From an uncultured bacterium (lineage in GTDB: Bacteria; Cyanobacteriota; Vampirovibrionia; Gastranaerophilales; Gastranaerophilaceae), in the NCBI GenBank assembly GCA_950022495.1, contig CATLLJ010000006.1:1-64000 (forward strand): a DNA stretch of 64,000 nt, read 5' to 3'. Below are positions 1 to 64,000 of this stretch, piece after piece. Below the pieces are notes generated by a model. That model saw only the letters and a list, made by a program, of their open reading frames with translations. It did no database searches and was not told where the DNA came from. The number at the start of each line of letters is the position of its first letter. The first letter of the stretch is position 1. The position numbers and the translations under genes are program-made.

Positions 1-83
1 AAAAAGAAAAAGTAGAACCGAAAAAGAAAAACACGCTTGATTAAATGGCTCGAGTCATCAGGGGCAAAGCCCCCGAACCCCTT
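1..83. repeat. Dispersed intergenic repeat, copy 1
   Basis: The first 83 bases match positions 47355-47437 in the same orientation with only four mismatches (79 of 83 by eye). Both copies are intergenic. The unit holds a purine-rich left part and a GC-richer right part with the small hairpin GGGGCAAAGCCCC. Identity ends abruptly after the CCGAACCCC segment. The left boundary is cut by the window edge, so the full unit is probably longer, as seen at copy 2. No ORF with coding character lies in it. Family unknown. Confidence 0.8.
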
Positions 84-140
84 TTTGTCACCTGAACTGC
101 TCGACACAAGGAAGATTTCATCACAAATTAAAAACGTATC

Positions 141-1595
141 CTACTTATTACAAACTTCTTTATACATTTTTAAGTATTCGCCGCAGCTGCGTTTCCATGA
201 AAAGTCAGCTTCCATTGCAGATTTACGCATTGCATTAAATACATATTTATCTGTATAAACATATAACGCACATTTAATAGCATTCAGCATATCCCAGCCA
301 TTATATGCCCAGAACTTAAATCCGTTTGAATTATCAAGAGGATAGCCTGTAACTGTATCTTCCAAACCTCCTGTTGCACGAACAATCGGCAATGAACCGT
401 AACGCATTGCAATTAACTGGCTCAATCCGCAAGGTTCAAATTTTGACGGCATCAAGAAGAAATCAGAACCGGCATATATAAGATTTGCAAGCTTAGGATC
501 ATAACCAACATAAGTACGAATATTCTTAGTATTATTTGACAGCCAGATAAACAAGTTTTCGTAAGCTGCATCACCGCTTCCTAAGAATACAAAATCTGCA
601 TCCAAATTTTGCAATTCATACTGCATATCACGAATTAAATCAATACCTTTTTGATCAACTAAACGTGAAATCAATGCAATCAACGGTCTTTCCGGATTAT
701 ATTCAAGACCGAAATATTCACATACGGCTTTTTTATTTTCTTCTTTTTTATGATTTTTGCTTAAATCTTTTACATCATAATTCTGTTTTAAAGCTTTATC
801 TTTTTTAGGGTCAAACACAGTGTAATCAATACCGTTCAGTATTCCACGCAGTTTATATTGAACACCTCTTAATGTATAATCCATATTTTCGCCGTATTCA
901 GAACCCAGAATTTCTCTTGAATAAGTCGGCGACACTGCAACTACTCTATCAGAATATTGGATTGCACCTTTCATCCAGTTTACTCTATCGTAGTGTTCAC
1001 ATCCCCATTGGTTGTAAACAATGTCTTTTCTCATGTTGGCAAAATCTAAAACATCTTCAAACCAGATTCCCTGATATGCAAGGTTGTGAATTTCAAACAC
1101 ACATTTAGTATCTTTCCAGAATTCATCAAATTTATAATTTGAATGCAGATACATTGGAATCATTGCAGTATGCCAGTCATTTGCATGAATTACATCAGCT
1201 CTGAAATTCAAGGCTTTAGCGTATTCCATAACTGCAAGAGAGAACGAAATATATCTTTCGTGTTCGTATCTCGGGTCTAAATATTTTGGATAAACTTCTT
1301 TAAAACAAGAAAAATACCAGTCATTTTTTACAAAAAATACATTAATATTTGTCCCTGGAAGTTTGGTCATATAAAGATTAAACTTATGAGGCTGCCATCC
1401 AAAAGTCAGCCACATTTCTGAGTTTTCTAATTCTTTTATCTCGTATTTTTCTTTATCAATACAGCCATGAAGAGGAGTAAAAATTGCAATTTCCGCATCT
1501 TTTTCAAGTCCTTTTGGTAAACTTCCTACAACATCAGCTAAGCCTCCTGCTTTAGAAAATGGTGCAACTTCTGCAGATGCAAATAAAACCTTCAT
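141..1595 (-). CDS. glgA: Glycogen (starch) synthase, GT5 family
   Basis: Transfers glucose from ADP-glucose (or UDP-glucose) to the growing alpha-1,4-glucan; cytoplasmic, storage polysaccharide synthesis. The 484-residue length is normal for bacterial GlgA. The N-terminus carries the nucleotide-sugar binding KAGGLADV motif at residues 15-22. The C-terminal Rossmann half has the SKFEPCGLSQL motif around residues 380-395 followed by RATGGLEDTV, typical of GT5. The start is supported by an AGAGAGG ribosome site eight bases ahead. No other glg gene is adjacent; malQ lies 32 kb away. Transcription reads leftwards towards the repeat at the window edge, and I see no strong terminator. Confidence 0.95.
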   Translation of the reverse strand: MKVLFASAEVAPFSKAGGLADVVGSLPKGLEKDAEIAIFTPLHGCIDKEKYEIKELENSEMWLTFGWQPHKFNLYMTKLPGTNINVFFVKNDWYFSCFKEVYPKYLDPRYEHERYISFSLAVMEYAKALNFRADVIHANDWHTAMIPMYLHSNYKFDEFWKDTKCVFEIHNLAYQGIWFEDVLDFANMRKDIVYNQWGCEHYDRVNWMKGAIQYSDRVVAVSPTYSREILGSEYGENMDYTLRGVQYKLRGILNGIDYTVFDPKKDKALKQNYDVKDLSKNHKKEENKKAVCEYFGLEYNPERPLIALISRLVDQKGIDLIRDMQYELQNLDADFVFLGSGDAAYENLFIWLSNNTKNIRTYVGYDPKLANLIYAGSDFFLMPSKFEPCGLSQLIAMRYGSLPIVRATGGLEDTVTGYPLDNSNGFKFWAYNGWDMLNAIKCALYVYTDKYVFNAMRKSAMEADFSWKRSCGEYLKMYKEVCNK

Positions 1596-1662
1596 TATTC
1601 CTCTCTTTCTATCTTAAGAGAAAACATGGCAAGACCTTGAAATAACCCGTATTTACTAAGGT

Positions 1663-4600
1663 TTAAGCTTGGTTATTTTCCCTTTCTGACACACTCTCTT
1701 CTGTACCCTGATTGTCCATCATAATTGCAGAATTGTCAACATTAGGATTAAAATTCAAACCGTATTTTTGAATAATATAAACAGCTTGATTCATACAAAG
1801 TTGTGCCTGCTCATTATTTGAGCGTGCAGCATAAATTCGAGACATATTAACTTTATTTAACATTGTTAAGTATTCGCTGATTCCATCGCCTTTTTCCATT
1901 TGAATAGTGGAATTATTCAACATACCCAACGCAACATCAAGCTTACCTTCAAACATGTTAAGCAAACTCATAATATACATCCCTACATGCCTGATAGAAT
2001 CCATACCTTTTGTTCTGGAGACAAGGATTATTTCATAAATAATTGAATAAGCTTTTTCAAATGAATTCAGTTGAATATAAGAATAACCGATTAACAAATC
2101 AGCAAACAATTCAAAAGAATGAAGTGAATAATCGTTTGCTAACAGTTTAGATTTATATATTTCTTTTGCGAATTCTACAGGTTTATTTTTATACTGAACA
2201 AAAGCATTTATAATATGGAATACTACATTCGGATATAAATTATTTCCTGCCATTTCCTGATTTATATTTACAGGCTGACCTTTTATCAAATTTTGCAACT
2301 GAGAAAATACACAATATTCATTAGGGATAAAATTAAATAATTTCTTAGAAATATCTAAAAATTCGGTTACATCTTCATGCATTGTCACAACGTCAGAAAT
2401 AGCAATGCACGCAACGCATTCCTGAATCATACTCTTGAATTCTTCTTTAGTTACTATTTGATACTGCATTGTTTCAATTTTAGTATTATCCAATACATTC
2501 AACACATTATAGCCGATATCAATACAATCCTTATATGCACCTGAATTAAATAGAATTTTAATATGCAATATGGACATCAAAAGGAAATTGGCATCAAAAT
2601 TCGGAGCCGCAGGATCAAGAGATTTGCCTTCAAAAGAAGATAGCAATTTATTAGTAAGAGTTTTTGCATAAGTATATTCACCATGGTACATTGCACCCTG
2701 TATCATTTTGGTACACAATTCAACAAAACTCTGATTATTAGAAGAATCTTGAAGTCCTGCAAGGGTTACGTCTGCAATTTCTCTAATTTTTTCCGGATTA
2801 TAATCCACCATATTATTGGCAATGTTGTCATATATAGATGATTTAAACTTTTCTAACTCTTCGGCAGACCAATCTGAAGAATATTCGTTCAAATATTTTA
2901 TAATTTGTCCTGAACAATTTAAATAAGATGAAAAATCACCCATTGACAGGTTAATATTGGCAAGTTTTTCCCAATCAAATATAACCTGCTGATGATTTCC
3001 GGCAAATTCATGCAATTCTGCGGTAATAACACTTGTGTAATCATCTGTATAAACTTTATTCAACAAATCTTGTGAAATAAATTTCAAATCATCCGCAGTT
3101 AAGATTTCGGTAATATTATCTCTAATTAGTGAATAATTCGAGAAGTACATACTTCCATTATAGAAATATAAATATCCCATGCCGGCAAGAGTATCAGCAA
3201 CCTTTTGCCAATCATCAAAGCCGAGAGCTTCAATTGTTTTTATATCAATCCTTGTACCAAGAAGAACTGTCATAATAAGGAATTTAAGAACCTGTTTATT
3301 ATCTTTCAGCAAGTTAAATCTACGCTTCATAAGGTTGTCCATTGTAGATGGAACCATTGTAGTTTTTTGGCTTACCATTTCAACGGAAGTGTCCGTGTAT
3401 GAATAAATACCGGATTCTACAAGATACTGAATTGCAAAATCTAAAAATAACGTGCTGCCGCAAGCGTATTTAATAAGACGCTGAAAATAAAAATCATTTA
3501 TAATATTTTGATAAAAATCTTTATCAGCTTCAATAATTTCACTTGTTTCAGACGGCTGCAGAGAAATCTCTGTATAGTAAGGTCTTGATAATAAGAAATG
3601 AATGTCTTTATGAAGCGAATAATCTTTATCATAAGTAATCAGAAAACTTATATTAAAATCAGCAAAATTATCAAATAATTGTTCCAGAATAAACAAAGAA
3701 CAGGTATCAATTTTTTCAAAATTTTCAATATAAATTAAAGTATCAGGAATCGCTTCTATCAATGATGTGAATACTTTTAAATATTCATCCTGAGTATCCT
3801 GATAATTACTCATTTCACGTTGATTAAGTGCAATCAAATCTTTTACAAGATTACCGCTATCAACCTGACTGAACATTGAAAAGTCTTCTGATTGAGCGAA
3901 TTTTGGAGATATAGTATATTCATAAAGCGACGAAATCAATTCCCTAAAAAATGCGTACGGAGAGTATTTCATGCCATCGTGGCAAGTAATTGGAATAATA
4001 TTTCGATAAATACCTGTTTCATCTGCTGCGGATAAAATCTTCAATGTATACGGCTGATACATATTCGCAGCTTTTATCGCAAGAATACCTTTCGGAACTT
4101 CCTGCAAAACTTCAACAACCGTATTTAAAACATTTATACTTTTTACATTATAAAATTCACAATTAATTTCATCAAAATCAATAAGTTCAATATTGTATAA
4201 TTTTTCGTCAGAAATTTTACTTTCACTAACCAATGTTTTTTGAACTTCTTGTTCATTATCAAACATTGCTGTTTTAACAAAATGCGGTATTGTTGAATCT
4301 TCATCAGCTTGAGTTTGTGAAGCTTCCTGCAGAAATTCTTTTATATTGATTTTGTCTTTTAAGTTAACCTCAAAAAACTGTTTCATTTTGCCTTTTACAA
4401 GAACAGAATTAAGAGTTTCTAACTTGTATTTTTCATTATAATAGTCATAAAAATCTTCATCAGTCATGACCTGAATTGCATCCAAAGCTTTTAAATCTTT
4501 GTCGGTTGACTGATAAACCATATTTGCCTGAAATCCAGAATCCACATCATACGGATTATCATCAATATTTCTCTGCATTATTGAAAAATTACATTTCAGG

Positions 4601-5142
4601 GCAACTCCTTTGCGTTTTAAAAGTTTAACATTTAACTTTGTAATAAGGTTAACTAAGGCTAATGTTGCCTCAATTGCTACATTTGCGGAAGCTGATTTTG
4701 TATAAACACTATTAAACCTAATAATGTACACATCCCCTTTGATAATTTGTCTTCTTACATTTATTGAAGAAGTAAAATTAACAATCATATTATCAAGATT
4801 AGTCCTAAATTTAGTATAAAGTTGATTGGAACCGAGTTTTGCTTTCACAACATCACTATTAGGAAAATCAATACGCAAAACCGCAAAATCTTCCGTATTA
4901 GATTCACCTTGAATAGCACTTTTTTCATTAGAATATCCGCACTTAACACATTTTTGATTTTTGGTAAGATTTATCTTGCCGCATTTTGCACATTTAACAA
5001 CTAGAATTTCACCACATTTACGACATGTGTTTTTAGTATTAACAGTACGGCAAACAGGACAAATGATTTTGAGCACCTTCTTACAATTCGGGCACACCAT
5101 TGCATTCTTATCTATTTCCGCTCCGCATTTAGGACATTCCAT
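1663..5142 (-). CDS. Large zinc-ribbon, cyclase-like, ATPase-like, TPR protein
   Basis: 1159 residues. Residues 1-75 hold four to five CxxC pairs (MECPKCG, VCPNC, ICPVC, CRKCG, KCAKCG, KCVKCG), i.e. double zinc ribbons. Residues about 85-240 resemble a class III nucleotidyl cyclase fold (FAVLRIDFP strand, later KGDVYIIRF) but lack an obvious pair of metal-binding aspartates. About 330-620 resembles an AAA/STAND ATPase: a Walker-B-like DTLIYIENFEKID is present, but no GxxGxGK[ST] P-loop is visible. The rest is helical and TPR-like. The order cyclase-ATPase-TPR is known from cyanobacterial signalling proteins; here both catalytic parts look degenerate, so a scaffold or sensor role is inferred. 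No signal peptide. The first methionine is required for the first CxxC. The -10 box lies only 6 bases upstream, so the mRNA may be leaderless. Confidence 0.6.
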   Translation of the reverse strand: MECPKCGAEIDKNAMVCPNCKKVLKIICPVCRTVNTKNTCRKCGEILVVKCAKCGKINLTKNQKCVKCGYSNEKSAIQGESNTEDFAVLRIDFPNSDVVKAKLGSNQLYTKFRTNLDNMIVNFTSSINVRRQIIKGDVYIIRFNSVYTKSASANVAIEATLALVNLITKLNVKLLKRKGVALKCNFSIMQRNIDDNPYDVDSGFQANMVYQSTDKDLKALDAIQVMTDEDFYDYYNEKYKLETLNSVLVKGKMKQFFEVNLKDKINIKEFLQEASQTQADEDSTIPHFVKTAMFDNEQEVQKTLVSESKISDEKLYNIELIDFDEINCEFYNVKSINVLNTVVEVLQEVPKGILAIKAANMYQPYTLKILSAADETGIYRNIIPITCHDGMKYSPYAFFRELISSLYEYTISPKFAQSEDFSMFSQVDSGNLVKDLIALNQREMSNYQDTQDEYLKVFTSLIEAIPDTLIYIENFEKIDTCSLFILEQLFDNFADFNISFLITYDKDYSLHKDIHFLLSRPYYTEISLQPSETSEIIEADKDFYQNIINDFYFQRLIKYACGSTLFLDFAIQYLVESGIYSYTDTSVEMVSQKTTMVPSTMDNLMKRRFNLLKDNKQVLKFLIMTVLLGTRIDIKTIEALGFDDWQKVADTLAGMGYLYFYNGSMYFSNYSLIRDNITEILTADDLKFISQDLLNKVYTDDYTSVITAELHEFAGNHQQVIFDWEKLANINLSMGDFSSYLNCSGQIIKYLNEYSSDWSAEELEKFKSSIYDNIANNMVDYNPEKIREIADVTLAGLQDSSNNQSFVELCTKMIQGAMYHGEYTYAKTLTNKLLSSFEGKSLDPAAPNFDANFLLMSILHIKILFNSGAYKDCIDIGYNVLNVLDNTKIETMQYQIVTKEEFKSMIQECVACIAISDVVTMHEDVTEFLDISKKLFNFIPNEYCVFSQLQNLIKGQPVNINQEMAGNNLYPNVVFHIINAFVQYKNKPVEFAKEIYKSKLLANDYSLHSFELFADLLIGYSYIQLNSFEKAYSIIYEIILVSRTKGMDSIRHVGMYIMSLLNMFEGKLDVALGMLNNSTIQMEKGDGISEYLTMLNKVNMSRIYAARSNNEQAQLCMNQAVYIIQKYGLNFNPNVDNSAIMMDNQGTEESVSERENNQA

Positions 5143-5148
5143 ACTGCG

Positions 5149-5157
5149 ATTATACCA
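5149..5157 (-). promoter_or_regulatory. Extended -10 promoter, probably giving a leaderless mRNA
   Basis: Read on the minus strand the sequence is TGGTATAAT (TGn plus a perfect -10). Its last base is 6 bases before the ATG of the zinc-ribbon gene, so a start of transcription at the usual distance would fall on the A of the ATG. No Shine-Dalgarno sequence is visible. No good -35 is present, as expected for extended -10 promoters. Confidence 0.6.
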
Positions 5158-5300
5158 TATTGACTTAATTTTAAACTAATTTAAACAGATGATATTACTG
5201 GAAAAATTTTTAAATTTTCTTTACAATTACATAAAATAAAAGCAAATTTTCAGCTTCACAACAATTGATACAATTGAAGGTTACGTAATAGGACAATAAA

Positions 5301-7616
5301 ATGATAACAAATAATACATCTACCCCAATGATTACAAATTCGTCTATAATTTTAGAAAAACTTGAAAAAGAATTAACCGATGAAAAAAATAAAGTATATA
5401 GACGCCAGGGGCTTATCGGCAAAGGCATCGACAAAACAAAAGCTCTTGTAAAGGTTGGAAGAAATCAAAAAAGCGTTCAACATAAAATTGATGAATTCAA
5501 AAAAGGTAATATTGATTACCAAACAGTAGACAAATATATTAAAGATTATAAATACGGGCAAAGAGATGCTTCAGAACTTGTATTAGATACCCTGACAGGC
5601 TTATCTGCATTCGGTATGTATTCAGCAGCAAGAAAAATTACAACATTTATATCACCATTCGCAAGCAAAGATATTGCATCAAAAGCCGGAAAATATTCTA
5701 AAGGTATTGGAATAGGTTTGGGAGTATTAACAGGAATATTTACAAAACCAACTTTAAGATTTATAGATAGAATTTATTTAAAACGCAAAGAGAAAAAAGA
5801 TAATAAAACTTTCTGGAAAGATGTTTTATCCGGAGGTATAGATGGTGCTGTAGCTCCTGCTGCAGTATTAAAAGGTGCATTGCTCGGAGTACCTGTCCTG
5901 ATGGGCGAAAACACTCTTCAAAGATATTTATTTATAAAAAGAGATGACAAAAAATCATTCTCAGATTTTATAGACAAACAAAAAGACAATCTTGGATTAA
6001 AAGCTGCAGCAGTAGGAATTGCTGCATATAAAGGAAGAAAATTACATTCAAGTTTAAGTGCATGGAATAAAGCAATTGCACAGGCATTAGAAAATGTTAA
6101 AGACTTAAAACCAATGCCGCATGTAACAGGCGAATCAGAATTTAATGCACTGGCTGAAAAAGCATCCTTGCTATTAGACCAAAAATTATTTACAGAAATT
6201 TTACTTCCAGGCAAATCAATTGAAGAAAAAATGAGATTGATTGAAGCAAAGAATATATTCTTACCTAAATTTATCCAGACAATTCCTGAAAATATTTTAG
6301 GAATGTTCGGAGAAATGGGTAACGGATTAGAATTTATGGGAATGAAATTAAATAACCTTGAAGAACTTTCAACAATTGTTACCAGATTTAAAAGTGACTG
6401 CCCTCAATCAAGAACTGTACAAGAAGCTCAAGAATTTATCTCAAAAACTTACGGAAATAAATATACCATTATTGAAGATAAGGCACTCGGTGTCGGCACC
6501 GTAGCTGAAACCTTCCTTGCTAAAAATAATGAAACAGGACAAGAAGTTGTTCTGAAATTCTTGAAAAAAGGAATGTCTTTAGAAAAAATTGAAAAAGATA
6601 GAACTGAATTTATTGAATTAATTAAAGCTAATTCAACTTCAGATAAAGAAAAAACAGATTTCATGATTAGAAAAATCAATACTTTATTTGATGCATGGGC
6701 ACAGGAAGTTGATTTGGCAAAAGAAATGGAAGCAACACAAATTCTTGGCAAAAATGCAAAACATTATCACGCAATTAAACCAATTGAAGTTAAAGATAAT
6801 ATCTATGTAATGGTAAAAGCACCGGGTGTTCAATTTAACCAATTTATTGACCAGATGATGAAAGAAGGCAAGAAAATATCAGAAAAAGAAATGTTTTCAC
6901 TGATGCAAAATTATTTTCAGGTATTTTTTGAACAGCTTTTATCTGTACCTAAACACGGTATAAAAGTTATGCACGCTGACCCACACCCTGGAAATATTTT
7001 CATAAACCTTGCAGATAAAGAAAGACCATTCACATTTATTGATACAGGCAACGTTCTAAGATATACTCCTGAAGAAGCTATTGAAAATGCATTGAACCAT
7101 TTGGACTACTTCATCGGGAACTCAAAAGGTATTGCAAAAGCACTGCTTAGAAATGCAAATTTACCGGAAGGTATGACCGAAAAACAAGCTCTCGAAATCG
7201 TTGAAAAAGGTTTGAACGAAAAAGTTTACAACTGTCATACAAACTTCTTAAGCGGTAACTTATTCAAACATATCAATAATATCGGCTTGCAGGTTATGCA
7301 GGAAAATAATATCATCGCGAACCAGAATAATACAAACCTTATCAAAGCAGAAACAACATATTTCTCTAATCTGACTTGTTTAAAAGACATTATGGAAATC
7401 GTTGATGACAAAGCCGGTCATTTAGATCAAGTTGAAGCACAAGAACAACTAAAAATAATGGCACAAGAAATTCAAGATTCTATCAAAAACTCAGCAATCA
7501 ATAATAAAGGATTTACATCAAAACAATTGAAAGAAAGATTTGACTTTATAACAGAACATAAAGAAAGATTCTATTCTACAATCTTATCATTTGCACAAGC
7601 AATGAAAGGAATGTAA
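5301..7616 (+). CDS. ABC1/ADCK-UbiB family atypical protein kinase with long N-terminal extension
   Basis: 771 residues; the family core is about 400. The kinase-like core starts near residue 390: GVGTVAETF replaces the usual Ala-rich nucleotide loop, followed by VVLKFLKK (ATP-binding Lys), WAQEVDLAKE (the family's ExD motif), VMHADPHPGNIF around 556-567 (catalytic loop) and FIDTGN around 578 (metal-binding DxG). The canonical KxGQ motif is not evident. The first 390 residues contain Lys-rich helices and hydrophobic stretches (residues about 95-150 and 175-215) that may contact membrane. Relatives assist quinone or lipid metabolism, but no quinone gene is nearby. Start supported by AGGA ahead of the ATG. 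Divergent from the zinc-ribbon gene; ruvB follows 54 bases later. Confidence 0.75.
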   Translation: MITNNTSTPMITNSSIILEKLEKELTDEKNKVYRRQGLIGKGIDKTKALVKVGRNQKSVQHKIDEFKKGNIDYQTVDKYIKDYKYGQRDASELVLDTLTGLSAFGMYSAARKITTFISPFASKDIASKAGKYSKGIGIGLGVLTGIFTKPTLRFIDRIYLKRKEKKDNKTFWKDVLSGGIDGAVAPAAVLKGALLGVPVLMGENTLQRYLFIKRDDKKSFSDFIDKQKDNLGLKAAAVGIAAYKGRKLHSSLSAWNKAIAQALENVKDLKPMPHVTGESEFNALAEKASLLLDQKLFTEILLPGKSIEEKMRLIEAKNIFLPKFIQTIPENILGMFGEMGNGLEFMGMKLNNLEELSTIVTRFKSDCPQSRTVQEAQEFISKTYGNKYTIIEDKALGVGTVAETFLAKNNETGQEVVLKFLKKGMSLEKIEKDRTEFIELIKANSTSDKEKTDFMIRKINTLFDAWAQEVDLAKEMEATQILGKNAKHYHAIKPIEVKDNIYVMVKAPGVQFNQFIDQMMKEGKKISEKEMFSLMQNYFQVFFEQLLSVPKHGIKVMHADPHPGNIFINLADKERPFTFIDTGNVLRYTPEEAIENALNHLDYFIGNSKGIAKALLRNANLPEGMTEKQALEIVEKGLNEKVYNCHTNFLSGNLFKHINNIGLQVMQENNIIANQNNTNLIKAETTYFSNLTCLKDIMEIVDDKAGHLDQVEAQEQLKIMAQEIQDSIKNSAINNKGFTSKQLKERFDFITEHKERFYSTILSFAQAMKGM

Positions 7617-7670
7617 ATACTTTCCCTAATACTCAGCTTTATGCTATTATAAAGTAAGAAGGGGAATAGA

Positions 7671-8744
7671 ATGAGTATTATATCTGACGACAATGATTTC
7701 CAAACACAATCAACTCATAAAAAAAATCCTGTTGTAAAACCGGAGGCAATTGAGTTTGACAAAAATTTTGAAAACAGTATTCGTCCAAAATCCTTTGACA
7801 CTTATATAGGTCAAAGTGCACTGAAAGATACTCTAAAAATCACAATAGAAGCCGCAAAACGCAGAGAAAAACCACTTGACCACCTGTTGTTTTACGGACC
7901 TCCGGGGCTTGGTAAAACAACTCTTGCAGGTGTTATTGCACAGGAAATGGGTGTTGAAATTAAAATAACTTCAGCCCCTGCACTTGAACGTCCCCGTGAT
8001 ATTATCGGAATTCTAATGTCTTTACAGGGCGGCGAAATTCTATTTATTGACGAAATTCACAGGCTTAACAAAGTTGCAGAAGAAATTCTATATCCGGCAA
8101 TGGAAGATTTTTACCTTGATATGACAACAGGCAAAAGCCAAACTGTAAAAACTTTGCGAGTTCCGCTTCCTAAATTCACATTAATAGGTGCAACAACAAA
8201 AGCAGGAGAATTATCAGGACCGCTTAGAGACAGATTTGGAATTATTCACAGACTTGAATTCTACACTGATAAAGAACTTTCACAGGTAATCAAACGCACT
8301 GCAGGAATTTTAGAAATCGAGATTGATGAAAAAGGTGCACTTGCTATCGCAAGACGCTCACGAGGCACCCCTCGTATAGCAAACAGATTGATTAAGAGAG
8401 TAAGCGACTATGCTCTTGTAAAACACGATGGAAAAATTACCGAACAAATTGCTAATGAATCACTTGATATTCTAAAAATTGATGAATTTGGACTTGATAC
8501 AACAGACAGAAGCCTTTTAAAACTCATTATCGAAAAATACGACGGGGGGCCTGTCGGGATTGAAACTATTGCCGCAGCTATCGGAGAAGATGCAAGAACA
8601 ATTGAAGATGTCTGCGAACCATTCTTATTACAGGCAGGTTTGCTTCAAAGAACACCACGAGGTAGAAAAGTTTCGCCGGAAACATACAGACATCTTGGCT
8701 ACAAAACTAAAAATGCCAACTCTGCACAACAAAGTTTATTTTAA
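7671..8744 (+). CDS. ruvB: Holliday junction branch migration helicase RuvB
   Basis: Hexameric AAA+ motor that drives branch migration of Holliday junctions with RuvA, before RuvC resolution. 357 residues, with a roughly 30-residue N-terminal tail before the [11 protein letters not shown] start of the core. Walker A GPPGLGKT, Walker B FIDEIHRL, sensor 1 [18 protein letters not shown] with the arginine finger, and a C-terminal winged helix with LQRTPRGR. Start preceded by AAGGGG. recG follows 26 bases downstream, suggesting co-transcription of two branch-migration enzymes. ruvA and ruvC are not in the window. Confidence 0.97.
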
Positions 8745-8770
8745 TTTAAAAACTTCAATAATCGCTCATT

Positions 8771-11164
8771 ATGATTGAAAATCTTGAAAAAATAAAAGCA
8801 GCCATAGAAATTGAAAAAAAATATCGTTATATCGATATTCATGGTAAGACGCAAAAATTTTCGAGTTTTATAAAAAAAGAAGCACAAAAAAATTACAAAA
8901 AATCAAAAAAAAATCCTCGCTGGGCAGTTGTTGTAGAAGCGTTTGATCTTTATCCGGTTTCATCCATGCCTGATAGAAGAAAGGCAATTGAGCATCTAAT
9001 AAGAGTTATAAAAGCAGATTTGCAGCAAGATGCGATTGAGCAAAAAGAAGAAAATGAACGTCAAATACAGCGGACAAAACACCCGTCAGAAGTTGATGTA
9101 ATGTATATTAAAGGTGTTGGTCCAAAAGTTGCATATAAATTCAACAAACTCGGAATATTTACGGCTCAAGATTTAATGATGTATTTTCCGAAAAAACACA
9201 TTGACTATTCATCACGCACACTTATAAAGAACTTAAAAGAAGGGCTGACAACAACAGTTTTCGGTTACATTAAATCAGTATCTTCTTTTAACACAAAAAA
9301 TAATTTATCCGTTACAAGAGTTGTTATCGCAGATGAAAGCGGCAGGTTTGAACTAAGCTTTTTCAACGCAAAAGGCAACCGTTATTTATTAGAAAGAATG
9401 AAAGCTCAATTTCCGCAGAATGCAGGGATTATGGTTTCCGGCGTAGTAAAACGAAACAACTACAGCGGACAGCTGACAATGGATAAACCGACATATTCAA
9501 TTATGACAGGCGAATTTTTAGAAAATCCTGATTCAAATTTGAATATCGCAAGAATTGTTCCTATTTACACTGTCTGCGAAAATTTAAGCATAAAAACTTT
9601 ACGCAAAGCTATTTTTAATGCAATTGAACTCTACAAAGACGACATAAAAAATATTATCCCTGATTTCATTCGAGAAAGACTTGGAATAATGGATAAAAAA
9701 GATGCTGTTCGTCAGATTCATTTTCCGGATTCAATGGATGCACTTGAACACGCAAGATTTTCTCTTATTTTTGAAGAATTGTTCCTAATCCAGTTAAAAC
9801 TAATAAGACTTCGCGAAAACACTGCAAAAAACACATCTTCATACGCTTTGCATGTTGCAAAAGACGGATTGGTACAGCAATTTATTAAAAGCCTGCCATT
9901 TGAATTAACCTCAGGGCAAAAACAGGCAGTTAATGAAATTCTGCAAGACATGAATTCTGATGTTCCAATGCAAAGACTTCTGCAAGGTGACGTAGGCAGC
10001 GGTAAAACAGTAGTTGCAACAATTATGCTGCTTGCAGCAATTGAAAACGGATATCAGGGTGCAATTATGGCACCGACTGAAATCCTTGCACAGCAGCATT
10101 ATAACAACTTAATTCAATGGCTGACACCAATGGGATTAAGTGTAGGATTATTTTTAGGAAGCCATGGTAAAAAAGTCCGCCAAAAATTTGAAACTGATTT
10201 AAAAAATGGTCAAACCCATATTGCTGTTGGAACACATGCACTAATTCAAGAAAACGTTGAATTTAATAATCTCGGGGCAATCGTTGTTGACGAACAGCAC
10301 AGATTTGGAGTTAAACAGCGTAACGTATTAAAAAAGAAATCTCAAAATCCACAAATGCTTACAATGACAGCAACTCCTATTCCTCGAACCCTTGCACTCA
10401 CTGTTCATGGGGATTTAGATTTGACGGTAATCAATGAACTGCCTAAAGGCAGGAAACCGATTAAAACAGTTCTAACAGGTTCCCACAAACAAGTCTGGGA
10501 TTTAATTAAACGTGAAGTTGAAGATGGAAGACAGGCATACATTGTTTATCCTTTAATTGAAGAAAGCGAAACTCTATCAGCTAAAGCTGCAACTATTGAA
10601 GCTGAACGATTACAGGCAGAAGTCTTCCCTCAATTTAAAGTCGGACTTTTACACAGCAAACTCAAAAATGATGAAAAAGACGAAGTAATGAAAGACTTTA
10701 AAGACGGCAAATATGATATTTTAGTTTCAACCACAGTTGTAGAAGTCGGGGTTGATGTTCCAAATGCAACAGTTATGGTTATAGAAAACGCAGAACGATT
10801 CGGTCTTTCACAATTACACCAGTTAAGAGGGCGTGTCGGAAGAAACAGTCTTCAATCATATTGTGTTTTAATAACCTCTTCCCGTTCACAAGAAACTCGT
10901 GAAAGATTAGGAATTATGGTAGAAACAAACGATGGATTTGTTATTGCCGAAAAAGACTTGCAGCTTCGCGGACCGGGAGAGTTTCTTGGAACCCGCCAAT
11001 CAGGCTTGCCTGATTTAATAATTTCAGATATTGTACGAGATGCTAAAATTCTTGAAATTGCACGAAATGAAGCCATAGATTTTGTAAAAAATTATAAGAT
11101 AGACGATTTTCCAATGCTCAAAAATGTAACCTCACTTGAAATGTTCACAGGTTTAGATATATAA
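8771..11164 (+). CDS. recG: ATP-dependent DNA helicase RecG
   Basis: Superfamily 2 double-strand translocase that remodels stalled replication forks. 797 residues, about 100 longer than the usual form because of a charged, Lys-rich N-terminal region before the wedge domain (MYIKGVGPKVAYKFNKLGI, about residues 113-131). An OB-fold wedge is followed by Walker A GDVGSGKT, the DEQHRFGV box, MTATPIPRTLAL and the C-terminal LSQLHQLRGRVGR motif, then the RecG-type tail with LRGPGEFLGTRQSG. The N-terminal extension is also seen in cyanobacterial RecG proteins (family knowledge). The ribosome site is weak, so coupling to ruvB is plausible. Confidence 0.96.
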   Translation: MIENLEKIKAAIEIEKKYRYIDIHGKTQKFSSFIKKEAQKNYKKSKKNPRWAVVVEAFDLYPVSSMPDRRKAIEHLIRVIKADLQQDAIEQKEENERQIQRTKHPSEVDVMYIKGVGPKVAYKFNKLGIFTAQDLMMYFPKKHIDYSSRTLIKNLKEGLTTTVFGYIKSVSSFNTKNNLSVTRVVIADESGRFELSFFNAKGNRYLLERMKAQFPQNAGIMVSGVVKRNNYSGQLTMDKPTYSIMTGEFLENPDSNLNIARIVPIYTVCENLSIKTLRKAIFNAIELYKDDIKNIIPDFIRERLGIMDKKDAVRQIHFPDSMDALEHARFSLIFEELFLIQLKLIRLRENTAKNTSSYALHVAKDGLVQQFIKSLPFELTSGQKQAVNEILQDMNSDVPMQRLLQGDVGSGKTVVATIMLLAAIENGYQGAIMAPTEILAQQHYNNLIQWLTPMGLSVGLFLGSHGKKVRQKFETDLKNGQTHIAVGTHALIQENVEFNNLGAIVVDEQHRFGVKQRNVLKKKSQNPQMLTMTATPIPRTLALTVHGDLDLTVINELPKGRKPIKTVLTGSHKQVWDLIKREVEDGRQAYIVYPLIEESETLSAKAATIEAERLQAEVFPQFKVGLLHSKLKNDEKDEVMKDFKDGKYDILVSTTVVEVGVDVPNATVMVIENAERFGLSQLHQLRGRVGRNSLQSYCVLITSSRSQETRERLGIMVETNDGFVIAEKDLQLRGPGEFLGTRQSGLPDLIISDIVRDAKILEIARNEAIDFVKNYKIDDFPMLKNVTSLEMFTGLDI

Positions 11165-11204
11165 TACAAAATAAATAATTCTAATAAATAAAAAGGAATA
11201 TAAA

Positions 11205-11408
11205 ATGCTTAAAATAAAAAACATTAAATATACACCTATAGCAAATATTAATATTAAAAGAACACCTAACCATAACGTGACATCACTTACAGAAAATCAA
11301 TTTCACCCTGAATATTTACAACGGGTACAAAAAACAAGACAAGATATATTTTCAAAGTTTTTCAGATTTGTCAGAGCTTTATATTATGCAAATATAAAAT
11401 ATCGTTAA
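11205..11408 (+). CDS. Small protein of unknown function
   Basis: 67 residues, basic, without a membrane segment or Cys motif. An AAAAGGAA ribosome site lies well placed before the ATG, 40 bases after recG. The N-terminus (MLKIKNIKYTPIANINIK) is rich in Ile and Asn, in the style of the tagged proteins elsewhere in the window, but the F/Y-x-G element is not clear. I do not recognise it; it may be lineage-specific. Confidence 0.4.
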   Translation: MLKIKNIKYTPIANINIKRTPNHNVTSLTENQFHPEYLQRVQKTRQDIFSKFFRFVRALYYANIKYR

Positions 11409-11419
11409 AAAGATTTTAA

Positions 11420-12151
11420 TTAAAATTTTATAGGATAATCCTTAGGAATTTTCCAACTATTTTTTGCAATCATTGCAACACAAAATGATCCCATAGTTGG
11501 ATAATTGTCGTTATCCACCGCATTACGGCATCCTCGCCATTGATAATTTTTTATATCATTATCACTAAATCCGTATCCATCATAATAAACTCCGGCACTT
11601 GGAACATTATGAGCAACATCCCCGTTTGCTGCATTATATGAATATCGAGCTTCAGGTAAGATATAAAAATTAAACCTATCACGTCCCTGAGCATTAGGTT
11701 TATTTGGGCCATTAATATCTACAGTTACAAAAATAAACCTGGGAGTACTTGTAGGAGCATAAGCAGCATGTCTATAAATTTTCCATTCAGTCCCATTAAG
11801 AAGGGTTAATAAAAAGTGGTCTCCGCTGTTTTCATAGCTTCCAGTTGCTCTTTTCATATCTGATTTTAAATAAGGCACAATATATGTGTTTGCAAAATCT
11901 TCTGTATTTAAATTTGTATCCCAGCCCGACGGGTCATCATAATCAACAGTCGCAAGTTTAACCACCTGAGACAACAGTGAGTAAGATTGTTTTAGTCGGG
12001 TTTCAACAACATGTTTCTGGTATGCAGACATCAAACCTGGAATAGTTATTGCTGCAACAACGCCTATGACACCAAGAGTAATCAGGACTTCAGCCATCGT
12101 AAAACCAGCTTTTTTCTTACGTTTTAGTATATTTTCTTTTTTAAATTCCAA
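11420..12151 (-). CDS. Prepilin-like protein (type IV pilin/pseudopilin N-terminus)
   Basis: 243 residues. A basic leader (residues 1-16, KRKKKAG) is followed by FTMAEVLITLG and a hydrophobic helix, the class III signal cleaved by prepilin peptidase before Phe17 with the conserved Glu at +5. The body is a secreted globular domain with a DINGPNKPN...GRDRF signature shared with the other prepilin-like genes here, and two Cys near the C-terminus. Translation appears to start at TTG; no ATG is available in frame ahead of the leader. A strong promoter lies upstream, and the divergent XRE gene overlaps that control region. Neighbours include no assembly ATPase or peptidase. A pilus, pseudopilus or surface protein role is inferred. 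Confidence 0.8.
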   Translation of the reverse strand: MEFKKENILKRKKKAGFTMAEVLITLGVIGVVAAITIPGLMSAYQKHVVETRLKQSYSLLSQVVKLATVDYDDPSGWDTNLNTEDFANTYIVPYLKSDMKRATGSYENSGDHFLLTLLNGTEWKIYRHAAYAPTSTPRFIFVTVDINGPNKPNAQGRDRFNFYILPEARYSYNAANGDVAHNVPSAGVYYDGYGFSDNDIKNYQWRGCRNAVDNDNYPTMGSFCVAMIAKNSWKIPKDYPIKF

Positions 12152-12160
12152 TTTTAAAAT

Positions 12161-12200
12161 CCACTATTATAATGCTATATCCACCATTATAATAGTATAG
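12161..12200. repeat. Two tandem 20-bp repeats between prepilin-like gene and XRE gene
   Basis: Two adjacent 20-base units, CCACTATTATAATGCTATAT and CCACCATTATAATAGTATAG, differ at four positions. Each contains the palindrome ATTATAAT, and the second ends next to a GTAT-AGA-ATAC inverted repeat (12195-12205). The pilin -10 box lies inside the second unit. The position suggests binding sites for the adjacent XRE regulator. Confidence 0.6.
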
Positions 12201-12215
12201 AATACACTTTGTCAA
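12186..12215 (-). promoter_or_regulatory. Sigma-70 type promoter of the prepilin-like gene
   Basis: On the minus strand there is a perfect TTGACA (12210-12215) and a perfect TATAAT (12186-12191) separated by 18 bases, leaving a leader of about 28 bases before the TTG start. The -35 box lies just ahead of the XRE coding region, so binding there would control both genes. Confidence 0.75.
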
Positions 12216-12232
12216 TAGTATACGATTTTAAT

Positions 12233-12451
12233 ATGTCAGACTATACTGAAATATTAAAACAAATTGGTTTAAATTTTCGAGTTGAACGAACAAAACAGGG
12301 GTTATCGCAAGAAAAATTTGCTGAACGGGCTAACGTTCACACAAATTATATTGGCAAAATCGAACGCGGTGAACAGAATCTGACAATAAAAAAAATTGTA
12401 GATTTAACTAACTCTCTAAACATTCCCGTAGAAAATATTTTAAATTTTTAG
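12233..12451 (+). CDS. XRE-family HTH transcriptional regulator
   Basis: 72 residues from the ATG at 12233; a TTG at 12209 would add eight residues but falls in the promoter zone of the divergent gene. It is a single HTH_3 (Cro/C1) domain: GLNFRVERTKQGLSQEKFAERANVHTNYIGKIERGEQN covers the helix-turn-helix, with the recognition helix around HTNYIGKIE. There is no effector domain. It probably binds the repeats at 12161-12224 and controls itself and the prepilin-like gene. Followed by a symmetrical terminator. Confidence 0.85.
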   Translation: MSDYTEILKQIGLNFRVERTKQGLSQEKFAERANVHTNYIGKIERGEQNLTIKKIVDLTNSLNIPVENILNF

Positions 12452-12452
12452 C

Positions 12453-12489
12453 AAAATAAAATCCCATAAATTATGGGATTTTATTTTTT
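12453..12489. terminator. Bidirectional terminator
   Basis: AAAATAAAATCCCATAA pairs with TTATGGGATTTTATTTT around a minimal loop, giving a hairpin flanked by A and T runs on both sides. It serves the XRE gene (plus) and the small minus-strand gene whose stop codon lies within it. Confidence 0.85.
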
Positions 12490-12765
12490 AAACATTTTAT
12501 GGTAAATTCTGCTAGCTAAAGATGGAGGTTCAAACATATTCATAAAATCTTCTGTACTCTTTATCCTTTTAAGATTGTGCTGGTAAGCTGTATAAAGATT
12601 TTTCATAACTTTAACCGGATTATGTGTAGATGGACCGGATTGTTTAACCAATATATTATAATAATTTTCACTGTTCATAGGGAATTTACCCTTCGCACCA
12701 CGGGTAATGTAATATCTGTCAGCAACAGCACATCTTGCTGCAGAGATTGTTCTAAAAATTTTCAT
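12481..12765 (-). CDS. Small basic protein of unknown function
   Basis: 94 residues, strongly basic, without a membrane helix. An AGAAAGG site nine bases ahead of the ATG supports the start. The only recognisable feature is amphipathic helical content in the C-terminal half (NLKRIKSTEDFMNMFEPP). It is transcribed alone between two terminators. I do not recognise the family. Confidence 0.45.
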   Translation of the reverse strand: MKIFRTISAARCAVADRYYITRGAKGKFPMNSENYYNILVKQSGPSTHNPVKVMKNLYTAYQHNLKRIKSTEDFMNMFEPPSLASRIYHKMFKK

Positions 12766-12810
12766 TCTTCAAACCTTTCTATTTATATTTCATCTGGGGT
12801 GTATTGAGGT

Positions 12811-12840
12811 AAAAACCCGATTTCCGCAATGGAAATCGGG
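12811..12840 (-). terminator. Rho-independent terminator of the acyl-CoA synthetase gene
   Basis: The inverted repeat CCCGATTTCC/GGAAATCGGG has a five-base loop and, on the minus strand, is followed by a T run. It is 20 bases past the stop codon of the gene at 12861-15026. Confidence 0.88.
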
Positions 12841-12860
12841 TTATAATAATCAGTTATAAA

Positions 12861-15026
12861 TTAGTGACTGCATCCGCAGCAAGAACCGCAAGCACAAGCC
12901 ATTGCTTCTTTAGCTTCTTCTAAACGAACTTTGATACGTCCGTCAACTGCAATACCTTCACCTGTTTTTTCAGAAATCAACAATGGGTTAATATCTAACT
13001 CATCAATGAAACTGAAATCGTGAACTAATTGAGACAATCTCAATAGAGTTTCTTGAATTTGATCCATTTGAGCAGGAGTTGTACCTCTTGCACCTTCTAA
13101 CAATTTGTATGCTTTTACTGATTTAATCATTTCAGCTGCATCAACATCAGTTAGAGGAGCAATTCTGAATGTTACGTCTTTCATAACTTCGATGAATACA
13201 CCGCCTAAACCAAACATCATCATTGGTCCGTATTGAGGGTCTGTTGCGATACCGCAAACCATTTCTCTGTTACCTTTAACCATTTCTTGAATGATTACAC
13301 CTTCAAGCCCATCAATAAGTCCTTTTTCTGTTAACTTAGCGATTAAGTCTTGGTATTCAGCTCTTAATTGTTCTTCAGATTGGATGTTAACTCTTACACC
13401 GCCAACATCAGTTTTGTGAGATGTTGTTTTTGAAGTCATTTTCATAACAACAGGATATCCGATTGAATTACCAACTTCTACAACTTCTGCTTCGTTTGTA
13501 GCGAAACCTGATTTACAAACTCTGATACCGTAAGCATCAAGAACATCAATTGATTCACGAGTTGTTAATTGAGCTCTGCCTTCTGACAATGATTGTTTAA
13601 TAATTTGTTTTGCTTTTTCTCTGTCAACATCGAATACAGGGATTTGACCTTCAGGTCTTTCCATCCATTTTCTTTGTTGATTTAATCTGTTAAATCCGTC
13701 AGCAGCTTCTTCTGCGTACATAAAGAACGGCATATTAACATCTAAGTCAGATAATGCTGTGAAGAAATCGCTCTTAGTCATGAATACACCGATAACAGGT
13801 TTTTCAGGGTATTGAGCTTTAATTTCCATAACAGCTTTAGCTACGTCGATATCTTTCAAACCTAAGAATGGTAAGTAGATAACCATAATCATATCAACAT
13901 TTTCATCAGCGATAACTGTTTTTAATGTTTCTTTGTAGTGTTCGATAGGTGCAGATGCTATCATATCGATTGGGTTTTTAACTGAAGCAGCTGATGGTAA
14001 GAAGCTTCTAAGTTTTTCTTTTGTAGAATCAGTAATTTGAGCCATTTGCATACCGTATTCGCAAACAGCGTCAGTTGCCATAATACCAGGACCGCCAGAG
14101 TTAGTGATAATTGCAACTCTGTCACCTTTTGGAATAGGGCAGTTAGCAAAAACTTTTGCTGTTGCAAATAAGTTTTTCAAAGAATATTCTCTGATAACAC
14201 CTGATTGAGCTAACAATGCATTTGCAGCTTTATCAGCACCAGCTAAAGAGCCTGTGTGAGAAGAAGCAGCAGAAGCACCTGCAGCAGATCTGCCGGCTTT
14301 CAAAGCTAATACAGGTTTTTTCTTAGAAATTCTTGTAGCTAATTTTCTGAAGTTTGAAGGATTTTGAATTGATTCCATGTAAAGAAGAATTTGTTCAACA
14401 TCTTCTTCATTTTCCCAGTATTCCATAGCTGTTTCAGCGTTAACGTCAGCCTGGTTACCGATTGAAATAAATTGAGCAAAACCTAAGTTAAGGTCTTTCA
14501 AGATATTCAAAATACCGCCGCCTAAAGCACCTGATTGAGAAACGAAACCGATGTGTCCACGTTCCGGTAATGATTCAGCAAAACATCCGTCCATTCTAAC
14601 TTCAGGGTCAGTGTTAACAACACCTAAGCAGTTAGGACCAACGCATCTCATACCGTATTCTCTAACTTTAGCAAGTAATGCTTTTTCAGCTTCAGCACCT
14701 TCTTTACCGGTTTCTTTGAAGCCTGCAGTGATGATACAAAGACCTTTGATACCTTTTTCGTGGCATTGATCAATTGTATCTAAAACGAATTTAGCGTTAA
14801 CAACGATAATAGCTAAATCAACTTCACCAGGAATTTCTTTTACTGATGTATAAGCTTGCAAACCTTCGATAATACCGCCTTTAGGGTTTACAGGGTAAAT
14901 ATTACCGTTGAATTTGTATTCTTGTAATCTTTTCATGATGTCAGAGCCGATTGTGTGTTCTTTTGTTGAAGCACCAACAACAGCAATGGCTTTTGGTTTC
15001 ATAATTTTGTCTAAATTACTGTTCAT
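12861..15026 (-). CDS. Acetate/acyl-CoA ligase, ADP-forming (fused alpha-beta)
   Basis: Converts acyl-CoA (acetyl-CoA in the best-known members), ADP and phosphate to the acid, CoA and ATP, an energy-conserving end step of fermentation. 721 residues. The N-terminal CoA-binding Rossmann domain has AVVGASTKEHTIG and GPNCLGV; the phosphohistidine region has SSHTGSLAG (active-site His about residue 255). The ATP-grasp domain follows from about residue 500 with YPVVMKMTSKTTSHKTDVGG and the DINPLLI motif. No GNAT acetyltransferase domain is fused, unlike protein acetyltransferase Pat. Oddity: the last 12 residues, ACACGSCCGCSH, are Cys-rich and absent from typical members. Start has AAAGGA. Codon choice is GC-richer and cleaner than neighbours, suggesting high expression. 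Confidence 0.9.
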   Translation of the reverse strand: MNSNLDKIMKPKAIAVVGASTKEHTIGSDIMKRLQEYKFNGNIYPVNPKGGIIEGLQAYTSVKEIPGEVDLAIIVVNAKFVLDTIDQCHEKGIKGLCIITAGFKETGKEGAEAEKALLAKVREYGMRCVGPNCLGVVNTDPEVRMDGCFAESLPERGHIGFVSQSGALGGGILNILKDLNLGFAQFISIGNQADVNAETAMEYWENEEDVEQILLYMESIQNPSNFRKLATRISKKKPVLALKAGRSAAGASAASSHTGSLAGADKAANALLAQSGVIREYSLKNLFATAKVFANCPIPKGDRVAIITNSGGPGIMATDAVCEYGMQMAQITDSTKEKLRSFLPSAASVKNPIDMIASAPIEHYKETLKTVIADENVDMIMVIYLPFLGLKDIDVAKAVMEIKAQYPEKPVIGVFMTKSDFFTALSDLDVNMPFFMYAEEAADGFNRLNQQRKWMERPEGQIPVFDVDREKAKQIIKQSLSEGRAQLTTRESIDVLDAYGIRVCKSGFATNEAEVVEVGNSIGYPVVMKMTSKTTSHKTDVGGVRVNIQSEEQLRAEYQDLIAKLTEKGLIDGLEGVIIQEMVKGNREMVCGIATDPQYGPMMMFGLGGVFIEVMKDVTFRIAPLTDVDAAEMIKSVKAYKLLEGARGTTPAQMDQIQETLLRLSQLVHDFSFIDELDINPLLISEKTGEGIAVDGRIKVRLEEAKEAMACACGSCCGCSH

Positions 15027-15054
15027 TTTTCGTCCTTTCTTTTGTTTGTTATAA

Positions 15055-15312
15055 TTATTTTTTTATTGATTTTTTAAATATATTTACTAATTTTGAAAAA
15101 ATGTTAGATGATTTATTTATTGCTGGAGCCGTATTTTTTTCGCCACTAATATAAGTTATTTTTGGCTCTCTGCCTTCAAAATAATCTATTCTTGCAGGAC
15201 TGTAATCACCTGTTTCCTGCCAGTGTTTCCAAATTTGAGCTAAAGCTTTGTTTTGCATTTCCTCATGATTTGCAGGTGTTTTATTACCAAAACTGATTGC
15301 ATCAACTCTCAC
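15055..15312 (-). CDS. Small protein of unknown function with N-terminal ISFGNK tag
   Basis: 85 residues. Starts with GTG directly after the TAA of the upstream radical SAM gene, with a GGGAGGG ribosome site inside the end of that gene, so the two are translationally coupled. The N-terminus MRVDAISFGNK has the short Ile-rich stretch and S-F-G element seen on several other proteins here. The middle is WKHWQETGDYSPARIDYFEGREP; the C-terminus is a basic amphipathic helix (IFSKLVNIFKKSIKK) that could touch membrane. Family not recognised. Confidence 0.5.
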   Translation of the reverse strand: MRVDAISFGNKTPANHEEMQNKALAQIWKHWQETGDYSPARIDYFEGREPKITYISGEKNTAPAINKSSNIFSKLVNIFKKSIKK

Positions 15313-15954
15313 TTAGTACCCTCCCTGAATCCATTCTCTAACTCTTAGAGTTGCACCAAGTTCATTTGCAATTTGTTCACATTTTTCAACATCAAGTCTT
15401 CTGCCTTTGTAGCCGTCAACTATAGATGCCACGGTTTTAATTCCTGCACCAGAGCAGCATTTGATGAATTTTTTAACTTCATCATAAGCACCGTCAAATT
15501 TTGGTTGTGAAAGTTCATTGTATTCCTTAGAAGTGGAGGCATTTAAACTAACTGATATTTCGTCAATAAGACCTTTTAAATCTTCAACAACATTTTCTTT
15601 ATATACAAAATTAGCATGACCATTTGTATTTATTCTTATTTTCACGTCAGGGTAATTTTCTTTAATATATTTTGCAACCTGTCTCAGAACTTCAAATTTT
15701 AAAAGAGGTTCGCCATAACCGCAAAAAATTACTTCTTTTGCATATTGTATTCCGTCATTCTGAGCTTTACGAAGAATCTCTTTATATTGTTCAATAACGT
15801 CTTGTGCAGTAAAATCTTCGCTTTCAAGCCACAATTCCTGACCGCATACATCATCTTTATCCTGTCTTAAACAAAAAATACATTCATTTGTACATCTGTT
15901 AGTTAAATTTATATAAATCTTTTTATCCAGTTCGTAAACTAAAATATTTGACAT
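15313..15954 (-). CDS. TatD-associated-type radical SAM protein
   Basis: 213 residues. The N-terminal radical SAM cluster motif is CTNECIFC (CxxxCxxC, residues 22-29), followed by the GYGEPLL SAM-binding motif about residues 98-104 and the NTNGHAN beta-strand motif. Length and the tail RVREWIQGGY fit the short radical SAM family usually encoded next to TatD nucleases. No tatD gene is adjacent here. The substrate of the family is not known to me. Start supported by AAAGGG. It leads a two-gene unit with the small tagged protein. Confidence 0.75.
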   Translation of the reverse strand: MSNILVYELDKKIYINLTNRCTNECIFCLRQDKDDVCGQELWLESEDFTAQDVIEQYKEILRKAQNDGIQYAKEVIFCGYGEPLLKFEVLRQVAKYIKENYPDVKIRINTNGHANFVYKENVVEDLKGLIDEISVSLNASTSKEYNELSQPKFDGAYDEVKKFIKCCSGAGIKTVASIVDGYKGRRLDVEKCEQIANELGATLRVREWIQGGY

Positions 15955-16082
15955 GTCATACCCTTTTGTATGTCAATATTATCATACACACACGTTTTTT
16001 TTACAAGGGGCAAATAAGATTTAAAAACATGTCAAAAATATTTTTTACAGCTTTTGTAATATTGTATAGTTAAGGAGTTATC

Positions 16083-17273
16083 ATGTTCGTTCATAATATT
16101 TCAAATATATTATATACAAATCCATATCAAAGAAATACATCATTTCAGGGACTTAAACCTAACAAATTATCTCAACCGAGGATAAAAAATTGTGAATACG
16201 GAGTGTTACCCCAACAAACTCAGGATATAATTGCACATATTCAAGAAAATTGGTTTAAAATAAAAGCTTATTTTGATGCCCTCAAAACCAAGCAGGTAAA
16301 ATGTGTTCAAATAAGAAAAAATTATGAACCTTTAATCAGACGCAATAATAAACAGGGATTAACTTTCCAAACTCCGGACAATAAAGAATTAGTTACAGTT
16401 TTGCAAAGCAGAACAAAAGATAAAAATCTTATCAGATTTATTATTGAAAACGGTGAGGATACAACGCATTTGCTTGTTGATACTCCGGATAAAGTCGTAA
16501 AAAATTTAGATGCAACTAACCCATATTATCTGCCGCAAAAGTTTAGATATATGACAGATTCAGAAATTCAAAGCTCAAATATTTCCCGATACGCAAAGTT
16601 TATTGATATTGAAGTAGATAAATACAATGATTATTTGATAAGATATGATGAACTTTTCCCACGAAAACGTAAAGCTCCAGCAAATCCTATTATACGTAAA
16701 CCTAAAGTTAAAGAGGTTCCGGAAATTAAAACATATACAGTAAAAGATGCTTTAGATATTTTTGATGAGAAAAACACAAAAATTCCTTCACATATAAATA
16801 GAATTGTTTCGCCTCGTTCTGGACAAATACTGGCAGTAAATTTAAAAACATCAGAAGGCAGTACATTGAAAATTTCAAAGAAGATTAATTCAGAATTTGA
16901 TATAAATTTAAGATATTTATCATTTGAAGAAATTCTACCTAATGGAACAAAAAAATATTTAAACATTGATATGGATACAAAAGAATTTCTGAAAAATTCA
17001 TTGAACGGAAAACCTATTATTGATGATGAAGGTATGCTTCATATTTATACTGATGAAGAATTAGCAAGCTATGATATATTAGCAAGATTCAATAAATATA
17101 TGAATGAAATATTCACACCTTCAAAATCAAAAAGCCCACAACAGACAGAAGTTACCGTTTTTGAGATAAAAACAAAATCTAAAAACAGAGAAATCTCTCT
17201 GGAAGAAATTGAAGATAAAAATTTATTAAAAAAACTTGATAGAGAAATAGGTTCAACTATAAACGAAGATTAG
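16083..17273 (+). CDS. Protein of unknown function with N-terminal FQG tag
   Basis: 396 residues, soluble, no signal peptide. The first 25 residues (MFVHNISNILYTNPYQRNTS) lead into FQGLKPNK, matching the N-terminal tag style of the neighbours. The body is rich in Lys, Glu and Asn with predicted beta strands (GSTLKISKKINSEFDINLRY) and a Pro/Lys linker near residues 200-220. A well-placed AAGGAG site precedes the ATG. No catalytic motif seen. Probably monocistronic: the bio genes have their own promoter. Confidence 0.6.
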   Translation: MFVHNISNILYTNPYQRNTSFQGLKPNKLSQPRIKNCEYGVLPQQTQDIIAHIQENWFKIKAYFDALKTKQVKCVQIRKNYEPLIRRNNKQGLTFQTPDNKELVTVLQSRTKDKNLIRFIIENGEDTTHLLVDTPDKVVKNLDATNPYYLPQKFRYMTDSEIQSSNISRYAKFIDIEVDKYNDYLIRYDELFPRKRKAPANPIIRKPKVKEVPEIKTYTVKDALDIFDEKNTKIPSHINRIVSPRSGQILAVNLKTSEGSTLKISKKINSEFDINLRYLSFEEILPNGTKKYLNIDMDTKEFLKNSLNGKPIIDDEGMLHIYTDEELASYDILARFNKYMNEIFTPSKSKSPQQTEVTVFEIKTKSKNREISLEEIEDKNLLKKLDREIGSTINED

Positions 17274-17290
17274 TATAGTAATTTAATCTA

Positions 17291-17319
17291 TGGACATTTC
17301 CCCCTTTTTGTCATAGATT
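17291..17319 (+). promoter_or_regulatory. Promoter of the bioFGC operon, probably leaderless
   Basis: TGGACA (17291-17296) and TAGATT (17314-17319) are exactly 17 bases apart, and only 6 bases separate the latter from the ATG of bioF. No ribosome site is present. Transcription would start at or within a base of the ATG. No BirA-type operator was identified. Confidence 0.5.
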
Positions 17320-17325
17320 GAAATT

Positions 17326-18459
17326 ATGTATGATGATTATAAAAATATTCTGGAAGAGTTAAAAAAACATTCACATTTTAGGGATTTAAAGAATTTTGAA
17401 GGCAAAGATGAAAAATATATTTACTTCAAAGGCAAAAAACTTTTAAATCTTTCGTCAAACAATTATTTAAACTTTGCAGATAACAAACAGATAACAGAAG
17501 AATTTTTGGATGCGGTTGGTACTGAATATTCTCTTGGCAGTGCATCAGCAAGACTTTTGACAGGAACTCTTCCTGTTTACGGTGAATTAGAAAATTTGTT
17601 ATCAGATTTATATGGTAAAGAAGCCGCACTATTGTACAACAGCGGATATCATGCAAATGTGGGAATTGCAAGTGCTTTAAACCAAAAAGGCGATGTAATT
17701 TTTTCTGATAAATTAAATCACGCAAGTATAATTGACGGGATGAAATTATCTGACGGCAAATTTTTCAGATTTCCTCATAACAATATGGAAGCTCTTGAAA
17801 AACTGTTAATTCGGGAGCGAGAAAATTACAAAAATGCTTTCATCATAACAGAAAGTGTTTTTTCTATGGATGGCGATATTGAAGATTTGAAGAAAATTAT
17901 TGAATTAAAGAAAAAATACAACTGTAATCTTATAATTGATGAAGCCCATGCTTTCGGAGTTTTTGGAGAAAAAGGTTTAGGTGTTGCAGAAGAACTCGGC
18001 ATTATAAACGATGTTGATTTAATTGTCGGAACATTTGGCAAAGCTGTCGGCTCAATGGGAGCTTTTGTTGTCGGCTCAAAAACTTTAATTGATTTTTTAA
18101 TTAACAAATCACGTTCCTTTATATTTTCAACTGCATTGCCGCCGATAAATATTGCATTTACAAAGTGGATTATTGAAAATAAATTTCCTCTTGTAAAAGA
18201 AAAACGAAAACGTATGCTTTCTATTGCTAAGAAATTCGGAAGCGACAGTCATATTATTCCGGTTGTTGTCGGGGAAAATAAAGACACTGTAGATTTGTGC
18301 GAAGTTCTGTTCCATAACGGATATTTTACACTTCCGATAAGACCTCCGACTGTCCCTGTTGGAACTTCACGGTTGAGATTGTCTTTGACCTGTGAAATAG
18401 AAGAACAAGAACTGGATTTATTGATGGAGAAAATAAATGAAAAGCTGCTGGTTAAATAA
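17326..18459 (+). CDS. bioF: 8-amino-7-oxononanoate synthase
   Basis: PLP enzyme of the alpha-oxoamine synthase group joining pimeloyl-ACP (or -CoA) and L-alanine, the first ring-building step of biotin synthesis. 377 residues, normal length. NHASIIDG (substrate/PLP His), LIIDEAHAFGVFGEKGLG (PLP Asp and stacking His) and VGTFGKAVGSMGAF with the PLP lysine about residue 238 are all present, as is the C-terminal RPPTVPVGTSRLRLSLT. Glycine C-acetyltransferase is a close relative, but the downstream bioG and bioC settle the role. Its 3' end overlaps bioG. Confidence 0.95.
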   Translation: MYDDYKNILEELKKHSHFRDLKNFEGKDEKYIYFKGKKLLNLSSNNYLNFADNKQITEEFLDAVGTEYSLGSASARLLTGTLPVYGELENLLSDLYGKEAALLYNSGYHANVGIASALNQKGDVIFSDKLNHASIIDGMKLSDGKFFRFPHNNMEALEKLLIRERENYKNAFIITESVFSMDGDIEDLKKIIELKKKYNCNLIIDEAHAFGVFGEKGLGVAEELGIINDVDLIVGTFGKAVGSMGAFVVGSKTLIDFLINKSRSFIFSTALPPINIAFTKWIIENKFPLVKEKRKRMLSIAKKFGSDSHIIPVVVGENKDTVDLCEVLFHNGYFTLPIRPPTVPVGTSRLRLSLTCEIEEQELDLLMEKINEKLLVK

Positions 18460-19108
18460 ACAAAATAATAAAAATCTCATAGTATTTTTTGCAGGATGGA
18501 GTTTTGATGAAAATCCGTTCAAAGGTTTTGAATTCGATGAGTCTGACGTTTTATTTGTTTATGATTACAATGAATTAACCATGCCGGAAGATTTGGCAAA
18601 TATTAAAGGTTATGAAAATAAGACCCTGATTGCATGGTCTATGGGCGTTTTTACAGCGTATTTATTAAAAGATTTATTTGCGGACTTTAATCATAAAATT
18701 GCAGTTAACGGAACAGTAAATCCTGTTAATAATGATTTTGGAATTCCTGTAAAAATGTTTGAATTAACATTGAAACATGCTGAAAAAGGTTTGGAAGGAA
18801 AATTTTATCAAAATGTATTTTTGAATGAAAAAGAATTTGAAAGATATTCTAAAAATCCTGTTCAGCGTCCAATTGATAACAGAGTTTCTGAACTTGAAAA
18901 TTTATACGATTTGATTAAAAATACAAATATTGAATACGGAAAATTTTATGATTTTGCAATTGTGAGCGATTTTGATAAAATTATTCCTCCGAAAAATCAA
19001 ATAAATAGCCACGAGAAAAATAATACTCCTGTTGTAATATTGAAATCAGGACATTTTCCGTTCTATAATTTTTCTAATTTGAAAGAAATTATAAATGTAT
19101 ATAGATAA
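18437..19108 (+). CDS. bioG: Pimeloyl-ACP methyl ester esterase BioG
   Basis: Removes the methyl group from pimeloyl-ACP methyl ester, ending pimelate chain synthesis; the alternative to BioH. 223 residues with a small alpha/beta-hydrolase fold: the oxyanion strand FFAGWSFDENPF near the start, nucleophile elbow IAWSMGVF (Ser about residue 75), Asp in DFDKIIPP and His in SGHFPFYNF. This matches the BioG/DUF452 family. It overlaps bioF by 23 bases and bioC by 14, so translation is coupled. Confidence 0.9.
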   Translation: MKSCWLNKQNNKNLIVFFAGWSFDENPFKGFEFDESDVLFVYDYNELTMPEDLANIKGYENKTLIAWSMGVFTAYLLKDLFADFNHKIAVNGTVNPVNNDFGIPVKMFELTLKHAEKGLEGKFYQNVFLNEKEFERYSKNPVQRPIDNRVSELENLYDLIKNTNIEYGKFYDFAIVSDFDKIIPPKNQINSHEKNNTPVVILKSGHFPFYNFSNLKEIINVYR

Positions 19109-19838
19109 CAAATTTATAAAAAAACAATTTGAAAAAAGTATGAAAGATTACGATAAAAATGCCACAGTTCAAGATTTGATGGCATCAAAATTAGTAATCG
19201 AATTATCTAAAATATCAACAGCTTTTGATAATATTTTAGAACTTGGTTCCGGCACAGGTTTATTAACAAAACGCATAGCAAAAAATATAAAATTCAATAA
19301 TTATTATGCAAATGATTTAGTTGAAAAATCAAAACTTTACGTTCAAAAACTTGTACCTTCTGCCAATTTTATTTGCGGAAACGCACTAAAAATTAAATCC
19401 CCACGAAAAGTTGATTTAATTGTATCAAATGCAATGTTTCAATGGTTTGAAAACCTCGAAAAAGCAATTGATTTAATAAAATTAAATATGACAAAAGACA
19501 GTATTCTAGCTTTTTCCACATTTGGACCGGATAACTTTAAAGAGTTGAAAGAATTAACTGGGCTAACGTTAAAATATCGTTCAGAAGATGATTTAAGAAC
19601 AATTTTAACTAATGCCGGATTTGAAATTTTATATATGGAAAGTTTTTATGAAGAGCTGGTATTCAAAACTCCATTAGAACTTTTGGCTCACATGAAACAT
19701 ACCGGTGTAAATTCTCTTTCCGAAAAGACATGGACAGTAAAAAAAGTGAAAGATTTTTGCGACAACTTTTCTAAAAAATTCCAGAAAACACAGCTAACAT
19801 ATTCACCAATAATACTTATTGCAAGAAAAATAAAATAA
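19095..19838 (+). CDS. bioC: Malonyl-ACP O-methyltransferase BioC
   Basis: SAM-dependent methyltransferase that masks malonyl-ACP so that fatty acid synthesis can build pimeloyl-ACP. 247 residues. SAM motif I LELGSGTGLLTKRI near residues 50-63, followed by YYANDLVE and the post-motif strand VDLIVSNAMFQWF typical of BioC. The start overlaps bioG. Last gene of the operon; bioA, bioB and bioD are elsewhere or absent. Confidence 0.92.
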   Translation: MYIDNKFIKKQFEKSMKDYDKNATVQDLMASKLVIELSKISTAFDNILELGSGTGLLTKRIAKNIKFNNYYANDLVEKSKLYVQKLVPSANFICGNALKIKSPRKVDLIVSNAMFQWFENLEKAIDLIKLNMTKDSILAFSTFGPDNFKELKELTGLTLKYRSEDDLRTILTNAGFEILYMESFYEELVFKTPLELLAHMKHTGVNSLSEKTWTVKKVKDFCDNFSKKFQKTQLTYSPIILIARKIK

Positions 19839-19882
19839 TAAATTCTAATAGCAAAATTTTTTTTACATACATTTAAACAAAT

Positions 19883-20807
19883 ATGGTAAACACGTATTAT
19901 TTAATTTCTAAAGATATTGGTAAAAAATTTTATAGATATAAGGGAGATGCTATCAGGGTATCCTCTCAAATCCCGTATACTATTGATGAAGTAATCATCG
20001 GAGTAAAAGGTAAAATTGGGCAGGAAAGAAAAATAACGACCTTTAGAGATTCAAAAGGGCAAATAATAGAACGAGCTTTTGATTATTTTAACAAACCATA
20101 TAGAAATATGGTTTATACACGACAGGATAGTATAATTGGTCAAGAAAATTTTGTAACCACAACTACAATTAAAGAATATACCCTGCCGAAAAGAATATTA
20201 TCCGCTTATAAAGATTTAAAAGAAAACTTTCAAAAGCTTGGTCCACTAGTATTATGGACTCCCCAAAAGATTGAAACAAATCATCTATGCGAAAACATAA
20301 ATAACGGGGAAAGAATTCTATCAAGAGTATCTGTATCTAATATTGAACACCCGACAAAACATAATTACTAATTATAAACCGCAATTTGAGCAAGATGAGA
20401 AACGCGTAAGTGCATTTTTTTCATGGGTTGATGGTTCGATAAACTTTAATAAACATTATAATTTTAAATCAAAGTCACAGTTGATAAATATAATTAGACA
20501 TGAAGTTGAACACGCATGGCAAGGGTATCTTGACGCTCGAAATAATAAAGGAACAAGAACTGATTGGGGAAAAGCTATTTTTGAAAAATTTGGAGACATA
20601 CGAGAAAAACATCTAAAAAAAGAAGCCAAAACTTATACCGTATCTATAGATAATTATGTAAGATATGATGAAGATTTTGACAGATATAAAAAGAATTATA
20701 TAGAGATTATGGCAGAAAGAGCAGGAGTAAGTATTCAAAAACAATATGACAATGAAGGAATGCCTATTCGTAAAGCATTTCCTTATGTACCAATAGAATT
20801 ATTATAA
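19883..20807 (+). pseudogene. Frameshifted gene with HExEH-type putative metallopeptidase end
   Basis: Two overlapping reading frames (19883-20371 and about 20343-20807) look like one gene of about 307 residues broken by one extra base. The second frame has only a TTG where a start could be, with no ribosome site. Removing one A from the CAAAAC run near 20356 joins SNIEHPT to NIITNYKPQF smoothly. The N-terminal part is beta-rich (VIIGVKGKIGQERKITTF). The C-terminal part carries NIIRHEVEHAWQGYLDA, resembling a zincin HExxH helix (H-E-V-E-H), plus MAERAGVS later. Natural mutation, sequencing error and true frameshifting cannot be told apart here. No secretion signal. Function unknown. Confidence 0.6.
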
Positions 20808-22103
20808 TAAAAACTGCGTAGCTAGAATAAACTTATGACTGTCAGGAATATTTTGGTTTTGACAAAAGACATAATTCAAAATAAGTTTTAATGCCTGTCC
20901 CTTAATAAACCAGTTTAAGCCAATAGTATATTCCCTTCGCAAATCATTAGAAACATCTCTATTAGGATCAAATTGATCAACTCTTCCAATTAATTGCCAG
21001 TGAGGATTAAATTTCCAACCAGCAGTTGCAGCAAAACCACAGGCTTTATTTTCACTGATACCATTAGAACCGTTATAACCATCAGCAATAGCAGCTTCAA
21101 AATTTGTCCATAATTTTTTATATTTATAACCCAGATAAACACTGCCAACACCATAATTAATCTGGTTATGACCGCCATTAAAGCCTCCGCCTATAGTCAA
21201 TTTACCCCATTTTTTATCCTTGTGTCCAAAAGGTTTAAAGTTCACCCAGCCATTAAATTCAGCTCCCGGCATACCGCTTGTTATATATCTGCCGGAAGAC
21301 CCAAGTGCAAGGTTATAGTCCATATATTGATAATTACCGATAACTTTTACAGCAAGTGAACGTGCACTCCCAAAATTCCTTGCAATTTGAGATCTGGCTA
21401 CAAATGGAAGAATATATGAAGACGTTCCGCCTTCCACACCTGTTTGAACCCTTGAATAACCTGCAACAATTTGATGATGTGGTATACTTGTGTTCATTAT
21501 ATAAGCATCAGAAATAAATCCATCTATATAATTTAACCCTTTATTCGGAATAGGATTTACACTCAATTTAAATCTATATTCCGGATTTTTAAACTGACCG
21601 TATACACCAACCTGAGTATTCAAATTATCATATTCGGTTGAATAATCTGACTTTAATAATCCCGATATGGAACCTCTATAGGCTCCAAATACCTGAATTT
21701 TCTGAATTGGTCCATTTTCAAATTTGAATGACAAATCATCCTTGTATAAATATGAAGGAACATCTGTTCTTGTTATTTTACTGTGATAAATTTTACCGAT
21801 TAAAGTGTCTTCATCAATTACATTATCGTTATCTTTATCAAACATTTTAAAAATTTCAAAATCCAACTCTGTGTTATCCATTACAGAATCATCATCGTCA
21901 TCATCATTATCAAATAAATCAAAGAACTTTTTACTTTTCTTTTGTTCAGGAAAAACCGCATTTTCTTCAGAATTTAAAACAATTTCATTATCATTTAAAG
22001 TTTCAAGCAAAACATCAGCATAACCATTTTCTACCCGTGCGTTTGCACTCAGGGGCAGAAAAAATAATGCAGCAAAAAACATTAATTTTAAGATTCTTTT
22101 CAT
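20802..22103 (-). CDS. Outer-membrane beta-barrel (porin-like) protein with acidic EF-hand-like N-terminal domain
   Basis: 433 residues. The signal peptide MKRILKLMFFAALFFLPLSA is cleaved after Asn-Ala. Next comes a very acidic region (six consecutive Asp near residue 65) and an EF-hand-like loop DKDNDNVIDEDT (about residues 87-98). From about 110 to the end, alternating strands with aromatic girdles (YRFKLSVNPIP, LWTNFEAAIADGYNG, YTIGLNWFIKGQALKLILNYVF) indicate a beta-barrel. Carbohydrate or phosphate porin families share this plan; no SLH domain is present, unlike typical cyanobacterial porins. No Shine-Dalgarno; the -10 lies 8 bases before the ATG. Its 3' end overlaps the frameshifted gene by 6 bases. 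Confidence 0.7.
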   Translation of the reverse strand: MKRILKLMFFAALFFLPLSANARVENGYADVLLETLNDNEIVLNSEENAVFPEQKKSKKFFDLFDNDDDDDDSVMDNTELDFEIFKMFDKDNDNVIDEDTLIGKIYHSKITRTDVPSYLYKDDLSFKFENGPIQKIQVFGAYRGSISGLLKSDYSTEYDNLNTQVGVYGQFKNPEYRFKLSVNPIPNKGLNYIDGFISDAYIMNTSIPHHQIVAGYSRVQTGVEGGTSSYILPFVARSQIARNFGSARSLAVKVIGNYQYMDYNLALGSSGRYITSGMPGAEFNGWVNFKPFGHKDKKWGKLTIGGGFNGGHNQINYGVGSVYLGYKYKKLWTNFEAAIADGYNGSNGISENKACGFAATAGWKFNPHWQLIGRVDQFDPNRDVSNDLRREYTIGLNWFIKGQALKLILNYVFCQNQNIPDSHKFILATQFLL

Positions 22104-22111
22104 TTATTTGA

Positions 22112-22120
22112 ATTATACCA
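22112..22120 (-). promoter_or_regulatory. Extended -10 promoter of the porin-like gene
   Basis: The minus strand reads TGGTATAAT, identical to the element ahead of the zinc-ribbon gene at 5149-5157. Eight bases separate it from the ATG, giving a predicted leader of zero to two bases. Confidence 0.55.
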
Positions 22121-22164
22121 TAAATTTTGTGGATTTTATAAAATTTTTATTGTATATTTCTGCT

Positions 22165-23589
22165 ATGCCGAATAAAGTTAAAAACAATAAAGAAACAACA
22201 ATAAAAGCCCCGATTGTTGAAGCATTAAAAACAGCATACAACAATCCTACTTACCAGTTCCATATTCCGGGACATACAAAAGGTTTTGGAACATTACCTG
22301 CATTCAGAAATCTTGTAGGGCGTAAAGCATTGATGGTTGATACAACAGATGAATTTGATAACCTGGGAACATTAACCCCTGCAACCGGTCCTATTAAAGA
22401 AGCAGAAGAACTTGCAGCACAAGCTTTTGGTGCTAAAAGAACATTCTTTTTATTAAACGGTTCAACTATCGGCAACCTTGCAATAGCAATGGGTTTAACT
22501 AAAAAAGGACAAAAAGTAATTGTCAACAGAAACTGCCACCGTTCAATTTTAACAGGTTTGATTATTTCAGGAGCAGATCCGCTTTGGATTATTCCTGAAA
22601 AATTTGAAGATTGGGGTGTTTGGGGTAATATTGATGCAAAATCAGTTGAAAAATTATTAGAAGAAAATAACGATGTTTCTGCGGTTTGGATTACTAATCC
22701 TACTTATGAAGGTGTTGTTTCTGATGTTAAAGCTATTTCAGCAGTATGTAAAAAATACAATGTTCCATTGATTGTTGACGAAGCACACGGATGTTTGTGG
22801 AATTTTAATGACAAACTACCTGAAACATCACTCAAACTCGGTGCAGACATAGTTGTTCATTCACTACACAAAACAGGCGGCAGTATGAGCCAATCTTCTA
22901 TGCTGCATATTAGCGAAAATTCTCAAATAAATGCCGACGACGTTGAAAGAGCATTAATGCTTTTACATACAACAAGCCCGTCATTGATGCTATTAGGCAG
23001 TTTAGATGCTGCACGTGCAAATTTACAAAGCCAAAGAGGTCAAAGACAACTAGCTAAAGCTATATCAAATGCTAAATATTTACGCTCCGAAATTGATAAA
23101 ATGGAAACAATTCATCAATTAAAATCTGATTTTGGATACAAAACAGATGTTACAAAAATATTTATTAAAGCTGACGGACTTTCAGGCAAAAGATTAGAAT
23201 CTATTTTAGAAATTGATTTTGGCATTGAAGTTGAAAGTGCATCTGATGTCGGAATTTTACTTCTAAGCAACATCGGCAACAAACGTTCTGATTTTGAATA
23301 TCTTGTTAACTGCCTTAAAAAAATCGACACTCATGATTATAAAGATATTTACTATCTTGAAAACAAAAAACACATGCCTATGCTAACCCCGATTATCAAA
23401 AAAAGCTTAAGAGATGCTTATTTTTCAGAAAAAGAAATTGTGTCAAAAGCTGAAGCTGTAGGCAGACTTTCCGGAGAAGTTGTAGCAGAATGCCCGCCGG
23501 GGATTTCAATCCTGCTTCCGGGCGAACTTATTACAGAAGCACATCTTCCATACTTAACCGATTACGAAACTATCGAAGTTATTAAATAA
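22165..23589 (+). CDS. Orn/Lys/Arg decarboxylase family protein
   Basis: PLP-dependent decarboxylase of the Gram-positive/cyanobacterial type (lysine, arginine or ornithine as substrate), polyamine-related. 474 residues from the ATG at 22165; a TTG at 22108 would add a hydrophobic 19-residue stretch unlike the family, so I reject it. The N-terminal FHIPGHTKGFGTLP motif is followed by TDEFDNLGTL and NGSTIGNLA, the PLP Asp in IVDEAHG and the PLP Lys in HSLHKTGGSMSQ (about residue 235). The small C-terminal domain with ECPPGISILLPGE is present. Which amino acid it uses cannot be read from sequence. It is divergent from the porin-like gene. Confidence 0.9.
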   Translation: MPNKVKNNKETTIKAPIVEALKTAYNNPTYQFHIPGHTKGFGTLPAFRNLVGRKALMVDTTDEFDNLGTLTPATGPIKEAEELAAQAFGAKRTFFLLNGSTIGNLAIAMGLTKKGQKVIVNRNCHRSILTGLIISGADPLWIIPEKFEDWGVWGNIDAKSVEKLLEENNDVSAVWITNPTYEGVVSDVKAISAVCKKYNVPLIVDEAHGCLWNFNDKLPETSLKLGADIVVHSLHKTGGSMSQSSMLHISENSQINADDVERALMLLHTTSPSLMLLGSLDAARANLQSQRGQRQLAKAISNAKYLRSEIDKMETIHQLKSDFGYKTDVTKIFIKADGLSGKRLESILEIDFGIEVESASDVGILLLSNIGNKRSDFEYLVNCLKKIDTHDYKDIYYLENKKHMPMLTPIIKKSLRDAYFSEKEIVSKAEAVGRLSGEVVAECPPGISILLPGELITEAHLPYLTDYETIEVIK

Positions 23590-23689
23590 TATATCTAAAT
23601 ATATCTAAACATATATTCATAATTTAGCAAAAAATTTTACTTTTCCAACTTTTTATTGTAAAATTAACACTTGTGGTAGGATTTTAATT

Positions 23690-24415
23690 ATGGCTATAGA
23701 ATCAATTCAAGTGAATACAACAACACCACAGCCTCTACGCAGAATGTCATCCTTTATGTCAAATCGTAAGGAAATTTCTTATGGTCATATTAACGTAAAA
23801 AAGAAACCGCCTCAGGAAAATCAGCCAAGCCTTACAAAAAAAGATAAAATACTTGCAGCTATAGGTGCAATAACCGGTGTTTCTATTGTATTAGCTGCAA
23901 TAATGAAAAGACAGAAAATCAAAAATCCTTTCAAAGTCGAATACACTGTAGTTGAAATGCTTTCAATGGCTGCAGCAGGTAATATCGGCGGAATTTTATT
24001 AAGTTCTATAGGGGAGCCAAAGGAAGATAAAAAGAAAAAATGGAAAGAAGGAGCTTTCCAAATGTGCTTGACATCTGCACCAATGCTTCTTGTTGACGGT
24101 GCAATAAAACTGTGCGGCAAATCTAAAAATCCTAAAATAAACAATAATTTCACAAAAATTATAGCTTCTGCTGCAGGTGTTGCTATTGGTTCAAATACAG
24201 CAGTCGCAATATCGAACAAATTAAGAAGTGACAAGGAAGCGAAAAAACCTAAACGTGAATTAAAACTAATTGATATGATTGCAAATCTTGACGACTTTGT
24301 TGCAATCTGCGTACTTGCTAAAATTCCATTCGCAAGCAAAATTCACATTGAAAGAGCACTGCCATTTATTTATTCATTCTGCGGTTTTCGCTCAGGAACA
24401 GGCGACAAACGTTAA
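23690..24415 (+). CDS. Membrane protein of unknown function
   Basis: 241 residues. A polar, basic N-terminal 45 residues includes ISYGHINVKKK, weakly similar to the N-terminal tag of other proteins here. Hydrophobic segments lie at about 57-73 (ILAAIGAITGVSIVLAA), 88-108, 122-140 and 158-175, separated by Lys-rich loops. The layout (hairpin, charged loop, helix, K-rich loop) resembles the duplicated membrane protein at 41224. Start supported by GTAGGA. Its last four bases overlap the convergent hydrolase gene. Family not recognised. Confidence 0.55.
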   Translation: MAIESIQVNTTTPQPLRRMSSFMSNRKEISYGHINVKKKPPQENQPSLTKKDKILAAIGAITGVSIVLAAIMKRQKIKNPFKVEYTVVEMLSMAAAGNIGGILLSSIGEPKEDKKKKWKEGAFQMCLTSAPMLLVDGAIKLCGKSKNPKINNNFTKIIASAAGVAIGSNTAVAISNKLRSDKEAKKPKRELKLIDMIANLDDFVAICVLAKIPFASKIHIERALPFIYSFCGFRSGTGDKR

Positions 24416-25140
24416 GCTTTTTCAAACCATTCAACACATAAATTTAAAAATTCTTCCGGAAAATCGTGATACAAATCTTCTGCATGATTAGCATTTTTAA
24501 ATAATTTGTACTGCTTTTTACAAACTGCTTTATTATATAAAGCTTCTGTATGCCACGGGAAAACCGTAGGATCTTTTTCACCTGCAATAAAAAGTGTCGG
24601 CACATTTATTTTAGAAACAACATCAATTGGTTTTATTTTTTTCAAAAATGGAAATCCTGCACGAATTGTTAACCATCTTTTTGGTTCAAATTTTTGGAAC
24701 AATGTAGGTATCCCCGCTTGCGGCATAAACATTCTATTTTCAATTTTCATAAAATCAGCAGGAGCAGATACTGCAATAATTCTATCCGCTGATTGAAATT
24801 CAGAACCGTATAATAATACTAAGGCTCCTCCTAATGAAAAACCTAATAAATATATATTTTTATATCCACATTCATTTTTTGCATAATCGACAACTTCACG
24901 CAAATCAAAGAGTTCTTTTGCCGTAAAAGTATAAGCTCCACCACTTTTACCGTGCCCGCGAAAATCCATAGTGACAACATCAAACTTTTTGTTTAAATCA
25001 TTAGAAAGCATTTTGAAAGCTTTAGAATCTTTTGTCATAAACCATCCGGGGCAGACTATAACGACAGAATCACAATTACTTTCATAATGATTGATTGCAA
25101 TTTTAATATTATCTTTTGTATATAAAAATTTTTCGTTCAT
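24412..25140 (-). CDS. Alpha/beta-hydrolase
   Basis: 242 residues. Oxyanion region VIVCPGWFMTKDS, a beta strand DFRGHGKSGG, nucleophile elbow LLGFSLGGALVL (Ser about residue 95), acid in AGEKDPTVF and His in NANHAEDLYHDFPEEF. These are the features of serine esterases/peptidases of the Hydrolase_4/DUF1749-like group. No signal peptide, so cytoplasmic. It sits two bases downstream of the secreted-protein gene and is probably the last gene of a three-gene operon; its link to the secreted pair is unknown. Confidence 0.75.
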   Translation of the reverse strand: MNEKFLYTKDNIKIAINHYESNCDSVVIVCPGWFMTKDSKAFKMLSNDLNKKFDVVTMDFRGHGKSGGAYTFTAKELFDLREVVDYAKNECGYKNIYLLGFSLGGALVLLYGSEFQSADRIIAVSAPADFMKIENRMFMPQAGIPTLFQKFEPKRWLTIRAGFPFLKKIKPIDVVSKINVPTLFIAGEKDPTVFPWHTEALYNKAVCKKQYKLFKNANHAEDLYHDFPEEFLNLCVEWFEKA

Positions 25141-25141
25141 T

Positions 25142-25798
25142 TTACTTTTTAGACGGCATTAAATTTGAAAAATTCTGCATTAATTCTTCCATATTTGGAA
25201 TGGTGCAAGCATTACTTTCTGCAATCATTTTATGCATTTTTTGTTCAGCTTCTGAGGTTTTTATTTTACGGGCAACATATTTTTCAGCCGGATCTTGAAG
25301 CATATCTCTTACCTGTTCTTTTGTTTCGCTGCGTGCAATCATACCGTCAACCAGAATATTCAATTGATCTTTTGTAAAATCGCATTTGATAATAGGTTCA
25401 ATTTTAGAAATCGCTTCATCTTCAATATTAATATTAAAAACTTCACGAATATCTTTACCTATGCCGTCAATTCTGCCTTTAATTTCATACGAACATTTAT
25501 TATCAACCCATCCGTTTATATCTAATTTAAAACCAAGTTTTAAACCAAAAATATCAAGATATTGATTTACATGCAAAGGCTCGCATTGACGGAAATTATT
25601 CATATATCTTGCACTAAGAGCATTAAGCTGTTCTTCAAAAATATTCGGTGTAGTAACAGTTTTACCTTGAGCCTGTTCGACGACATTCTGATTTATACTT
25701 TTTTGTTCCTCAATATTCGGTGATTGAATTGCGTTAGCAACAGAATAAGTACCAACTAATAACAACGATATCAAAATCCATTTAGAAATATTTTTCAT
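25142..25798 (-). CDS. Secreted protein of unknown function, paralogue A
   Basis: 218 residues with signal peptide MKNISKWILISLLLVGTYSVANA. The mature part contains a C-x-P at QCEPLHVNQYL, LDINGWVDNKCSYEIKGRIDG, CDFTKDQLNILVDG and the tail ACTIPNMEELMQNF. These blocks line up with the neighbouring gene 25810-26463, so the two are paralogues sharing four Cys, probably two disulfides, in a periplasmic domain of about 170 residues. Eleven bases separate the pair. No known family recognised. Confidence 0.65.
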   Translation of the reverse strand: MKNISKWILISLLLVGTYSVANAIQSPNIEEQKSINQNVVEQAQGKTVTTPNIFEEQLNALSARYMNNFRQCEPLHVNQYLDIFGLKLGFKLDINGWVDNKCSYEIKGRIDGIGKDIREVFNINIEDEAISKIEPIIKCDFTKDQLNILVDGMIARSETKEQVRDMLQDPAEKYVARKIKTSEAEQKMHKMIAESNACTIPNMEELMQNFSNLMPSKK

Positions 25799-25809
25799 AA
25801 ATTACTCCT

Positions 25810-26463
25810 TTATAAACCTAGCAAACCATTCATCATATTATTGAGTTCATTCATATTTAAAATAGTACAAGCTCTATCATTTAGCAGAACATCCATCAAT
25901 CTTCTATCTGAGGCTGACATATTCATAAATGATGAAATATCAAGACTTGAAGGATCTTTCAACATGTTATGCGAAGCTCCGTTGTTTCTTTCTTTTTCCT
26001 GCAAAATAGAATCGCCGACATATTCAAGCTGCTGTTTAGTGAAACCGCATCTCACTTTTGGTGCATAAGTAAGGATTTGGGCGGAAGACGCATCAACACC
26101 ATATAATTGCTTAAATGTAGAATTAGCACCGTTAGATTTTGCATTGAAATTCAAAATACATTTGTTACCAACCCAGCCGTCAATTTTTACATTAAAATCA
26201 AAATCAACACCGGACATACCAAATGTCATAGTTTCACTATAAGGCTTGCACATTTTGACACTATTAACTAATTTATTATTCTGCGGTGCAGTTTTATTTA
26301 TATTAGATGAACTTTTAACCCTCGGGGCATTAGCATTTGTATTTTTTTGTTGATTTTGTACAGGCGGTTTGTTTATTTTTCTGGTAGTTTGCACGACATC
26401 TGCAAAAACGCTGCCACCTAAAAATAACACTGTTAATAATAAAATCAAATAACTTTTTTTCAT
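25810..26463 (-). CDS. Secreted protein of unknown function, paralogue B
   Basis: 217 residues from the ATG at 26463, chosen because AAAGGTGG precedes it and the signal peptide MKKSYLILLLTVLFLGGSVFA then starts properly; a longer frame only translates the ribosome site. A Pro/Asn/Lys-rich linker (residues 25-70) leads to the conserved core MCKPYSETMTFGM, KIDGWVGNKCILNF, RCGFTKQQLEYV and ACTILNMNELN. First gene of the operon with paralogue A and the hydrolase. Confidence 0.65.
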   Translation of the reverse strand: MKKSYLILLLTVLFLGGSVFADVVQTTRKINKPPVQNQQKNTNANAPRVKSSSNINKTAPQNNKLVNSVKMCKPYSETMTFGMSGVDFDFNVKIDGWVGNKCILNFNAKSNGANSTFKQLYGVDASSAQILTYAPKVRCGFTKQQLEYVGDSILQEKERNNGASHNMLKDPSSLDISSFMNMSASDRRLMDVLLNDRACTILNMNELNNMMNGLLGL

Positions 26464-26584
26464 AATTCCACCTTTAAAAATATTATACATAATATCATAA
26501 GTTTTGATATAAACTATTTAGAGGGTTTTTACAAACTTGTAAATTTAGTGTATAATGAAGTATAACATTTATAAAGGGGGAGAG

Positions 26585-27199
26585 ATGAGCAGCAATAACA
26601 CTAATAATTTATTATTTTTAGGGATAAGTATTCTTGTTATTGGTCTTTTCCTTTTGTCTTATTCAGTAACAACATACAAAGAAGTTGAGTCATTAGCAAA
26701 TAAAATTGACTTTGAAGAACTTGATAACAACAATCAAATGTCGTCATCTGATAAATATTTTAAATATTTGTCAATATCAGATTATTTAAACCAGATTTTA
26801 AACAAAAATAAAAACCTGCTGATGAAAAATTCAGCCTGTATTTATCTTGATTATGCACAGCATAACGCAATATCTTTATACAAATTAACCTATAGCGGAG
26901 TTCAAACAGAAGAAACAAGAAAGAGTGTTGCAGCAGGAAATGTCCGCAATTTATATACTATGCTTGATAATTACAAAACCTGCAAACAAACTGAAACCTA
27001 TAAAGCTGAATTAAAAAACATACTTGATGATATCCAAAAATCAGATAATCTCTATTCTGAAAGAGAAAAGAGAATGGAATCATTTATGAAAGACTATAAC
27101 GTTAAACAGGAAGAAGTTACACCTGAAGAAACAAATATTGAAGAACAATACCAGAATGCAGGTATTGCTGAAGATAATATAGAAGAACCACAACAATAA
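26585..27199 (+). CDS. Membrane-anchored protein of unknown function
   Basis: 204 residues from the ATG at 26585, which follows AAAGGGGGAGAG; the longer frame from 26555 translates the ribosome site and is rejected. One transmembrane helix (LLFLGISILVIGLFLLSY, about residues 10-28) is followed by an extracytoplasmic helical domain with two Cys (SACIYLDYA and YKTCKQTE, possibly a disulfide) and an acidic Gln/Glu-rich tail. Divergent from the secreted pair and convergent with a prepilin-like gene, so it may belong to the same surface cluster. Confidence 0.55.
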   Translation: MSSNNTNNLLFLGISILVIGLFLLSYSVTTYKEVESLANKIDFEELDNNNQMSSSDKYFKYLSISDYLNQILNKNKNLLMKNSACIYLDYAQHNAISLYKLTYSGVQTEETRKSVAAGNVRNLYTMLDNYKTCKQTETYKAELKNILDDIQKSDNLYSEREKRMESFMKDYNVKQEEVTPEETNIEEQYQNAGIAEDNIEEPQQ

Positions 27200-27205
27200 A
27201 ATAAT

Positions 27206-27934
27206 TTAGCTCCTTCGTTTCCATATTTTATCAGGGATAGACCAGCCATTATCTTTTATATATTTTAAGCAACAATATCCATTACCTGTTTCACAATTTT
27301 GTTTAACTTGAGCTGCAGATCTATCATTTCCAGCCGGAATAAGACCTTTTTCGGTATCATAAACCAATATAAAAATATCTTTGCCTATAATATTCGGCTT
27401 TCTATCATCATTTACATCAAAATAAAATTGCATAGTACTTGTTTTAGTAGAATCTATACCAAACAAACTGGATGTTGTACCTGAAGTGCTACCGTGAAGA
27501 TTAAAATAAGCACCTTTTCCCGTTCTAAATGGCATTATTGCCCATCCAATAGTACTGCCATCAGCTACAACATTTGTTTCAAAATTTGGTGTTTTATTAT
27601 TCAAAGTTTTAACAACTCCTCTTTTATGCCAGCAGCCAGCAGTTTGATAACAAACTAATTCAACTTTTAAATGAGGTGCTAAATAAGCATCAGACCATTT
27701 TTTCATACTAGTTGTGCTATTCGCAGATATTGAAATTCCTTGAACTTCTTCATAAATAGCAAATCTCATAGCCTGTGCAATATTGGAATAATTTTCTTTT
27801 AATTGTGCTTCTGTTTGAGATTTTTGAACATTAGATATTAAACCGGGCATTGTAATTGCGGAAACAACACCAATTACCCCAAGCGTAATTAAGACTTCTA
27901 CCAATGTAAAACCAAGTTTTTTATAAACCTCCAA
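27206..27934 (-). CDS. Prepilin-like protein
   Basis: 242 residues. Leader MEVYKKLG, then FTLVEVLITLG and a hydrophobic helix up to MPGLISN; prepilin peptidase would cut before Phe9. The globular part has FYFDVNDDRKPNIIGKDIF, the same D-x-N...PN..G.D.F signature as the other four, and paired Cys near the end (NCETGNGYCC). The start is a TTG; an ideal GGAGG lies just inside the frame, so the true start may be a non-canonical codon or the gene may have lost its ATG. A TATAAT box lies at 27970-27975 on the minus strand. Confidence 0.75.
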   Translation of the reverse strand: MEVYKKLGFTLVEVLITLGVIGVVSAITMPGLISNVQKSQTEAQLKENYSNIAQAMRFAIYEEVQGISISANSTTSMKKWSDAYLAPHLKVELVCYQTAGCWHKRGVVKTLNNKTPNFETNVVADGSTIGWAIMPFRTGKGAYFNLHGSTSGTTSSLFGIDSTKTSTMQFYFDVNDDRKPNIIGKDIFILVYDTEKGLIPAGNDRSAAQVKQNCETGNGYCCLKYIKDNGWSIPDKIWKRRS

Positions 27935-28000
27935 ACCTATTAGACTAAACTTTTTAATAGTTTACTAGTATTATACATATTCACTTGTAAATTTTAAGTA

Positions 28001-28138
28001 AAAAAAACCACTCACAAGTGAGTGGGTCGTTTTCTGCATCCTAATGGTCTCTTTTAGTGTTTATTATTTAGGAGTTTATATGTTTTTGGGGTTAATGAAC
28101 TATTTATATTTAGTGTTTCGACTACACTTAAATCTTAT
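28001..28138 (-). ncRNA. Candidate small RNA (promoter and terminator, no ORF)
   Basis: Within the 335-base gap between the prepilin-like gene and the XRE gene, the minus strand carries TTGACA (28168-28173), 17 bases, AATAAT (28145-28150), and then about 135 bases down to a hairpin (28008-28025) followed by seven T. No frame longer than a few codons is open in that span. An internal 5-bp hairpin AGTGT/ACACT lies near the 5' end. It does not match tmRNA, RNase P, SRP or 6S RNA to my eye. A 46-codon plus-strand ORF (28080-28220) overlaps it in antisense and is less convincing. Confidence 0.45.
28008..28025 (-). terminator. Rho-independent terminator
   Basis: Perfect CCACTCAC/GTGAGTGG hairpin; on the minus strand it is followed by a run of seven T. 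It ends transcription coming from the candidate small RNA and possibly from the XRE gene upstream. Confidence 0.75.
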
Positions 28139-28269
28139 ACACTTATTATTGCACAATAAAATTTTTCTGTCAATATTATGTTTTAATATTTATTTTCATT
28201 CCGTGAAAATACAACAATAGTGTACATTTTACACTTTACAAAACTTAACAGTTGGCCAGAGTTAAGCAT

Positions 28270-28485
28270 TTAAGAGAATTTCACCAGTTCATATACGGGG
28301 ATTTCAAGCTTATCAGCTATTTCTATAAGAGTATCAAGAGAGGGTTTTGAAAATGCAACTTCAATTTTTCCCATAAAATTTAGTGAAATATTTAATTTAT
28401 CAGCAAGTTCTTGCTGCGTCAAGCCCAATTCCTTCATTCTCTTTTTAATGTTTTTCCCTAAATTTTTATAGAAATCAATATTCAT
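28270..28485 (-). CDS. XRE-family HTH transcriptional regulator
   Basis: 71 residues, a single Cro/C1-type domain: IKKRMKELGLTQQELADKL then NISLNFMGKIEVAFSKPS (recognition helix) and IADKLEIPVYELV. No effector domain. Its ATG overlaps the first TACGTA of the four-palindrome operator, and a -10-like TATAAA lies eight bases before the ATG, so expression is probably autoregulated and leaderless. It is divergent from a prepilin-like pseudogene, repeating the arrangement at 11.4-12.4 kb. Confidence 0.85.
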   Translation of the reverse strand: MNIDFYKNLGKNIKKRMKELGLTQQELADKLNISLNFMGKIEVAFSKPSLDTLIEIADKLEIPVYELVKFS

Positions 28486-28537
28486 ACGTACAGTTTATAC
28501 GTAAATTTTTGTAAATTATACGTACCATCCGTACGTA
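28485..28537. promoter_or_regulatory. Two 19-bp palindromic operators (TACGTA-N7-TACGTA)
   Basis: TACGTA occurs at 28485, 28498, 28519 and 28532. The spacing is 13, 21 and 13 bases, i.e. two copies of TACGTA-N7-TACGTA whose centres are 34 bases apart, close to an integral number of helical turns. They fill the space between the divergent XRE and prepilin-like starts. The arrangement is that of paired dimer sites for the XRE protein, by analogy with Cro/C1 operators; binding is inferred. Confidence 0.75.
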
Positions 28538-28555
28538 ATAAAGTATGATAATCTC

Positions 28556-29211
28556 ATGATTGAAAATGATAAACATACAAAAACAGCCTTCACACTTGCC
28601 GAATTTTAATCACACTCGGCATAATCGGGGTTGTTGCAGCAATGACTATACCAACCCTGCTGACAAATTTACAAAATAAAAAACTCGAGAGCCAATTTAA
28701 AGAAGGTTATTCAATTATGGCACGTGCTGTCAGAATGGCAACAAACGACAACGAATCCTTTTTTGAGCGTTCACAGGGATTTAATTACAGGAATTTTATA
28801 AAATATTTCAACGGTGCCACTGATTGCGGCGGAACTGCAGAAGTTAGCGACGATTCTGATTTCTGTATGGTAAGACAGCAAAATATTGACGGAAACGCCG
28901 GCACTGTAACAAACAAAGATAAGAATTACAGGAACTTTTCCAAAACTTCAAAATACATAGCAACAAACAATTTAGATGATGGTCAATTTTATTTAATGAA
29001 CGGAATTTTAATAATGTTTGACCAAAATCGTCCTGATTTACTTATCAGCATTGATATAAACGGCAAAAAACAGGGACCAAATATCTAGGGATATGACTTA
29101 TTTACGTTTCAACTAAAACAAAGTGAATTCAGCGGCAGTACTTACAACGGAATTGCATGTGCATATTACGCAATGCAGGACTCAAATTATTTCAAGTCAC
29201 TTAGTAAATAA
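28556..29211 (+). pseudogene. Prepilin-like pseudogene (frameshift and nonsense)
   Basis: From the ATG at 28556 the frame gives a leader and TAFTLAEF, then stops at 28607; adding one T to the TTTT run (28604-28607) restores LITLGIIGVVAAMTIPTLL and joins the frame open to 29088. A TAG at 29086-29088 then breaks the signature DINGKKQGPNI*GYDLFTF, and the frame continues to a natural stop at 29211. Apart from these two lesions it is a close relative of the gene at 30832-31554, so it is a recent pseudogene or contains assembly errors. A TATGAT box six bases ahead of the ATG and the XRE operators lie upstream. Confidence 0.8.
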
Positions 29212-29617
29212 TCTGCACATTAACTTTTCTTGCACGGGCTTTATTATCGAAATCAATCAGCACAACCTGCTGCCATTGCCCCAACTGCAAAACACCGTCA
29301 ATCAATGGGACATGAGTTGAATTTCCAACAATTGAAGCCCTGACGTGAGCATAACCGTTTCCATCATGCCACATTTCATCATGGTGATAATTTGCTTCAA
29401 CCGGAGCAATTCTTTCTAACGCTTCCGGCAAATCAACCAGCAGACCCGGTTCAAATTCAATATTTGTAACCGAAACGGTACTTCCCTGTGCATAAACAAA
29501 TACAACTGCATTTTGCAAAACGTGATTATAAACTACATTTCTTATTTGCGGGGTAATATCTATAATATCTGTATTTCCCTTAGTATGTACAGTAAAAACA
29601 TCATTAATAATTGTCAT
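29201..29617 (-). CDS. yjbQ: YjbQ/UPF0047 family protein
   Basis: 138 residues, the normal length. Conserved blocks DITPQIRNVV, GSTVSVTNIEFEPG, NYHHDEMWHDGNGYAHVRAS (metal-binding His cluster), GNSTHVPLIDG, LGQWQQVVLIDFD. Members have weak thiamine-phosphate synthase activity when overexpressed; the physiological role is unclear. Start supported by AAGGGG. Its 3' end overlaps the prepilin-like pseudogene by 11 bases. Confidence 0.93.
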   Translation of the reverse strand: MTIINDVFTVHTKGNTDIIDITPQIRNVVYNHVLQNAVVFVYAQGSTVSVTNIEFEPGLLVDLPEALERIAPVEANYHHDEMWHDGNGYAHVRASIVGNSTHVPLIDGVLQLGQWQQVVLIDFDNKARARKVNVQIIY

Positions 29618-29715
29618 AATACCCCTTCAACACTTTCTTTTTGCAGATTTTATCTTTTTCCTGATTTTATAAAGAAAACTTATAAATTGCAAGGATAAAA
29701 ATCAAATATATACTT

Positions 29716-30753
29716 TTATTTCCATGGTTTTATAAGAAATTTAATTGCCTTGCCAGCAATATGCTGTTCCATTGCATACTCAACTTTTTCAAGAGGCAAA
29801 GTTTCTGTAATAAGTTTCTCAACCTCAATTTCGCCGGAGTCAATATACTCTAAGGCTTTCCTGAAATATTGCGGAGTATGATGGAATACACTCATCATTT
29901 TTATATCACCATAATGCATTCTTGTTGTATCAAATGAAACTTTAGAGCCTGATTTACAACCGCCAAAAAAGTGAACAGTTCCGCCAGGTCTGACACAATC
30001 AAAAATTTGCTCCCAGATTTCAGGAAGTCCGACACATTCAATTGCAACATCCAAACCCTTGCCTTCTGCTGAAAATTCTTTAAATATTTTCACAGCATTA
30101 GGATATTTTTTCAAATCAACAATTTCATCAGCATGTGCAAAATCTTCAGCAGCTTTAAGTTTCATTGGATTACGACCTGCAACAATAACTCTTGCACCCA
30201 TCAGCTTTGCAACCCTTGCAAACATCAAACCTATCGGACCAATCCCAATAATCCCGACACAATCCCCTTTTTTAATTCCTGTACGCTCCGCACCGTGAAC
30301 AACATTAGCCAGAGGTTCACAGAATGCAGCTTTATCAAAACTTAAATCAGGTGGCAACATAAGCATATTCTTCTTTACAATACGAGCCGGAACAGTTATA
30401 TATTCAGCATAGGCACCATTAAGCAAATCTAAATTTTCGCAAAGATTATACTCCTGTCTTTTACAATAAAAGCATTCTCCGCACGGTGCAGAATTCGCAG
30501 CAACAACCCTGTCTCCGCGTCTAAAACCTTCAACACCTGCACCAACTTTCTCAATAATACCTGCAAATTCATGACCAAATCCGGATGGAACTTCTTTAAT
30601 TAAAACCGGATGCCCTCTGCGAAAAGTTTTTACATCCGTACCGCAGGTAAGAGCAGACATAACTTTAACTACAACCTCTCCAAATTCAGGAGGTTTAACC
30701 ATTACATCTTCATATCTAATATCTTTTGGTCCGTAATATTGAATTGCTTTCAT
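29716..30753 (-). CDS. Zinc-dependent alcohol/polyol dehydrogenase (MDR)
   Basis: 345 residues with both zinc sites: catalytic CGTDV...GFGHEF and structural CGECFYCKRQEYNLC, and a Rossmann fold VGIIGIGPIGLMFA near residues 165-178. This is the medium-chain dehydrogenase fold of sorbitol/threonine dehydrogenases. Substrate cannot be assigned. Two other members of the superfamily occur at 43435 and 54280. Start has AAAGGG. Stands alone between yjbQ and a terminator. Confidence 0.85.
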   Translation of the reverse strand: MKAIQYYGPKDIRYEDVMVKPPEFGEVVVKVMSALTCGTDVKTFRRGHPVLIKEVPSGFGHEFAGIIEKVGAGVEGFRRGDRVVAANSAPCGECFYCKRQEYNLCENLDLLNGAYAEYITVPARIVKKNMLMLPPDLSFDKAAFCEPLANVVHGAERTGIKKGDCVGIIGIGPIGLMFARVAKLMGARVIVAGRNPMKLKAAEDFAHADEIVDLKKYPNAVKIFKEFSAEGKGLDVAIECVGLPEIWEQIFDCVRPGGTVHFFGGCKSGSKVSFDTTRMHYGDIKMMSVFHHTPQYFRKALEYIDSGEIEVEKLITETLPLEKVEYAMEQHIAGKAIKFLIKPWK

Positions 30754-30784
30754 ATTTTCCCTTTAGATAAAATAATTATACAGC

Positions 30785-30819
30785 AAAAAAGAAGTTCCGA
30801 TTATTGGAACTTCTTTTTA
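30785..30819. terminator. Bidirectional terminator
   Basis: AAAAAAGAAGTTCC pairs with GGAACTTCTTTTT around a seven-base loop. It ends the prepilin-like gene at 30832-31554 (minus) and separates it from the dehydrogenase gene. Confidence 0.85.
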
Positions 30820-30831
30820 TAATTATAAATC

Positions 30832-31554
30832 TTAGTGACCACGATATAACTTTTTAAAGTACTCTTCATCTGTTGCTGCAAAAAATGCACAGGTATACCC
30901 GTTATATGAAGAAGTACCTACAGAACATCCCGGATTGACCCTTCTATCACAGCAATATTTTGTAGGATCTTCACTGAACATAATATCTGTTCCGGCTGCT
31001 CCCAGCGGCAAAACCTCTCCGTCTTTCATCACTTGAAATACAAATAAGTCATATCCAAGAACATTCGGTCTTTTATCCTTGCCATTCACATCAACAACAA
31101 GCCAAATATTGTGATTTGCACCATACTCACAACCTTTACAATTTTCGATAGCAACCATCATTCCATTGTTCAAAACAAATGCACCATCATCTAGTAAAGT
31201 ACTGGCAGAGTTTGCAGTCATTGTAACATTTTTATAATCAGAAGTTGTAGGACATAAATCTGTATTTGCAGCTGTATTTGATCCACCGCAATCAACAACA
31301 AATCTGTTATAATTCTTAAACACAGGATAAAAAGTTCTTGTCGGATATTTGCTAGGATCAGTATCAATATCATCAGAATCCATATCAGCAAGAGCTTTTG
31401 CCATAAGTGAATATGCCGTATTAAACTGAGCTTTTGATTGAGCAGCTTTTTGACCGACAACAAGCTGAGGCAAAACAAGTACTGCAACAACTCCAATTAC
31501 AGCTAATGCAATTAATATTTCACTTAGTGTGAAACCCCATATTTTTTTAATCAT
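30832..31554 (-). CDS. Prepilin-like protein
   Basis: 240 residues. Short leader MIKKIWG, then FTLSEILIALAVIG with a hydrophobic helix ending at VLPQLVV; cleavage before Phe8. The globular part has WLVVDVNGKDKRPNVLGYDLF, and eight or more Cys in the body (VDCGGS, DLCPT, ENCKGCEYG, KYCCDRR, PGCSVG, TCAFF), suggesting several disulfides. The pseudogene at 28556 shares the CGG, D-I-N-G...GYDLF and CA(Y/F)(Y/F) blocks, so the two are paralogues. ATG start. Confidence 0.82.
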   Translation of the reverse strand: MIKKIWGFTLSEILIALAVIGVVAVLVLPQLVVGQKAAQSKAQFNTAYSLMAKALADMDSDDIDTDPSKYPTRTFYPVFKNYNRFVVDCGGSNTAANTDLCPTTSDYKNVTMTANSASTLLDDGAFVLNNGMMVAIENCKGCEYGANHNIWLVVDVNGKDKRPNVLGYDLFVFQVMKDGEVLPLGAAGTDIMFSEDPTKYCCDRRVNPGCSVGTSSYNGYTCAFFAATDEEYFKKLYRGH

Positions 31555-31704
31555 AATAATAAATTTCCTCTATATTTTTTATAATTATAACATATTTTTG
31601 AACTTCTCTCAAGGTTAAACTTTTTATAAATTGCAACAAATTGAATATAAATCAAAAATAATGTATCATATTAATTATATTAAACAATATATTGGAGAAA
31701 AATT

Positions 31705-32868
31705 ATGGATTTAACAGAATTAAGAGAAAGCAATGAACTTGTGAATTTATTTTGTTCATTAGCTGAAATACCCTCTCCATCCTGTGATGAAGAAAAAGTT
31801 ATTAAATGGATTTGCGAATACTGTGAAAACAATCAATTAGAATACGAACTTGACGATTACCAGAATATATATATAAGAATCCCTGCAACAGATAAAACCA
31901 AAGACCCTGTATTGCTTTCAGCTCACATGGATGTTATTGGTGACAATTCTCCTGTTGTACCGTTTCTGGACGGAGATTTGATTAAAGCACAGGGCAGAAC
32001 CCTCGGTGCTGATGACAAAGCAGGTGTTGCAAATGCATTATATTTTGCAAAAGAACTTGTTAAAAGAACAGATTTTAAACATGGCGGATTAGAAATTCAT
32101 TTCACAAGAGATGAAGAAAACGGCATGACAGGAATTAAAAACACAGATTTTTCTAAAATTAATTCCAAATATGTTCTTGTTTTAGATAGTGATGCCTTAG
32201 GTCAATGCCTGACTTCAGGTGCAAGCTACGTAATGGTAGACTTAAAAGTTAAAGCCTTTAAAGGCGGTCACTCAGGTAATGACATAGGAGACCCGACCAG
32301 AGAAAATGCAGCAAAACTTATTGCTGATTTAGTTGCAGATTTACCACAGGGAGTATTTTATTCCGAAAACGGACAGGTAATTACATCCTGCAATATCGGC
32401 GGAATTTCTGCCGGAGACGTAAATGTTACAAACATTATAAACACAGATGCACACGCAACATATTCAATAAGAAGTTCCAACAAAGCTAAAGAAAACGATT
32501 TAATTGAATTGATGCAGGAAATTGTAAACGCTTTTAATGAAGATTATAAAAACATAGCAGAAGCTGAAATAACTTTCACTGAAAAAATGCCTATGTTTGA
32601 AAAAAACGAAGATGAATACTTACCGATTTTATTTGAAACAGTTGCAAAAAAAATCGGCTTAGAACCTGAAATATCATCATTCCATGCCGGTGCAGAAACA
32701 CATATTTATGCAAATAAACTCAATGCAAAAGGTGAAAAATTCTCTCCATATTTATTGGGACTTGCAACAGTTTGCAACATGCATTCAGCTAAAGAATATG
32801 TTGATTATAAGACAATGATTAAAGGGCAGGAATTGTTGAAAGAACTATTTGAGGCATATAATAAATAA
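31705..32868 (+). CDS. M20 family metallopeptidase (PepT-like)
   Basis: 387 residues. Dizinc ligands and catalytic residues visible: LLSAHMDVIGD (about residue 72), GADDKAGVAN (about 103), DEENGMTG with the catalytic Glu (about 136), LDSDALG (about 158) and the final ligand His in FHAGAETHIYA. The lid domain, with GHSGNDI, is inserted in the middle. Tripeptidase T and its homologues share this plan. Cytoplasmic. GGAG ribosome site. Its TAA overlaps the ATG of the next gene (TAATG), so the two are co-translated. Confidence 0.88.
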   Translation: MDLTELRESNELVNLFCSLAEIPSPSCDEEKVIKWICEYCENNQLEYELDDYQNIYIRIPATDKTKDPVLLSAHMDVIGDNSPVVPFLDGDLIKAQGRTLGADDKAGVANALYFAKELVKRTDFKHGGLEIHFTRDEENGMTGIKNTDFSKINSKYVLVLDSDALGQCLTSGASYVMVDLKVKAFKGGHSGNDIGDPTRENAAKLIADLVADLPQGVFYSENGQVITSCNIGGISAGDVNVTNIINTDAHATYSIRSSNKAKENDLIELMQEIVNAFNEDYKNIAEAEITFTEKMPMFEKNEDEYLPILFETVAKKIGLEPEISSFHAGAETHIYANKLNAKGEKFSPYLLGLATVCNMHSAKEYVDYKTMIKGQELLKELFEAYNK

Positions 32869-33689
32869 TGCAGCTTGTAAAACTTAATCTTGCACGAAAT
32901 TGTTTAAAATACATAATAAAAGCATACGGGATAAAAGAAATTTTTATCCCGTATTATTCTTGTCAAACCTTATGGATTGCAGCAAGAGAAGAAAAATGTA
33001 AGGTAAAATTTTATCACATAGATAACAATTTCATGCCGGCAATTAAATTCCCGAAAGAAGCATACATTGTTTATATAAATTATTTTGGATTGTGCACCGA
33101 AAACTGCAAAAATCTAGCCGAAAAATACAAAAATTTAATCATTGATAATACGCACAGTTTTTATTCACAAGCAATAGGTTTAAGCAGTTTTAATTCCTTA
33201 AGAAAATTCTTTTATGTACAAAATGGAGCATACCTTTATACGAATAAAATCCTCAATGAAAATATCCCGTCAGATGATTTAAAATTAACACCAAGCCAGT
33301 TTCATAATGATACTGAAAAATTTATTAAAAATGAACTGATTTTAAATAAAGAAAAAGATATCAAATACGCAGCACCGGAGGTAATTACAGCCTTATCCAA
33401 AATTAATTTTGAAAAAGATAAAAAACAAAGAATTGAAATTTTTAATAAATATTCAAAAGCATTTGATAAATTCAACAAAATCACACTGAAATTAACTAAT
33501 AATGATGTTCCATACTGCTATCCGTTTTGTCCGAACTGCAAAGTTGATATTCACGATTTAACAATTTTAAGATTATGGAAACCACTTCCAAAAAACTTTG
33601 TTGAACATACATTTCTAAATAACACAATGGCATTGCCGCTGAATGATGATGTCTATGCTGATAAAATAATCAAAACAATAACTTTATAA
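32868..33689 (+). CDS. DegT/DnrJ/EryC1-like PLP-fold protein, shortened
   Basis: 273 residues, about 100 shorter than typical sugar aminotransferases. It shows the start of the fold (FIPYYSCQTLWIAAREE, VYINYFGLCTEN, LIIDNTHSFYS) and SLRKFFYVQNGAYLYTN, where the Lys of RKFF is in the position of the PLP lysine. The C-terminal small domain is abbreviated and has CPFCPNCKVD-like Cys (YPFCPNCKVD). It may be an aminotransferase for a surface or secondary product, or a non-catalytic relative. Coupled to the M20 peptidase gene. Confidence 0.55.
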   Translation: MQLVKLNLARNCLKYIIKAYGIKEIFIPYYSCQTLWIAAREEKCKVKFYHIDNNFMPAIKFPKEAYIVYINYFGLCTENCKNLAEKYKNLIIDNTHSFYSQAIGLSSFNSLRKFFYVQNGAYLYTNKILNENIPSDDLKLTPSQFHNDTEKFIKNELILNKEKDIKYAAPEVITALSKINFEKDKKQRIEIFNKYSKAFDKFNKITLKLTNNDVPYCYPFCPNCKVDIHDLTILRLWKPLPKNFVEHTFLNNTMALPLNDDVYADKIIKTITL

Positions 33690-33690
33690 T

Positions 33691-35649
33691 TTATTCTGGT
33701 TCTTTTAATATTTTTTCGTACTTATCAAGATTATCAAGAATTTCTTGAACATTTTCATCGTTATTTGACGGAATATCTTCATCTCGAAGATTTAAATCAT
33801 GAGCCTTTTTAACTGTATTCATATCAGATTTTGCCTGAACTGCAATTTTCAAAATTTCAGGTAAATTAATTGCTGTTGGATTTTCACTTGCCAGATTTTT
33901 GTAATAAGTATCCTCATAATCATTGTTTAATCGGAGTTTCCAGTTTGTATTGTTTTCTTCGCCACCCTTGTTATAGGTTTTATCAATTCCAAAAAAGTCG
34001 GCAAATGAAATCTGTATTTTCTTACAGGTTAAAAATAATTCCGCAAATTTTGCTTTCACACGTTCAGAATCATTTTCCGCAATATTTTTACAGAACACAT
34101 CGCGATACTGTGCACGTTTTGGATTTGAATTCAAAAATCCTGCAAGATAGAAAATATTCCAGGCATCTCCACTTCTAACCCAATCCTTTTTAATCATTTT
34201 AAGAGCAGGGTCAGAATCATGTGAACCAACCAACCCCCAGTCATGTTCATCCTGGCTTTCTTCTGCCCTCATCCATTCAAGCTGAGTTATACCCGGTAAA
34301 TTGTTCTTAACTAGATATACATCATTAAACGCAAGAGTTGGAGCACATAAATCTTCCCAAACTGGATAATTTTTATCAATGCCATGTTCTTCTAATGTCG
34401 GAATAATAATTTTATTCAAAATCTGTTTAAAATTACCATAAGAGTCAACTTCCGGCATATTTGAAATATTATTACCTTTAAATTTTTCTAAATTAACTTT
34501 TTCATTCACAATCTCTACTGAATTTTTGTCATAAATATATGGATCAATTAATCCTAATGCATGGTCAATACGTACATTATCAAAATCATTCAAACAAGCT
34601 TCCAATTTTTGTTTTAAATATTTTCCAGCAGGTCCTAAATCATTTTCGCCTACAAATAATTTATTAGGATCAAGTACCGGAATATCCCACAATTGAGGCC
34701 CATATTTACCGCCATTTGGACAACCCATTCGATAATCCTTTAAAAACAAGTCCTGATTTGCCCATTCATCAGAAGCTGAAAATCCAACAAGTAAATCACT
34801 TATATATTTAAAATTAAGATTTTTTCTTAATTCAGTATTTTCTTTCACCTGTTTGTCTACAAGAAATTGTCCAAGAAGATAGGTTTCAAAATCATCTTTA
34901 GAACGGTTCACAATTTTCTTATATCGTTCAATCGCAATCGGATCTTTATCTCTAAGCCTAGAGATTAAATTTCTATCCAAATCATCCCATTTTGCAAACT
35001 TCTTAGTGCCATACATTTTTGATAAAATATCAAATAATGCTTCTGTTTTAAGAATATTACCTTTTTCTTTTTTGAAATTTACAAATTCATTATTCAGAGC
35101 AACAGCATCCGCATCACCGTCTTTTACTTTTTGTTTCAAATTATTATTTGCAATTTTTATACAGTACTTATAGTTTGCAAAAGCATCAGCAAAAGTTGAG
35201 TATGAGTAATTTTTGCCATTTGAATGCGGTTTTTGAGATGCAAATTTCAAATCGTCTTCAGATAAAATATTTGCGTATTCATCTGTTGTTAATTTTTGCA
35301 AATCCAAAAATAAATAGTTTTTTGTTTCAATAGTAGATTTATATGGTGAAATACTTTGTGCATCACGAATAACTCCGACCGGTCCTAACTGGTTTGAATT
35401 AAATCCGTGTAAAATTTCAAACGGCAACAATTTAGCTGCAGCATTTCCATAAGGAGAACCTACGCCGATATCATTTTCGGTTTCAGGAAAACAAGTACCA
35501 TGTAAAATCATTGAAACTTCTTCTGTTCCAAGATAATCAAAGGCAGGCTGAAGAGCATTATTTCTGTAATCATGTTGTTCTCTTTCTGTTAATCTGCGTT
35601 GAAATGGCAAATTTACAGTATTGTTAATCCCTATACCTGCTACTTTCAT
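33691..35649 (-). CDS. malQ: 4-alpha-glucanotransferase, GH77
   Basis: Disproportionates maltodextrins and helps turn glycogen chains into glucose and longer glucans. 652 residues. GH77 motifs: FDNVRIDHALG with the nucleophile Asp (about residue 360), VWEDLCAP with the acid/base Glu (about 432) and GSHDSDPALK (about 478). A helical insertion lies about residues 130-270. The N-terminus MKVAGIGINNTVNLPFQRRL is an added peptide in the style of the lineage tag (F-Q-R), before the catalytic domain. No ATG is better placed. It faces the DegT-like gene with one base between stops. Confidence 0.9.
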   Translation of the reverse strand: MKVAGIGINNTVNLPFQRRLTEREQHDYRNNALQPAFDYLGTEEVSMILHGTCFPETENDIGVGSPYGNAAAKLLPFEILHGFNSNQLGPVGVIRDAQSISPYKSTIETKNYLFLDLQKLTTDEYANILSEDDLKFASQKPHSNGKNYSYSTFADAFANYKYCIKIANNNLKQKVKDGDADAVALNNEFVNFKKEKGNILKTEALFDILSKMYGTKKFAKWDDLDRNLISRLRDKDPIAIERYKKIVNRSKDDFETYLLGQFLVDKQVKENTELRKNLNFKYISDLLVGFSASDEWANQDLFLKDYRMGCPNGGKYGPQLWDIPVLDPNKLFVGENDLGPAGKYLKQKLEACLNDFDNVRIDHALGLIDPYIYDKNSVEIVNEKVNLEKFKGNNISNMPEVDSYGNFKQILNKIIIPTLEEHGIDKNYPVWEDLCAPTLAFNDVYLVKNNLPGITQLEWMRAEESQDEHDWGLVGSHDSDPALKMIKKDWVRSGDAWNIFYLAGFLNSNPKRAQYRDVFCKNIAENDSERVKAKFAELFLTCKKIQISFADFFGIDKTYNKGGEENNTNWKLRLNNDYEDTYYKNLASENPTAINLPEILKIAVQAKSDMNTVKKAHDLNLRDEDIPSNNDENVQEILDNLDKYEKILKEPE

Positions 35650-35822
35650 ATTTCCATAAATCCTTTATTGATATCGAAAACGATGATATGTTTTATTATA
35701 AAACAAAACATAAAAATTTTTGTTACATTTTATTAAAAATAGAAATAATTTTGGCAATTCTGAAATATCAACAACGTTTCCTCTGGTACAGGTAAGTGTA
35801 ACAATTAGAAAGCAGGTATTAT

Positions 35823-36146
35823 ATGAAAACAACATCAGCTCTTAGAGCAATCGGATTTCCGGAAATAGCAGCCCGAACAGGTAAAGTATTGACAAGTATC
35901 CCTATGAAAGATAAATCAACTGTTAAAATTTTATCAGATGCCCATTCGTTTGATGTTTATCAGGTCAAAAATGGTAAGATAATAAGTGCATGCGGCATGA
36001 GGGGTTCCGAAGACTCTACAGACATTGGTAACTTTGCAAGTGGAATGCTTGAAACAATACAGAAAAATGCAGCTGATGGTATTGATGTATTTCAAGAATG
36101 GATGAAATCTTTAGCTAAGCTGGCATCAAAACAAGATTTACAATAA
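35823..36146 (+). CDS. Small protein of unknown function
   Basis: 107 residues, soluble. Central beta-like stretch STVKILSDAHSFDVYQVKNGKIISACG and a C-terminal amphipathic helix (VFQEWMKSLAKLASK). AGCAGG precedes the ATG and a clean terminator follows, so it is a stand-alone transcription unit. Family not recognised. Confidence 0.55.
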   Translation: MKTTSALRAIGFPEIAARTGKVLTSIPMKDKSTVKILSDAHSFDVYQVKNGKIISACGMRGSEDSTDIGNFASGMLETIQKNAADGIDVFQEWMKSLAKLASKQDLQ

Positions 36147-36149
36147 AAT

Positions 36150-36174
36150 GCAGGCAAAAGCCTGCTTTTCTTTT
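36150..36174 (+). terminator. Rho-independent terminator
   Basis: GCAGGC-AAAA-GCCTGC followed by TTTTCTTTT, four bases after the stop codon of the 107-residue gene. Confidence 0.9.
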
Positions 36175-36254
36175 ATTAAGATATTGCATGTTATATATTT
36201 TTCAACTAAAATAATATTATTAGTGTTTAGGGAATTGAGGATTTAGGAGTTAAT

Positions 36255-37940
36255 ATGAAATACGAAAATGTGTTTACTCTTTTAGAAGAAATTACTTTGC
36301 AAAATGGGGAAAAAGTTTCTTTAGGTATGAAGTCAAAGTGGGGATGGGACGAATTCACATATAAAGGCTTAGGACTTTTATCAAGAAGACTTGCATCATA
36401 TATAATAAATGATTTACAAGTACCAAAAGGAGAAAGACTTGCAATTTTATCCGAATCAAAACCTGAATACGGAGCCTGTGTATTTGGTTCTGTACTTGCA
36501 GGTTTAACAACAGTTCCACTGGATAATAAATTAACAATATATGAACTTGATTCAATATTATCAAGCTGTGAACCTACAATTATGCTTGTATCAAGTGCTA
36601 ATATTGAAAAAGCTAAAGAATTAAAAAATAGAATTTCGTCAATAAAACATATTATCCTTATGGATCCATGTGTTCACGAATCTATTGAAATCCCTAGTTT
36701 ATACTCAATCCCTGAAAACTACAATGCAAAATGGAGACGCCAGCCGCTTAGTGCAACGGCATTTACAATTTATACATCCGGCACAACCGGAGCACCTAAA
36801 GGTGTTGAAATTTCATTCAAAAATATGCTTGCTCAAATGCACGATTTAAGAATAGCATTAGAACAAATTTTACCTGAAAAAGTTGAAATGAGACATCTAT
36901 CTATTCTTCCGATGAATCATTTATTTGAATTGACTGTAGGATTTTTTATATTTTTACATTACGGGCATTCAATCTACTATCCACAAAGTCTTAAACCAAA
37001 AGATATTATGGATGTAATGAACGAAAAGAAAATCAAATTTATGATTACAGTCCCTGCGTTTTTAAAATTATTGAAAACTTCTATTGAATCAGAAGTTAAT
37101 AAAAAACCTCCAATAGTTAAAGCTATATTTAATTTTAATCTTAAACTTGCAAAATACCTTCCAATAAACATGCGTAGAGCTATGTTTAAACAAATTCATG
37201 CAAAATTTGGCGGAGAATTTTTCGGCTGTATCTCAGGAGGAGCACCATTAGATCCAAAAGTTGGAGAATTTTTCCAGAGTATAGGTATAAAAGTTTATCA
37301 AGGCTATGGAATATCAGAAGCAAGTCCTGTTGTTGCAGTTAATAGAGGCAAATATCAGGATCTTAAATCAGTAGGACAAGCCTTAAATTCAATTGAAACT
37401 AAGATAGACCCTGAAACCGGAGAATTATTATTAAGAGGTCCGTCAATCATGAAGGGTTACTATAAGCAAGAGGCCTTAACCAGAGAAACAATAACTGAAG
37501 ACGGCTGGCTTCATACAGGTGATATTGCAAGAATTGACAGCAAAACAAAACTTATTTATATCACCGGCAGAATTAAAAACATGATTGTTCTATCAGGCGG
37601 TAAAAAAGTATTCCCTGAAGAAATTGAAACAGTTTTAGAACAAAGCCCTAATTTTGAAGAGGTGTGTGTTTCAGGAATGGCAAGAACATTCGGCGAAAAA
37701 GACGGCTGTGAAGAAATTGTTGCAATAGTTGTCCCAACAGCAAATTACGCTTCAAATTTCACAGACAAAGATAATCTTGAGACTGCAATTAAGAATGAAA
37801 TTAAATATCTTTCATCTCAACTTGCACCTTACAAACGCCCTATAAAAATTATTGTTCGTACAGAAAATCTGCCTAGAACAACAACCAGAAAATTAAAACG
37901 CGGCGAAATAAAAAAATTACTTTGTGAAAGTGCCAAATAA
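36255..37940 (+). CDS. AMP-forming acyl-CoA/acid ligase (long-chain fatty acid CoA ligase type)
   Basis: 561 residues. ANL superfamily motifs: TIYTSGTTGAPKGVE (about residues 174-188), GYGISEASPVV (about 353), GWLHTGDIARID (about 418), and the C-terminal hinge ITGRIKNMIVLSGGKKVFPEEIE with catalytic Lys in PRTTTRKLKRGEI (about 550). Activates a carboxylic acid, probably a fatty acid, to acyl-AMP and then acyl-CoA. No membrane segment; AGGAG ribosome site. No lipid gene adjacent, so the substrate is inferred from family likeness only. Confidence 0.85.
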   Translation: MKYENVFTLLEEITLQNGEKVSLGMKSKWGWDEFTYKGLGLLSRRLASYIINDLQVPKGERLAILSESKPEYGACVFGSVLAGLTTVPLDNKLTIYELDSILSSCEPTIMLVSSANIEKAKELKNRISSIKHIILMDPCVHESIEIPSLYSIPENYNAKWRRQPLSATAFTIYTSGTTGAPKGVEISFKNMLAQMHDLRIALEQILPEKVEMRHLSILPMNHLFELTVGFFIFLHYGHSIYYPQSLKPKDIMDVMNEKKIKFMITVPAFLKLLKTSIESEVNKKPPIVKAIFNFNLKLAKYLPINMRRAMFKQIHAKFGGEFFGCISGGAPLDPKVGEFFQSIGIKVYQGYGISEASPVVAVNRGKYQDLKSVGQALNSIETKIDPETGELLLRGPSIMKGYYKQEALTRETITEDGWLHTGDIARIDSKTKLIYITGRIKNMIVLSGGKKVFPEEIETVLEQSPNFEEVCVSGMARTFGEKDGCEEIVAIVVPTANYASNFTDKDNLETAIKNEIKYLSSQLAPYKRPIKIIVRTENLPRTTTRKLKRGEIKKLLCESAK

Positions 37941-38003
37941 ATCTTTTTGATATAAAATAAAAATATAAAACAAGAGTAAATATATTATTTATATTTACCC
38001 TCT

Positions 38004-38080
38004 CGGGATGTAGCGCAGCTTGGTAGCGCACTTCGTTCGGGACGAAGGGGCCGCAGGTTCAAATCCTGTCATCCCGACCA
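38004..38080 (+). tRNA. tRNA-Pro (anticodon CGG), CCA encoded
   Basis: Acceptor arms CGGGATG/CATCCCG, D arm GCGCAGCTTGGTAGCGC, anticodon stem CTTCG/CGAAG around the loop TTCGGGA (anticodon CGG, reading CCG), variable region, T arm CAGGTTCAAATCCTG, discriminator A and genomic CCA. All stems are fully paired. No copy of its 3' end elsewhere in the window, so no integrated element is bounded by it here. Confidence 0.96.
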
Positions 38081-38083
38081 TTT

Positions 38084-38108
38084 AAAAGACTCGTTAAGAG
38101 TCTTTTTT
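38084..38108 (+). terminator. Terminator after tRNA-Pro
   Basis: AAAAGACTC-GTTAA-GAGTCTTTTTT hairpin with a T run, beginning four bases after CCA. Downstream to 38211 the sequence holds no ORF and only short imperfect hairpins. Confidence 0.88.
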
Positions 38109-38211
38109 GTTTCTTATTAGGGCTGCCCAACCTACGGATGCCAGGATTACATCCTGAGCACGCACGTGGTTTTTTACGCTTTCGCTAAGAAGCTACTGAT
38201 GTGATACCTGT

Positions 38212-40350
38212 TTAATGAACCCCTAAATCTGACCACATATCAGCCAAAACCTGCAATTCACGTCTAACCATTCCATCGCCGAGAATCTGGTCAATTGCAT
38301 CTCTATTAACATTAGTTAATTTATAAGAGAACTGTGCACTTCCGTCACCGCCGGCTTTATGTGACAATTCATGTAATGCAGTTTCTAATACATCGCTGAA
38401 TGACGCTCTGTCAAGATAGCCTTTATCAATCCAGAATCCTTTTGATGTAAACTTATCAAGTATTGCTTCAGCAAGAGTGTCTGTGTATAAATGAGATTCG
38501 CCTGCCGCAGTTTTATCGAAAATATAAATTTTAGTATCTAATTCTTCAGTTGAAAAATGACCTTTTTTAACAAGATTTTGTAATTTACTTAAAGCTTCTT
38601 TCAAGATTACAATTTTCTTTGATTGGACTTCTGTCGGAGCTATAGGATTGTGTGCTCTTACTCCGCCCATTAATTGTCCAATAGTCTGCATTCCGAGACT
38701 AGAAAATCCCTCTTTACAAATTACATACCCTTTATCTCTCAGCTCATCAACTAAAGCTTGAGATGATCTAGAATAAGCAACATACTTAGATGGGAAATCA
38801 ATATGTACCGGTTTTGTAGATATCATATATCTTAATTGTGTAATAAAGGATTCTACAAATTCATCCTGAGGTTTCATTTCAGAATAATTTACTTTTTCCC
38901 AATATGGTTCAAATGCCTTTAATAACTTCACACAATCTTCTTTTGGCATTCTATCCTGTGCGGCTAACCAATTGGCAATCTTTCCAAGCTGGCTTCTATT
39001 TAGAGAAGTTCTATCTCTGGATGGATCTAAAACTGAAACAGGTAATTTTTCTTTTAAAAAGATAACAGTATTCTTCAAACCATCGTAATCATTATCAAAT
39101 TCAAAACGCTGACCGGCAATATATATGCCGCCTTTTTCATTAGCAGATAGCATTTTTATACCAACAAGTTCGTTTTCAAAATCAGGTTTGATAAAATGAG
39201 GGTTACCTGAATGATAGAATCTATTAATACTTGCCTTAAATGAATCCAATAAACCTTTATCCCTTGTTTCAAATTCAATAAAGTTACCGTCAAATTTATT
39301 TACTTTATCAAGAGAATACATTAAAACTCTGCTGTCAGATAATTCACTATTACCTAATGAATAAGTCAACTGCCAATTATCAGAAGCATATCTGACATTT
39401 TGAGCACCGCCGTCTTTTAATAATTTCAAAGCAGCCATTTTCAACCCTTCGCCATAGTTACCTGCGGCTCTTACGTCATCTCTTTTGGTAGATTCACCAA
39501 TATACAACGCTTTATCCGCAGTATAGGTGCTCTCGCCTGAAATTCTAACTCTATAGCGGCCGCCTTCAATTGGAGTAAAATCTAATTTTACACCATCAAG
39601 AGTTTGACCGTGTCCATCGTAGAAATTCTGCAAGATATCGCGTGCAATTTTATCATTATTCCATTGTACAGAATCGGCATAACCTTCAGTGATATTAGTT
39701 GCCTGATTTCTAATAGGTGTGAATTCTCTTGATTCAACTTTTCTAACTTGAGTTTCAACAGATTTTGGGATTTCAAATCTAAAACTGCCATCAACACCAA
39801 CTTCCGGAATATTTAAAATGGCATTCATTGCTCTATTATTTGTACCAACATTTTCAGGTAATGGAATTGCGTCGTCAAATTTTACAAAATCACTGCTTGA
39901 AGATGGAGGAACAAGCGTGTCATATTCAATTCGTTTACCATCAATTTTTTGCTTTATTCGAGTCACAAAACTGCTATCAGCATCAGTTGGATTGATATCT
40001 CCATCAAAAATGGTATTTAAACGATTTTTAAAATCCTGAAGTTCTTTTTTTAAAGAGTTATTAAGCTGGGTTAAATCATCATTATATCGTGTCAGTCTTT
40101 TAATCCTGCCGTGTCCTATCAAGGTTCCGCCAATTACAGCAGCAGAAAGAGCAGATGCTGCAGCAATTCCTATTACTTCTTTTTTATTAAAAGTTCTTTC
40201 TTTTTTCTCAGTTTTATTATTTATATCCTCTGTTTTTACAGCAGACTCTTCTGCGTTATCAGTTTTTGAATTTTCGATTTTTTCCTGTTCAGGATTATTA
40301 GATTTAAATGTATACGCATACTTGAAATTGTTTATAGGGGAAATATTCAT
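38212..40350 (-). CDS. GHKL-type ATPase domain fused to HExxH domain, membrane-anchored
   Basis: 712 residues. N-terminal tag-like peptide MNISPINNFKYAYTFKSNN, a charged region, one transmembrane helix at about 59-79, and a coiled coil 84-115. Residues about 230-380 look like a GHKL (Hsp90/histidine kinase/MutL) ATP-binding fold: N-box KIARDILQNFYDG (235-246), GESTKRDDVRAAGNYGEGLK (285-304) as the ATP-lid and G2 box, then strands. Residues 600-712 carry TALHELSHKAGGDG with H660, E661, H664 in zincin order and a preceding FDKTAAGESHLYTD. Both parts look intact. Function unknown; an ATP-gated peptidase is a hypothesis. An AAAGG site lies before the ATG. Downstream neighbour is tRNA-Pro, 131 bases away. 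Confidence 0.65.
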   Translation of the reverse strand: MNISPINNFKYAYTFKSNNPEQEKIENSKTDNAEESAVKTEDINNKTEKKERTFNKKEVIGIAAASALSAAVIGGTLIGHGRIKRLTRYNDDLTQLNNSLKKELQDFKNRLNTIFDGDINPTDADSSFVTRIKQKIDGKRIEYDTLVPPSSSSDFVKFDDAIPLPENVGTNNRAMNAILNIPEVGVDGSFRFEIPKSVETQVRKVESREFTPIRNQATNITEGYADSVQWNNDKIARDILQNFYDGHGQTLDGVKLDFTPIEGGRYRVRISGESTYTADKALYIGESTKRDDVRAAGNYGEGLKMAALKLLKDGGAQNVRYASDNWQLTYSLGNSELSDSRVLMYSLDKVNKFDGNFIEFETRDKGLLDSFKASINRFYHSGNPHFIKPDFENELVGIKMLSANEKGGIYIAGQRFEFDNDYDGLKNTVIFLKEKLPVSVLDPSRDRTSLNRSQLGKIANWLAAQDRMPKEDCVKLLKAFEPYWEKVNYSEMKPQDEFVESFITQLRYMISTKPVHIDFPSKYVAYSRSSQALVDELRDKGYVICKEGFSSLGMQTIGQLMGGVRAHNPIAPTEVQSKKIVILKEALSKLQNLVKKGHFSTEELDTKIYIFDKTAAGESHLYTDTLAEAILDKFTSKGFWIDKGYLDRASFSDVLETALHELSHKAGGDGSAQFSYKLTNVNRDAIDQILGDGMVRRELQVLADMWSDLGVH

Positions 40351-40432
40351 GAATTTAAATACCTTTTATTCTACTTTCAATAATATTAATGCTGCACAAA
40401 CAATTTTTTGCTATCAAACTAGATACAATAAA

Positions 40433-41116
40433 TTATTTTAACTCTCTTTTCCACGTGATAAGAAAATAGATTGAGAGCACAAAATAAGTTGCCCACATTA
40501 AGATTGTTGCAAAACAATTTGAACCATGCAAGTATGCATTAATCCACATTATCGTAGATAAACCATTAACCACAAACCATACATACCATTGCTCAATACA
40601 GCGTTTTACCGTTAAAATCAGACCAATAACAGAAAGTACTGCGGTTAGTGAATCCATAACAGGACTTTGATCATGCAAGGATATTAGAATTAGATAGAAT
40701 GCAAATGAGCATAAGATACTTATAGCCGAGTATAAAATTCTTTCTTTATTTGTAAGCTTTGTTTTAACAATTTCCTGCGAATCTTTTTTCAGATGTTTTT
40801 TCCATTTAAAAATTCCAACAATTTGCATAGGAAAATAATACAAAGCATACAATGCTAAATTCCCAAATAAATTATTTTTTAAGGCAAGATATGCATAACA
40901 CAAAGTTCCGCACAAACCAAATAAATAACAAGAGATTTTACCTTTACCTGCAAGTATAGAATAACTTATACCGCATACGGCTGATACCAGTGCAATTTTA
41001 TTATCTCCGATAATAACAGATAATATGATTATCAGAAGTATTTCCAGCGGAAAAACAACTCTCTCAATCTTTCCCCAGCCTGATAATTCTTTTTTGATAA
41101 ACTCCATTATTTTCAT
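40433..41116 (-). CDS. pnuC: Nicotinamide mononucleotide/riboside transporter PnuC family
   Basis: 227 residues, seven to eight hydrophobic helices, with the family's Trp- and Tyr-rich loops (YYFPMQIVGIFKWKKH, QWYVWFVVNGLSTIMWI). PnuC proteins move the vitamin B3 riboside by facilitated diffusion. No NAD-salvage kinase gene is adjacent, so the precise vitamin (nicotinamide, thiamine or riboflavin type) is uncertain. A second ATG four codons later (MEFIKKE) is an alternative start; no clear ribosome site for either. Confidence 0.82.
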   Translation of the reverse strand: MKIMEFIKKELSGWGKIERVVFPLEILLIIILSVIIGDNKIALVSAVCGISYSILAGKGKISCYLFGLCGTLCYAYLALKNNLFGNLALYALYYFPMQIVGIFKWKKHLKKDSQEIVKTKLTNKERILYSAISILCSFAFYLILISLHDQSPVMDSLTAVLSVIGLILTVKRCIEQWYVWFVVNGLSTIMWINAYLHGSNCFATILMWATYFVLSIYFLITWKRELK

Positions 41117-41223
41117 TACAGTTATTTTAACGTAAAAATAGTTTATTGAAAATATTTTAAAATTTAGTAAAAATATTTTACTTTTGACTTTGTGTGGTGT
41201 CTACTAGTAATAGGAAAGAAAAA

Positions 41224-42234
41224 ATGCAAGTTCAAAAAATCACAGCAGCCGGAATAAATTATACAGGCAAATTACTAAAAAATAAAAGAGTATTGAAGTG
41301 TTTGGAAAAAATATCCGAACACGGAACATCTTTTTCTGCCGGAACATCGCTACTGCTTTCCTTAACTCTCAGACCTATTTCAATATTTTCAACTCCGGAC
41401 ACTGAAAAAGAAAACAAACAATATGCTGCTGCTAATTCTATTTGTTCAGGGCTGATAAAATTTGGTATGGTAGAAGCAGTTGCACTGCCAATTGAATATG
41501 CAGTCAAAAAAATTGACAAAAATCCTGCTAAATTTTTAAACGCAGAAACTCTAAAAAAACACCCGATAAATTCTAAAAGTTATAAACTTATGACACAGGT
41601 ATTAAAACTAAGCACAGGATTTTTGACAGCAGTTCCAAAATCCATGCTGACACTTGCATTAATTCCAGTAATTATGGATAATCTCTTTTTCAGACACAAA
41701 AAGAACACCCATCAAGAAGAAAAAATCTCAGATATCAAACAACAAAACATCAATTTTACAGGAAGAATTTCTGATAAAATTGCAAAAGGGTTAGGAAAAA
41801 TTCTTGATAATAAATCGTTTCAAAATTTTGCAAAAAAATATGAAAATAAAGATAAAGATGTAGCTAAACATATTACAGCAGGAACCGATATTCTCTTAAC
41901 AACATCTTTTGCCTATCAAACAAACAAAAGCAAAAAAATAAAAGAAAACCGTAAAAAAGCACTTATTTACAATAACATTATCGGCACTGCAATAACTCTA
42001 ATCGGCGGTTATGGAATTGATAATCTGGCGAAAAATAAAACAAATAAATTTATTGAGAAATTCAAAAAAATTAATGCAGGAGATGTAAAATTACAAAAAT
42101 ATATTGAGGGCATAAATATCCTGCGTCCTGCACTGATATTTGCAGGAATTTATTACGGAATATTACCAATAATTTCTACTTACACAGCCGAAAAAGTAGA
42201 TAAGTTTATTGAAAAAAGAAGTAAAAACAATTAG
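41224..42234 (+). CDS. Duplicated membrane protein with N-terminal IN[YF]TG tag
   Basis: 336 residues from the ATG at 41224, which follows AATAGGAAAG; a GTG at 41194 is rejected. The protein is two copies of one module. Copy 1 starts AAGINYTGKLLKNK and has HGTSFSAGTSLLLSLTL, a charged loop and further helices; copy 2 starts near residue 175 with INFTGRISDK and has HITAGTDILLTTSF, a Lys-rich loop and matching helices. The INYTG/INFTG element, which in other proteins here is only N-terminal, recurs at the internal module boundary. Four to six hydrophobic segments in all. Family not recognised. Stop overlaps the convergent punA stop. Confidence 0.6.
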   Translation: MQVQKITAAGINYTGKLLKNKRVLKCLEKISEHGTSFSAGTSLLLSLTLRPISIFSTPDTEKENKQYAAANSICSGLIKFGMVEAVALPIEYAVKKIDKNPAKFLNAETLKKHPINSKSYKLMTQVLKLSTGFLTAVPKSMLTLALIPVIMDNLFFRHKKNTHQEEKISDIKQQNINFTGRISDKIAKGLGKILDNKSFQNFAKKYENKDKDVAKHITAGTDILLTTSFAYQTNKSKKIKENRKKALIYNNIIGTAITLIGGYGIDNLAKNKTNKFIEKFKKINAGDVKLQKYIEGINILRPALIFAGIYYGILPIISTYTAEKVDKFIEKRSKNN

Positions 42235-43034
42235 ATATTTTTAACAATTAATAAAACTAATTGTTTAAATTTTTCTTTAACGTTATTTGTTGTTTCAATT
42301 ACTTCTTCATGAGTTAATTTTCTATTGGAAATACCGCTTGCATAATTTGAAAGACAGCTAATACCAACAACTTTCATACCGCAGTAATTTGCAACAATAG
42401 CTTCCGGAACTGTTGACATACCTGCTGCATCTGCACCCATAAATCTTGCCATTCTGATTTCTGCAGGAGTTTCGTAACTTGGTCCTGACGAAGCAAAATA
42501 AACACCATGTTTTAAGTTAATATTTAAAATTCGACCTGCAGCATCAACTATTCTGATTAAATTTTTGTCATAAACTTCTGACATATCAGGGAAACGGGTT
42601 CCAAAGTGCTCATCATTCGGTCCGACAAGAGGATTTGCACCCATAAAATTGATATGATCAGTTATAACCATTAAATCTCCGGGTCTGAAACTTTTATTCA
42701 CTGCACCTGCAGCATTTGTAAGAATAACAGTATTAACCCCCAATTCTTTCATAACCTTAATTGGGTATGTAATTTCCTGCATTGAGTGACCTTCATAGTA
42801 ATGATTTCTGCCCTGCATCATCACAACTTTACGACCTTCAATAGTTGCAAAAACAAGATTACCTTTATGACCTTCAATGGTTGATTTTGCAAAATTAGGA
42901 ATTTTTGAATATGGAATAGCAAATTCCGAATATTCATCTGCAAGTTCGCCCAACCCCGAACCCAAAACAATACCAATTTCAGGTTCAAACCCATCTGTAT
43001 AGGTATTTAAATAGTCAATCGTATCTTTTATCAT
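42231..43034 (-). CDS. punA: Purine nucleoside phosphorylase
   Basis: 267 residues from the ATG at 43034, giving the usual trimeric PNP length; the longer frame would cross a perfect hairpin. Motifs: VLGSGLGELAD, GRNHYYEGH, TNAAGAVNKSF, SGPSYETPAEIRM, GADAAGMSTVPE and GISCLSNYASG. It splits guanosine and inosine (or deoxy forms) to base and ribose-1-phosphate for purine salvage. Transcribed after the RpoZ-like gene, with the palindrome 43067-43096 between them. Confidence 0.93.
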   Translation of the reverse strand: MIKDTIDYLNTYTDGFEPEIGIVLGSGLGELADEYSEFAIPYSKIPNFAKSTIEGHKGNLVFATIEGRKVVMMQGRNHYYEGHSMQEITYPIKVMKELGVNTVILTNAAGAVNKSFRPGDLMVITDHINFMGANPLVGPNDEHFGTRFPDMSEVYDKNLIRIVDAAGRILNINLKHGVYFASSGPSYETPAEIRMARFMGADAAGMSTVPEAIVANYCGMKVVGISCLSNYASGISNRKLTHEEVIETTNNVKEKFKQLVLLIVKNI

Positions 43035-43066
43035 CTCATTAACCCCAATGCATTTAACATATAATA

Positions 43067-43096
43067 CGGCACAATAATACAAGTATTATTGTGCCG
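43067..43096. promoter_or_regulatory. Perfect 14-bp inverted repeat upstream of punA
   Basis: CGGCACAATAATAC and its exact complement are separated by two bases. The hairpin is not followed by a T run in either direction, so it is not a textbook terminator. It sits between the stop of the RpoZ-like gene and the punA start and could be an attenuator, processing site or protein-binding palindrome. Confidence 0.6.
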
Positions 43097-43108
43097 TTAT
43101 AAAATTTA

Positions 43109-43348
43109 TTAACCTACCAATCTGTTGTCATCAGCTTCTGATGCTTTTACCATCAAAGCATGCTCAACAGGATTTTCTTTAGTGTAAGTTGTTTCATGAG
43201 TTTCATCAAAACCAAAATCTTCTCTTGCTTTTCTTGCTTGATTTTCATCAACGATTTTTTTTGCAAGTTCAGCAATTTCATATACTAATTTGTATCTGTT
43301 ATCAGAATTTTCATTTAAGTCCCATGCTACTTTAATTATTTGATCCAT
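43109..43348 (-). CDS. rpoZ: Probable RNA polymerase omega subunit, divergent
   Basis: 79 residues from the ATG at 43348, placed after AGTGAGG; a longer frame adds 23 unlikely residues. The core NRYKLVYEIAELAKKI matches the Rpb6/omega helix (NRY.LV..A..A..) and ENPVEHALMVKA matches the second conserved helix (KPV..AL.E). The insertion between them (ENQARKAREDFGFDE) recalls cyanobacterial omega proteins rather than the short proteobacterial form. Omega supports assembly of the beta' subunit. The call rests on these two motifs only; a small unrelated helical protein is possible. Confidence 0.55.
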   Translation of the reverse strand: MDQIIKVAWDLNENSDNRYKLVYEIAELAKKIVDENQARKAREDFGFDETHETTYTKENPVEHALMVKASEADDNRLVG

Positions 43349-43434
43349 TAAAAACCTCACTTTTATTGTTATAAATTTATAATATAATACAAATAAATTT
43401 TTCGCAAGTGCTGACAAGCCAAGACTGCACTATA

Positions 43435-44418
43435 TTATTCAGAAACTTGAATATAGGCTTTCAAAATTTTATTAGCCACAGTATCATCAATTGCCTGCTG
43501 GAGCTTATCCAGCGGATAAAATGTCGATAGTCCTGAGACTTTAACTTCTTTTGATTTTAATAATTCAAAAGAATCTTTTAAATCGGCTGGAGATGGGGAG
43601 TAACTGCCAAGAACTGTTAATTCACGATAATAAATTTCATTATTTGCATAACCAGTATTCATTGGTGTACTTGAAAATACAAGAATTTTACCGCCATCAC
43701 GAACATATTTTAAAGCTGTTGGCAGAGCCTTATCAGAACCGGAAGTCATAAAGACACCGTCGGCTTTTATACTGTCGCACATTTCAGTAACATTAAATGC
43801 TTCAATGCCGAGACTTTTCAACAATTCAACACGAGAACTAATCAAATCACAGCCCACAACATTCATTCCAAAAGCTTTTAGAGCTTGAGCCATAAGTATT
43901 CCGATTGATCCAAGTCCAACTACAAGAGCTGTTGAATTTTGTCTTAAACCTGCACGTTTTACTGCACGAATACAACACCCTAACGGTTCATAAAACGCAG
44001 CTTCATCATTAGTTAAATTTTCAGGCTTCAAATATGCCACATTCTTTAAATGCTCTTCTGAAACAAAAACCAATTCACTAAAACCGCCGGGTTTAATATT
44101 TGTTTCTTTAAAATGTCTGCACATAGAGACATTACCATTTTTGCAGTACTCACATTTCCCGCAAGGAATATGATGTGATGTAATAATAACATCACCTGTT
44201 TTGAAATCCGTATCGGAATCGATATTAACAATCTTAGCAACAATTTCATGTCCCAAAACCGTGCCATCTTTTGAAATATGCTGTTTAAGTTTAACAATAT
44301 CCGAGCCGCACAAACCGCAGCCTAAAACTTTAACAACAGCACCTTTTCGACCCTGCAAAGCTTCGTTTTCTCTTTCTTTAATAATTATTGTTCCATTTTC
44401 AATTTGAGCTGCTTTCAT
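43435..44418 (-). CDS. Zinc-dependent alcohol dehydrogenase-like protein (MDR)
   Basis: 327 residues. Catalytic zinc motif CGLCGSD and GHEIV, structural zinc CGKCEYCKNGNVSMC, Rossmann fold ALVVGLGSIGILMAQ. The N-terminal first 15 residues are a short variant of the usual MKA start. It has an AGGAGG ribosome site and stands alone after a terminator. Substrate unknown; it resembles sorbitol/threonine dehydrogenases and the gene at 29716. Confidence 0.82.
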   Translation of the reverse strand: MKAAQIENGTIIIKERENEALQGRKGAVVKVLGCGLCGSDIVKLKQHISKDGTVLGHEIVAKIVNIDSDTDFKTGDVIITSHHIPCGKCEYCKNGNVSMCRHFKETNIKPGGFSELVFVSEEHLKNVAYLKPENLTNDEAAFYEPLGCCIRAVKRAGLRQNSTALVVGLGSIGILMAQALKAFGMNVVGCDLISSRVELLKSLGIEAFNVTEMCDSIKADGVFMTSGSDKALPTALKYVRDGGKILVFSSTPMNTGYANNEIYYRELTVLGSYSPSPADLKDSFELLKSKEVKVSGLSTFYPLDKLQQAIDDTVANKILKAYIQVSE

Positions 44419-44445
44419 ATATCCTCCTGCCCAATCTTAACACAA

Positions 44446-44477
44446 AAAAAAGACTGAAATCACTTTCAGTCTTTTTT
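44446..44477 (-). terminator. Terminator of the OPA-family transporter gene
   Basis: AAAAAAGACTGAAA/TTTCAGTCTTTTTT hairpin with a four-base loop, 16 bases past the stop codon of the transporter gene on the minus strand; T runs flank it both ways. Confidence 0.9.
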
Positions 44478-44493
44478 ATATACACCTGTCTAA

Positions 44494-45918
44494 TTAGGCT
44501 TGTTCTTTTACTTTTTTAGCATCTTTTTTGTATTCATCAATTGCTAAAATTGAACAGATTATTAAACAAATAATACCTGATGCTAACCAGAAGTATATTG
44601 CACCATCCCAGTTTTGAACACCGTTTTTACCTAATTTATCAACCAAGAAACCTGTACCTGTAGCTGACAGGAATGCACCTACATAACCAAAGGTTCCGGT
44701 GAAACCTGAAGCTGCTGATGCAACTTTCTTAGAACTTGATTCAACTGCACAAAGTCCGCCAATCATCATTTGAGGACCATAAGTAAATGCCCCTAACAAA
44801 CCAATAATTACATAATTTAAGTTTGTAATAGTGTTAAATTTCAATGCAATGATAGCTATAATTACACCAACTAAATAAATTAAATTAACAGGTGCTCTTT
44901 TGCCTTTAAACATTTTATCCGAAATAACACCGGCACACATTGTTCCGCAAATACCAACTAACGGTAAAGAAGCAATCATACCTGTAGCTTTTTCAAGTCC
45001 GATACCTTTTGCATTTTTCAAATACATAATCATCCAGTCTTCTGCACCAAATCTGATAATGTATACAAATACATAGGCAATAGCTAACAGCCAAAGTGTT
45101 TTATTACATAAAACATATTTTTTGAAGATTTGAACATAAGACATTTCATCTTCTTCTTTTTTATCTTCAGCAGATTGTTGTTTTACTGGTTCATTACGGT
45201 AAACTTCAACATCAGGCAATCCTAATGACTGCGGTCTGTCGCGTAATCTTTCAAACAACCATAGTGCAGTAACTGCAGCTAATATACCCGGAACTAAAAA
45301 TGCAGCTCTCCATCCAAAGTGAGCAGCTATGTAGCCTGCAATAATAAAGCTTAAGAAAGTACCGGTCTGGTGTGAACAAGACCATGCAGCCCATTTTGTT
45401 CCGCGTTCAGAATTTGAATACCAGTAAGTCAAACTTTTAGCAACTGCAGGGAAGCCGGCAGATTGGAACCATCCGCTTACACCCCATAAAAATGCAAGTG
45501 TCCATAATAAAACTACTGCAAACATTTTAGGACTTAATCCTAAAACACCAATAGCACTAGGAGCTAATGCAAATAAAATATTTGCTATCGCTGTCATCAA
45601 AAGTGCTGTTGGGAAAAATTTTCTAACATCTGAGCCGTCAGCAAGAACACCGTTAACAAACTTACCAATACCATAAGTTAAATAAAGTGAACTGCCTAAC
45701 AAACCTAACTCCGTTGCAGAATAATGGAATTCATCCATAATACCCGGTAAGGCTACTGCAATATTTTTCTTACATAGATAAAAAATTGTATAACCAATGA
45801 AACAAGAATAAAACATTCTCAAACGCCAATGTTTATACATAGAATCTACTTTTTCAGAATCCTGAATAGGTTCTGCAATTGGAGGCTCTTTAAAAAATGC
45901 CCCTAATTTTTTAAACAT
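44494..45918 (-). CDS. MFS transporter, organophosphate:phosphate antiporter (GlpT/UhpT) type
   Basis: 474 residues with 12 hydrophobic helices. Family signatures: YTIFYLCKKNIAVALPG in helix 1, LGLLGSSLYLTYGIGKFVNG, the WSCSHQTGTFLSFI region after GTKWAAW (equivalent to the GlpT/UhpT WN..HN segment) and a central cytosolic loop. It probably imports glycerol-3-phosphate or hexose phosphate against phosphate; the exact substrate cannot be read. AGGAG ribosome site. Ten bases separate it from the exonuclease gene upstream on the same strand. Confidence 0.85.
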   Translation of the reverse strand: MFKKLGAFFKEPPIAEPIQDSEKVDSMYKHWRLRMFYSCFIGYTIFYLCKKNIAVALPGIMDEFHYSATELGLLGSSLYLTYGIGKFVNGVLADGSDVRKFFPTALLMTAIANILFALAPSAIGVLGLSPKMFAVVLLWTLAFLWGVSGWFQSAGFPAVAKSLTYWYSNSERGTKWAAWSCSHQTGTFLSFIIAGYIAAHFGWRAAFLVPGILAAVTALWLFERLRDRPQSLGLPDVEVYRNEPVKQQSAEDKKEEDEMSYVQIFKKYVLCNKTLWLLAIAYVFVYIIRFGAEDWMIMYLKNAKGIGLEKATGMIASLPLVGICGTMCAGVISDKMFKGKRAPVNLIYLVGVIIAIIALKFNTITNLNYVIIGLLGAFTYGPQMMIGGLCAVESSSKKVASAASGFTGTFGYVGAFLSATGTGFLVDKLGKNGVQNWDGAIYFWLASGIICLIICSILAIDEYKKDAKKVKEQA

Positions 45919-45928
45919 AATTTTTCTC

Positions 45929-46846
45929 CTATTTGTTATTCTTAATTACTTGAATATTTCTGGTTTCAGTTAATTCTTGTCTGGCATTTTTAAGGATTTC
46001 TCTTTTTTCCTCATCAAGCCCGTGTCCGTTTACAAGTCTGTCAATAAATCCTGTATTCAATTTTGTTGCCTTTTCTAAAGCTCCAATTTCTTCTAAAACA
46101 GGTTTTATAGCATTAAAATCATATCCGAAAGTCTGTTTTGAGTTATAAACCAACATATCGCCTTCTTGCGATGTGACAGGAGTTCCGCCCTGTTCAAAAT
46201 ATAATTTAAATACTGATTTTAAATCCTGCAATTCTGATTGTAATGTTGTTACAGTTTGCTGAATTCTTAAAAATCTTTCAAATAAGTATTCAACATTTTC
46301 AAGCTGTTTATTTTCCCAATCAAACTTTTGCAAGTATAATTTCTTAAGTTTAGGATAAGCCAGAGCCAGTCCCATAGTGTCACCCATTGCACGGTGGTGG
46401 TCTTTCAACTCAACATTAAATTTTTCAGTCAAAGCATTCAAACCATGTGCATCTAGTTCAGGATAAACTTCTTTAAACATCTGCTGGGTGTCAATTCTTT
46501 CATTTTTGATTTCTTCCCCTGTCACACGTTTAGCCGCTTCATTAATAAACATATAATCAAAAATAGCGTTATGTGCAACAATCGGATAATCTCCAATAAA
46601 TTCCAAAATTTGAGGAATTGCCTCAGCTTCAGTTGGAGCATCTGCAACCATTTCCTGCGATATTCCATGAATTGCATAACTTGATTTTCTAATATGTTGT
46701 TCAGGATTTATCAATGTTTGAAATTCGTCTTTAATTTTACCGTTTTCCAAACGAAGAGCCGCAAACTCAACCATTTTTTCTCTGGAGTAATCTAATCCCG
46801 TTGTTTCTGTATCTAAAACTATCTCAATTACTTTTTTTCTTGCCAT
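45929..46846 (-). CDS. DEDDh 3'-5' exonuclease (DnaQ/PolC epsilon-like) domain protein
   Basis: 305 residues. ExoI VLDTETTGLDYSREK, ExoII AHNAIFDYMFI, ExoIII DHHRAMGDTMGLA with the catalytic His: all residues for a two-metal DEDDh nuclease are intact in the first 170 residues. The remainder (to 305) is helical with heptad-like QTVTTLQSELQDLKSVF and no known fold. It may be a proofreading subunit or a repair nuclease. Starts at ATG after TTAGGA and precedes the transporter gene. Confidence 0.85.
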   Translation of the reverse strand: MARKKVIEIVLDTETTGLDYSREKMVEFAALRLENGKIKDEFQTLINPEQHIRKSSYAIHGISQEMVADAPTEAEAIPQILEFIGDYPIVAHNAIFDYMFINEAAKRVTGEEIKNERIDTQQMFKEVYPELDAHGLNALTEKFNVELKDHHRAMGDTMGLALAYPKLKKLYLQKFDWENKQLENVEYLFERFLRIQQTVTTLQSELQDLKSVFKLYFEQGGTPVTSQEGDMLVYNSKQTFGYDFNAIKPVLEEIGALEKATKLNTGFIDRLVNGHGLDEEKREILKNARQELTETRNIQVIKNNK

Positions 46847-46939
46847 TTTCTCGTCCTAATTACATCTGTATAGATAATAGCATAAAAATTTTTTCTATGA
46901 TAGAATGTGAAGAGTTAGTTAAGTTATAGGGGATAAAAC

Positions 46940-47263
46940 ATGGGAAATGTTATAGACGTTACAGAAGAAACTTTTGAAGCTGAAGTTAAAAATTCAGAAA
47001 TTCCGGTTGTTGTAGATTTTTGGGCAACATGGTGCGGACCTTGCAGAAAATTAGGTCCTGTTGTTGAAGAAATTGCTGAAACATATAAAGATAAAGTAAA
47101 ATTTGCAAAGGTTAATGTTGAAGAATGTCTTAACATTGCCAAAACATATTCAGTAAGCGGACTTCCAAGTATTTTAATTTTCAAATCTGGTGAAGCAGTT
47201 GAAAGAATGGCTGGGCTAATGCCAAAATCAACAATCATTTCAAATATTGAAAAACAACTATAA
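46940..47263 (+). CDS. trxA: Thioredoxin
   Basis: 107 residues. Active site WATWCGPCRK with Cys32 and Cys35, cis-Pro loop SVSGLPSILIF and the expected final helix. General dithiol reductant of the cytoplasm, using thioredoxin reductase (not in this window). GGGGAT ribosome site upstream. Transcribed singly and divergent from the exonuclease gene. Confidence 0.95.
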   Translation: MGNVIDVTEETFEAEVKNSEIPVVVDFWATWCGPCRKLGPVVEEIAETYKDKVKFAKVNVEECLNIAKTYSVSGLPSILIFKSGEAVERMAGLMPKSTIISNIEKQL

Positions 47264-47317
47264 TTCCTCACCATAGAACCAATGATACGAACAAAACAAA
47301 ATTTACTTTAAAAAGAA

Positions 47318-47437
47318 TCTTTCTTTGTTCACTTTTTATTTTTGATTGCGATGCAAAAAGAAAATGTAGAACCGAAAAAGAAAAACACGCTTGATTGAAT
47401 GGTTCGAGTCATCAAGGGCAAAGCCCCCGAACCCCTT
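47318..47437. repeat. Dispersed intergenic repeat, copy 2, with inverted-repeat left part
   Basis: 47355-47437 matches bases 1-83 (79 of 83). Left of it, TTTCTTTGTTCAC... pairs imperfectly with the GTAGAACCGAAAAAGAAA segment, forming a long hairpin of pyrimidine and purine runs centred near 47347. The right half again has GGGCAAAGCCC. No transposase or target duplication visible. MITE-like or REP-like, lying between thioredoxin and glucokinase. Confidence 0.7.
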
Positions 47438-47470
47438 GAACTTATTTCATTATCTAGAAATACAACATTT

Positions 47471-47508
47471 AAAAAGGACGGGGTGATTAAAATCACCCCG
47501 TCCTTTTT
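47471..47508 (-). terminator. Terminator of the ROK kinase gene
   Basis: An 18-bp perfect stem (AAAAAGGACGGGGTGATT and its complement) with a two-base loop and T/A runs on both sides, 12 bases past the stop codon. Confidence 0.93.
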
Positions 47509-47519
47509 AAATCCATAAC

Positions 47520-48473
47520 TTATGCATCAATTAACATACTTGCACCGATAACTCCGGCACTATTACCCAATTCAGCAGGAACAATTTCTACTGCTTCTCC
47601 GGCAACAACCATAGCACGTTCTTTTATTGTTCTTCTGATAGGATCAAAAAGTAAATCTCCGGCTTCGGCTACTCCGCCGCCAATAATTACTTTTTCAGGG
47701 TTTAGAAGATTAATTACACTGGTCAAACCTATACCAATATATTCCCCTACAATTTCAAAAATTCTTTTTGCAACAGGGTCGCCTGCTTCAGCAGCTTTTG
47801 CAACCATATAAGGAGTAATTTCTCCGCCTTCAGCTGCTGCCATTTCTCTAAATTTTGTAGATTTTCCGCCCTTAATATAATCTTGAGCCATAGCAACTAT
47901 TGAAGGACCTGAAGCAAAGGCTTCAAGACATCCTGTATCACCGCATCCGCAGATTGGTCCGCCATTCATTTGTAATTTAATATGACCGAGTTCACCGGCA
48001 GCATTTGAAGCTCCGCGTACAACTTTTCCATTAATCACAATACCTGAACCAATACCGGTTCCTACAGTTATACAAATAAAGTTTTCACAGCCTCTGCCGG
48101 CACCAAATTTTAACTCACCTAGAGCAGCACATCTAACGTCATTATCAATACGTGTAGGAATATGAAATTCTTCTTCAATCATTTGAGCAATAGGAACATT
48201 TACCCAGCCCGGAATGTTAGGTGCTAATTTTACCACACCGGTTTTACAATCAACCTGACCGGGGAAATCGAAACCAATACCTTGAATATCTTTTGTTTCA
48301 GTATTTGTTTCCTTCATCAAATCCTTAATTGCTTGCTTAATATTATTAACAGTGTACTCATAACCCATTTTTGCATAGGTTGGAACACTATTAGAATAAA
48401 TAATTTTACCGTCATCAACAAGAGCGATTTTAACATTAGTACCGCCGACATCAATACCTATTCTCTTAGCCAT
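47520..48473 (-). CDS. ROK-family glucokinase
   Basis: 317 residues. N-terminal phosphate motif IGIDVGGTNVKIALVDDG, FDFPGQVD, ICITVGTGIGSGIVINGK, ELGHIKLQ and the ROK zinc cluster CGCGDTGCLEAFASGPSI. Phosphorylates glucose (or a related hexose) with ATP for glycolysis, fitting the glycogen-handling genes in the window. AGAAAGAGAG before the ATG. Transcribed alone. Confidence 0.92.
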   Translation of the reverse strand: MAKRIGIDVGGTNVKIALVDDGKIIYSNSVPTYAKMGYEYTVNNIKQAIKDLMKETNTETKDIQGIGFDFPGQVDCKTGVVKLAPNIPGWVNVPIAQMIEEEFHIPTRIDNDVRCAALGELKFGAGRGCENFICITVGTGIGSGIVINGKVVRGASNAAGELGHIKLQMNGGPICGCGDTGCLEAFASGPSIVAMAQDYIKGGKSTKFREMAAAEGGEITPYMVAKAAEAGDPVAKRIFEIVGEYIGIGLTSVINLLNPEKVIIGGGVAEAGDLLFDPIRRTIKERAMVVAGEAVEIVPAELGNSAGVIGASMLIDA

Positions 48474-48653
48474 AATTCTCTCTTTCTGTTAGTATTTTTA
48501 CTCTATTATGATACCCCAAATATAAACATTGAAAAATTGTAAACATTTGTTACAAAAAACCACTTAAATGTTAAAGATTAAACCTTAAAATGCCGTAATC
48601 CTACATGTACGCACTAAAAGTTACGATAGCGTCAAGTCATCGAAAGGAAAAAA

Positions 48654-50480
48654 ATGGGATTATCAGCAGCACAAGCAAGATTATTAACCATAACAGCCAG
48701 AAAATCTGACTGTGAATTCCAATCTATGACTTTATCACATCAGAAGATTGCACTTTCTCGTAACATGGAAAGACTTTCTAATGAATATCAAAATTCATTA
48801 AATCAAACAAAATTAGTTTATGATTATTATGGAACAAATCAAAGCAGTTTAGCTCTTGATTACGGACTTTTAATGACTCCGTCAATTTATAATGATTATT
48901 ATCCAAAATTAGTAACAGATGCTAAAAACAGAGTTGTATTAAATGCATCATACGCAGCAGCAGCAAGGGCTGCAGGTATTCCGGCAGAAGGTTTATGCGG
49001 AACACCTGATTCAAGTGTACGTAATGCTTTTATTGAAGCACTTGCAGGTCAAAATATAATCACCCCGACTAAAGCTGCAACCATACAAGCAACTTCATAC
49101 GGCAACCAGATCGGTTTAGGAAGTACCGTTTCAGTAAATGCTTCTACTACTGATGTAAATTTTGAAGAATTAATGAGCTTAATTATGGCAAAAACATCCG
49201 ATTCTGCAAGCTATGGTTTTACAATGGGTATAAACTACAGTGAAGCATACAGAAAGGCAACAGGAATAGATTCTAATGGAGATGGAAAAGGTGGTCAAAC
49301 TGATACTCCAGCATTCCCTAGTGGTACTACATCTGAACACTTTGTAATATATAAACCTGATCCTACAACAGGTAAATATGTAGAAGATAAAGATATATCC
49401 GGTGCAGACTCTTCTCAATCTGTAAATCTATATGAATTATTATACGGAGATAACCAATATGTAATCGGTGTTTCTACACCTCAAGGTCAATCTGTACCAG
49501 TACAGGATGCTGCATATTTCCAATTACATTTAATTGGAGAAAGTGAAAATGACCCATCTTTTTTAAACTGGATGACTGATCAATTTAAATCTGTCTTGGG
49601 TGGTACTAATCTTAACGATCAAGCTTTACAATATGCATATAATGCCATATATGATATGATTTATCCGGACAGTTCTATTCAAGATGCTTATGTTAAGGAC
49701 TTCCAAGGAGCCAAAAGAAAAGATCGAACAAAACGTGGACAAAAATACAAAGACCAATTAAAAATGATTGGTACAATAGTTAATACAAACAAACACCATG
49801 GCGGACAATGGGATAGCGTTAAATCAAATGCCAACAATTATTTAGGTTTTACGTACCATGCAAAATCAGATGGTAATGACAGACATGACCACGCAGATAT
49901 TGCAATAAATTTAAATAACATTGCTAAAGTATTCTTAACTGCTTTTGTTGAATATCAGCAAGGTGTTGAAAATTCCACTTATGATTATACTATAGGTAAA
50001 TTAACTGATAAAAGTTTGTATAATCCTGACCGTGATGATTTTCAATTTACAATTGTTTCAGATGCCGAAATTGATAGCGATGATGAAGCTCTAGATGTTT
50101 ACTTCTACGATGCATTATTCAATATGATTTGTACAAGCGGATGGACTGAAAACGATCAAATCAACGATGCACAATATATGCAGGAAATGTTGAAAAGCGG
50201 TATGGTTTACATATCTTCAATTCGAGACGACGGTCATTATTATCAAGGAAACTATGCTACTGACTCATATATCAGAGAAGTTACCGATGATGAAGCCGTA
50301 GCTAGAGCTCAAGCTAAATACAATACAGAAAAAGCTAAAATTGAAAACAAAGAAGATACTATTGATTTAAAAATGAAAAACTTAGATACTGAAATATCAG
50401 CATTAACTCAAGAATACGACACAACCAAATCAGTAATTTCAAAATCTATCGAAAAATCGTTTAAACGATACGATGCATAA
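48654..50480 (+). CDS. Large protein of unknown function with helical ends
   Basis: 608 residues. Residues 1-65 (MGLSAAQARLLTITARKSD, SHQKIALSRNMERLSNEYQNSL) form a long amphipathic helix; the last 80 (AKYNTEKAKIENKEDTIDLK, EISALTQEYDTTKSVISKS) form another. In between, a variable domain has a Ca-loop-like DSNGDGKGG near residue 205, a Thr/Ser-rich part and mixed strands. Paired terminal helices around a variable centre recall flagellin/hook-associated or type III filament proteins; this is only an analogy. No signal peptide. AAAGGA ribosome site and its own terminator. Downstream is a prepilin-like gene. Confidence 0.6.
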   Translation: MGLSAAQARLLTITARKSDCEFQSMTLSHQKIALSRNMERLSNEYQNSLNQTKLVYDYYGTNQSSLALDYGLLMTPSIYNDYYPKLVTDAKNRVVLNASYAAAARAAGIPAEGLCGTPDSSVRNAFIEALAGQNIITPTKAATIQATSYGNQIGLGSTVSVNASTTDVNFEELMSLIMAKTSDSASYGFTMGINYSEAYRKATGIDSNGDGKGGQTDTPAFPSGTTSEHFVIYKPDPTTGKYVEDKDISGADSSQSVNLYELLYGDNQYVIGVSTPQGQSVPVQDAAYFQLHLIGESENDPSFLNWMTDQFKSVLGGTNLNDQALQYAYNAIYDMIYPDSSIQDAYVKDFQGAKRKDRTKRGQKYKDQLKMIGTIVNTNKHHGGQWDSVKSNANNYLGFTYHAKSDGNDRHDHADIAINLNNIAKVFLTAFVEYQQGVENSTYDYTIGKLTDKSLYNPDRDDFQFTIVSDAEIDSDDEALDVYFYDALFNMICTSGWTENDQINDAQYMQEMLKSGMVYISSIRDDGHYYQGNYATDSYIREVTDDEAVARAQAKYNTEKAKIENKEDTIDLKMKNLDTEISALTQEYDTTKSVISKSIEKSFKRYDA

Positions 50481-50498
50481 ACATAAGAAATCAAAATC

Positions 50499-50530
50499 AA
50501 GCGGGATAATACTCCCGCTTTTTTATTTTA
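50499..50530 (+). terminator. Rho-independent terminator
   Basis: AAGCGGG-N8-CCCGCTT followed by T-rich sequence, 19 bases after the stop of the 608-residue gene. Confidence 0.9.
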
Positions 50531-50594
50531 ATTTACTGTTGCCCCTAGACTTTACAGGCGAAATACGATATAATAAATATATGCAAGGAAGCTT

Positions 50595-51539
50595 ATGAGG
50601 ATTGGTTTTATCGTGAGATTTTGGAATAAAAAAACAGCATTTACACTGGCTGAGTTACTTGTAACACTAGGAGTTTTAGGTTCAGTTGCAGCATTAACAC
50701 TTCCTACAATTGCATATAATTACAGAGGTAAAGTTTTAGAACAACAATTTAGATCTACATATAGTGAAATCAAAGAAATAGGTTCAAGAATGAATCTTGA
50801 ACACGGGGATTTAGGTACATTTGCATATAATTGTGTATCTGGTGCTGCTTCGTTTAAATGTGGTGAGCAAAGACCAAATAACGGCGGAAACGTTTATGGC
50901 GGAACTAACCGATGGGCAAGTGAATTTGTAAGTAACCTAACAGGTGGCGGTCCTTTTAATGAAGGAGCTAACAGCGGTACCGGTATTTCTAACACCTTGT
51001 GGCAAATATATAGAAATGCAGGAGCACCAAGAGGACCAAAGTGGTTTGATAAAAGAACAGCAGGAGATGGTCCAGGAATAGTATGTGACAATGGCGGCAT
51101 TTGGACAGACGCAAAAGGAAGAATCTGGACATTTAACGCTGAAAACCAGTTTGTCTGTGTTGACATAAACGGAACAGCCGCACCAAACAGAATGAATGTT
51201 GATACATTTATATTTAAACCAATGAGTGCCAGAGAAATGGCAGTTTATGTATACGATGACCCTGACCATCCTAATAATTATTCAGGTCAATTTGTACCTT
51301 GCGATATCAATAAAATTTCCGGAGATAACTGGGGAAATGCAACGCCGCAGCAAAAAGGATTTGCAAAAGGTTCAGGTTCTGCTGTAGACTGGTGTCCGTT
51401 TAATGAACCATTAGAAAATATAGCACCTAAAATCAAAGACCGATTTGGAAATGTTACAGGTAACAGTCTGAATTCGACAGGTAATAAAACAATGAACCAT
51501 AACAACAACTACTGGAGAGATTACATCGACTACAGATAG
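50595..51539 (+). CDS. Prepilin-like protein, large
   Basis: 314 residues, the longest of the set. Basic leader of about 15 residues, then FTLAELLVTLGVLG and a hydrophobic helix; the cut site is likely before Phe16 (TA|FTL). The globular part contains WTFNAENQFVCVDINGTAAPNRMNVDTFIFK, the family signature, plus Cys pairs and an Asn/Gly-rich C-terminal tail (NVTGNSLNSTGNK). AAGGAAG precedes the ATG. No XRE gene is adjacent to this copy. Confidence 0.8.
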   Translation: MRIGFIVRFWNKKTAFTLAELLVTLGVLGSVAALTLPTIAYNYRGKVLEQQFRSTYSEIKEIGSRMNLEHGDLGTFAYNCVSGAASFKCGEQRPNNGGNVYGGTNRWASEFVSNLTGGGPFNEGANSGTGISNTLWQIYRNAGAPRGPKWFDKRTAGDGPGIVCDNGGIWTDAKGRIWTFNAENQFVCVDINGTAAPNRMNVDTFIFKPMSAREMAVYVYDDPDHPNNYSGQFVPCDINKISGDNWGNATPQQKGFAKGSGSAVDWCPFNEPLENIAPKIKDRFGNVTGNSLNSTGNKTMNHNNNYWRDYIDYR

Positions 51540-51548
51540 TTTTTCATT

Positions 51549-52784
51549 TTATTCTTGTGTATATTTGCGTCCGACAAGTTCATCCGGCATAAACTGCTGT
51601 TCGTAATCAGGTGCATCATGACTGTAAACATAACCAACACCAAAACCGTAATTTTTTGCATCTTTATAATGAGCATCTCTTAAATGCATCGGAGGCGGAA
51701 AATCTTTACCCTGTGAAATATCAGAAAGTGCCGTATCAATTGCCATACAAGCTTCATTAGATTTCGGAGCTCTTGCAACATAAATTACAGCCTGAGCAAG
51801 AGGAATTCTACCTTCAGGCAAGCCTAAAAGCTCGACGGCTTTATGAGCATTTAAAGCAATATTCAGTGCATTAGGATCAGCATTTCCTACATCTTCTGCA
51901 GCACAAGTGATTAACCTTCTTGCAATAAATCGCGGATCCTCGCCTGCCGCAATCATTTTTGCAAGATAATATATCGCCGCATCAGGATCGCTGCCGCGTA
52001 AACTTTTTTGGAATGCAGAAGCACAGTCATAGTGTTCCTGCTGAGAATATCTTGTATTTCTTTGCTGGCAGATTTCTTCAATAATTTTTACAGTTAATAT
52101 TCTTTTATTATCTCTCAAATCACTTGCAAAATAAGCGTTTTCAACGATATTCAGTGCATATCTCGCGTCTCCTCTTGCAATGTTTATAATAAAATCCAAA
52201 ACTCCGCTTTCGCATTCCATCAGCGTATAATTTGTTGCTAGATATGTAAAGCCTTTTTTAATAATAGATGCCATACTTTTATCATCTATTGCATTGAGTC
52301 TTACAACCTGTAATCTGGAAAGCAAAGCCGGAACAACCTGAAAAGACGGATTTTCAGTAGTTGAACCGATTAAAAATAATGTTCCGTTTTCTAAGTGCGG
52401 TAAAAGTGCATCCTGCTGAGTTTTTGAATATCGGTGAATTTCATCTATAAACAAAATTGTTTTTTGCCCTGCACGCAAAGCATCTTTTGCTTTATCAACT
52501 GCATCTTTAATATCTTTAACACCGGAGGTTACAGCAGAAAGTTCAATAAAATTCGCATTAGTTTTTGTCGCAATAAGTCTTGCTAATGTTGTTTTACCGC
52601 AACCCGGAGTTCCCCAGAAAATCAACGAAAAGAGTCTGTTTGTTTTGAGCAAATTCAATATCGGGCTATTAGGAGCCACGACATTACTCTGCCCCAAAAA
52701 ATCTTCAATTGTTTTCGGGCGAAGAATTTCTGCAAGCGGTATTTGTTTATTTTGATTTTCAAGTTCTGTAAACAAATTGTTCAT
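51549..52784 (-). CDS. rarA: Replication-associated recombination protein RarA (MgsA/WRNIP1)
   Basis: 411 residues. AAA+ ATPase: Walker A WGTPGCGKTTLAR, Walker B FIDEIHRYSKTQQD, sensor 1 IGSTTENPSF, arginine finger in ALLSRLQV, then the characteristic C-terminal RSLRGSDPDAAIYYLAKMIAAGEDPRFIARRL and YVYSHDAPDYE tetramerisation block. It acts at stalled forks. A TGnTATAAT box lies 6 bases ahead of the ATG with no ribosome site, so the mRNA is probably leaderless. Convergent with the prepilin-like gene. Confidence 0.95.
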   Translation of the reverse strand: MNNLFTELENQNKQIPLAEILRPKTIEDFLGQSNVVAPNSPILNLLKTNRLFSLIFWGTPGCGKTTLARLIATKTNANFIELSAVTSGVKDIKDAVDKAKDALRAGQKTILFIDEIHRYSKTQQDALLPHLENGTLFLIGSTTENPSFQVVPALLSRLQVVRLNAIDDKSMASIIKKGFTYLATNYTLMECESGVLDFIINIARGDARYALNIVENAYFASDLRDNKRILTVKIIEEICQQRNTRYSQQEHYDCASAFQKSLRGSDPDAAIYYLAKMIAAGEDPRFIARRLITCAAEDVGNADPNALNIALNAHKAVELLGLPEGRIPLAQAVIYVARAPKSNEACMAIDTALSDISQGKDFPPPMHLRDAHYKDAKNYGFGVGYVYSHDAPDYEQQFMPDELVGRKYTQE

Positions 52785-52790
52785 AGTATA

Positions 52791-52799
52791 ATTATAGCA
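52791..52799 (-). promoter_or_regulatory. Extended -10 promoter of rarA
   Basis: Minus strand reads TGCTATAAT, a TGn-extended perfect -10. Exactly six bases separate it from the ATG, the same geometry as at 5149-5157. Confidence 0.6.
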
Positions 52800-52802
52800 C
52801 AG

Positions 52803-52926
52803 GGGGTAAATGTTGCCATCAATAATATCCAGATTTTACAAATATTGGTATTTTAGGGGTAAATGTTACCACCAACAATATCAAGACGTTACAAATACCG
52901 GTATTTTAGAGTAAATATTGCCGCCA
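52803..52926. repeat. 53-bp tandem repeat, 2.3 copies
   Basis: 52803-52855 and 52856-52908 are adjacent 53-base units, 45 of 53 identical, each running from GGGGTAAATGTT to GGTATTTTA; 52909-52926 is a partial third (GAGTAAATATTGCCGCCA). A related 40-base copy lies at 59238-59277. All are in divergent promoter regions. No ORF and no spacer structure as in CRISPR. Confidence 0.8.
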
Positions 52927-52988
52927 TTTGTAGTAAAATTTGATAAATTTTGCAATATCCTTTCCGAGGGTAGAATGAAGGTTTAACT

Positions 52989-54215
52989 ATGAATAAAAAT
53001 TTTTGGATTGTTATAGTTTCAACTTTAATAATTTTGACAGGAATATTCTTTGCTTTTCATCAAAAACAGGATAAAAACGAAGTTGTATTCTGGACTTTAC
53101 AGATGAACGATTTTGCACCTTATATCAATGGGGTTATAAAAGATTTTGAAACAGAAAATCCTGAAATAAAAATCAAATGGGTAGATGTACCATTTTCTGA
53201 AGGTGAAAAAAGAACTCTTGCATCTGTTTTGAGTGATAATCCGCCGGATTTGGTTAATCTTAACCCTGATTTTTCGTCAACACTTGCACACAAAGGTGCT
53301 TTGTATGAAATTCCTCAAGATAAAACAAAACAATTCAATCAGGAAATTCTTAATGCATTAAAAACTAACGGTAAAATTTATTCAATTCCGTGGTATGCAA
53401 CAAGTGCTATAACAATTTATAATAAAGATTTGTTCAAAAAAGCAAATTTACAGGTGCCAAAAACTTATTCTGAAATCGTTGAAACTGCACCAACTATCAA
53501 ACAAAAAACCGGTGCATATATTACACTTCCAAACATTACCGAAAATGATACAATGCTAAAGATTTTGAACAAATTCGGAGTTTCTGATGCATATTCAATC
53601 AATAATAATAAATCAGTAAAGGTTTTTGATTTGTTCACAAATCTGTACAGAGAAAATTTAATTCCAAAAGAAACAGTCACAATGACATTGCAAGAAGCTC
53701 TCGAAAAATATATGTCAGAAAATATTGCGATGATTGGAGCAGGTGCAAACTTTTTAAATATGATTAAAGAAAATGCACCATCAACATACGCTAAAACCGA
53801 CGTCGCTCCGCAAATTGTCGGCGAACTCGGTCAGAATGATTTTTCATTGATGAATTTTGTAATTCCATTACGTGCAAAGCATAAAGATGAAGCTTTGAAA
53901 TTTGCACTATTTTTAACAAATGACAAAAACCAACTGGAACTCGCAAAACTAACTAATGTTCTGGCAACAAATGAAAAAACTTTGCACAACGAATTCTATA
54001 CAAAGTATAATGAGAAAGATTTGATGGCAAAAGCCCGTGTAATAAGTGCAAAACAATTGAACAAAGTTCAGCCTGTATTTAGAACACAGAAAGGTCAAAA
54101 AGATATCAATAATATTGTAAACTCTGCTGTACAGGAAATTTTGCTGGATAAAGAGTCAACACAGAATATCCTCAACAGAGTTTCAAAAGATTGGAAAGAT
54201 TTATTAGAAAAATAA
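52989..54215 (+). CDS. Extracellular sugar-binding protein of ABC transporter (family 1)
   Basis: 408 residues. N-terminal membrane anchor (FWIVIVSTLIILTGIFFAF) without a lipobox Cys, then the family 1 fold: VVFWTLQMNDFAPYINGVIKDFE, DLVNLNPDF, YSIPWYATSAITIYNKDLF, and a C-terminal LSMNFVIPLR-like lobe. Binds an oligosaccharide outside the cytoplasmic membrane. No permease or ATPase gene adjoins it, so its partners are elsewhere or the protein is an orphan. GAAGG ribosome site. Downstream the dehydrogenase gene has its own ribosome site. Confidence 0.85.
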   Translation: MNKNFWIVIVSTLIILTGIFFAFHQKQDKNEVVFWTLQMNDFAPYINGVIKDFETENPEIKIKWVDVPFSEGEKRTLASVLSDNPPDLVNLNPDFSSTLAHKGALYEIPQDKTKQFNQEILNALKTNGKIYSIPWYATSAITIYNKDLFKKANLQVPKTYSEIVETAPTIKQKTGAYITLPNITENDTMLKILNKFGVSDAYSINNNKSVKVFDLFTNLYRENLIPKETVTMTLQEALEKYMSENIAMIGAGANFLNMIKENAPSTYAKTDVAPQIVGELGQNDFSLMNFVIPLRAKHKDEALKFALFLTNDKNQLELAKLTNVLATNEKTLHNEFYTKYNEKDLMAKARVISAKQLNKVQPVFRTQKGQKDINNIVNSAVQEILLDKESTQNILNRVSKDWKDLLEK

Positions 54216-54279
54216 TTAATGTTTGACATTCTTCGGGCTAACGTCCACAGAATGACAAAATTAAAACAAAGGAGAAAAA

Positions 54280-55245
54280 ATGAAAGCTGTAGTATTTGAT
54301 AAAGAATTAAAATTAGTAAACGATTATGAAAAACCGGTTCCGCAACCCGGGGAAGCTCTTGTTAGGGTAACACTTGCAGGAATTTGCAACACCGATTACG
54401 AAATCACAAAAGGTTATATGGGATATGTTGGAATTCTTGGGCACGAAGCAGTCGGTGTAGTAGAAGAAGTAAATGGTGCGGATAAATCACTCGTCGGCAA
54501 ACGCGTTGTTCCTGAAATCAGTTACGGCTGTAAAGACCCGAATTGCAGATGGTGTGCAGAAAAAATGTACCGTCATTGCCCTGACCGTCATACATTAGGA
54601 ATTTGGAGAAAAGACGGAGTTTTTGCAGAATACTTTACAATGCCGACAGAAGTTTTATTTGAAGTTCCTGAAAATGTTCCTGACGAGCAGGCTGTTTTTG
54701 TGGAACCCCTTGCCGCAGCTCTTGAAATTACAGAACAACACCATATCAAACCGTTTGAAAAAGTTATCGTACTCGGGGACGGTAAATTAGGTTTAATTAC
54801 AGCTTTAGCACTAAACGCTCAAAATTTAGATGTAACTTTAGTCGGGAAACATCAAAACAAACTTGATATTGCAAAAGCTCAAGGTGTTAAAACTGCATTG
54901 CTGCAAGACTTCAAAGTTGAAAAAATTTATGACGTTGTTGTTGAAGCAACAGGCTCAATTTCAGGATTTGAAACTGCATTAGCTCTAACCAAACCTCGCG
55001 GAGTACTTGTTTTAAAAAGTACAGTTGCAGCGTCAAAAGAATTTAATCTTGCACCGATTGTTATTGATGAAATTACAGTTCTGGGCTCACGCTGCGGTCA
55101 ATTCCCTGCTGCGTTGAGACTTTTAAAATCAGGGAAAGTTGATTTTTCACCGTTAATTTCCGCACAATATTCAATTGATGATGCTATTGAAGGTTTTGAA
55201 AAAAATAAAGAAAAAGATACTTTAAAGGTGCTTTTAAAAATATAG
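54280..55245 (+). CDS. Zinc-dependent alcohol dehydrogenase-like protein (MDR)
   Basis: 321 residues. GICNTDYEITKGY...GHEAVG for the catalytic zinc, CKDPNCRWCAEKMYRHC for the structural zinc, and VIVLGDGKLGLITALAL as nucleotide fold. Similar in outline to threonine/mannitol dehydrogenases and to the proteins at 29716 and 43435. AAAGGAG precedes the ATG. 22 bases separate it from the next gene, so it may lead the dehydrogenase-55267-prmC run. Confidence 0.82.
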   Translation: MKAVVFDKELKLVNDYEKPVPQPGEALVRVTLAGICNTDYEITKGYMGYVGILGHEAVGVVEEVNGADKSLVGKRVVPEISYGCKDPNCRWCAEKMYRHCPDRHTLGIWRKDGVFAEYFTMPTEVLFEVPENVPDEQAVFVEPLAAALEITEQHHIKPFEKVIVLGDGKLGLITALALNAQNLDVTLVGKHQNKLDIAKAQGVKTALLQDFKVEKIYDVVVEATGSISGFETALALTKPRGVLVLKSTVAASKEFNLAPIVIDEITVLGSRCGQFPAALRLLKSGKVDFSPLISAQYSIDDAIEGFEKNKEKDTLKVLLKI

Positions 55246-55266
55246 TTTTAGAAGGCTGCCGCAAAT

Positions 55267-55782
55267 ATGTACGAAATTAAAAAACAAATTTATTTGAACT
55301 TAACAAAAAACCAGAAGTCCGCATTGTGCAATTACCTGCGGGCTCTGGTAAAAAAATCCATGGATTTATCGGTCGAGGAAATCTGGGAAAGTTTTGCAGC
55401 AGACGAAAAGTATTATCTTGAATTAAACTGCTCACGGTTTGAATTTCTTGGCGATATTATTGATAACGATGAATTCAAATCTGACACCATCAAATATTTA
55501 AAAGAATGCAATAAATATTATGCCTACAAAGAAAAACAGCGTCCAATATTAGAAGCAAACAAGGAATATGAAAAGAAAAAACGAAAATTTTTGCAAGAAG
55601 TAAAAATGTCAAAAGAACCGCCAACTAAAAAGCAGCTTTATTATTATGAAAGACTTCGCAAAAAATATGGACTGGAGAAATTAGAGTTAGCATCAAAACT
55701 TGAAGCACGCAATGAAATAGACAGAATAATAAAAGAACACGACACAAGAGGTGTTTTTAACGAAACCGGAGAGGATGAATAA
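55267..55782 (+). CDS. Protein of unknown function, upstream of prmC
   Basis: 171 residues, highly charged, helical. The C-terminal part PPTKKQLYYYERLRKKYGLE...LEARNEIDRIIKEH has the PTxxQxxY...A..I..l pattern of short DUF3072-like helical motifs. Its TAA overlaps the ATG of prmC (TAATG), so the two are translationally coupled. Family not firmly recognised. Confidence 0.55.
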   Translation: MYEIKKQIYLNLTKNQKSALCNYLRALVKKSMDLSVEEIWESFAADEKYYLELNCSRFEFLGDIIDNDEFKSDTIKYLKECNKYYAYKEKQRPILEANKEYEKKKRKFLQEVKMSKEPPTKKQLYYYERLRKKYGLEKLELASKLEARNEIDRIIKEHDTRGVFNETGEDE

Positions 55783-56615
55783 TGCTTATACCTGAAATAG
55801 TAAAAATATTGACAGATGCAGGAATAGAAGAAAACGAAGCAAATATTGAAGTAAAACTTCTTATTGAACATTTTGCCGGCTATTCACTTGTTGATATTTT
55901 AACGGGTAAAAAATTAACCGAAGACAAGCTGAAATTAGTCGAAGAAAAAGCAAAATTACGTGCATCTTCAAGGCTTCCTATACAATACATAATCGGTCTT
56001 GCAGATTTCATGGGCGAAAAATTTATTGTAGATGCAAATGTACTTATTCCGCGTGATGAAACTGAAATTCTTGTGAGAAAAGCCATTGAAATTATTGAAC
56101 AAAATAATTTTAAAACAGCTTTGGATATGTGTACAGGCTCAGGATGCATAGCTTGTATGATTGCAAAATTAACTGATTGTCAGGTAATTGGTGCAGATAT
56201 TTCAACAGAAGCATTACATGTTGCATTTTCTAATATGGAAAAATTTAAATTATTTAATCAAGCAATATTTAGAAAATCTGATTTGTATTCTAAAATTCGT
56301 GATGATGAAAAATTTGATATAATCGTATCTAATCCGCCGTACATTCCAACAAAACTCAAAGAAACTATCCAAAAAGAAGTATCGTTTGAACCAGAACTTG
56401 CTTTGTATACATCTGACGAAAAAGGTATAGAATTCTACGAAAAAATTATTCAAAAAGCACCTGACTTTTTAAATAAAAATGGTTATATTTTATTTGAACT
56501 CGGCATTGGACAAAGTAAAGATGTTGCAGAAATCTTAAAAAACAACGGGTTCTCTAACATTCAAGTTGTAAAAGATTTAGCCGGCATTGACAGAGTAATT
56601 CTCGGCAAATTATAA
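55782..56615 (+). CDS. prmC: Release factor glutamine methyltransferase PrmC
   Basis: 277 residues. N-terminal helical domain with RLPIQYIIGLADFMGEKF; SAM motif ALDMCTGSGCIACMIAK; NPPYIPTK (catalytic N-P-P-Y around residue 187), and the FELGIGQ block. It methylates the GGQ glutamine of RF1/RF2 for efficient termination. In many bacteria it follows prfA; here prfA is absent. Stop overlaps the convergent priA by 6 bases. Confidence 0.94.
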   Translation: MLIPEIVKILTDAGIEENEANIEVKLLIEHFAGYSLVDILTGKKLTEDKLKLVEEKAKLRASSRLPIQYIIGLADFMGEKFIVDANVLIPRDETEILVRKAIEIIEQNNFKTALDMCTGSGCIACMIAKLTDCQVIGADISTEALHVAFSNMEKFKLFNQAIFRKSDLYSKIRDDEKFDIIVSNPPYIPTKLKETIQKEVSFEPELALYTSDEKGIEFYEKIIQKAPDFLNKNGYILFELGIGQSKDVAEILKNNGFSNIQVVKDLAGIDRVILGKL

Positions 56616-58910
56616 AATATCCAACGGGTCAACATCAATCGTCATTTTTATATCTTTCGGAGAAGTTATCTTATTCAAGAAGCTTGAAACAAATTGATGC
56701 CCTTTATCTTCCAACTTATTTTTTATAATAATTTGAAATCTATAATAACTGTTTATTCGTTCAATCACACACGGGGTCGGCCCGAGAACTTCAAGCCGTT
56801 CGCCAAAACCGAATTTTTCAATCATTGTACAGAGCCTCAATGCAATTTCCTGAGCCGCTTTTTCTGCCCTGAAATTATTCTGAGAACTCAAAATCAATCT
56901 GATAATCTGACTGAATGGAGGATAATCAAAATCTTCGCGTGAAGTAATTTCTTTTTGATAGAATTCAAAATAATTCTGGGATTTTGCACTTTCTAAGGCA
57001 TAATATTCAGGATTATACGTCTGAAAAAATACTCTACCTTTGAATTCACCACGTCCTGCACGTCCTGCAACCTGAGTTAACAATTGAAACCCTCGCTCAG
57101 AAGCTCTGAAATCCGGCAAATTAAAACTTGCATCCGCAGAAATCACACCCACCAGAGTTACGTTCGGATTATCCAAACCCTTTGCAATCATCTGGGTTCC
57201 AACCAAAATATCAATATCTCCGTTTTGAAATTTTTCTAAAAGTCTTATGTGTTCGCCTTTACGGGTCAAAACATCACTATCAATACGTTCAATATTATAA
57301 TCAGGATACAAATCTTTTATATATTGTTCAATTTTTTGGGTTCCTGTTCCTAAATTTTTCAGACCATCAAATCCGCAATTCGGACAAACATCAGGAAAAT
57401 ATTCAACATGGTTACAGTAGTGGCATTTCAACATATTATCTTTCGCATGCCATATCATTGGAATTGCACAATTCGGACATTCAATTACATGCCCGCATCC
57501 CTGACACTGGGTGTACGTCGAAAAACCGCGGCGATTGATTAATAAAATCACCTGCTGTTTTTTATCCAGAGTTTCTTTAATCGCTGTTTGCAATGGTTTA
57601 GAAATCAAACTTTTATATGCGGCACGACCATACTCTTGCATATTTATAACAGTAACAGGAGCAACTTTTGCATTATTATAGCGTTTTAGCATTTCAAACA
57701 AGTGGTTTGAATTTACAGCTCTATAATAACTGGAAATATCCGGAGTAGCAGAACCTAAAATTAGCGGACATTCATTAAATTCAGCAAGTTTTCTCGCTAC
57801 AAGTCTTGCATCGTAACGCGGAGCAGGTGAAGTTTGTTTATATGCCCCTTCGTGTTCCTCGTCAATTATAATTAATCCGATATCTTTTAATGGTGCAAAA
57901 ACTGCCGAGCGAGCACCTGCAAGAATTTTTATTTCGTTTTTATAAAGCTTTTGCCAGACATCATATCTTTCGCCTTCTGAAATACTGCTATGCCAGATTG
58001 CAACATCTTTTGTTCCGAATTTTTTAGCCAGACGTTTTGTTAACTGTGAAGCGAGTGCGATTTCAGGTGCTAAGAATAGGACATTTTTACCGGCTTTTAT
58101 TGTATCGTCAATCAATTTGAAATAAACTTCGGTCTTTCCGCTTGCAGTTACACCATGCAATAAAATTTGCGGAGATTTTTCGTTTTTAATCTGTTTTGAT
58201 ATACCTTCATAAACTTTCTGCTGTGTTTCTGATAATTCAAACAAATCTTCTTTTTTATCAATATGCAGAATATCCAAAGGATTGCGGTAAATCTGTTCTT
58301 CTATAAGTTTTACACAGCCGAGAGCTTCAAGTTTTTTTATTGTTGCACGGGTTGTTTTTGCTAGTTTTTCAAACTCGATAAGAGACATTTTCCCTTTTTC
58401 TTGCAGAAGTTCTAAAACTTGCATCTGTCGTTTTGTTGCACCATCAAATTTTACAAAATCAATTGTCTGTTCTGTTTTTAAAGATTTTTCAATTAATTTT
58501 AACGGGATAGCAGTATTTAAAACAGTAATTAAATCCGTGCAATAATAATTAGCAACCCATTCCAAGAGTTTTAAATACTCAACAGAAAACAGCGGAGTTT
58601 CATCGAGAATTTTTGCAACTTTTTTTGCCCTGATTTCAGGAGGCAAATAATCTGAAAACCCTACACAAAAAGCATTTATAAGTCCCTGTCTTCCAAACGG
58701 AACCAGAAGAGCCTGACCGATTTTGATTTTATCCTGCATTTCAGGCGGAATAATGTAACTAAAAGTTTTAACACCCAAAACTTTAATATTCACAAGACAG
58801 ACCGCGTATTTATGTTGTTCATGCACAATAGAAGACGGCTCGCGTCTTTTTAATGCAAGTTTGCGAGCCGGTACTTCAAATAAATTTGTTTGTACAGTTT
58901 CATCTGTCAT
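56610..58910 (-). CDS. priA: Primosomal helicase PriA
   Basis: 766 residues. N-terminal DNA 3'-end binding domain (YAVCLVNIKVLGVKTFSYIIP), winged helix, Walker A HGVTASGKTEVY, FLAPEIALASQ, DEEHEGAYKQ box, LGSATPDISSYY; then the zinc ribbon region with eight Cys (CQGCG, CPNC, CHYC, CPNCG) and the AGRAGRGEFKGRV helicase motif VI. Restarts replication at stalled forks. Start at 58910 after AGGGG. Confidence 0.96.
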   Translation of the reverse strand: MTDETVQTNLFEVPARKLALKRREPSSIVHEQHKYAVCLVNIKVLGVKTFSYIIPPEMQDKIKIGQALLVPFGRQGLINAFCVGFSDYLPPEIRAKKVAKILDETPLFSVEYLKLLEWVANYYCTDLITVLNTAIPLKLIEKSLKTEQTIDFVKFDGATKRQMQVLELLQEKGKMSLIEFEKLAKTTRATIKKLEALGCVKLIEEQIYRNPLDILHIDKKEDLFELSETQQKVYEGISKQIKNEKSPQILLHGVTASGKTEVYFKLIDDTIKAGKNVLFLAPEIALASQLTKRLAKKFGTKDVAIWHSSISEGERYDVWQKLYKNEIKILAGARSAVFAPLKDIGLIIIDEEHEGAYKQTSPAPRYDARLVARKLAEFNECPLILGSATPDISSYYRAVNSNHLFEMLKRYNNAKVAPVTVINMQEYGRAAYKSLISKPLQTAIKETLDKKQQVILLINRRGFSTYTQCQGCGHVIECPNCAIPMIWHAKDNMLKCHYCNHVEYFPDVCPNCGFDGLKNLGTGTQKIEQYIKDLYPDYNIERIDSDVLTRKGEHIRLLEKFQNGDIDILVGTQMIAKGLDNPNVTLVGVISADASFNLPDFRASERGFQLLTQVAGRAGRGEFKGRVFFQTYNPEYYALESAKSQNYFEFYQKEITSREDFDYPPFSQIIRLILSSQNNFRAEKAAQEIALRLCTMIEKFGFGERLEVLGPTPCVIERINSYYRFQIIIKNKLEDKGHQFVSSFLNKITSPKDIKMTIDVDPLDIL

Positions 58911-58954
58911 GTTAGGTTACCCCTCACTGCTCTCACCAAGGAGAGGATAGATTA

Positions 58955-59194
58955 TTATTCTGCTTCTGCAGCCATAAATTCTTGTTTTGCTTCTTCAATA
59001 GCTTCAGTTAATAAGTCTAATTGATCAGGGGAGAATGTTACACCTTTTTTTGTTGGTAACCATGTAGCACCATCGTCTGTTGTATAGAATATTCTCATAT
59101 TTAAATAACTTCTGCCTTTGTATTCACTTACGGAAATTTGTAATTGTTCAGTATCTGATCTTTCAATAGTAGCTAAAATTTTTGCGTCTGCCAT
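58955..59194 (-). CDS. PC4/YdbC-like ssDNA-binding protein
   Basis: 79 residues. The block VSEYKGRSYLNMRIFYTTDD, then WLPTKKGVTFSPDQLDLLTEAIEEA, matches the PC4/Sub1 transcriptional coactivator domain: strands followed by one helix, with the KKG turn. Bacterial versions bind ssDNA as dimers and may act in transcription or repair. A short acidic tail follows. AAGGAGAG before the ATG. Palindrome 59213-59236 lies in its promoter region. Confidence 0.8.
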   Translation of the reverse strand: MADAKILATIERSDTEQLQISVSEYKGRSYLNMRIFYTTDDGATWLPTKKGVTFSPDQLDLLTEAIEEAKQEFMAAEAE

Positions 59195-59212
59195 TTTTCT
59201 CTCCTTATTTAC

Positions 59213-59236
59213 TTGTGCTAAATTATTTTAGCACAA
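59213..59236. promoter_or_regulatory. Perfect 10-bp inverted repeat upstream of PC4-like gene
   Basis: TTGTGCTAAA and TTTAGCACAA are exact complements around TTAT. It lies in the region between the divergent PC4-like and 5'-nucleotidase-like genes and next to the repeat copy at 59238. Possible operator; no regulator identified. Confidence 0.5.
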
Positions 59237-59237
59237 C

Positions 59238-59277
59238 GGGGTAAATATTGTCACCAATATTTTCAATATTTTACAAA
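59238..59277. repeat. Related copy of the 53-bp repeat unit
   Basis: GGGGTAAATATTGTCACCAA followed by AATATT/TTACAAA segments parallels the unit at 52803-52855. It runs out of register after about 40 bases, then GGTATTTTA reappears at 59300. Same orientation as the tandem array. Confidence 0.65.
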
Positions 59278-59333
59278 ATTTGAAACCTGTTAATTTTCTG
59301 GTATTTTATTATTAAAAACACAGGTATGAAAAA

Positions 59334-60779
59334 TTGGAAACAAATATTTACGCAATAACAGATTCCCATCAGGAAAGCAGAAACTTAAGCCGTTTATTAA
59401 GCGGCATATATAATTTTGAAAAAGATAATACTAAAGATTTTTTATTACTGGACTGTGGTGATTTATTCAAAGGTATCTATGAAAAAGATTTATCTGTGAA
59501 GGCCTATTTAAAAATTAAAGAACTCCTTCCGCAGGCACAAATTTTTATAACACTGGGGAACAATGATTTCGGATTTAATAAAAATGATTTTGAATATTTA
59601 AAAACAACAGTACAAAAATTTCAAAACGCCGGAATAAATGTTATTTGTGCAAATCTTTTTGATAACAAAACAAATACCCATGCAGATTGGATTCCAGAAT
59701 ATAAAATTGTTGAAATTAATAATCAAAAAATACTCATAACAGGTTTTTGTCTGAACAATTCATGTGCTAAAAAATTCGGTTATGAGCTAACACCGCCGGA
59801 ACCGTGTTTTGAAAATTTTATAAAAAATATAGAAGAAGATTATGACAAAATTATCGTCTTAAACCATCACTGGTATACCTATAGCAAAAGTTTATTTGAT
59901 TTTGCAAAAAGTAAAAACATAGATATTGATTTAATTATTGGCGGACACGAACATTCACCCATAGAACCTGATTATACAAACAATATTTTCTATCCCCTTG
60001 CATTTGCAAGAACTCTTTATTCTATGACTATTGATAATAAAATCGATAATATAAAAGAAATTCCTGCAGAAAAACTTGACTTTATTCCTGAACTTGAGCT
60101 GCCAATAATTAAATATGAAGAAAAAACAAGTCTTAAAAAACCAATTGCAAAAAGAGTTTTAAATTTAACCAAATGCTACTCCGACCCTTGCCCTTTAGGA
60201 ACATTTATTTCTGACAATATGAGAAAAATCGGAAATACCGATATTGCATTTCATTCTACGGGTTTTACAATGTATCCTCTTAGACTAAAAGACAGTGAGT
60301 ACATTACTAAATACGATATAGATAGAGTGATTTGTGCAGGTACGCATATTGAAAAAATTGAAATATCTACAGCAGAATTAAAACAGGTTTTTGAAAACGC
60401 AACAATAAATCGAATGTACAGAGACCGCGGTAATTCAAGATTTGTACAATGCTCCCAAAATATTACTATAACTGGAAAAAAGTACCCAGAAACTAAAACT
60501 TATAAAATTGTACAAATAAATATTAATGGAGAAGATTTACTAGATGAAAATCAAAACCCGATTAATCCGGACAGGAAATTTTCCTGTACAATTGACCCGT
60601 ATATAGGAAGCGGAGAACAGGGATTTGAAGTATTAAAAAACATTCCGAAAACTCAAATTTTACAAAATGGTGAAAAAGTTAAGATAAACGAATTATTCTT
60701 TAATGCGGTCAAAAATGCCGAAAAAGAATTTTCAAAAGAAAATCCTGAATATCCGAGTTTTGGATTAATTGATTTATAA
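59334..60779 (+). CDS. 5'-nucleotidase/metallophosphatase-like protein, cytoplasmic form
   Basis: 481 residues. Calcineurin-like phosphoesterase core: ITDSHQ, LLDCGDLF, TLGNNDFGF, VLNHHW and IGGHEHSP; then a 5'-nucleotidase C-terminal domain (NMRKIGNTDIAFHSTG; CTIDPYIGSGEQGFE). Family members hydrolyse nucleotides in the periplasm, but no signal peptide exists here. The start is TTG at 59334 after CAGG; an ATG at 59326 is out of frame and stops after ten codons, and later ATGs would lose ITDSHQ. Convergent with the XRE gene 60782-61099. Confidence 0.78.
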   Translation: METNIYAITDSHQESRNLSRLLSGIYNFEKDNTKDFLLLDCGDLFKGIYEKDLSVKAYLKIKELLPQAQIFITLGNNDFGFNKNDFEYLKTTVQKFQNAGINVICANLFDNKTNTHADWIPEYKIVEINNQKILITGFCLNNSCAKKFGYELTPPEPCFENFIKNIEEDYDKIIVLNHHWYTYSKSLFDFAKSKNIDIDLIIGGHEHSPIEPDYTNNIFYPLAFARTLYSMTIDNKIDNIKEIPAEKLDFIPELELPIIKYEEKTSLKKPIAKRVLNLTKCYSDPCPLGTFISDNMRKIGNTDIAFHSTGFTMYPLRLKDSEYITKYDIDRVICAGTHIEKIEISTAELKQVFENATINRMYRDRGNSRFVQCSQNITITGKKYPETKTYKIVQININGEDLLDENQNPINPDRKFSCTIDPYIGSGEQGFEVLKNIPKTQILQNGEKVKINELFFNAVKNAEKEFSKENPEYPSFGLIDL

Positions 60780-60781
60780 CA

Positions 60782-61099
60782 CTATACAGTCAACGCTTTA
60801 ACTACTTTATAAATATCTTGAACTTTATCAGGATTAGAATTTACCATATCAAAAATTAAATCTTTCAAAGAATCTTTTGATTGAAAATGTTCAAAATCAA
60901 ATAGTTCAACAGGCGAAATTTCAAAAACATATATTATCTTTTCCATTGTTTCTGTTGACGGAAAACTATTCCCTGTTTCAATTTTTCCAACAGAACGCAC
61001 ACCAATATTTAATAATTCTGCAAGATTTTCCTGAGTCAAACCCTTACGTTTACGAAGTTCTCGAAGTCTTAATCCAAACTTTTGCTGAAAATTTGCCAT
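60782..61099 (-). CDS. XRE-family HTH transcriptional regulator
   Basis: 105 residues from the ATG at 61099, which follows AGGTGGA; a longer frame adds seven. HTH: LRLRELRKRKGLTQENLAELLNIGVRSVGKIETGNSFPS with the recognition helix GVRSVGKIE. The C-terminus is a short acidic helical region (DLIFDMVNSNPDKVQDIYKVVKAL), likely for dimerisation. It is divergent from the acyltransferase gene, with AGTACT-rich repeats between them, and probably controls it. Confidence 0.85.
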   Translation of the reverse strand: MANFQQKFGLRLRELRKRKGLTQENLAELLNIGVRSVGKIETGNSFPSTETMEKIIYVFEISPVELFDFEHFQSKDSLKDLIFDMVNSNPDKVQDIYKVVKALTV

Positions 61100-61182
61100 A
61101 AATTCCACCTGTTTCTTCAATCATTATAATAATTATCCGCAAACCATAAAAGGTACCCGAAGTGCTAATTGATTTCAAAACA

Positions 61183-61241
61183 GGTACTGTTATATCATTT
61201 TTAAGTATTAACAGTACTTTTTTTATTAAAAACAAGTACTT
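61183..61241. promoter_or_regulatory. Inverted repeats with GTACT cores between XRE and acyltransferase genes
   Basis: GTACTGTTA (61184-61192) is repeated inverted as TAACAGTAC (61209-61217). AGTACT occurs at 61213-61218 and AGTACT again at 61235-61240, 22 bases apart. A GGTACC lies further left at 61152. This is an operator-like cluster for the adjacent XRE regulator; binding is inferred. Confidence 0.55.
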
Positions 61242-61262
61242 AAACATATCAGAAAGAGAAAT

Positions 61263-62357
61263 ATGGAAGTAAAAAAAGAAAGATTTTATAATGTTGATTT
61301 TTTTAGATTTGTATTAGCATTAGAAATCATACTATTCCATTTCGGATTATTGTTTAAGAATTCAGCTCCATTTTTTGCTAAAATACACAATCATTTTTGT
61401 CATGGGTTTATCTGTGTAGAATTCTTCTTTATAATCTCAGGATTCTTTTTATTTAAAAACATAAATAGAGATGAAGATACTATTACATTTATAAAGAAAA
61501 AACTTATTAGATTATTACCGGTAAAATATTTTACAATTGGAGTCTGCGGTATTGCTAGTTTATTTTCTAAAGGTATATTCCTATCATTTAATAAAATTAT
61601 TATTTCATTACTACTGTTAAATTGTATAGGATTTAATCAAACACGAACAGCTCCTATTGAAGTCTGGTATATTTCTGTACTATTTTGGGTATCTTTATTT
61701 TATTTTTATATCAGTAAACATTTGAACAAAAATTGGTTGAATTTAGTCTTATGGTTAATCGTAGTATTAAGCTGCAGCTTTATTTTAAATTGTAACTATC
61801 CGCATTACGCCGGAATTTTTGAAAATAACTACTTCATAATAAATCAAGGAGTAGTACGCGGATTATTTGGTATAGGTTTAGGATATTTTATAGCAATGCT
61901 ATACAAATCAAATTTTATGAAATATAGTACCGGATTAAATAAATTACTTATTTCAGCTATAGAAATTTATTCATTAAGTTTTCTTGTATATTACCTTGCA
62001 ATTAGTAGTAAAGTTCCAGGAAATAACTACTTAAATTATATTATAATTTTTTCATTATTATTTTATCTTATGCTAACAAAACAAGGATTTGTATCAAAAC
62101 TATTAGATAATAAAATACTCGCAAAACTAGGACAATATGCATATTCGTTATATGTTATACACTGGGTAATTTACCTTATTTTAAAACCATTTTGTTTAAA
62201 ATTTTCTCCGGAAATATTTTTTATTCTATGTATATCAACTGCAATAACTTCAGGCATTCTAACCTTTTACTTCATTGAAAAACCGGCAGCAAAATATTTG
62301 AAAGAAAAATTTCTAAACATTCAAAAACCAATAAATAATCAAGTCTTACCAAAATAA
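61263..62357 (+). CDS. Acyltransferase family 3 membrane protein
   Basis: 364 residues, about ten transmembrane helices. N-terminal RFVLALEIILFHFGLLF (with the His of family 3 O-acyltransferases), VEFFFIISGFFLFKN and a C-terminal FIEKPAAKYL motif. These enzymes acetylate or succinylate surface glycans (LPS, exopolysaccharide, peptidoglycan). AGAAAGAGAA ahead of the ATG. No glycan locus adjoins it; the XRE gene across the operator region suggests conditional expression. Confidence 0.85.
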   Translation: MEVKKERFYNVDFFRFVLALEIILFHFGLLFKNSAPFFAKIHNHFCHGFICVEFFFIISGFFLFKNINRDEDTITFIKKKLIRLLPVKYFTIGVCGIASLFSKGIFLSFNKIIISLLLLNCIGFNQTRTAPIEVWYISVLFWVSLFYFYISKHLNKNWLNLVLWLIVVLSCSFILNCNYPHYAGIFENNYFIINQGVVRGLFGIGLGYFIAMLYKSNFMKYSTGLNKLLISAIEIYSLSFLVYYLAISSKVPGNNYLNYIIIFSLLFYLMLTKQGFVSKLLDNKILAKLGQYAYSLYVIHWVIYLILKPFCLKFSPEIFFILCISTAITSGILTFYFIEKPAAKYLKEKFLNIQKPINNQVLPK

Positions 62358-62368
62358 AAGATTTATGT

Positions 62369-62374
62369 TATAAT
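62369..62374 (+). promoter_or_regulatory. -10 box of the ndk promoter
   Basis: A perfect TATAAT preceded by TGT (TGn extended type), 32 bases before the ndk ATG, leaving room for a normal leader with AGAGGAG. The -35 region (TTACCA about 17 bases upstream) is weak. Confidence 0.5.
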
Positions 62375-62406
62375 TGCAACATATACGTTTTGAAGAGGAG
62401 ATTATT

Positions 62407-62883
62407 ATGCACACAGAAGAAAGAACCTTTATTGCAGTAAAACCTGATGGTGTTCAACGCGGACTTATCGGAGAAATTGTAAAAAGATTTGAACAAAAAG
62501 GATACAAAGTAATCGGGCTTAAAATGCTTCAAGTTACAGATGAACAAGCAAAAGCTCACTATGCTGAACATGAAGGAAAACCTTTCTATCCAAGACTTAT
62601 TAAGTATATTCAGAGCGGTCCTATTGTTGCAATGGTAATTCAAGGCTATAATGCCGTAGCCGGAGCAAGACACATTATGGGTTCAACTAATCCTGATACT
62701 GCTGAAGTTGGTACAATCAGAGCTGATTTTGCTCAGGTGATGGAATACAATATTGTTCATGGTTCTGATTCTGTTGCAAGTGCAGAAAGAGAAATTAAAA
62801 TTTACTTTAACGATAATGAATTATTTACAGAAGGTAAATGCATGTCTGAACTGGTTATAGAAAGTTTAGACGCAGAAGTATAA
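62407..62883 (+). CDS. ndk: Nucleoside diphosphate kinase
   Basis: 158 residues from the ATG at 62407, which follows GAAGAGGAG; the 11-residue upstream extension starts at TTG and is rejected. TFIAVKPDGVQRGLIGEI at the N-terminus, MGSTNPDTAEVGTIRADF, and NIVHGSDSVASAEREI with the phosphohistidine in NIVHGSD. Equilibrates NTP and NDP pools. The C-terminus is about ten residues longer than the minimal form. Confidence 0.97.
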   Translation: MHTEERTFIAVKPDGVQRGLIGEIVKRFEQKGYKVIGLKMLQVTDEQAKAHYAEHEGKPFYPRLIKYIQSGPIVAMVIQGYNAVAGARHIMGSTNPDTAEVGTIRADFAQVMEYNIVHGSDSVASAEREIKIYFNDNELFTEGKCMSELVIESLDAEV

Positions 62884-62885
62884 CT

Positions 62886-62912
62886 AAAAAAGCTGCCGAT
62901 GGCAGCTTTTTT
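62886..62912 (+). terminator. Terminator of ndk
   Basis: AAAAAAGCTGCC-GAT-GGCAGCTTTTTT hairpin with a T run, three bases after the ndk stop. Confidence 0.93.
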
Positions 62913-62937
62913 AAAAGATTTAGACAGGTAAAATGAA

Positions 62938-64000
62938 ATGAATGAAAAAGATTATTTTAGCTATGAATTAATTCACGAAGATGCTCAAACAGGTGCCCGT
63001 GCAGGGATTTTAACAACTCCTCACGGCAAAATCGAAACTCCGATTTTCATGCCTGTTGGTACAAATTCTGCTGTAAAATCTTTGACATGCGACCAGATTA
63101 AAGATACAGGGGCTCAAATTATCCTTGGAAATTCATACCATTTATACCTGCGTGCTGGCGATGAAAGAATTCATAATTTCGGCGGAATTCATGGCTGGAT
63201 GAATTGGGATAAACCAGTTTTAACGGATTCTGGTGGATTTCAAGTTTTTTCACTTGCCCATCTTAATAAAATCACTGAAGACGGTGTTGAATTTAGAGAT
63301 CCGAAAGATGGTACAAAGCATTTTATATCACCGGAAGTTTCAATGAAAATCCAACAAAATATAGGTGCTGATATTATGATGGCATTTGACCAGTGTGCAC
63401 CATATCCTTGCGATTATGAAACTGCAAAAGCCGCTATGGAAAGAACCCACCGCTGGTTAGAAAGATGTTTTAAAGCTAAAACTAATCCTAAACAAGCTTT
63501 ATTTCCAATTGTTCAGGGAGCATTTTTTGATGATTTAAGAAAGGAAAGTGCAAGGGTTATTTCTTCGTTTGATGCGGTTGGTTATGCAATCGGCGGTGTT
63601 AGTGTCGGCGAACCTGCTGATGTTAAAAACCATTTTACAGAACTTACAGCACCACTATTACCAAAATACAAACCTAGATATTTGATGGGCGTGGGAACAC
63701 CTGAAGATTTGCTTGACGGAATAAAATACGGTGTAGATATGTTTGATTGTGTATTACCGACAAGAAATGCCCGTCACGGCTCATTCTTCACCTGGGAAGG
63801 CAAATCAAATATTAAAAACAAAAAATACGAAGACGATGCACGTCCTCTTGTAGAAGGCTGTGATTGCTATGCTTGCAGAAACCACTCCAGAGCATACATC
63901 AGACACTTATGGAGATGTCAGGAAGCAACAGCTTCAACATTATTATCAATTCATAACATAAAATTCTTGATAGATTTTGCAAAGAAATGCCGTCAGGCAA
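62938..64000 (+). CDS. tgt: Queuine tRNA-ribosyltransferase, 3' end cut by window
   Basis: The frame from the ATG at 62938 is open to the window edge (354 codons and one base). Motifs: GTNSAVKSLT near residue 40, GNSYHLYLR, LTDSGGFQVFSL with the active-site Asp, MAFDQCAPYP, GGVSVGEP, MGVGTPEDL, DCVLPTRNARHG and the zinc ligands CDCYAC in the last third. Exchanges guanine for a preQ1-type base at the wobble position of GUN-anticodon tRNAs. An AGG lies nine bases ahead. Only about 20 to 30 C-terminal residues appear to be missing. Confidence 0.95.
   Translation, partial: MNEKDYFSYELIHEDAQTGARAGILTTPHGKIETPIFMPVGTNSAVKSLTCDQIKDTGAQIILGNSYHLYLRAGDERIHNFGGIHGWMNWDKPVLTDSGGFQVFSLAHLNKITEDGVEFRDPKDGTKHFISPEVSMKIQQNIGADIMMAFDQCAPYPCDYETAKAAMERTHRWLERCFKAKTNPKQALFPIVQGAFFDDLRKESARVISSFDAVGYAIGGVSVGEPADVKNHFTELTAPLLPKYKPRYLMGVGTPEDLLDGIKYGVDMFDCVLPTRNARHGSFFTWEGKSNIKNKKYEDDARPLVEGCDCYACRNHSRAYIRHLWRCQEATASTLLSIHNIKFLIDFAKKCRQA

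What the first reader, a model, noticed from the sequence alone, without database searches (positions are those of the whole stretch)
38212..40350. GHKL-type ATPase fused to an HExxH motif in a membrane-anchored protein
N-box KIARDILQNFYDG, the GESTK...GNYGEGLK lid, a coiled coil and membrane helix, and a C-terminal HELSH in one 712-residue protein. I do not know a named family with this order. An ATP-switched membrane peptidase, or a stress or defence effector, is possible. The adjacent tRNA-Pro is a common integration spot, but no island boundaries were seen.
Basis: partly seen in the sequence, partly recalled or inferred. Interest (0 to 1): 0.65.

Follow-up and report, generated by a model that had tools for sequence, protein, structure and literature searches.

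The report
Membrane-anchored GHKL-ATPase-fold metalloprotease
A gut bacterium's gene of unknown function encodes a predicted protein-cutting enzyme joined to a molecular-clamp domain and tied to the membrane; it belongs to an unnamed family that is widespread in phages and plasmids, and related bacteria also use the same unit as interchangeable cargo at the end of giant proteins.

Summary
The ORF is real, and the finding holds in substance. AlphaFold2 places residues ~219-491 in a GHKL + S5-transducer fold (Z 12-13 to TopoVI-B, GyrB, MORC2, TRAP1) and residues 566-712 in a Wss1/WLM-type zincin fold (Z 9.7 to Wss1). H660, E661, H664 and a candidate third ligand, D669, are invariant in 55 of 55 homologues, as are N242, the GxxGEG lid and R445/R447. 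All 44 full-length stand-alone members have an N-terminal hydrophobic segment. It is not an orphan: profile alignments over ~418 columns (E 1e-21, 1e-19) join it to an unnamed family of ~440-480-residue GHKL-zincin proteins in phages, plasmids and haloarchaea, one inside a type I restriction operon and two beside ShosA/DprA-like genes. In Gastranaerophilales the module also ends giant proteins (1.5-4.4 kaa) as a tandem pair, the second with a broken HExxH in 12 of 12; the giants' scaffolds recur with other C-termini. Cautions: the catalytic Glu is Asp (D238) and the adenine-binding Asp of the G1 box is gone, so an ATP switch is inferred. Best reading: nucleotide-gated, membrane-tethered Wss1-like protease, probably from genetic-conflict stock. 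Substrate unknown. The tRNA-Pro is incidental.

The parts
38212..40350 (-). 712-residue ORF, GHKL-S5-zincin protein
   Evidence: homologues
40117..40179 (-). N-terminal hydrophobic segment (residues 58-78), predicted membrane anchor
   Evidence: KD19 1.95 at 60-78; all 44 full-length stand-alone homologues have one above 1.4
40003..40113 (-). long helix, probable coiled coil (residues 80-116)
   Evidence: AF2 secondary structure
39220..39696 (-). GHKL fold (about residues 219-377)
   Evidence: AF2 plus VIA-align Z 12-13 to TopoVI-B, GyrB, MORC2, TRAP1
39625..39639 (-). N-box D238-x-x-x-N242; Asp replaces the usual catalytic Glu
   Evidence: 55 of 55 D and N; relatives outside the branch: 45 Glu, 0 Asp, 7 unassigned of 52
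39439..39498 (-). G2 box/ATP lid, G285-E-S-T-K289 ... G297-N-Y-G-E-G-L-K304
   Evidence: G285, G297, G300, E301, G302 invariant; K304 51 of 55
38875..39219 (-). S5-type transducer region (residues 378-492)
   Evidence: VIA-align range 219-491
39010..39018 (-). R445-D-R447, candidate basic finger of the transducer
   Evidence: R445 and R447 55 of 55; R-D/E-R conserved in the wide family
38656..38808 (-). linker domain (residues 515-565), partly shared with phage relatives
   Evidence: hhalign covers it
38215..38655 (-). C-terminal zincin domain (residues 566-712)
   Evidence: AF2 pLDDT 94; Wss1 Z 9.7, 2.7 A, 108 residues
38359..38373 (-). HELSH (660-664), zinc-binding and catalytic motif
   Evidence: H660, E661, H664 in 55 of 55
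38344..38346 (-). D669, candidate third zinc ligand
   Evidence: 55 of 55; invariant Asp also in the wide family and HExxHxxGxDG motif in viral members

Best explanation
A membrane-tethered metalloprotease whose Wss1/SPRTN-like zincin domain is gated by a GHKL-S5 module. Shown by computation: the folds, the conserved zinc motif, the hydrophobic anchor, and homology over the whole soluble part to phage and plasmid GHKL-zincin proteins. Inferred: nucleotide binding closes a GHKL dimer, held near the membrane by the coiled coil, and this opens or positions the zincin so that it cuts a partner protein. The giants, with one intact and one broken zincin in tandem, look like the same dimer written into one chain. 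The family most likely comes from phage/plasmid conflict stock (defence, counter-defence or toxin-like effectors); in Gastranaerophilales it is an accessory gene.
For: Fold of both halves. Invariant HExxH and D669. Full-length profile match to Firmicute/actinobacterial/alphaproteobacterial/Rhodothermota plasmid and phage proteins, prob 99.4, E 9.5e-22, and to viral-contig proteins, prob 99.2, E 1.1e-19. 27 of 36 related viral contigs keep a C-terminal HExxH. Contexts: Salinibacter hsdM-hsdS-[gene]-hsdR; DprA-like neighbours in Streptomyces and Euzebya that match ShosA, E 1e-25 and 1e-44; Piwi and phospholipase D proteins near the Natrinema copy. Tandem intact/broken zincin pair in 12 of 12 giants. 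Giant scaffolds with other C-termini. Hydrophobic segment in 44 of 44.
Against: The catalytic Glu is Asp in the whole branch and the G1 Asp is lost, so ATP hydrolysis, and even ATP specificity, are uncertain. Dimerisation and gating are by analogy. PADLOC has no model for these proteins. The window gene sits among housekeeping-looking genes (AMP-binding enzyme, PnuC-like, nucleoside phosphorylase-like, by eye), not in a defence island, and has no constant partner. Membrane topology is not settled.
Confidence: 0.55

Rival explanations
1. The GHKL half no longer hydrolyses or binds ATP; it is a structural dimerisation or ligand-sensing scaffold, and the protease is constitutive or controlled by another ligand.
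For: D238 replaces Glu in 55 of 55, and the G1 Asp is absent; a large phage subgroup also lacks DxGxG.
Against: N242, the GxxGEG lid and R445/R447 are invariant, which is hard to explain without a phosphate ligand.
Confidence: 0.25
2. Chaperone or clamp without proteolysis: the zincin fold is a binding scaffold (pseudo-protease).
For: Second modules of the giants, and deep relatives L126 and L132, keep the region while HExxH is broken.
Against: HExxH plus D669 invariant in 55 of 55 stand-alone and first modules, and most viral relatives keep it.
Confidence: 0.1
3. DNA-linked clamp protease: the GHKL-S5 module embraces DNA as MORC or TopoVI does, and the Wss1-like domain removes proteins bound to it.
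For: Closest folds are DNA-acting GHKL proteins and the DNA-protein-crosslink protease Wss1; relatives in an RM operon, near SbcCD and beside DprA-like genes.
Against: No DNA-binding element was identified; the window protein is membrane-anchored; GHKL folds also serve Hsp90 and kinases.
Confidence: 0.15

Closest known systems
phrog_6077 and short phage GHKL proteins (PaMx11, ABPH49, phiTE), one annotated RIIA lysis inhibitor
   Same: GHKL core, lid, missing G1 Asp, R-D-R motif, roughly residues 217-575
   Different: no zincin, Glu in the N-box
Unnamed GHKL-zincin 'ATP-binding protein' family (Moorella phage MTATph1, Exiguobacterium phage vB_EalM-132, Salinibacter pSR56, Euzebya, haloarchaeal plasmids)
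   Same: same order of GHKL, S5, linker, zincin; E 9.5e-22 over 418 columns
   Different: start almost at the GHKL domain, with no N-terminal anchor or coiled coil; Glu in the N-box; many keep DxGxG; HExxH-to-Asp spacing two residues longer in part of the family
Wss1/WLM and SPRTN proteases
   Same: zincin fold, Z 9.7 (Wss1) and 6.0 (DPC-repair protease 6mdx); HExxH helix, then ligand loop, then F
   Different: third ligand is apparently Asp, not His; below the Pfam WLM cut-off; joined to GHKL
MORC/paraMORC (Iyer 2008, PMC2292703)
   Same: GHKL plus S5; RM context for one relative
   Different: the paper describes nuclease, TIR and HxH extensions and no peptidase (term search); motif residues differ here
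T4-type RIIA proteins
   Same: N-terminal GHKL with variable C-terminal domain (PMC7824862); Foldseek matches in BFVD
   Different: matches have low TM-scores; whether any RIIA carries a zincin was not examined

Membership tests
GHKL ATPase superfamily | GHKL fold | tested here: met
   Z 12-13, 3.4-5.4 A over 215-247 residues; Foldseek E 1.7e-4
GHKL ATPase superfamily | N-box Glu and Asn | tested here: not met
   Asn242 met, but Glu is Asp238 in 55 of 55
GHKL ATPase superfamily | G1 box DxGxG | tested here: not met
   position 271 varies, 272 is Gly; also absent in 30 of 52 relatives by a simple regex
GHKL ATPase superfamily | G2 lid (GxxGxG) | tested here: met
   G297, G300, E301, G302 invariant
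GHKL ATPase superfamily | ATP binding and hydrolysis | not testable with these tools
   needs biochemistry
Zincin metallopeptidases (HExxH) | HExxH on a helix of a zincin fold | tested here: met
WLM/Wss1 proteases (PF08325) | curated Pfam score | tested here: not met
   16.6 bits against cut-off 26
WLM/Wss1 proteases (PF08325) | third ligand His | tested here: not met
   Asp669 at the nearest equivalent position; no conserved His there
Unnamed GHKL-zincin family of phages/plasmids | homology over GHKL, S5, linker and zincin | tested here: met
   hhalign
MORC/paraMORC | MORC-specific GhXhhpXXRhl motif in S5 (PMC2292703) | not tested
   motif not searched
Known anti-phage defence systems (PADLOC) | match to a PADLOC model | tested here: not met
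   0 families

The most novel reading that the evidence does not exclude
A conserved, unnamed class of DNA- or partner-embracing GHKL clamps with a built-in Wss1-like protease, spread by phages and plasmids as a conflict module, and adopted by gut Melainabacteria both as a membrane-tethered enzyme and as the C-terminal cargo of giant polymorphic effectors that carry an active/inactive protease pair in one chain.
Probability: 0.25. Interest if true: 0.8.

Novelty: new variant of a known kind. Interest (0 to 1): 0.58.

Why it matters
No paper in the held library that I found describes GHKL-zincin fusions, and the zincin half scores below every Pfam cut-off; members are annotated only as hypothetical or 'ATP-binding protein'. 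If proteolysis under nucleotide control is shown, it would define a new class of regulated protease across phages, plasmids, archaea and gut bacteria, and would give a testable function to many phage GHKL proteins.

Tried and rejected
Mobile element at tRNA-Pro: rejected, (members with like neighbours mostly cluster in the tree, so the gene is mostly inherited in place within groups). Pfam/NCBIfam/PADLOC naming: nothing above cut-off. PDB by sequence: only weak Wss1. Plasmid search with the window protein: none; it needed the deep relative L126. N-terminal motif NF[QK][AGS] as a general sorting signal: no overall enrichment in 612 ORFs. Literature searches for GHKL with zincin, metallopeptidase or WLM: no description of the fusion. 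E-values in local scans against a handful of sequences are not database E-values. The regex count of motifs is rough (7 of 52 N-boxes unassigned). Process note: while thinking I wrote out a T4 RIIA protein sequence from memory, which the rules forbid; it was used in no tool call and no conclusion rests on it.

Full report
OBSERVATION. It occurs once in its genome. Homologues: 28 of 147 relatives, 52 of 386 genomes in the phylum, nearly all in one family, and 67 loci in the genome collection, the named ones mostly Gastranaerophilales/Melainabacteria. So it is an accessory, patchy gene.

FOLDS. AlphaFold2 on a 55-sequence alignment (mean pLDDT 81, residues 1-80 of low confidence) gives a GHKL + S5-transducer region, Z 12-13 against topoisomerase VI-B, gyrase B, MORC2 and TRAP1. 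The C-terminal domain modelled alone (pLDDT 94) matches Wss1 of budding yeast at Z 9.7, 2.7 A over 108 residues, then S. pombe Wss1 at 8.8 and 8.1; selecase, aspzincins and a SPRTN-type protease follow at 6-7. Foldseek E-values for this domain are weak (0.01-0.4 for the top matches), so the Wss1 link rests on the Z-scores, the HExxH motif, and weak but repeated WLM sequence matches (29 of 55 members, best E 0.0017).

CONSERVATION. In 55 of 55 homologues W230, R237, D238, Q241, N242, G272, G285, G297, G300-G302, W326, R445, R447, W640, H660, E661, H664, D669, F674 and L678 are identical. The invariant D669 after HExxH is the best candidate for a third zinc ligand; the wide family has an invariant Asp there too, and many viral relatives carry HExxHxxGxDG. 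No zinc was modelled, so this is inference.

THE ATPASE HALF IS UNUSUAL. The usual catalytic Glu of the N-box is Asp238 throughout, whereas 45 of 52 relatives outside this branch have Glu and none Asp (7 unassigned). The G1-box Asp that contacts adenine is not conserved, as in a large phage subgroup. Asn242, the lid and the R-D-R transducer motif remain. ATP binding or hydrolysis is therefore plausible but not shown, and nucleotide specificity may differ.

A WIDE, UNNAMED FAMILY. Deep relatives led to plasmid and phage proteins annotated 'ATP-binding protein' or hypothetical: Moorella phage MTATph1 (446 aa), Exiguobacterium phage vB_EalM-132 (437 aa), Salinibacter pSR56 (480), Croceicoccus (482), Euzebya (466), haloarchaeal plasmids (464), and multi-GHKL versions in Alkaliphilus (1104) and Aneurinibacillus (958). 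Profile-profile alignment covers GHKL, S5, linker and zincin together: E 9.5e-22, 418 columns; zincin alone 9.5e-9; viral-contig group 1.1e-19, 417 columns. Of 36 viral contigs found with the wide family, 27 keep a C-terminal HExxH. Shorter phage proteins (360-400 aa, PaMx11, ABPH49, phiTE; phrog_6077) have the ATPase core only. Contexts: hsdM-hsdS-[gene]-hsdR-SprT on pSR56; directly after DprA-like genes in Streptomyces and Euzebya plasmids, whose products match the ShosA model at 1.3e-25 and 1.5e-44; near SbcCD/CoiA and Piwi/PLD genes. These are single examples, not a statistical survey.

GIANT PROTEINS. In many Gastranaerophilales the module sits at the C-terminal end of proteins of 1.5-4.4 kaa, in tandem. 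In 12 of 12 examined, the first module keeps H-E-H-D and the second has lost HExxH, while D238, N242 and the GEG lid stay in both; R445 is Cys in some second modules. N-terminal scaffolds of these giants (weak EF-hand or LysM matches) recur at 32-60% identity in proteins that lack the GHKL-zincin module and have other C-termini, some with an HD domain. This is the pattern of an interchangeable cargo, as in polymorphic effectors; secretion is not shown.

NEIGHBOURHOOD. Stand-alone genes have no constant partner. Genes with the same neighbours mostly group in the tree, with exceptions such as the AMP-binding site of the window, whose members do not form one clade. The tRNA-Pro is near the gene only in a few loci.

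MECHANISM. Shown by computation: folds, conserved zinc motif, hydrophobic segment (44 of 44). Inferred: nucleotide-driven dimer closing gates the zincin; the tandem giants are a dimer in one chain. The soluble domain should face the cytoplasm if ATP is the ligand; topology was not determined. Substrate unknown. Confidence in the architecture about 0.95, in regulated proteolysis about 0.55, in a conflict role about 0.4.

KNOWN OR NEW. Parts are known (GHKL-S5; Wss1-type zincin). The combination has no name in Pfam, NCBIfam or PADLOC and no function in PHROGs, and literature searches found no description (Iyer 2008 read by term search). The window protein is a membrane-anchored variant of this unnamed family.

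Noticed in passing
L096, L094, L092, L085, L100, L031 and others: Giant proteins of 1.5-4.4 kaa with tandem GHKL-zincin modules, second HExxH broken in 12 of 12.
   Followed up: yes
L156, L157, L158, L159: Same giant scaffolds with other C-termini; HD domain in L156 and L157 by Pfam; the C-terminus of L158 looks RelA/SpoT-like by eye only.
   Followed up: partly
window 38212-40350 N-terminus and window 41194-42234: Shared N-terminal motif of the type M-x-[IV]...[NV][FY]x[AGS] in stand-alone members and an unrelated neighbour; possible lineage-specific sorting signal, not enriched overall.
   Followed up: partly
L145:4903-5889 and L143:4885-5730: ShosA/DprA-like genes directly upstream of GHKL-zincin genes in Euzebya and Streptomyces plasmids: possible two-gene conflict system.
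   Followed up: partly
L027 (906 aa): Distant relative with GHKL, then a hydrophobic segment, then a WLM-like domain (E 0.0013) with HEIGH...GHDTKF, a candidate canonical third His.
   Followed up: partly
downstream of giants in L088/L090, L089/L093, L094/L095: Small recurring ORFs (clusters c117, c118, c119) right after or near giants; possible partner or immunity genes.
   Followed up: no
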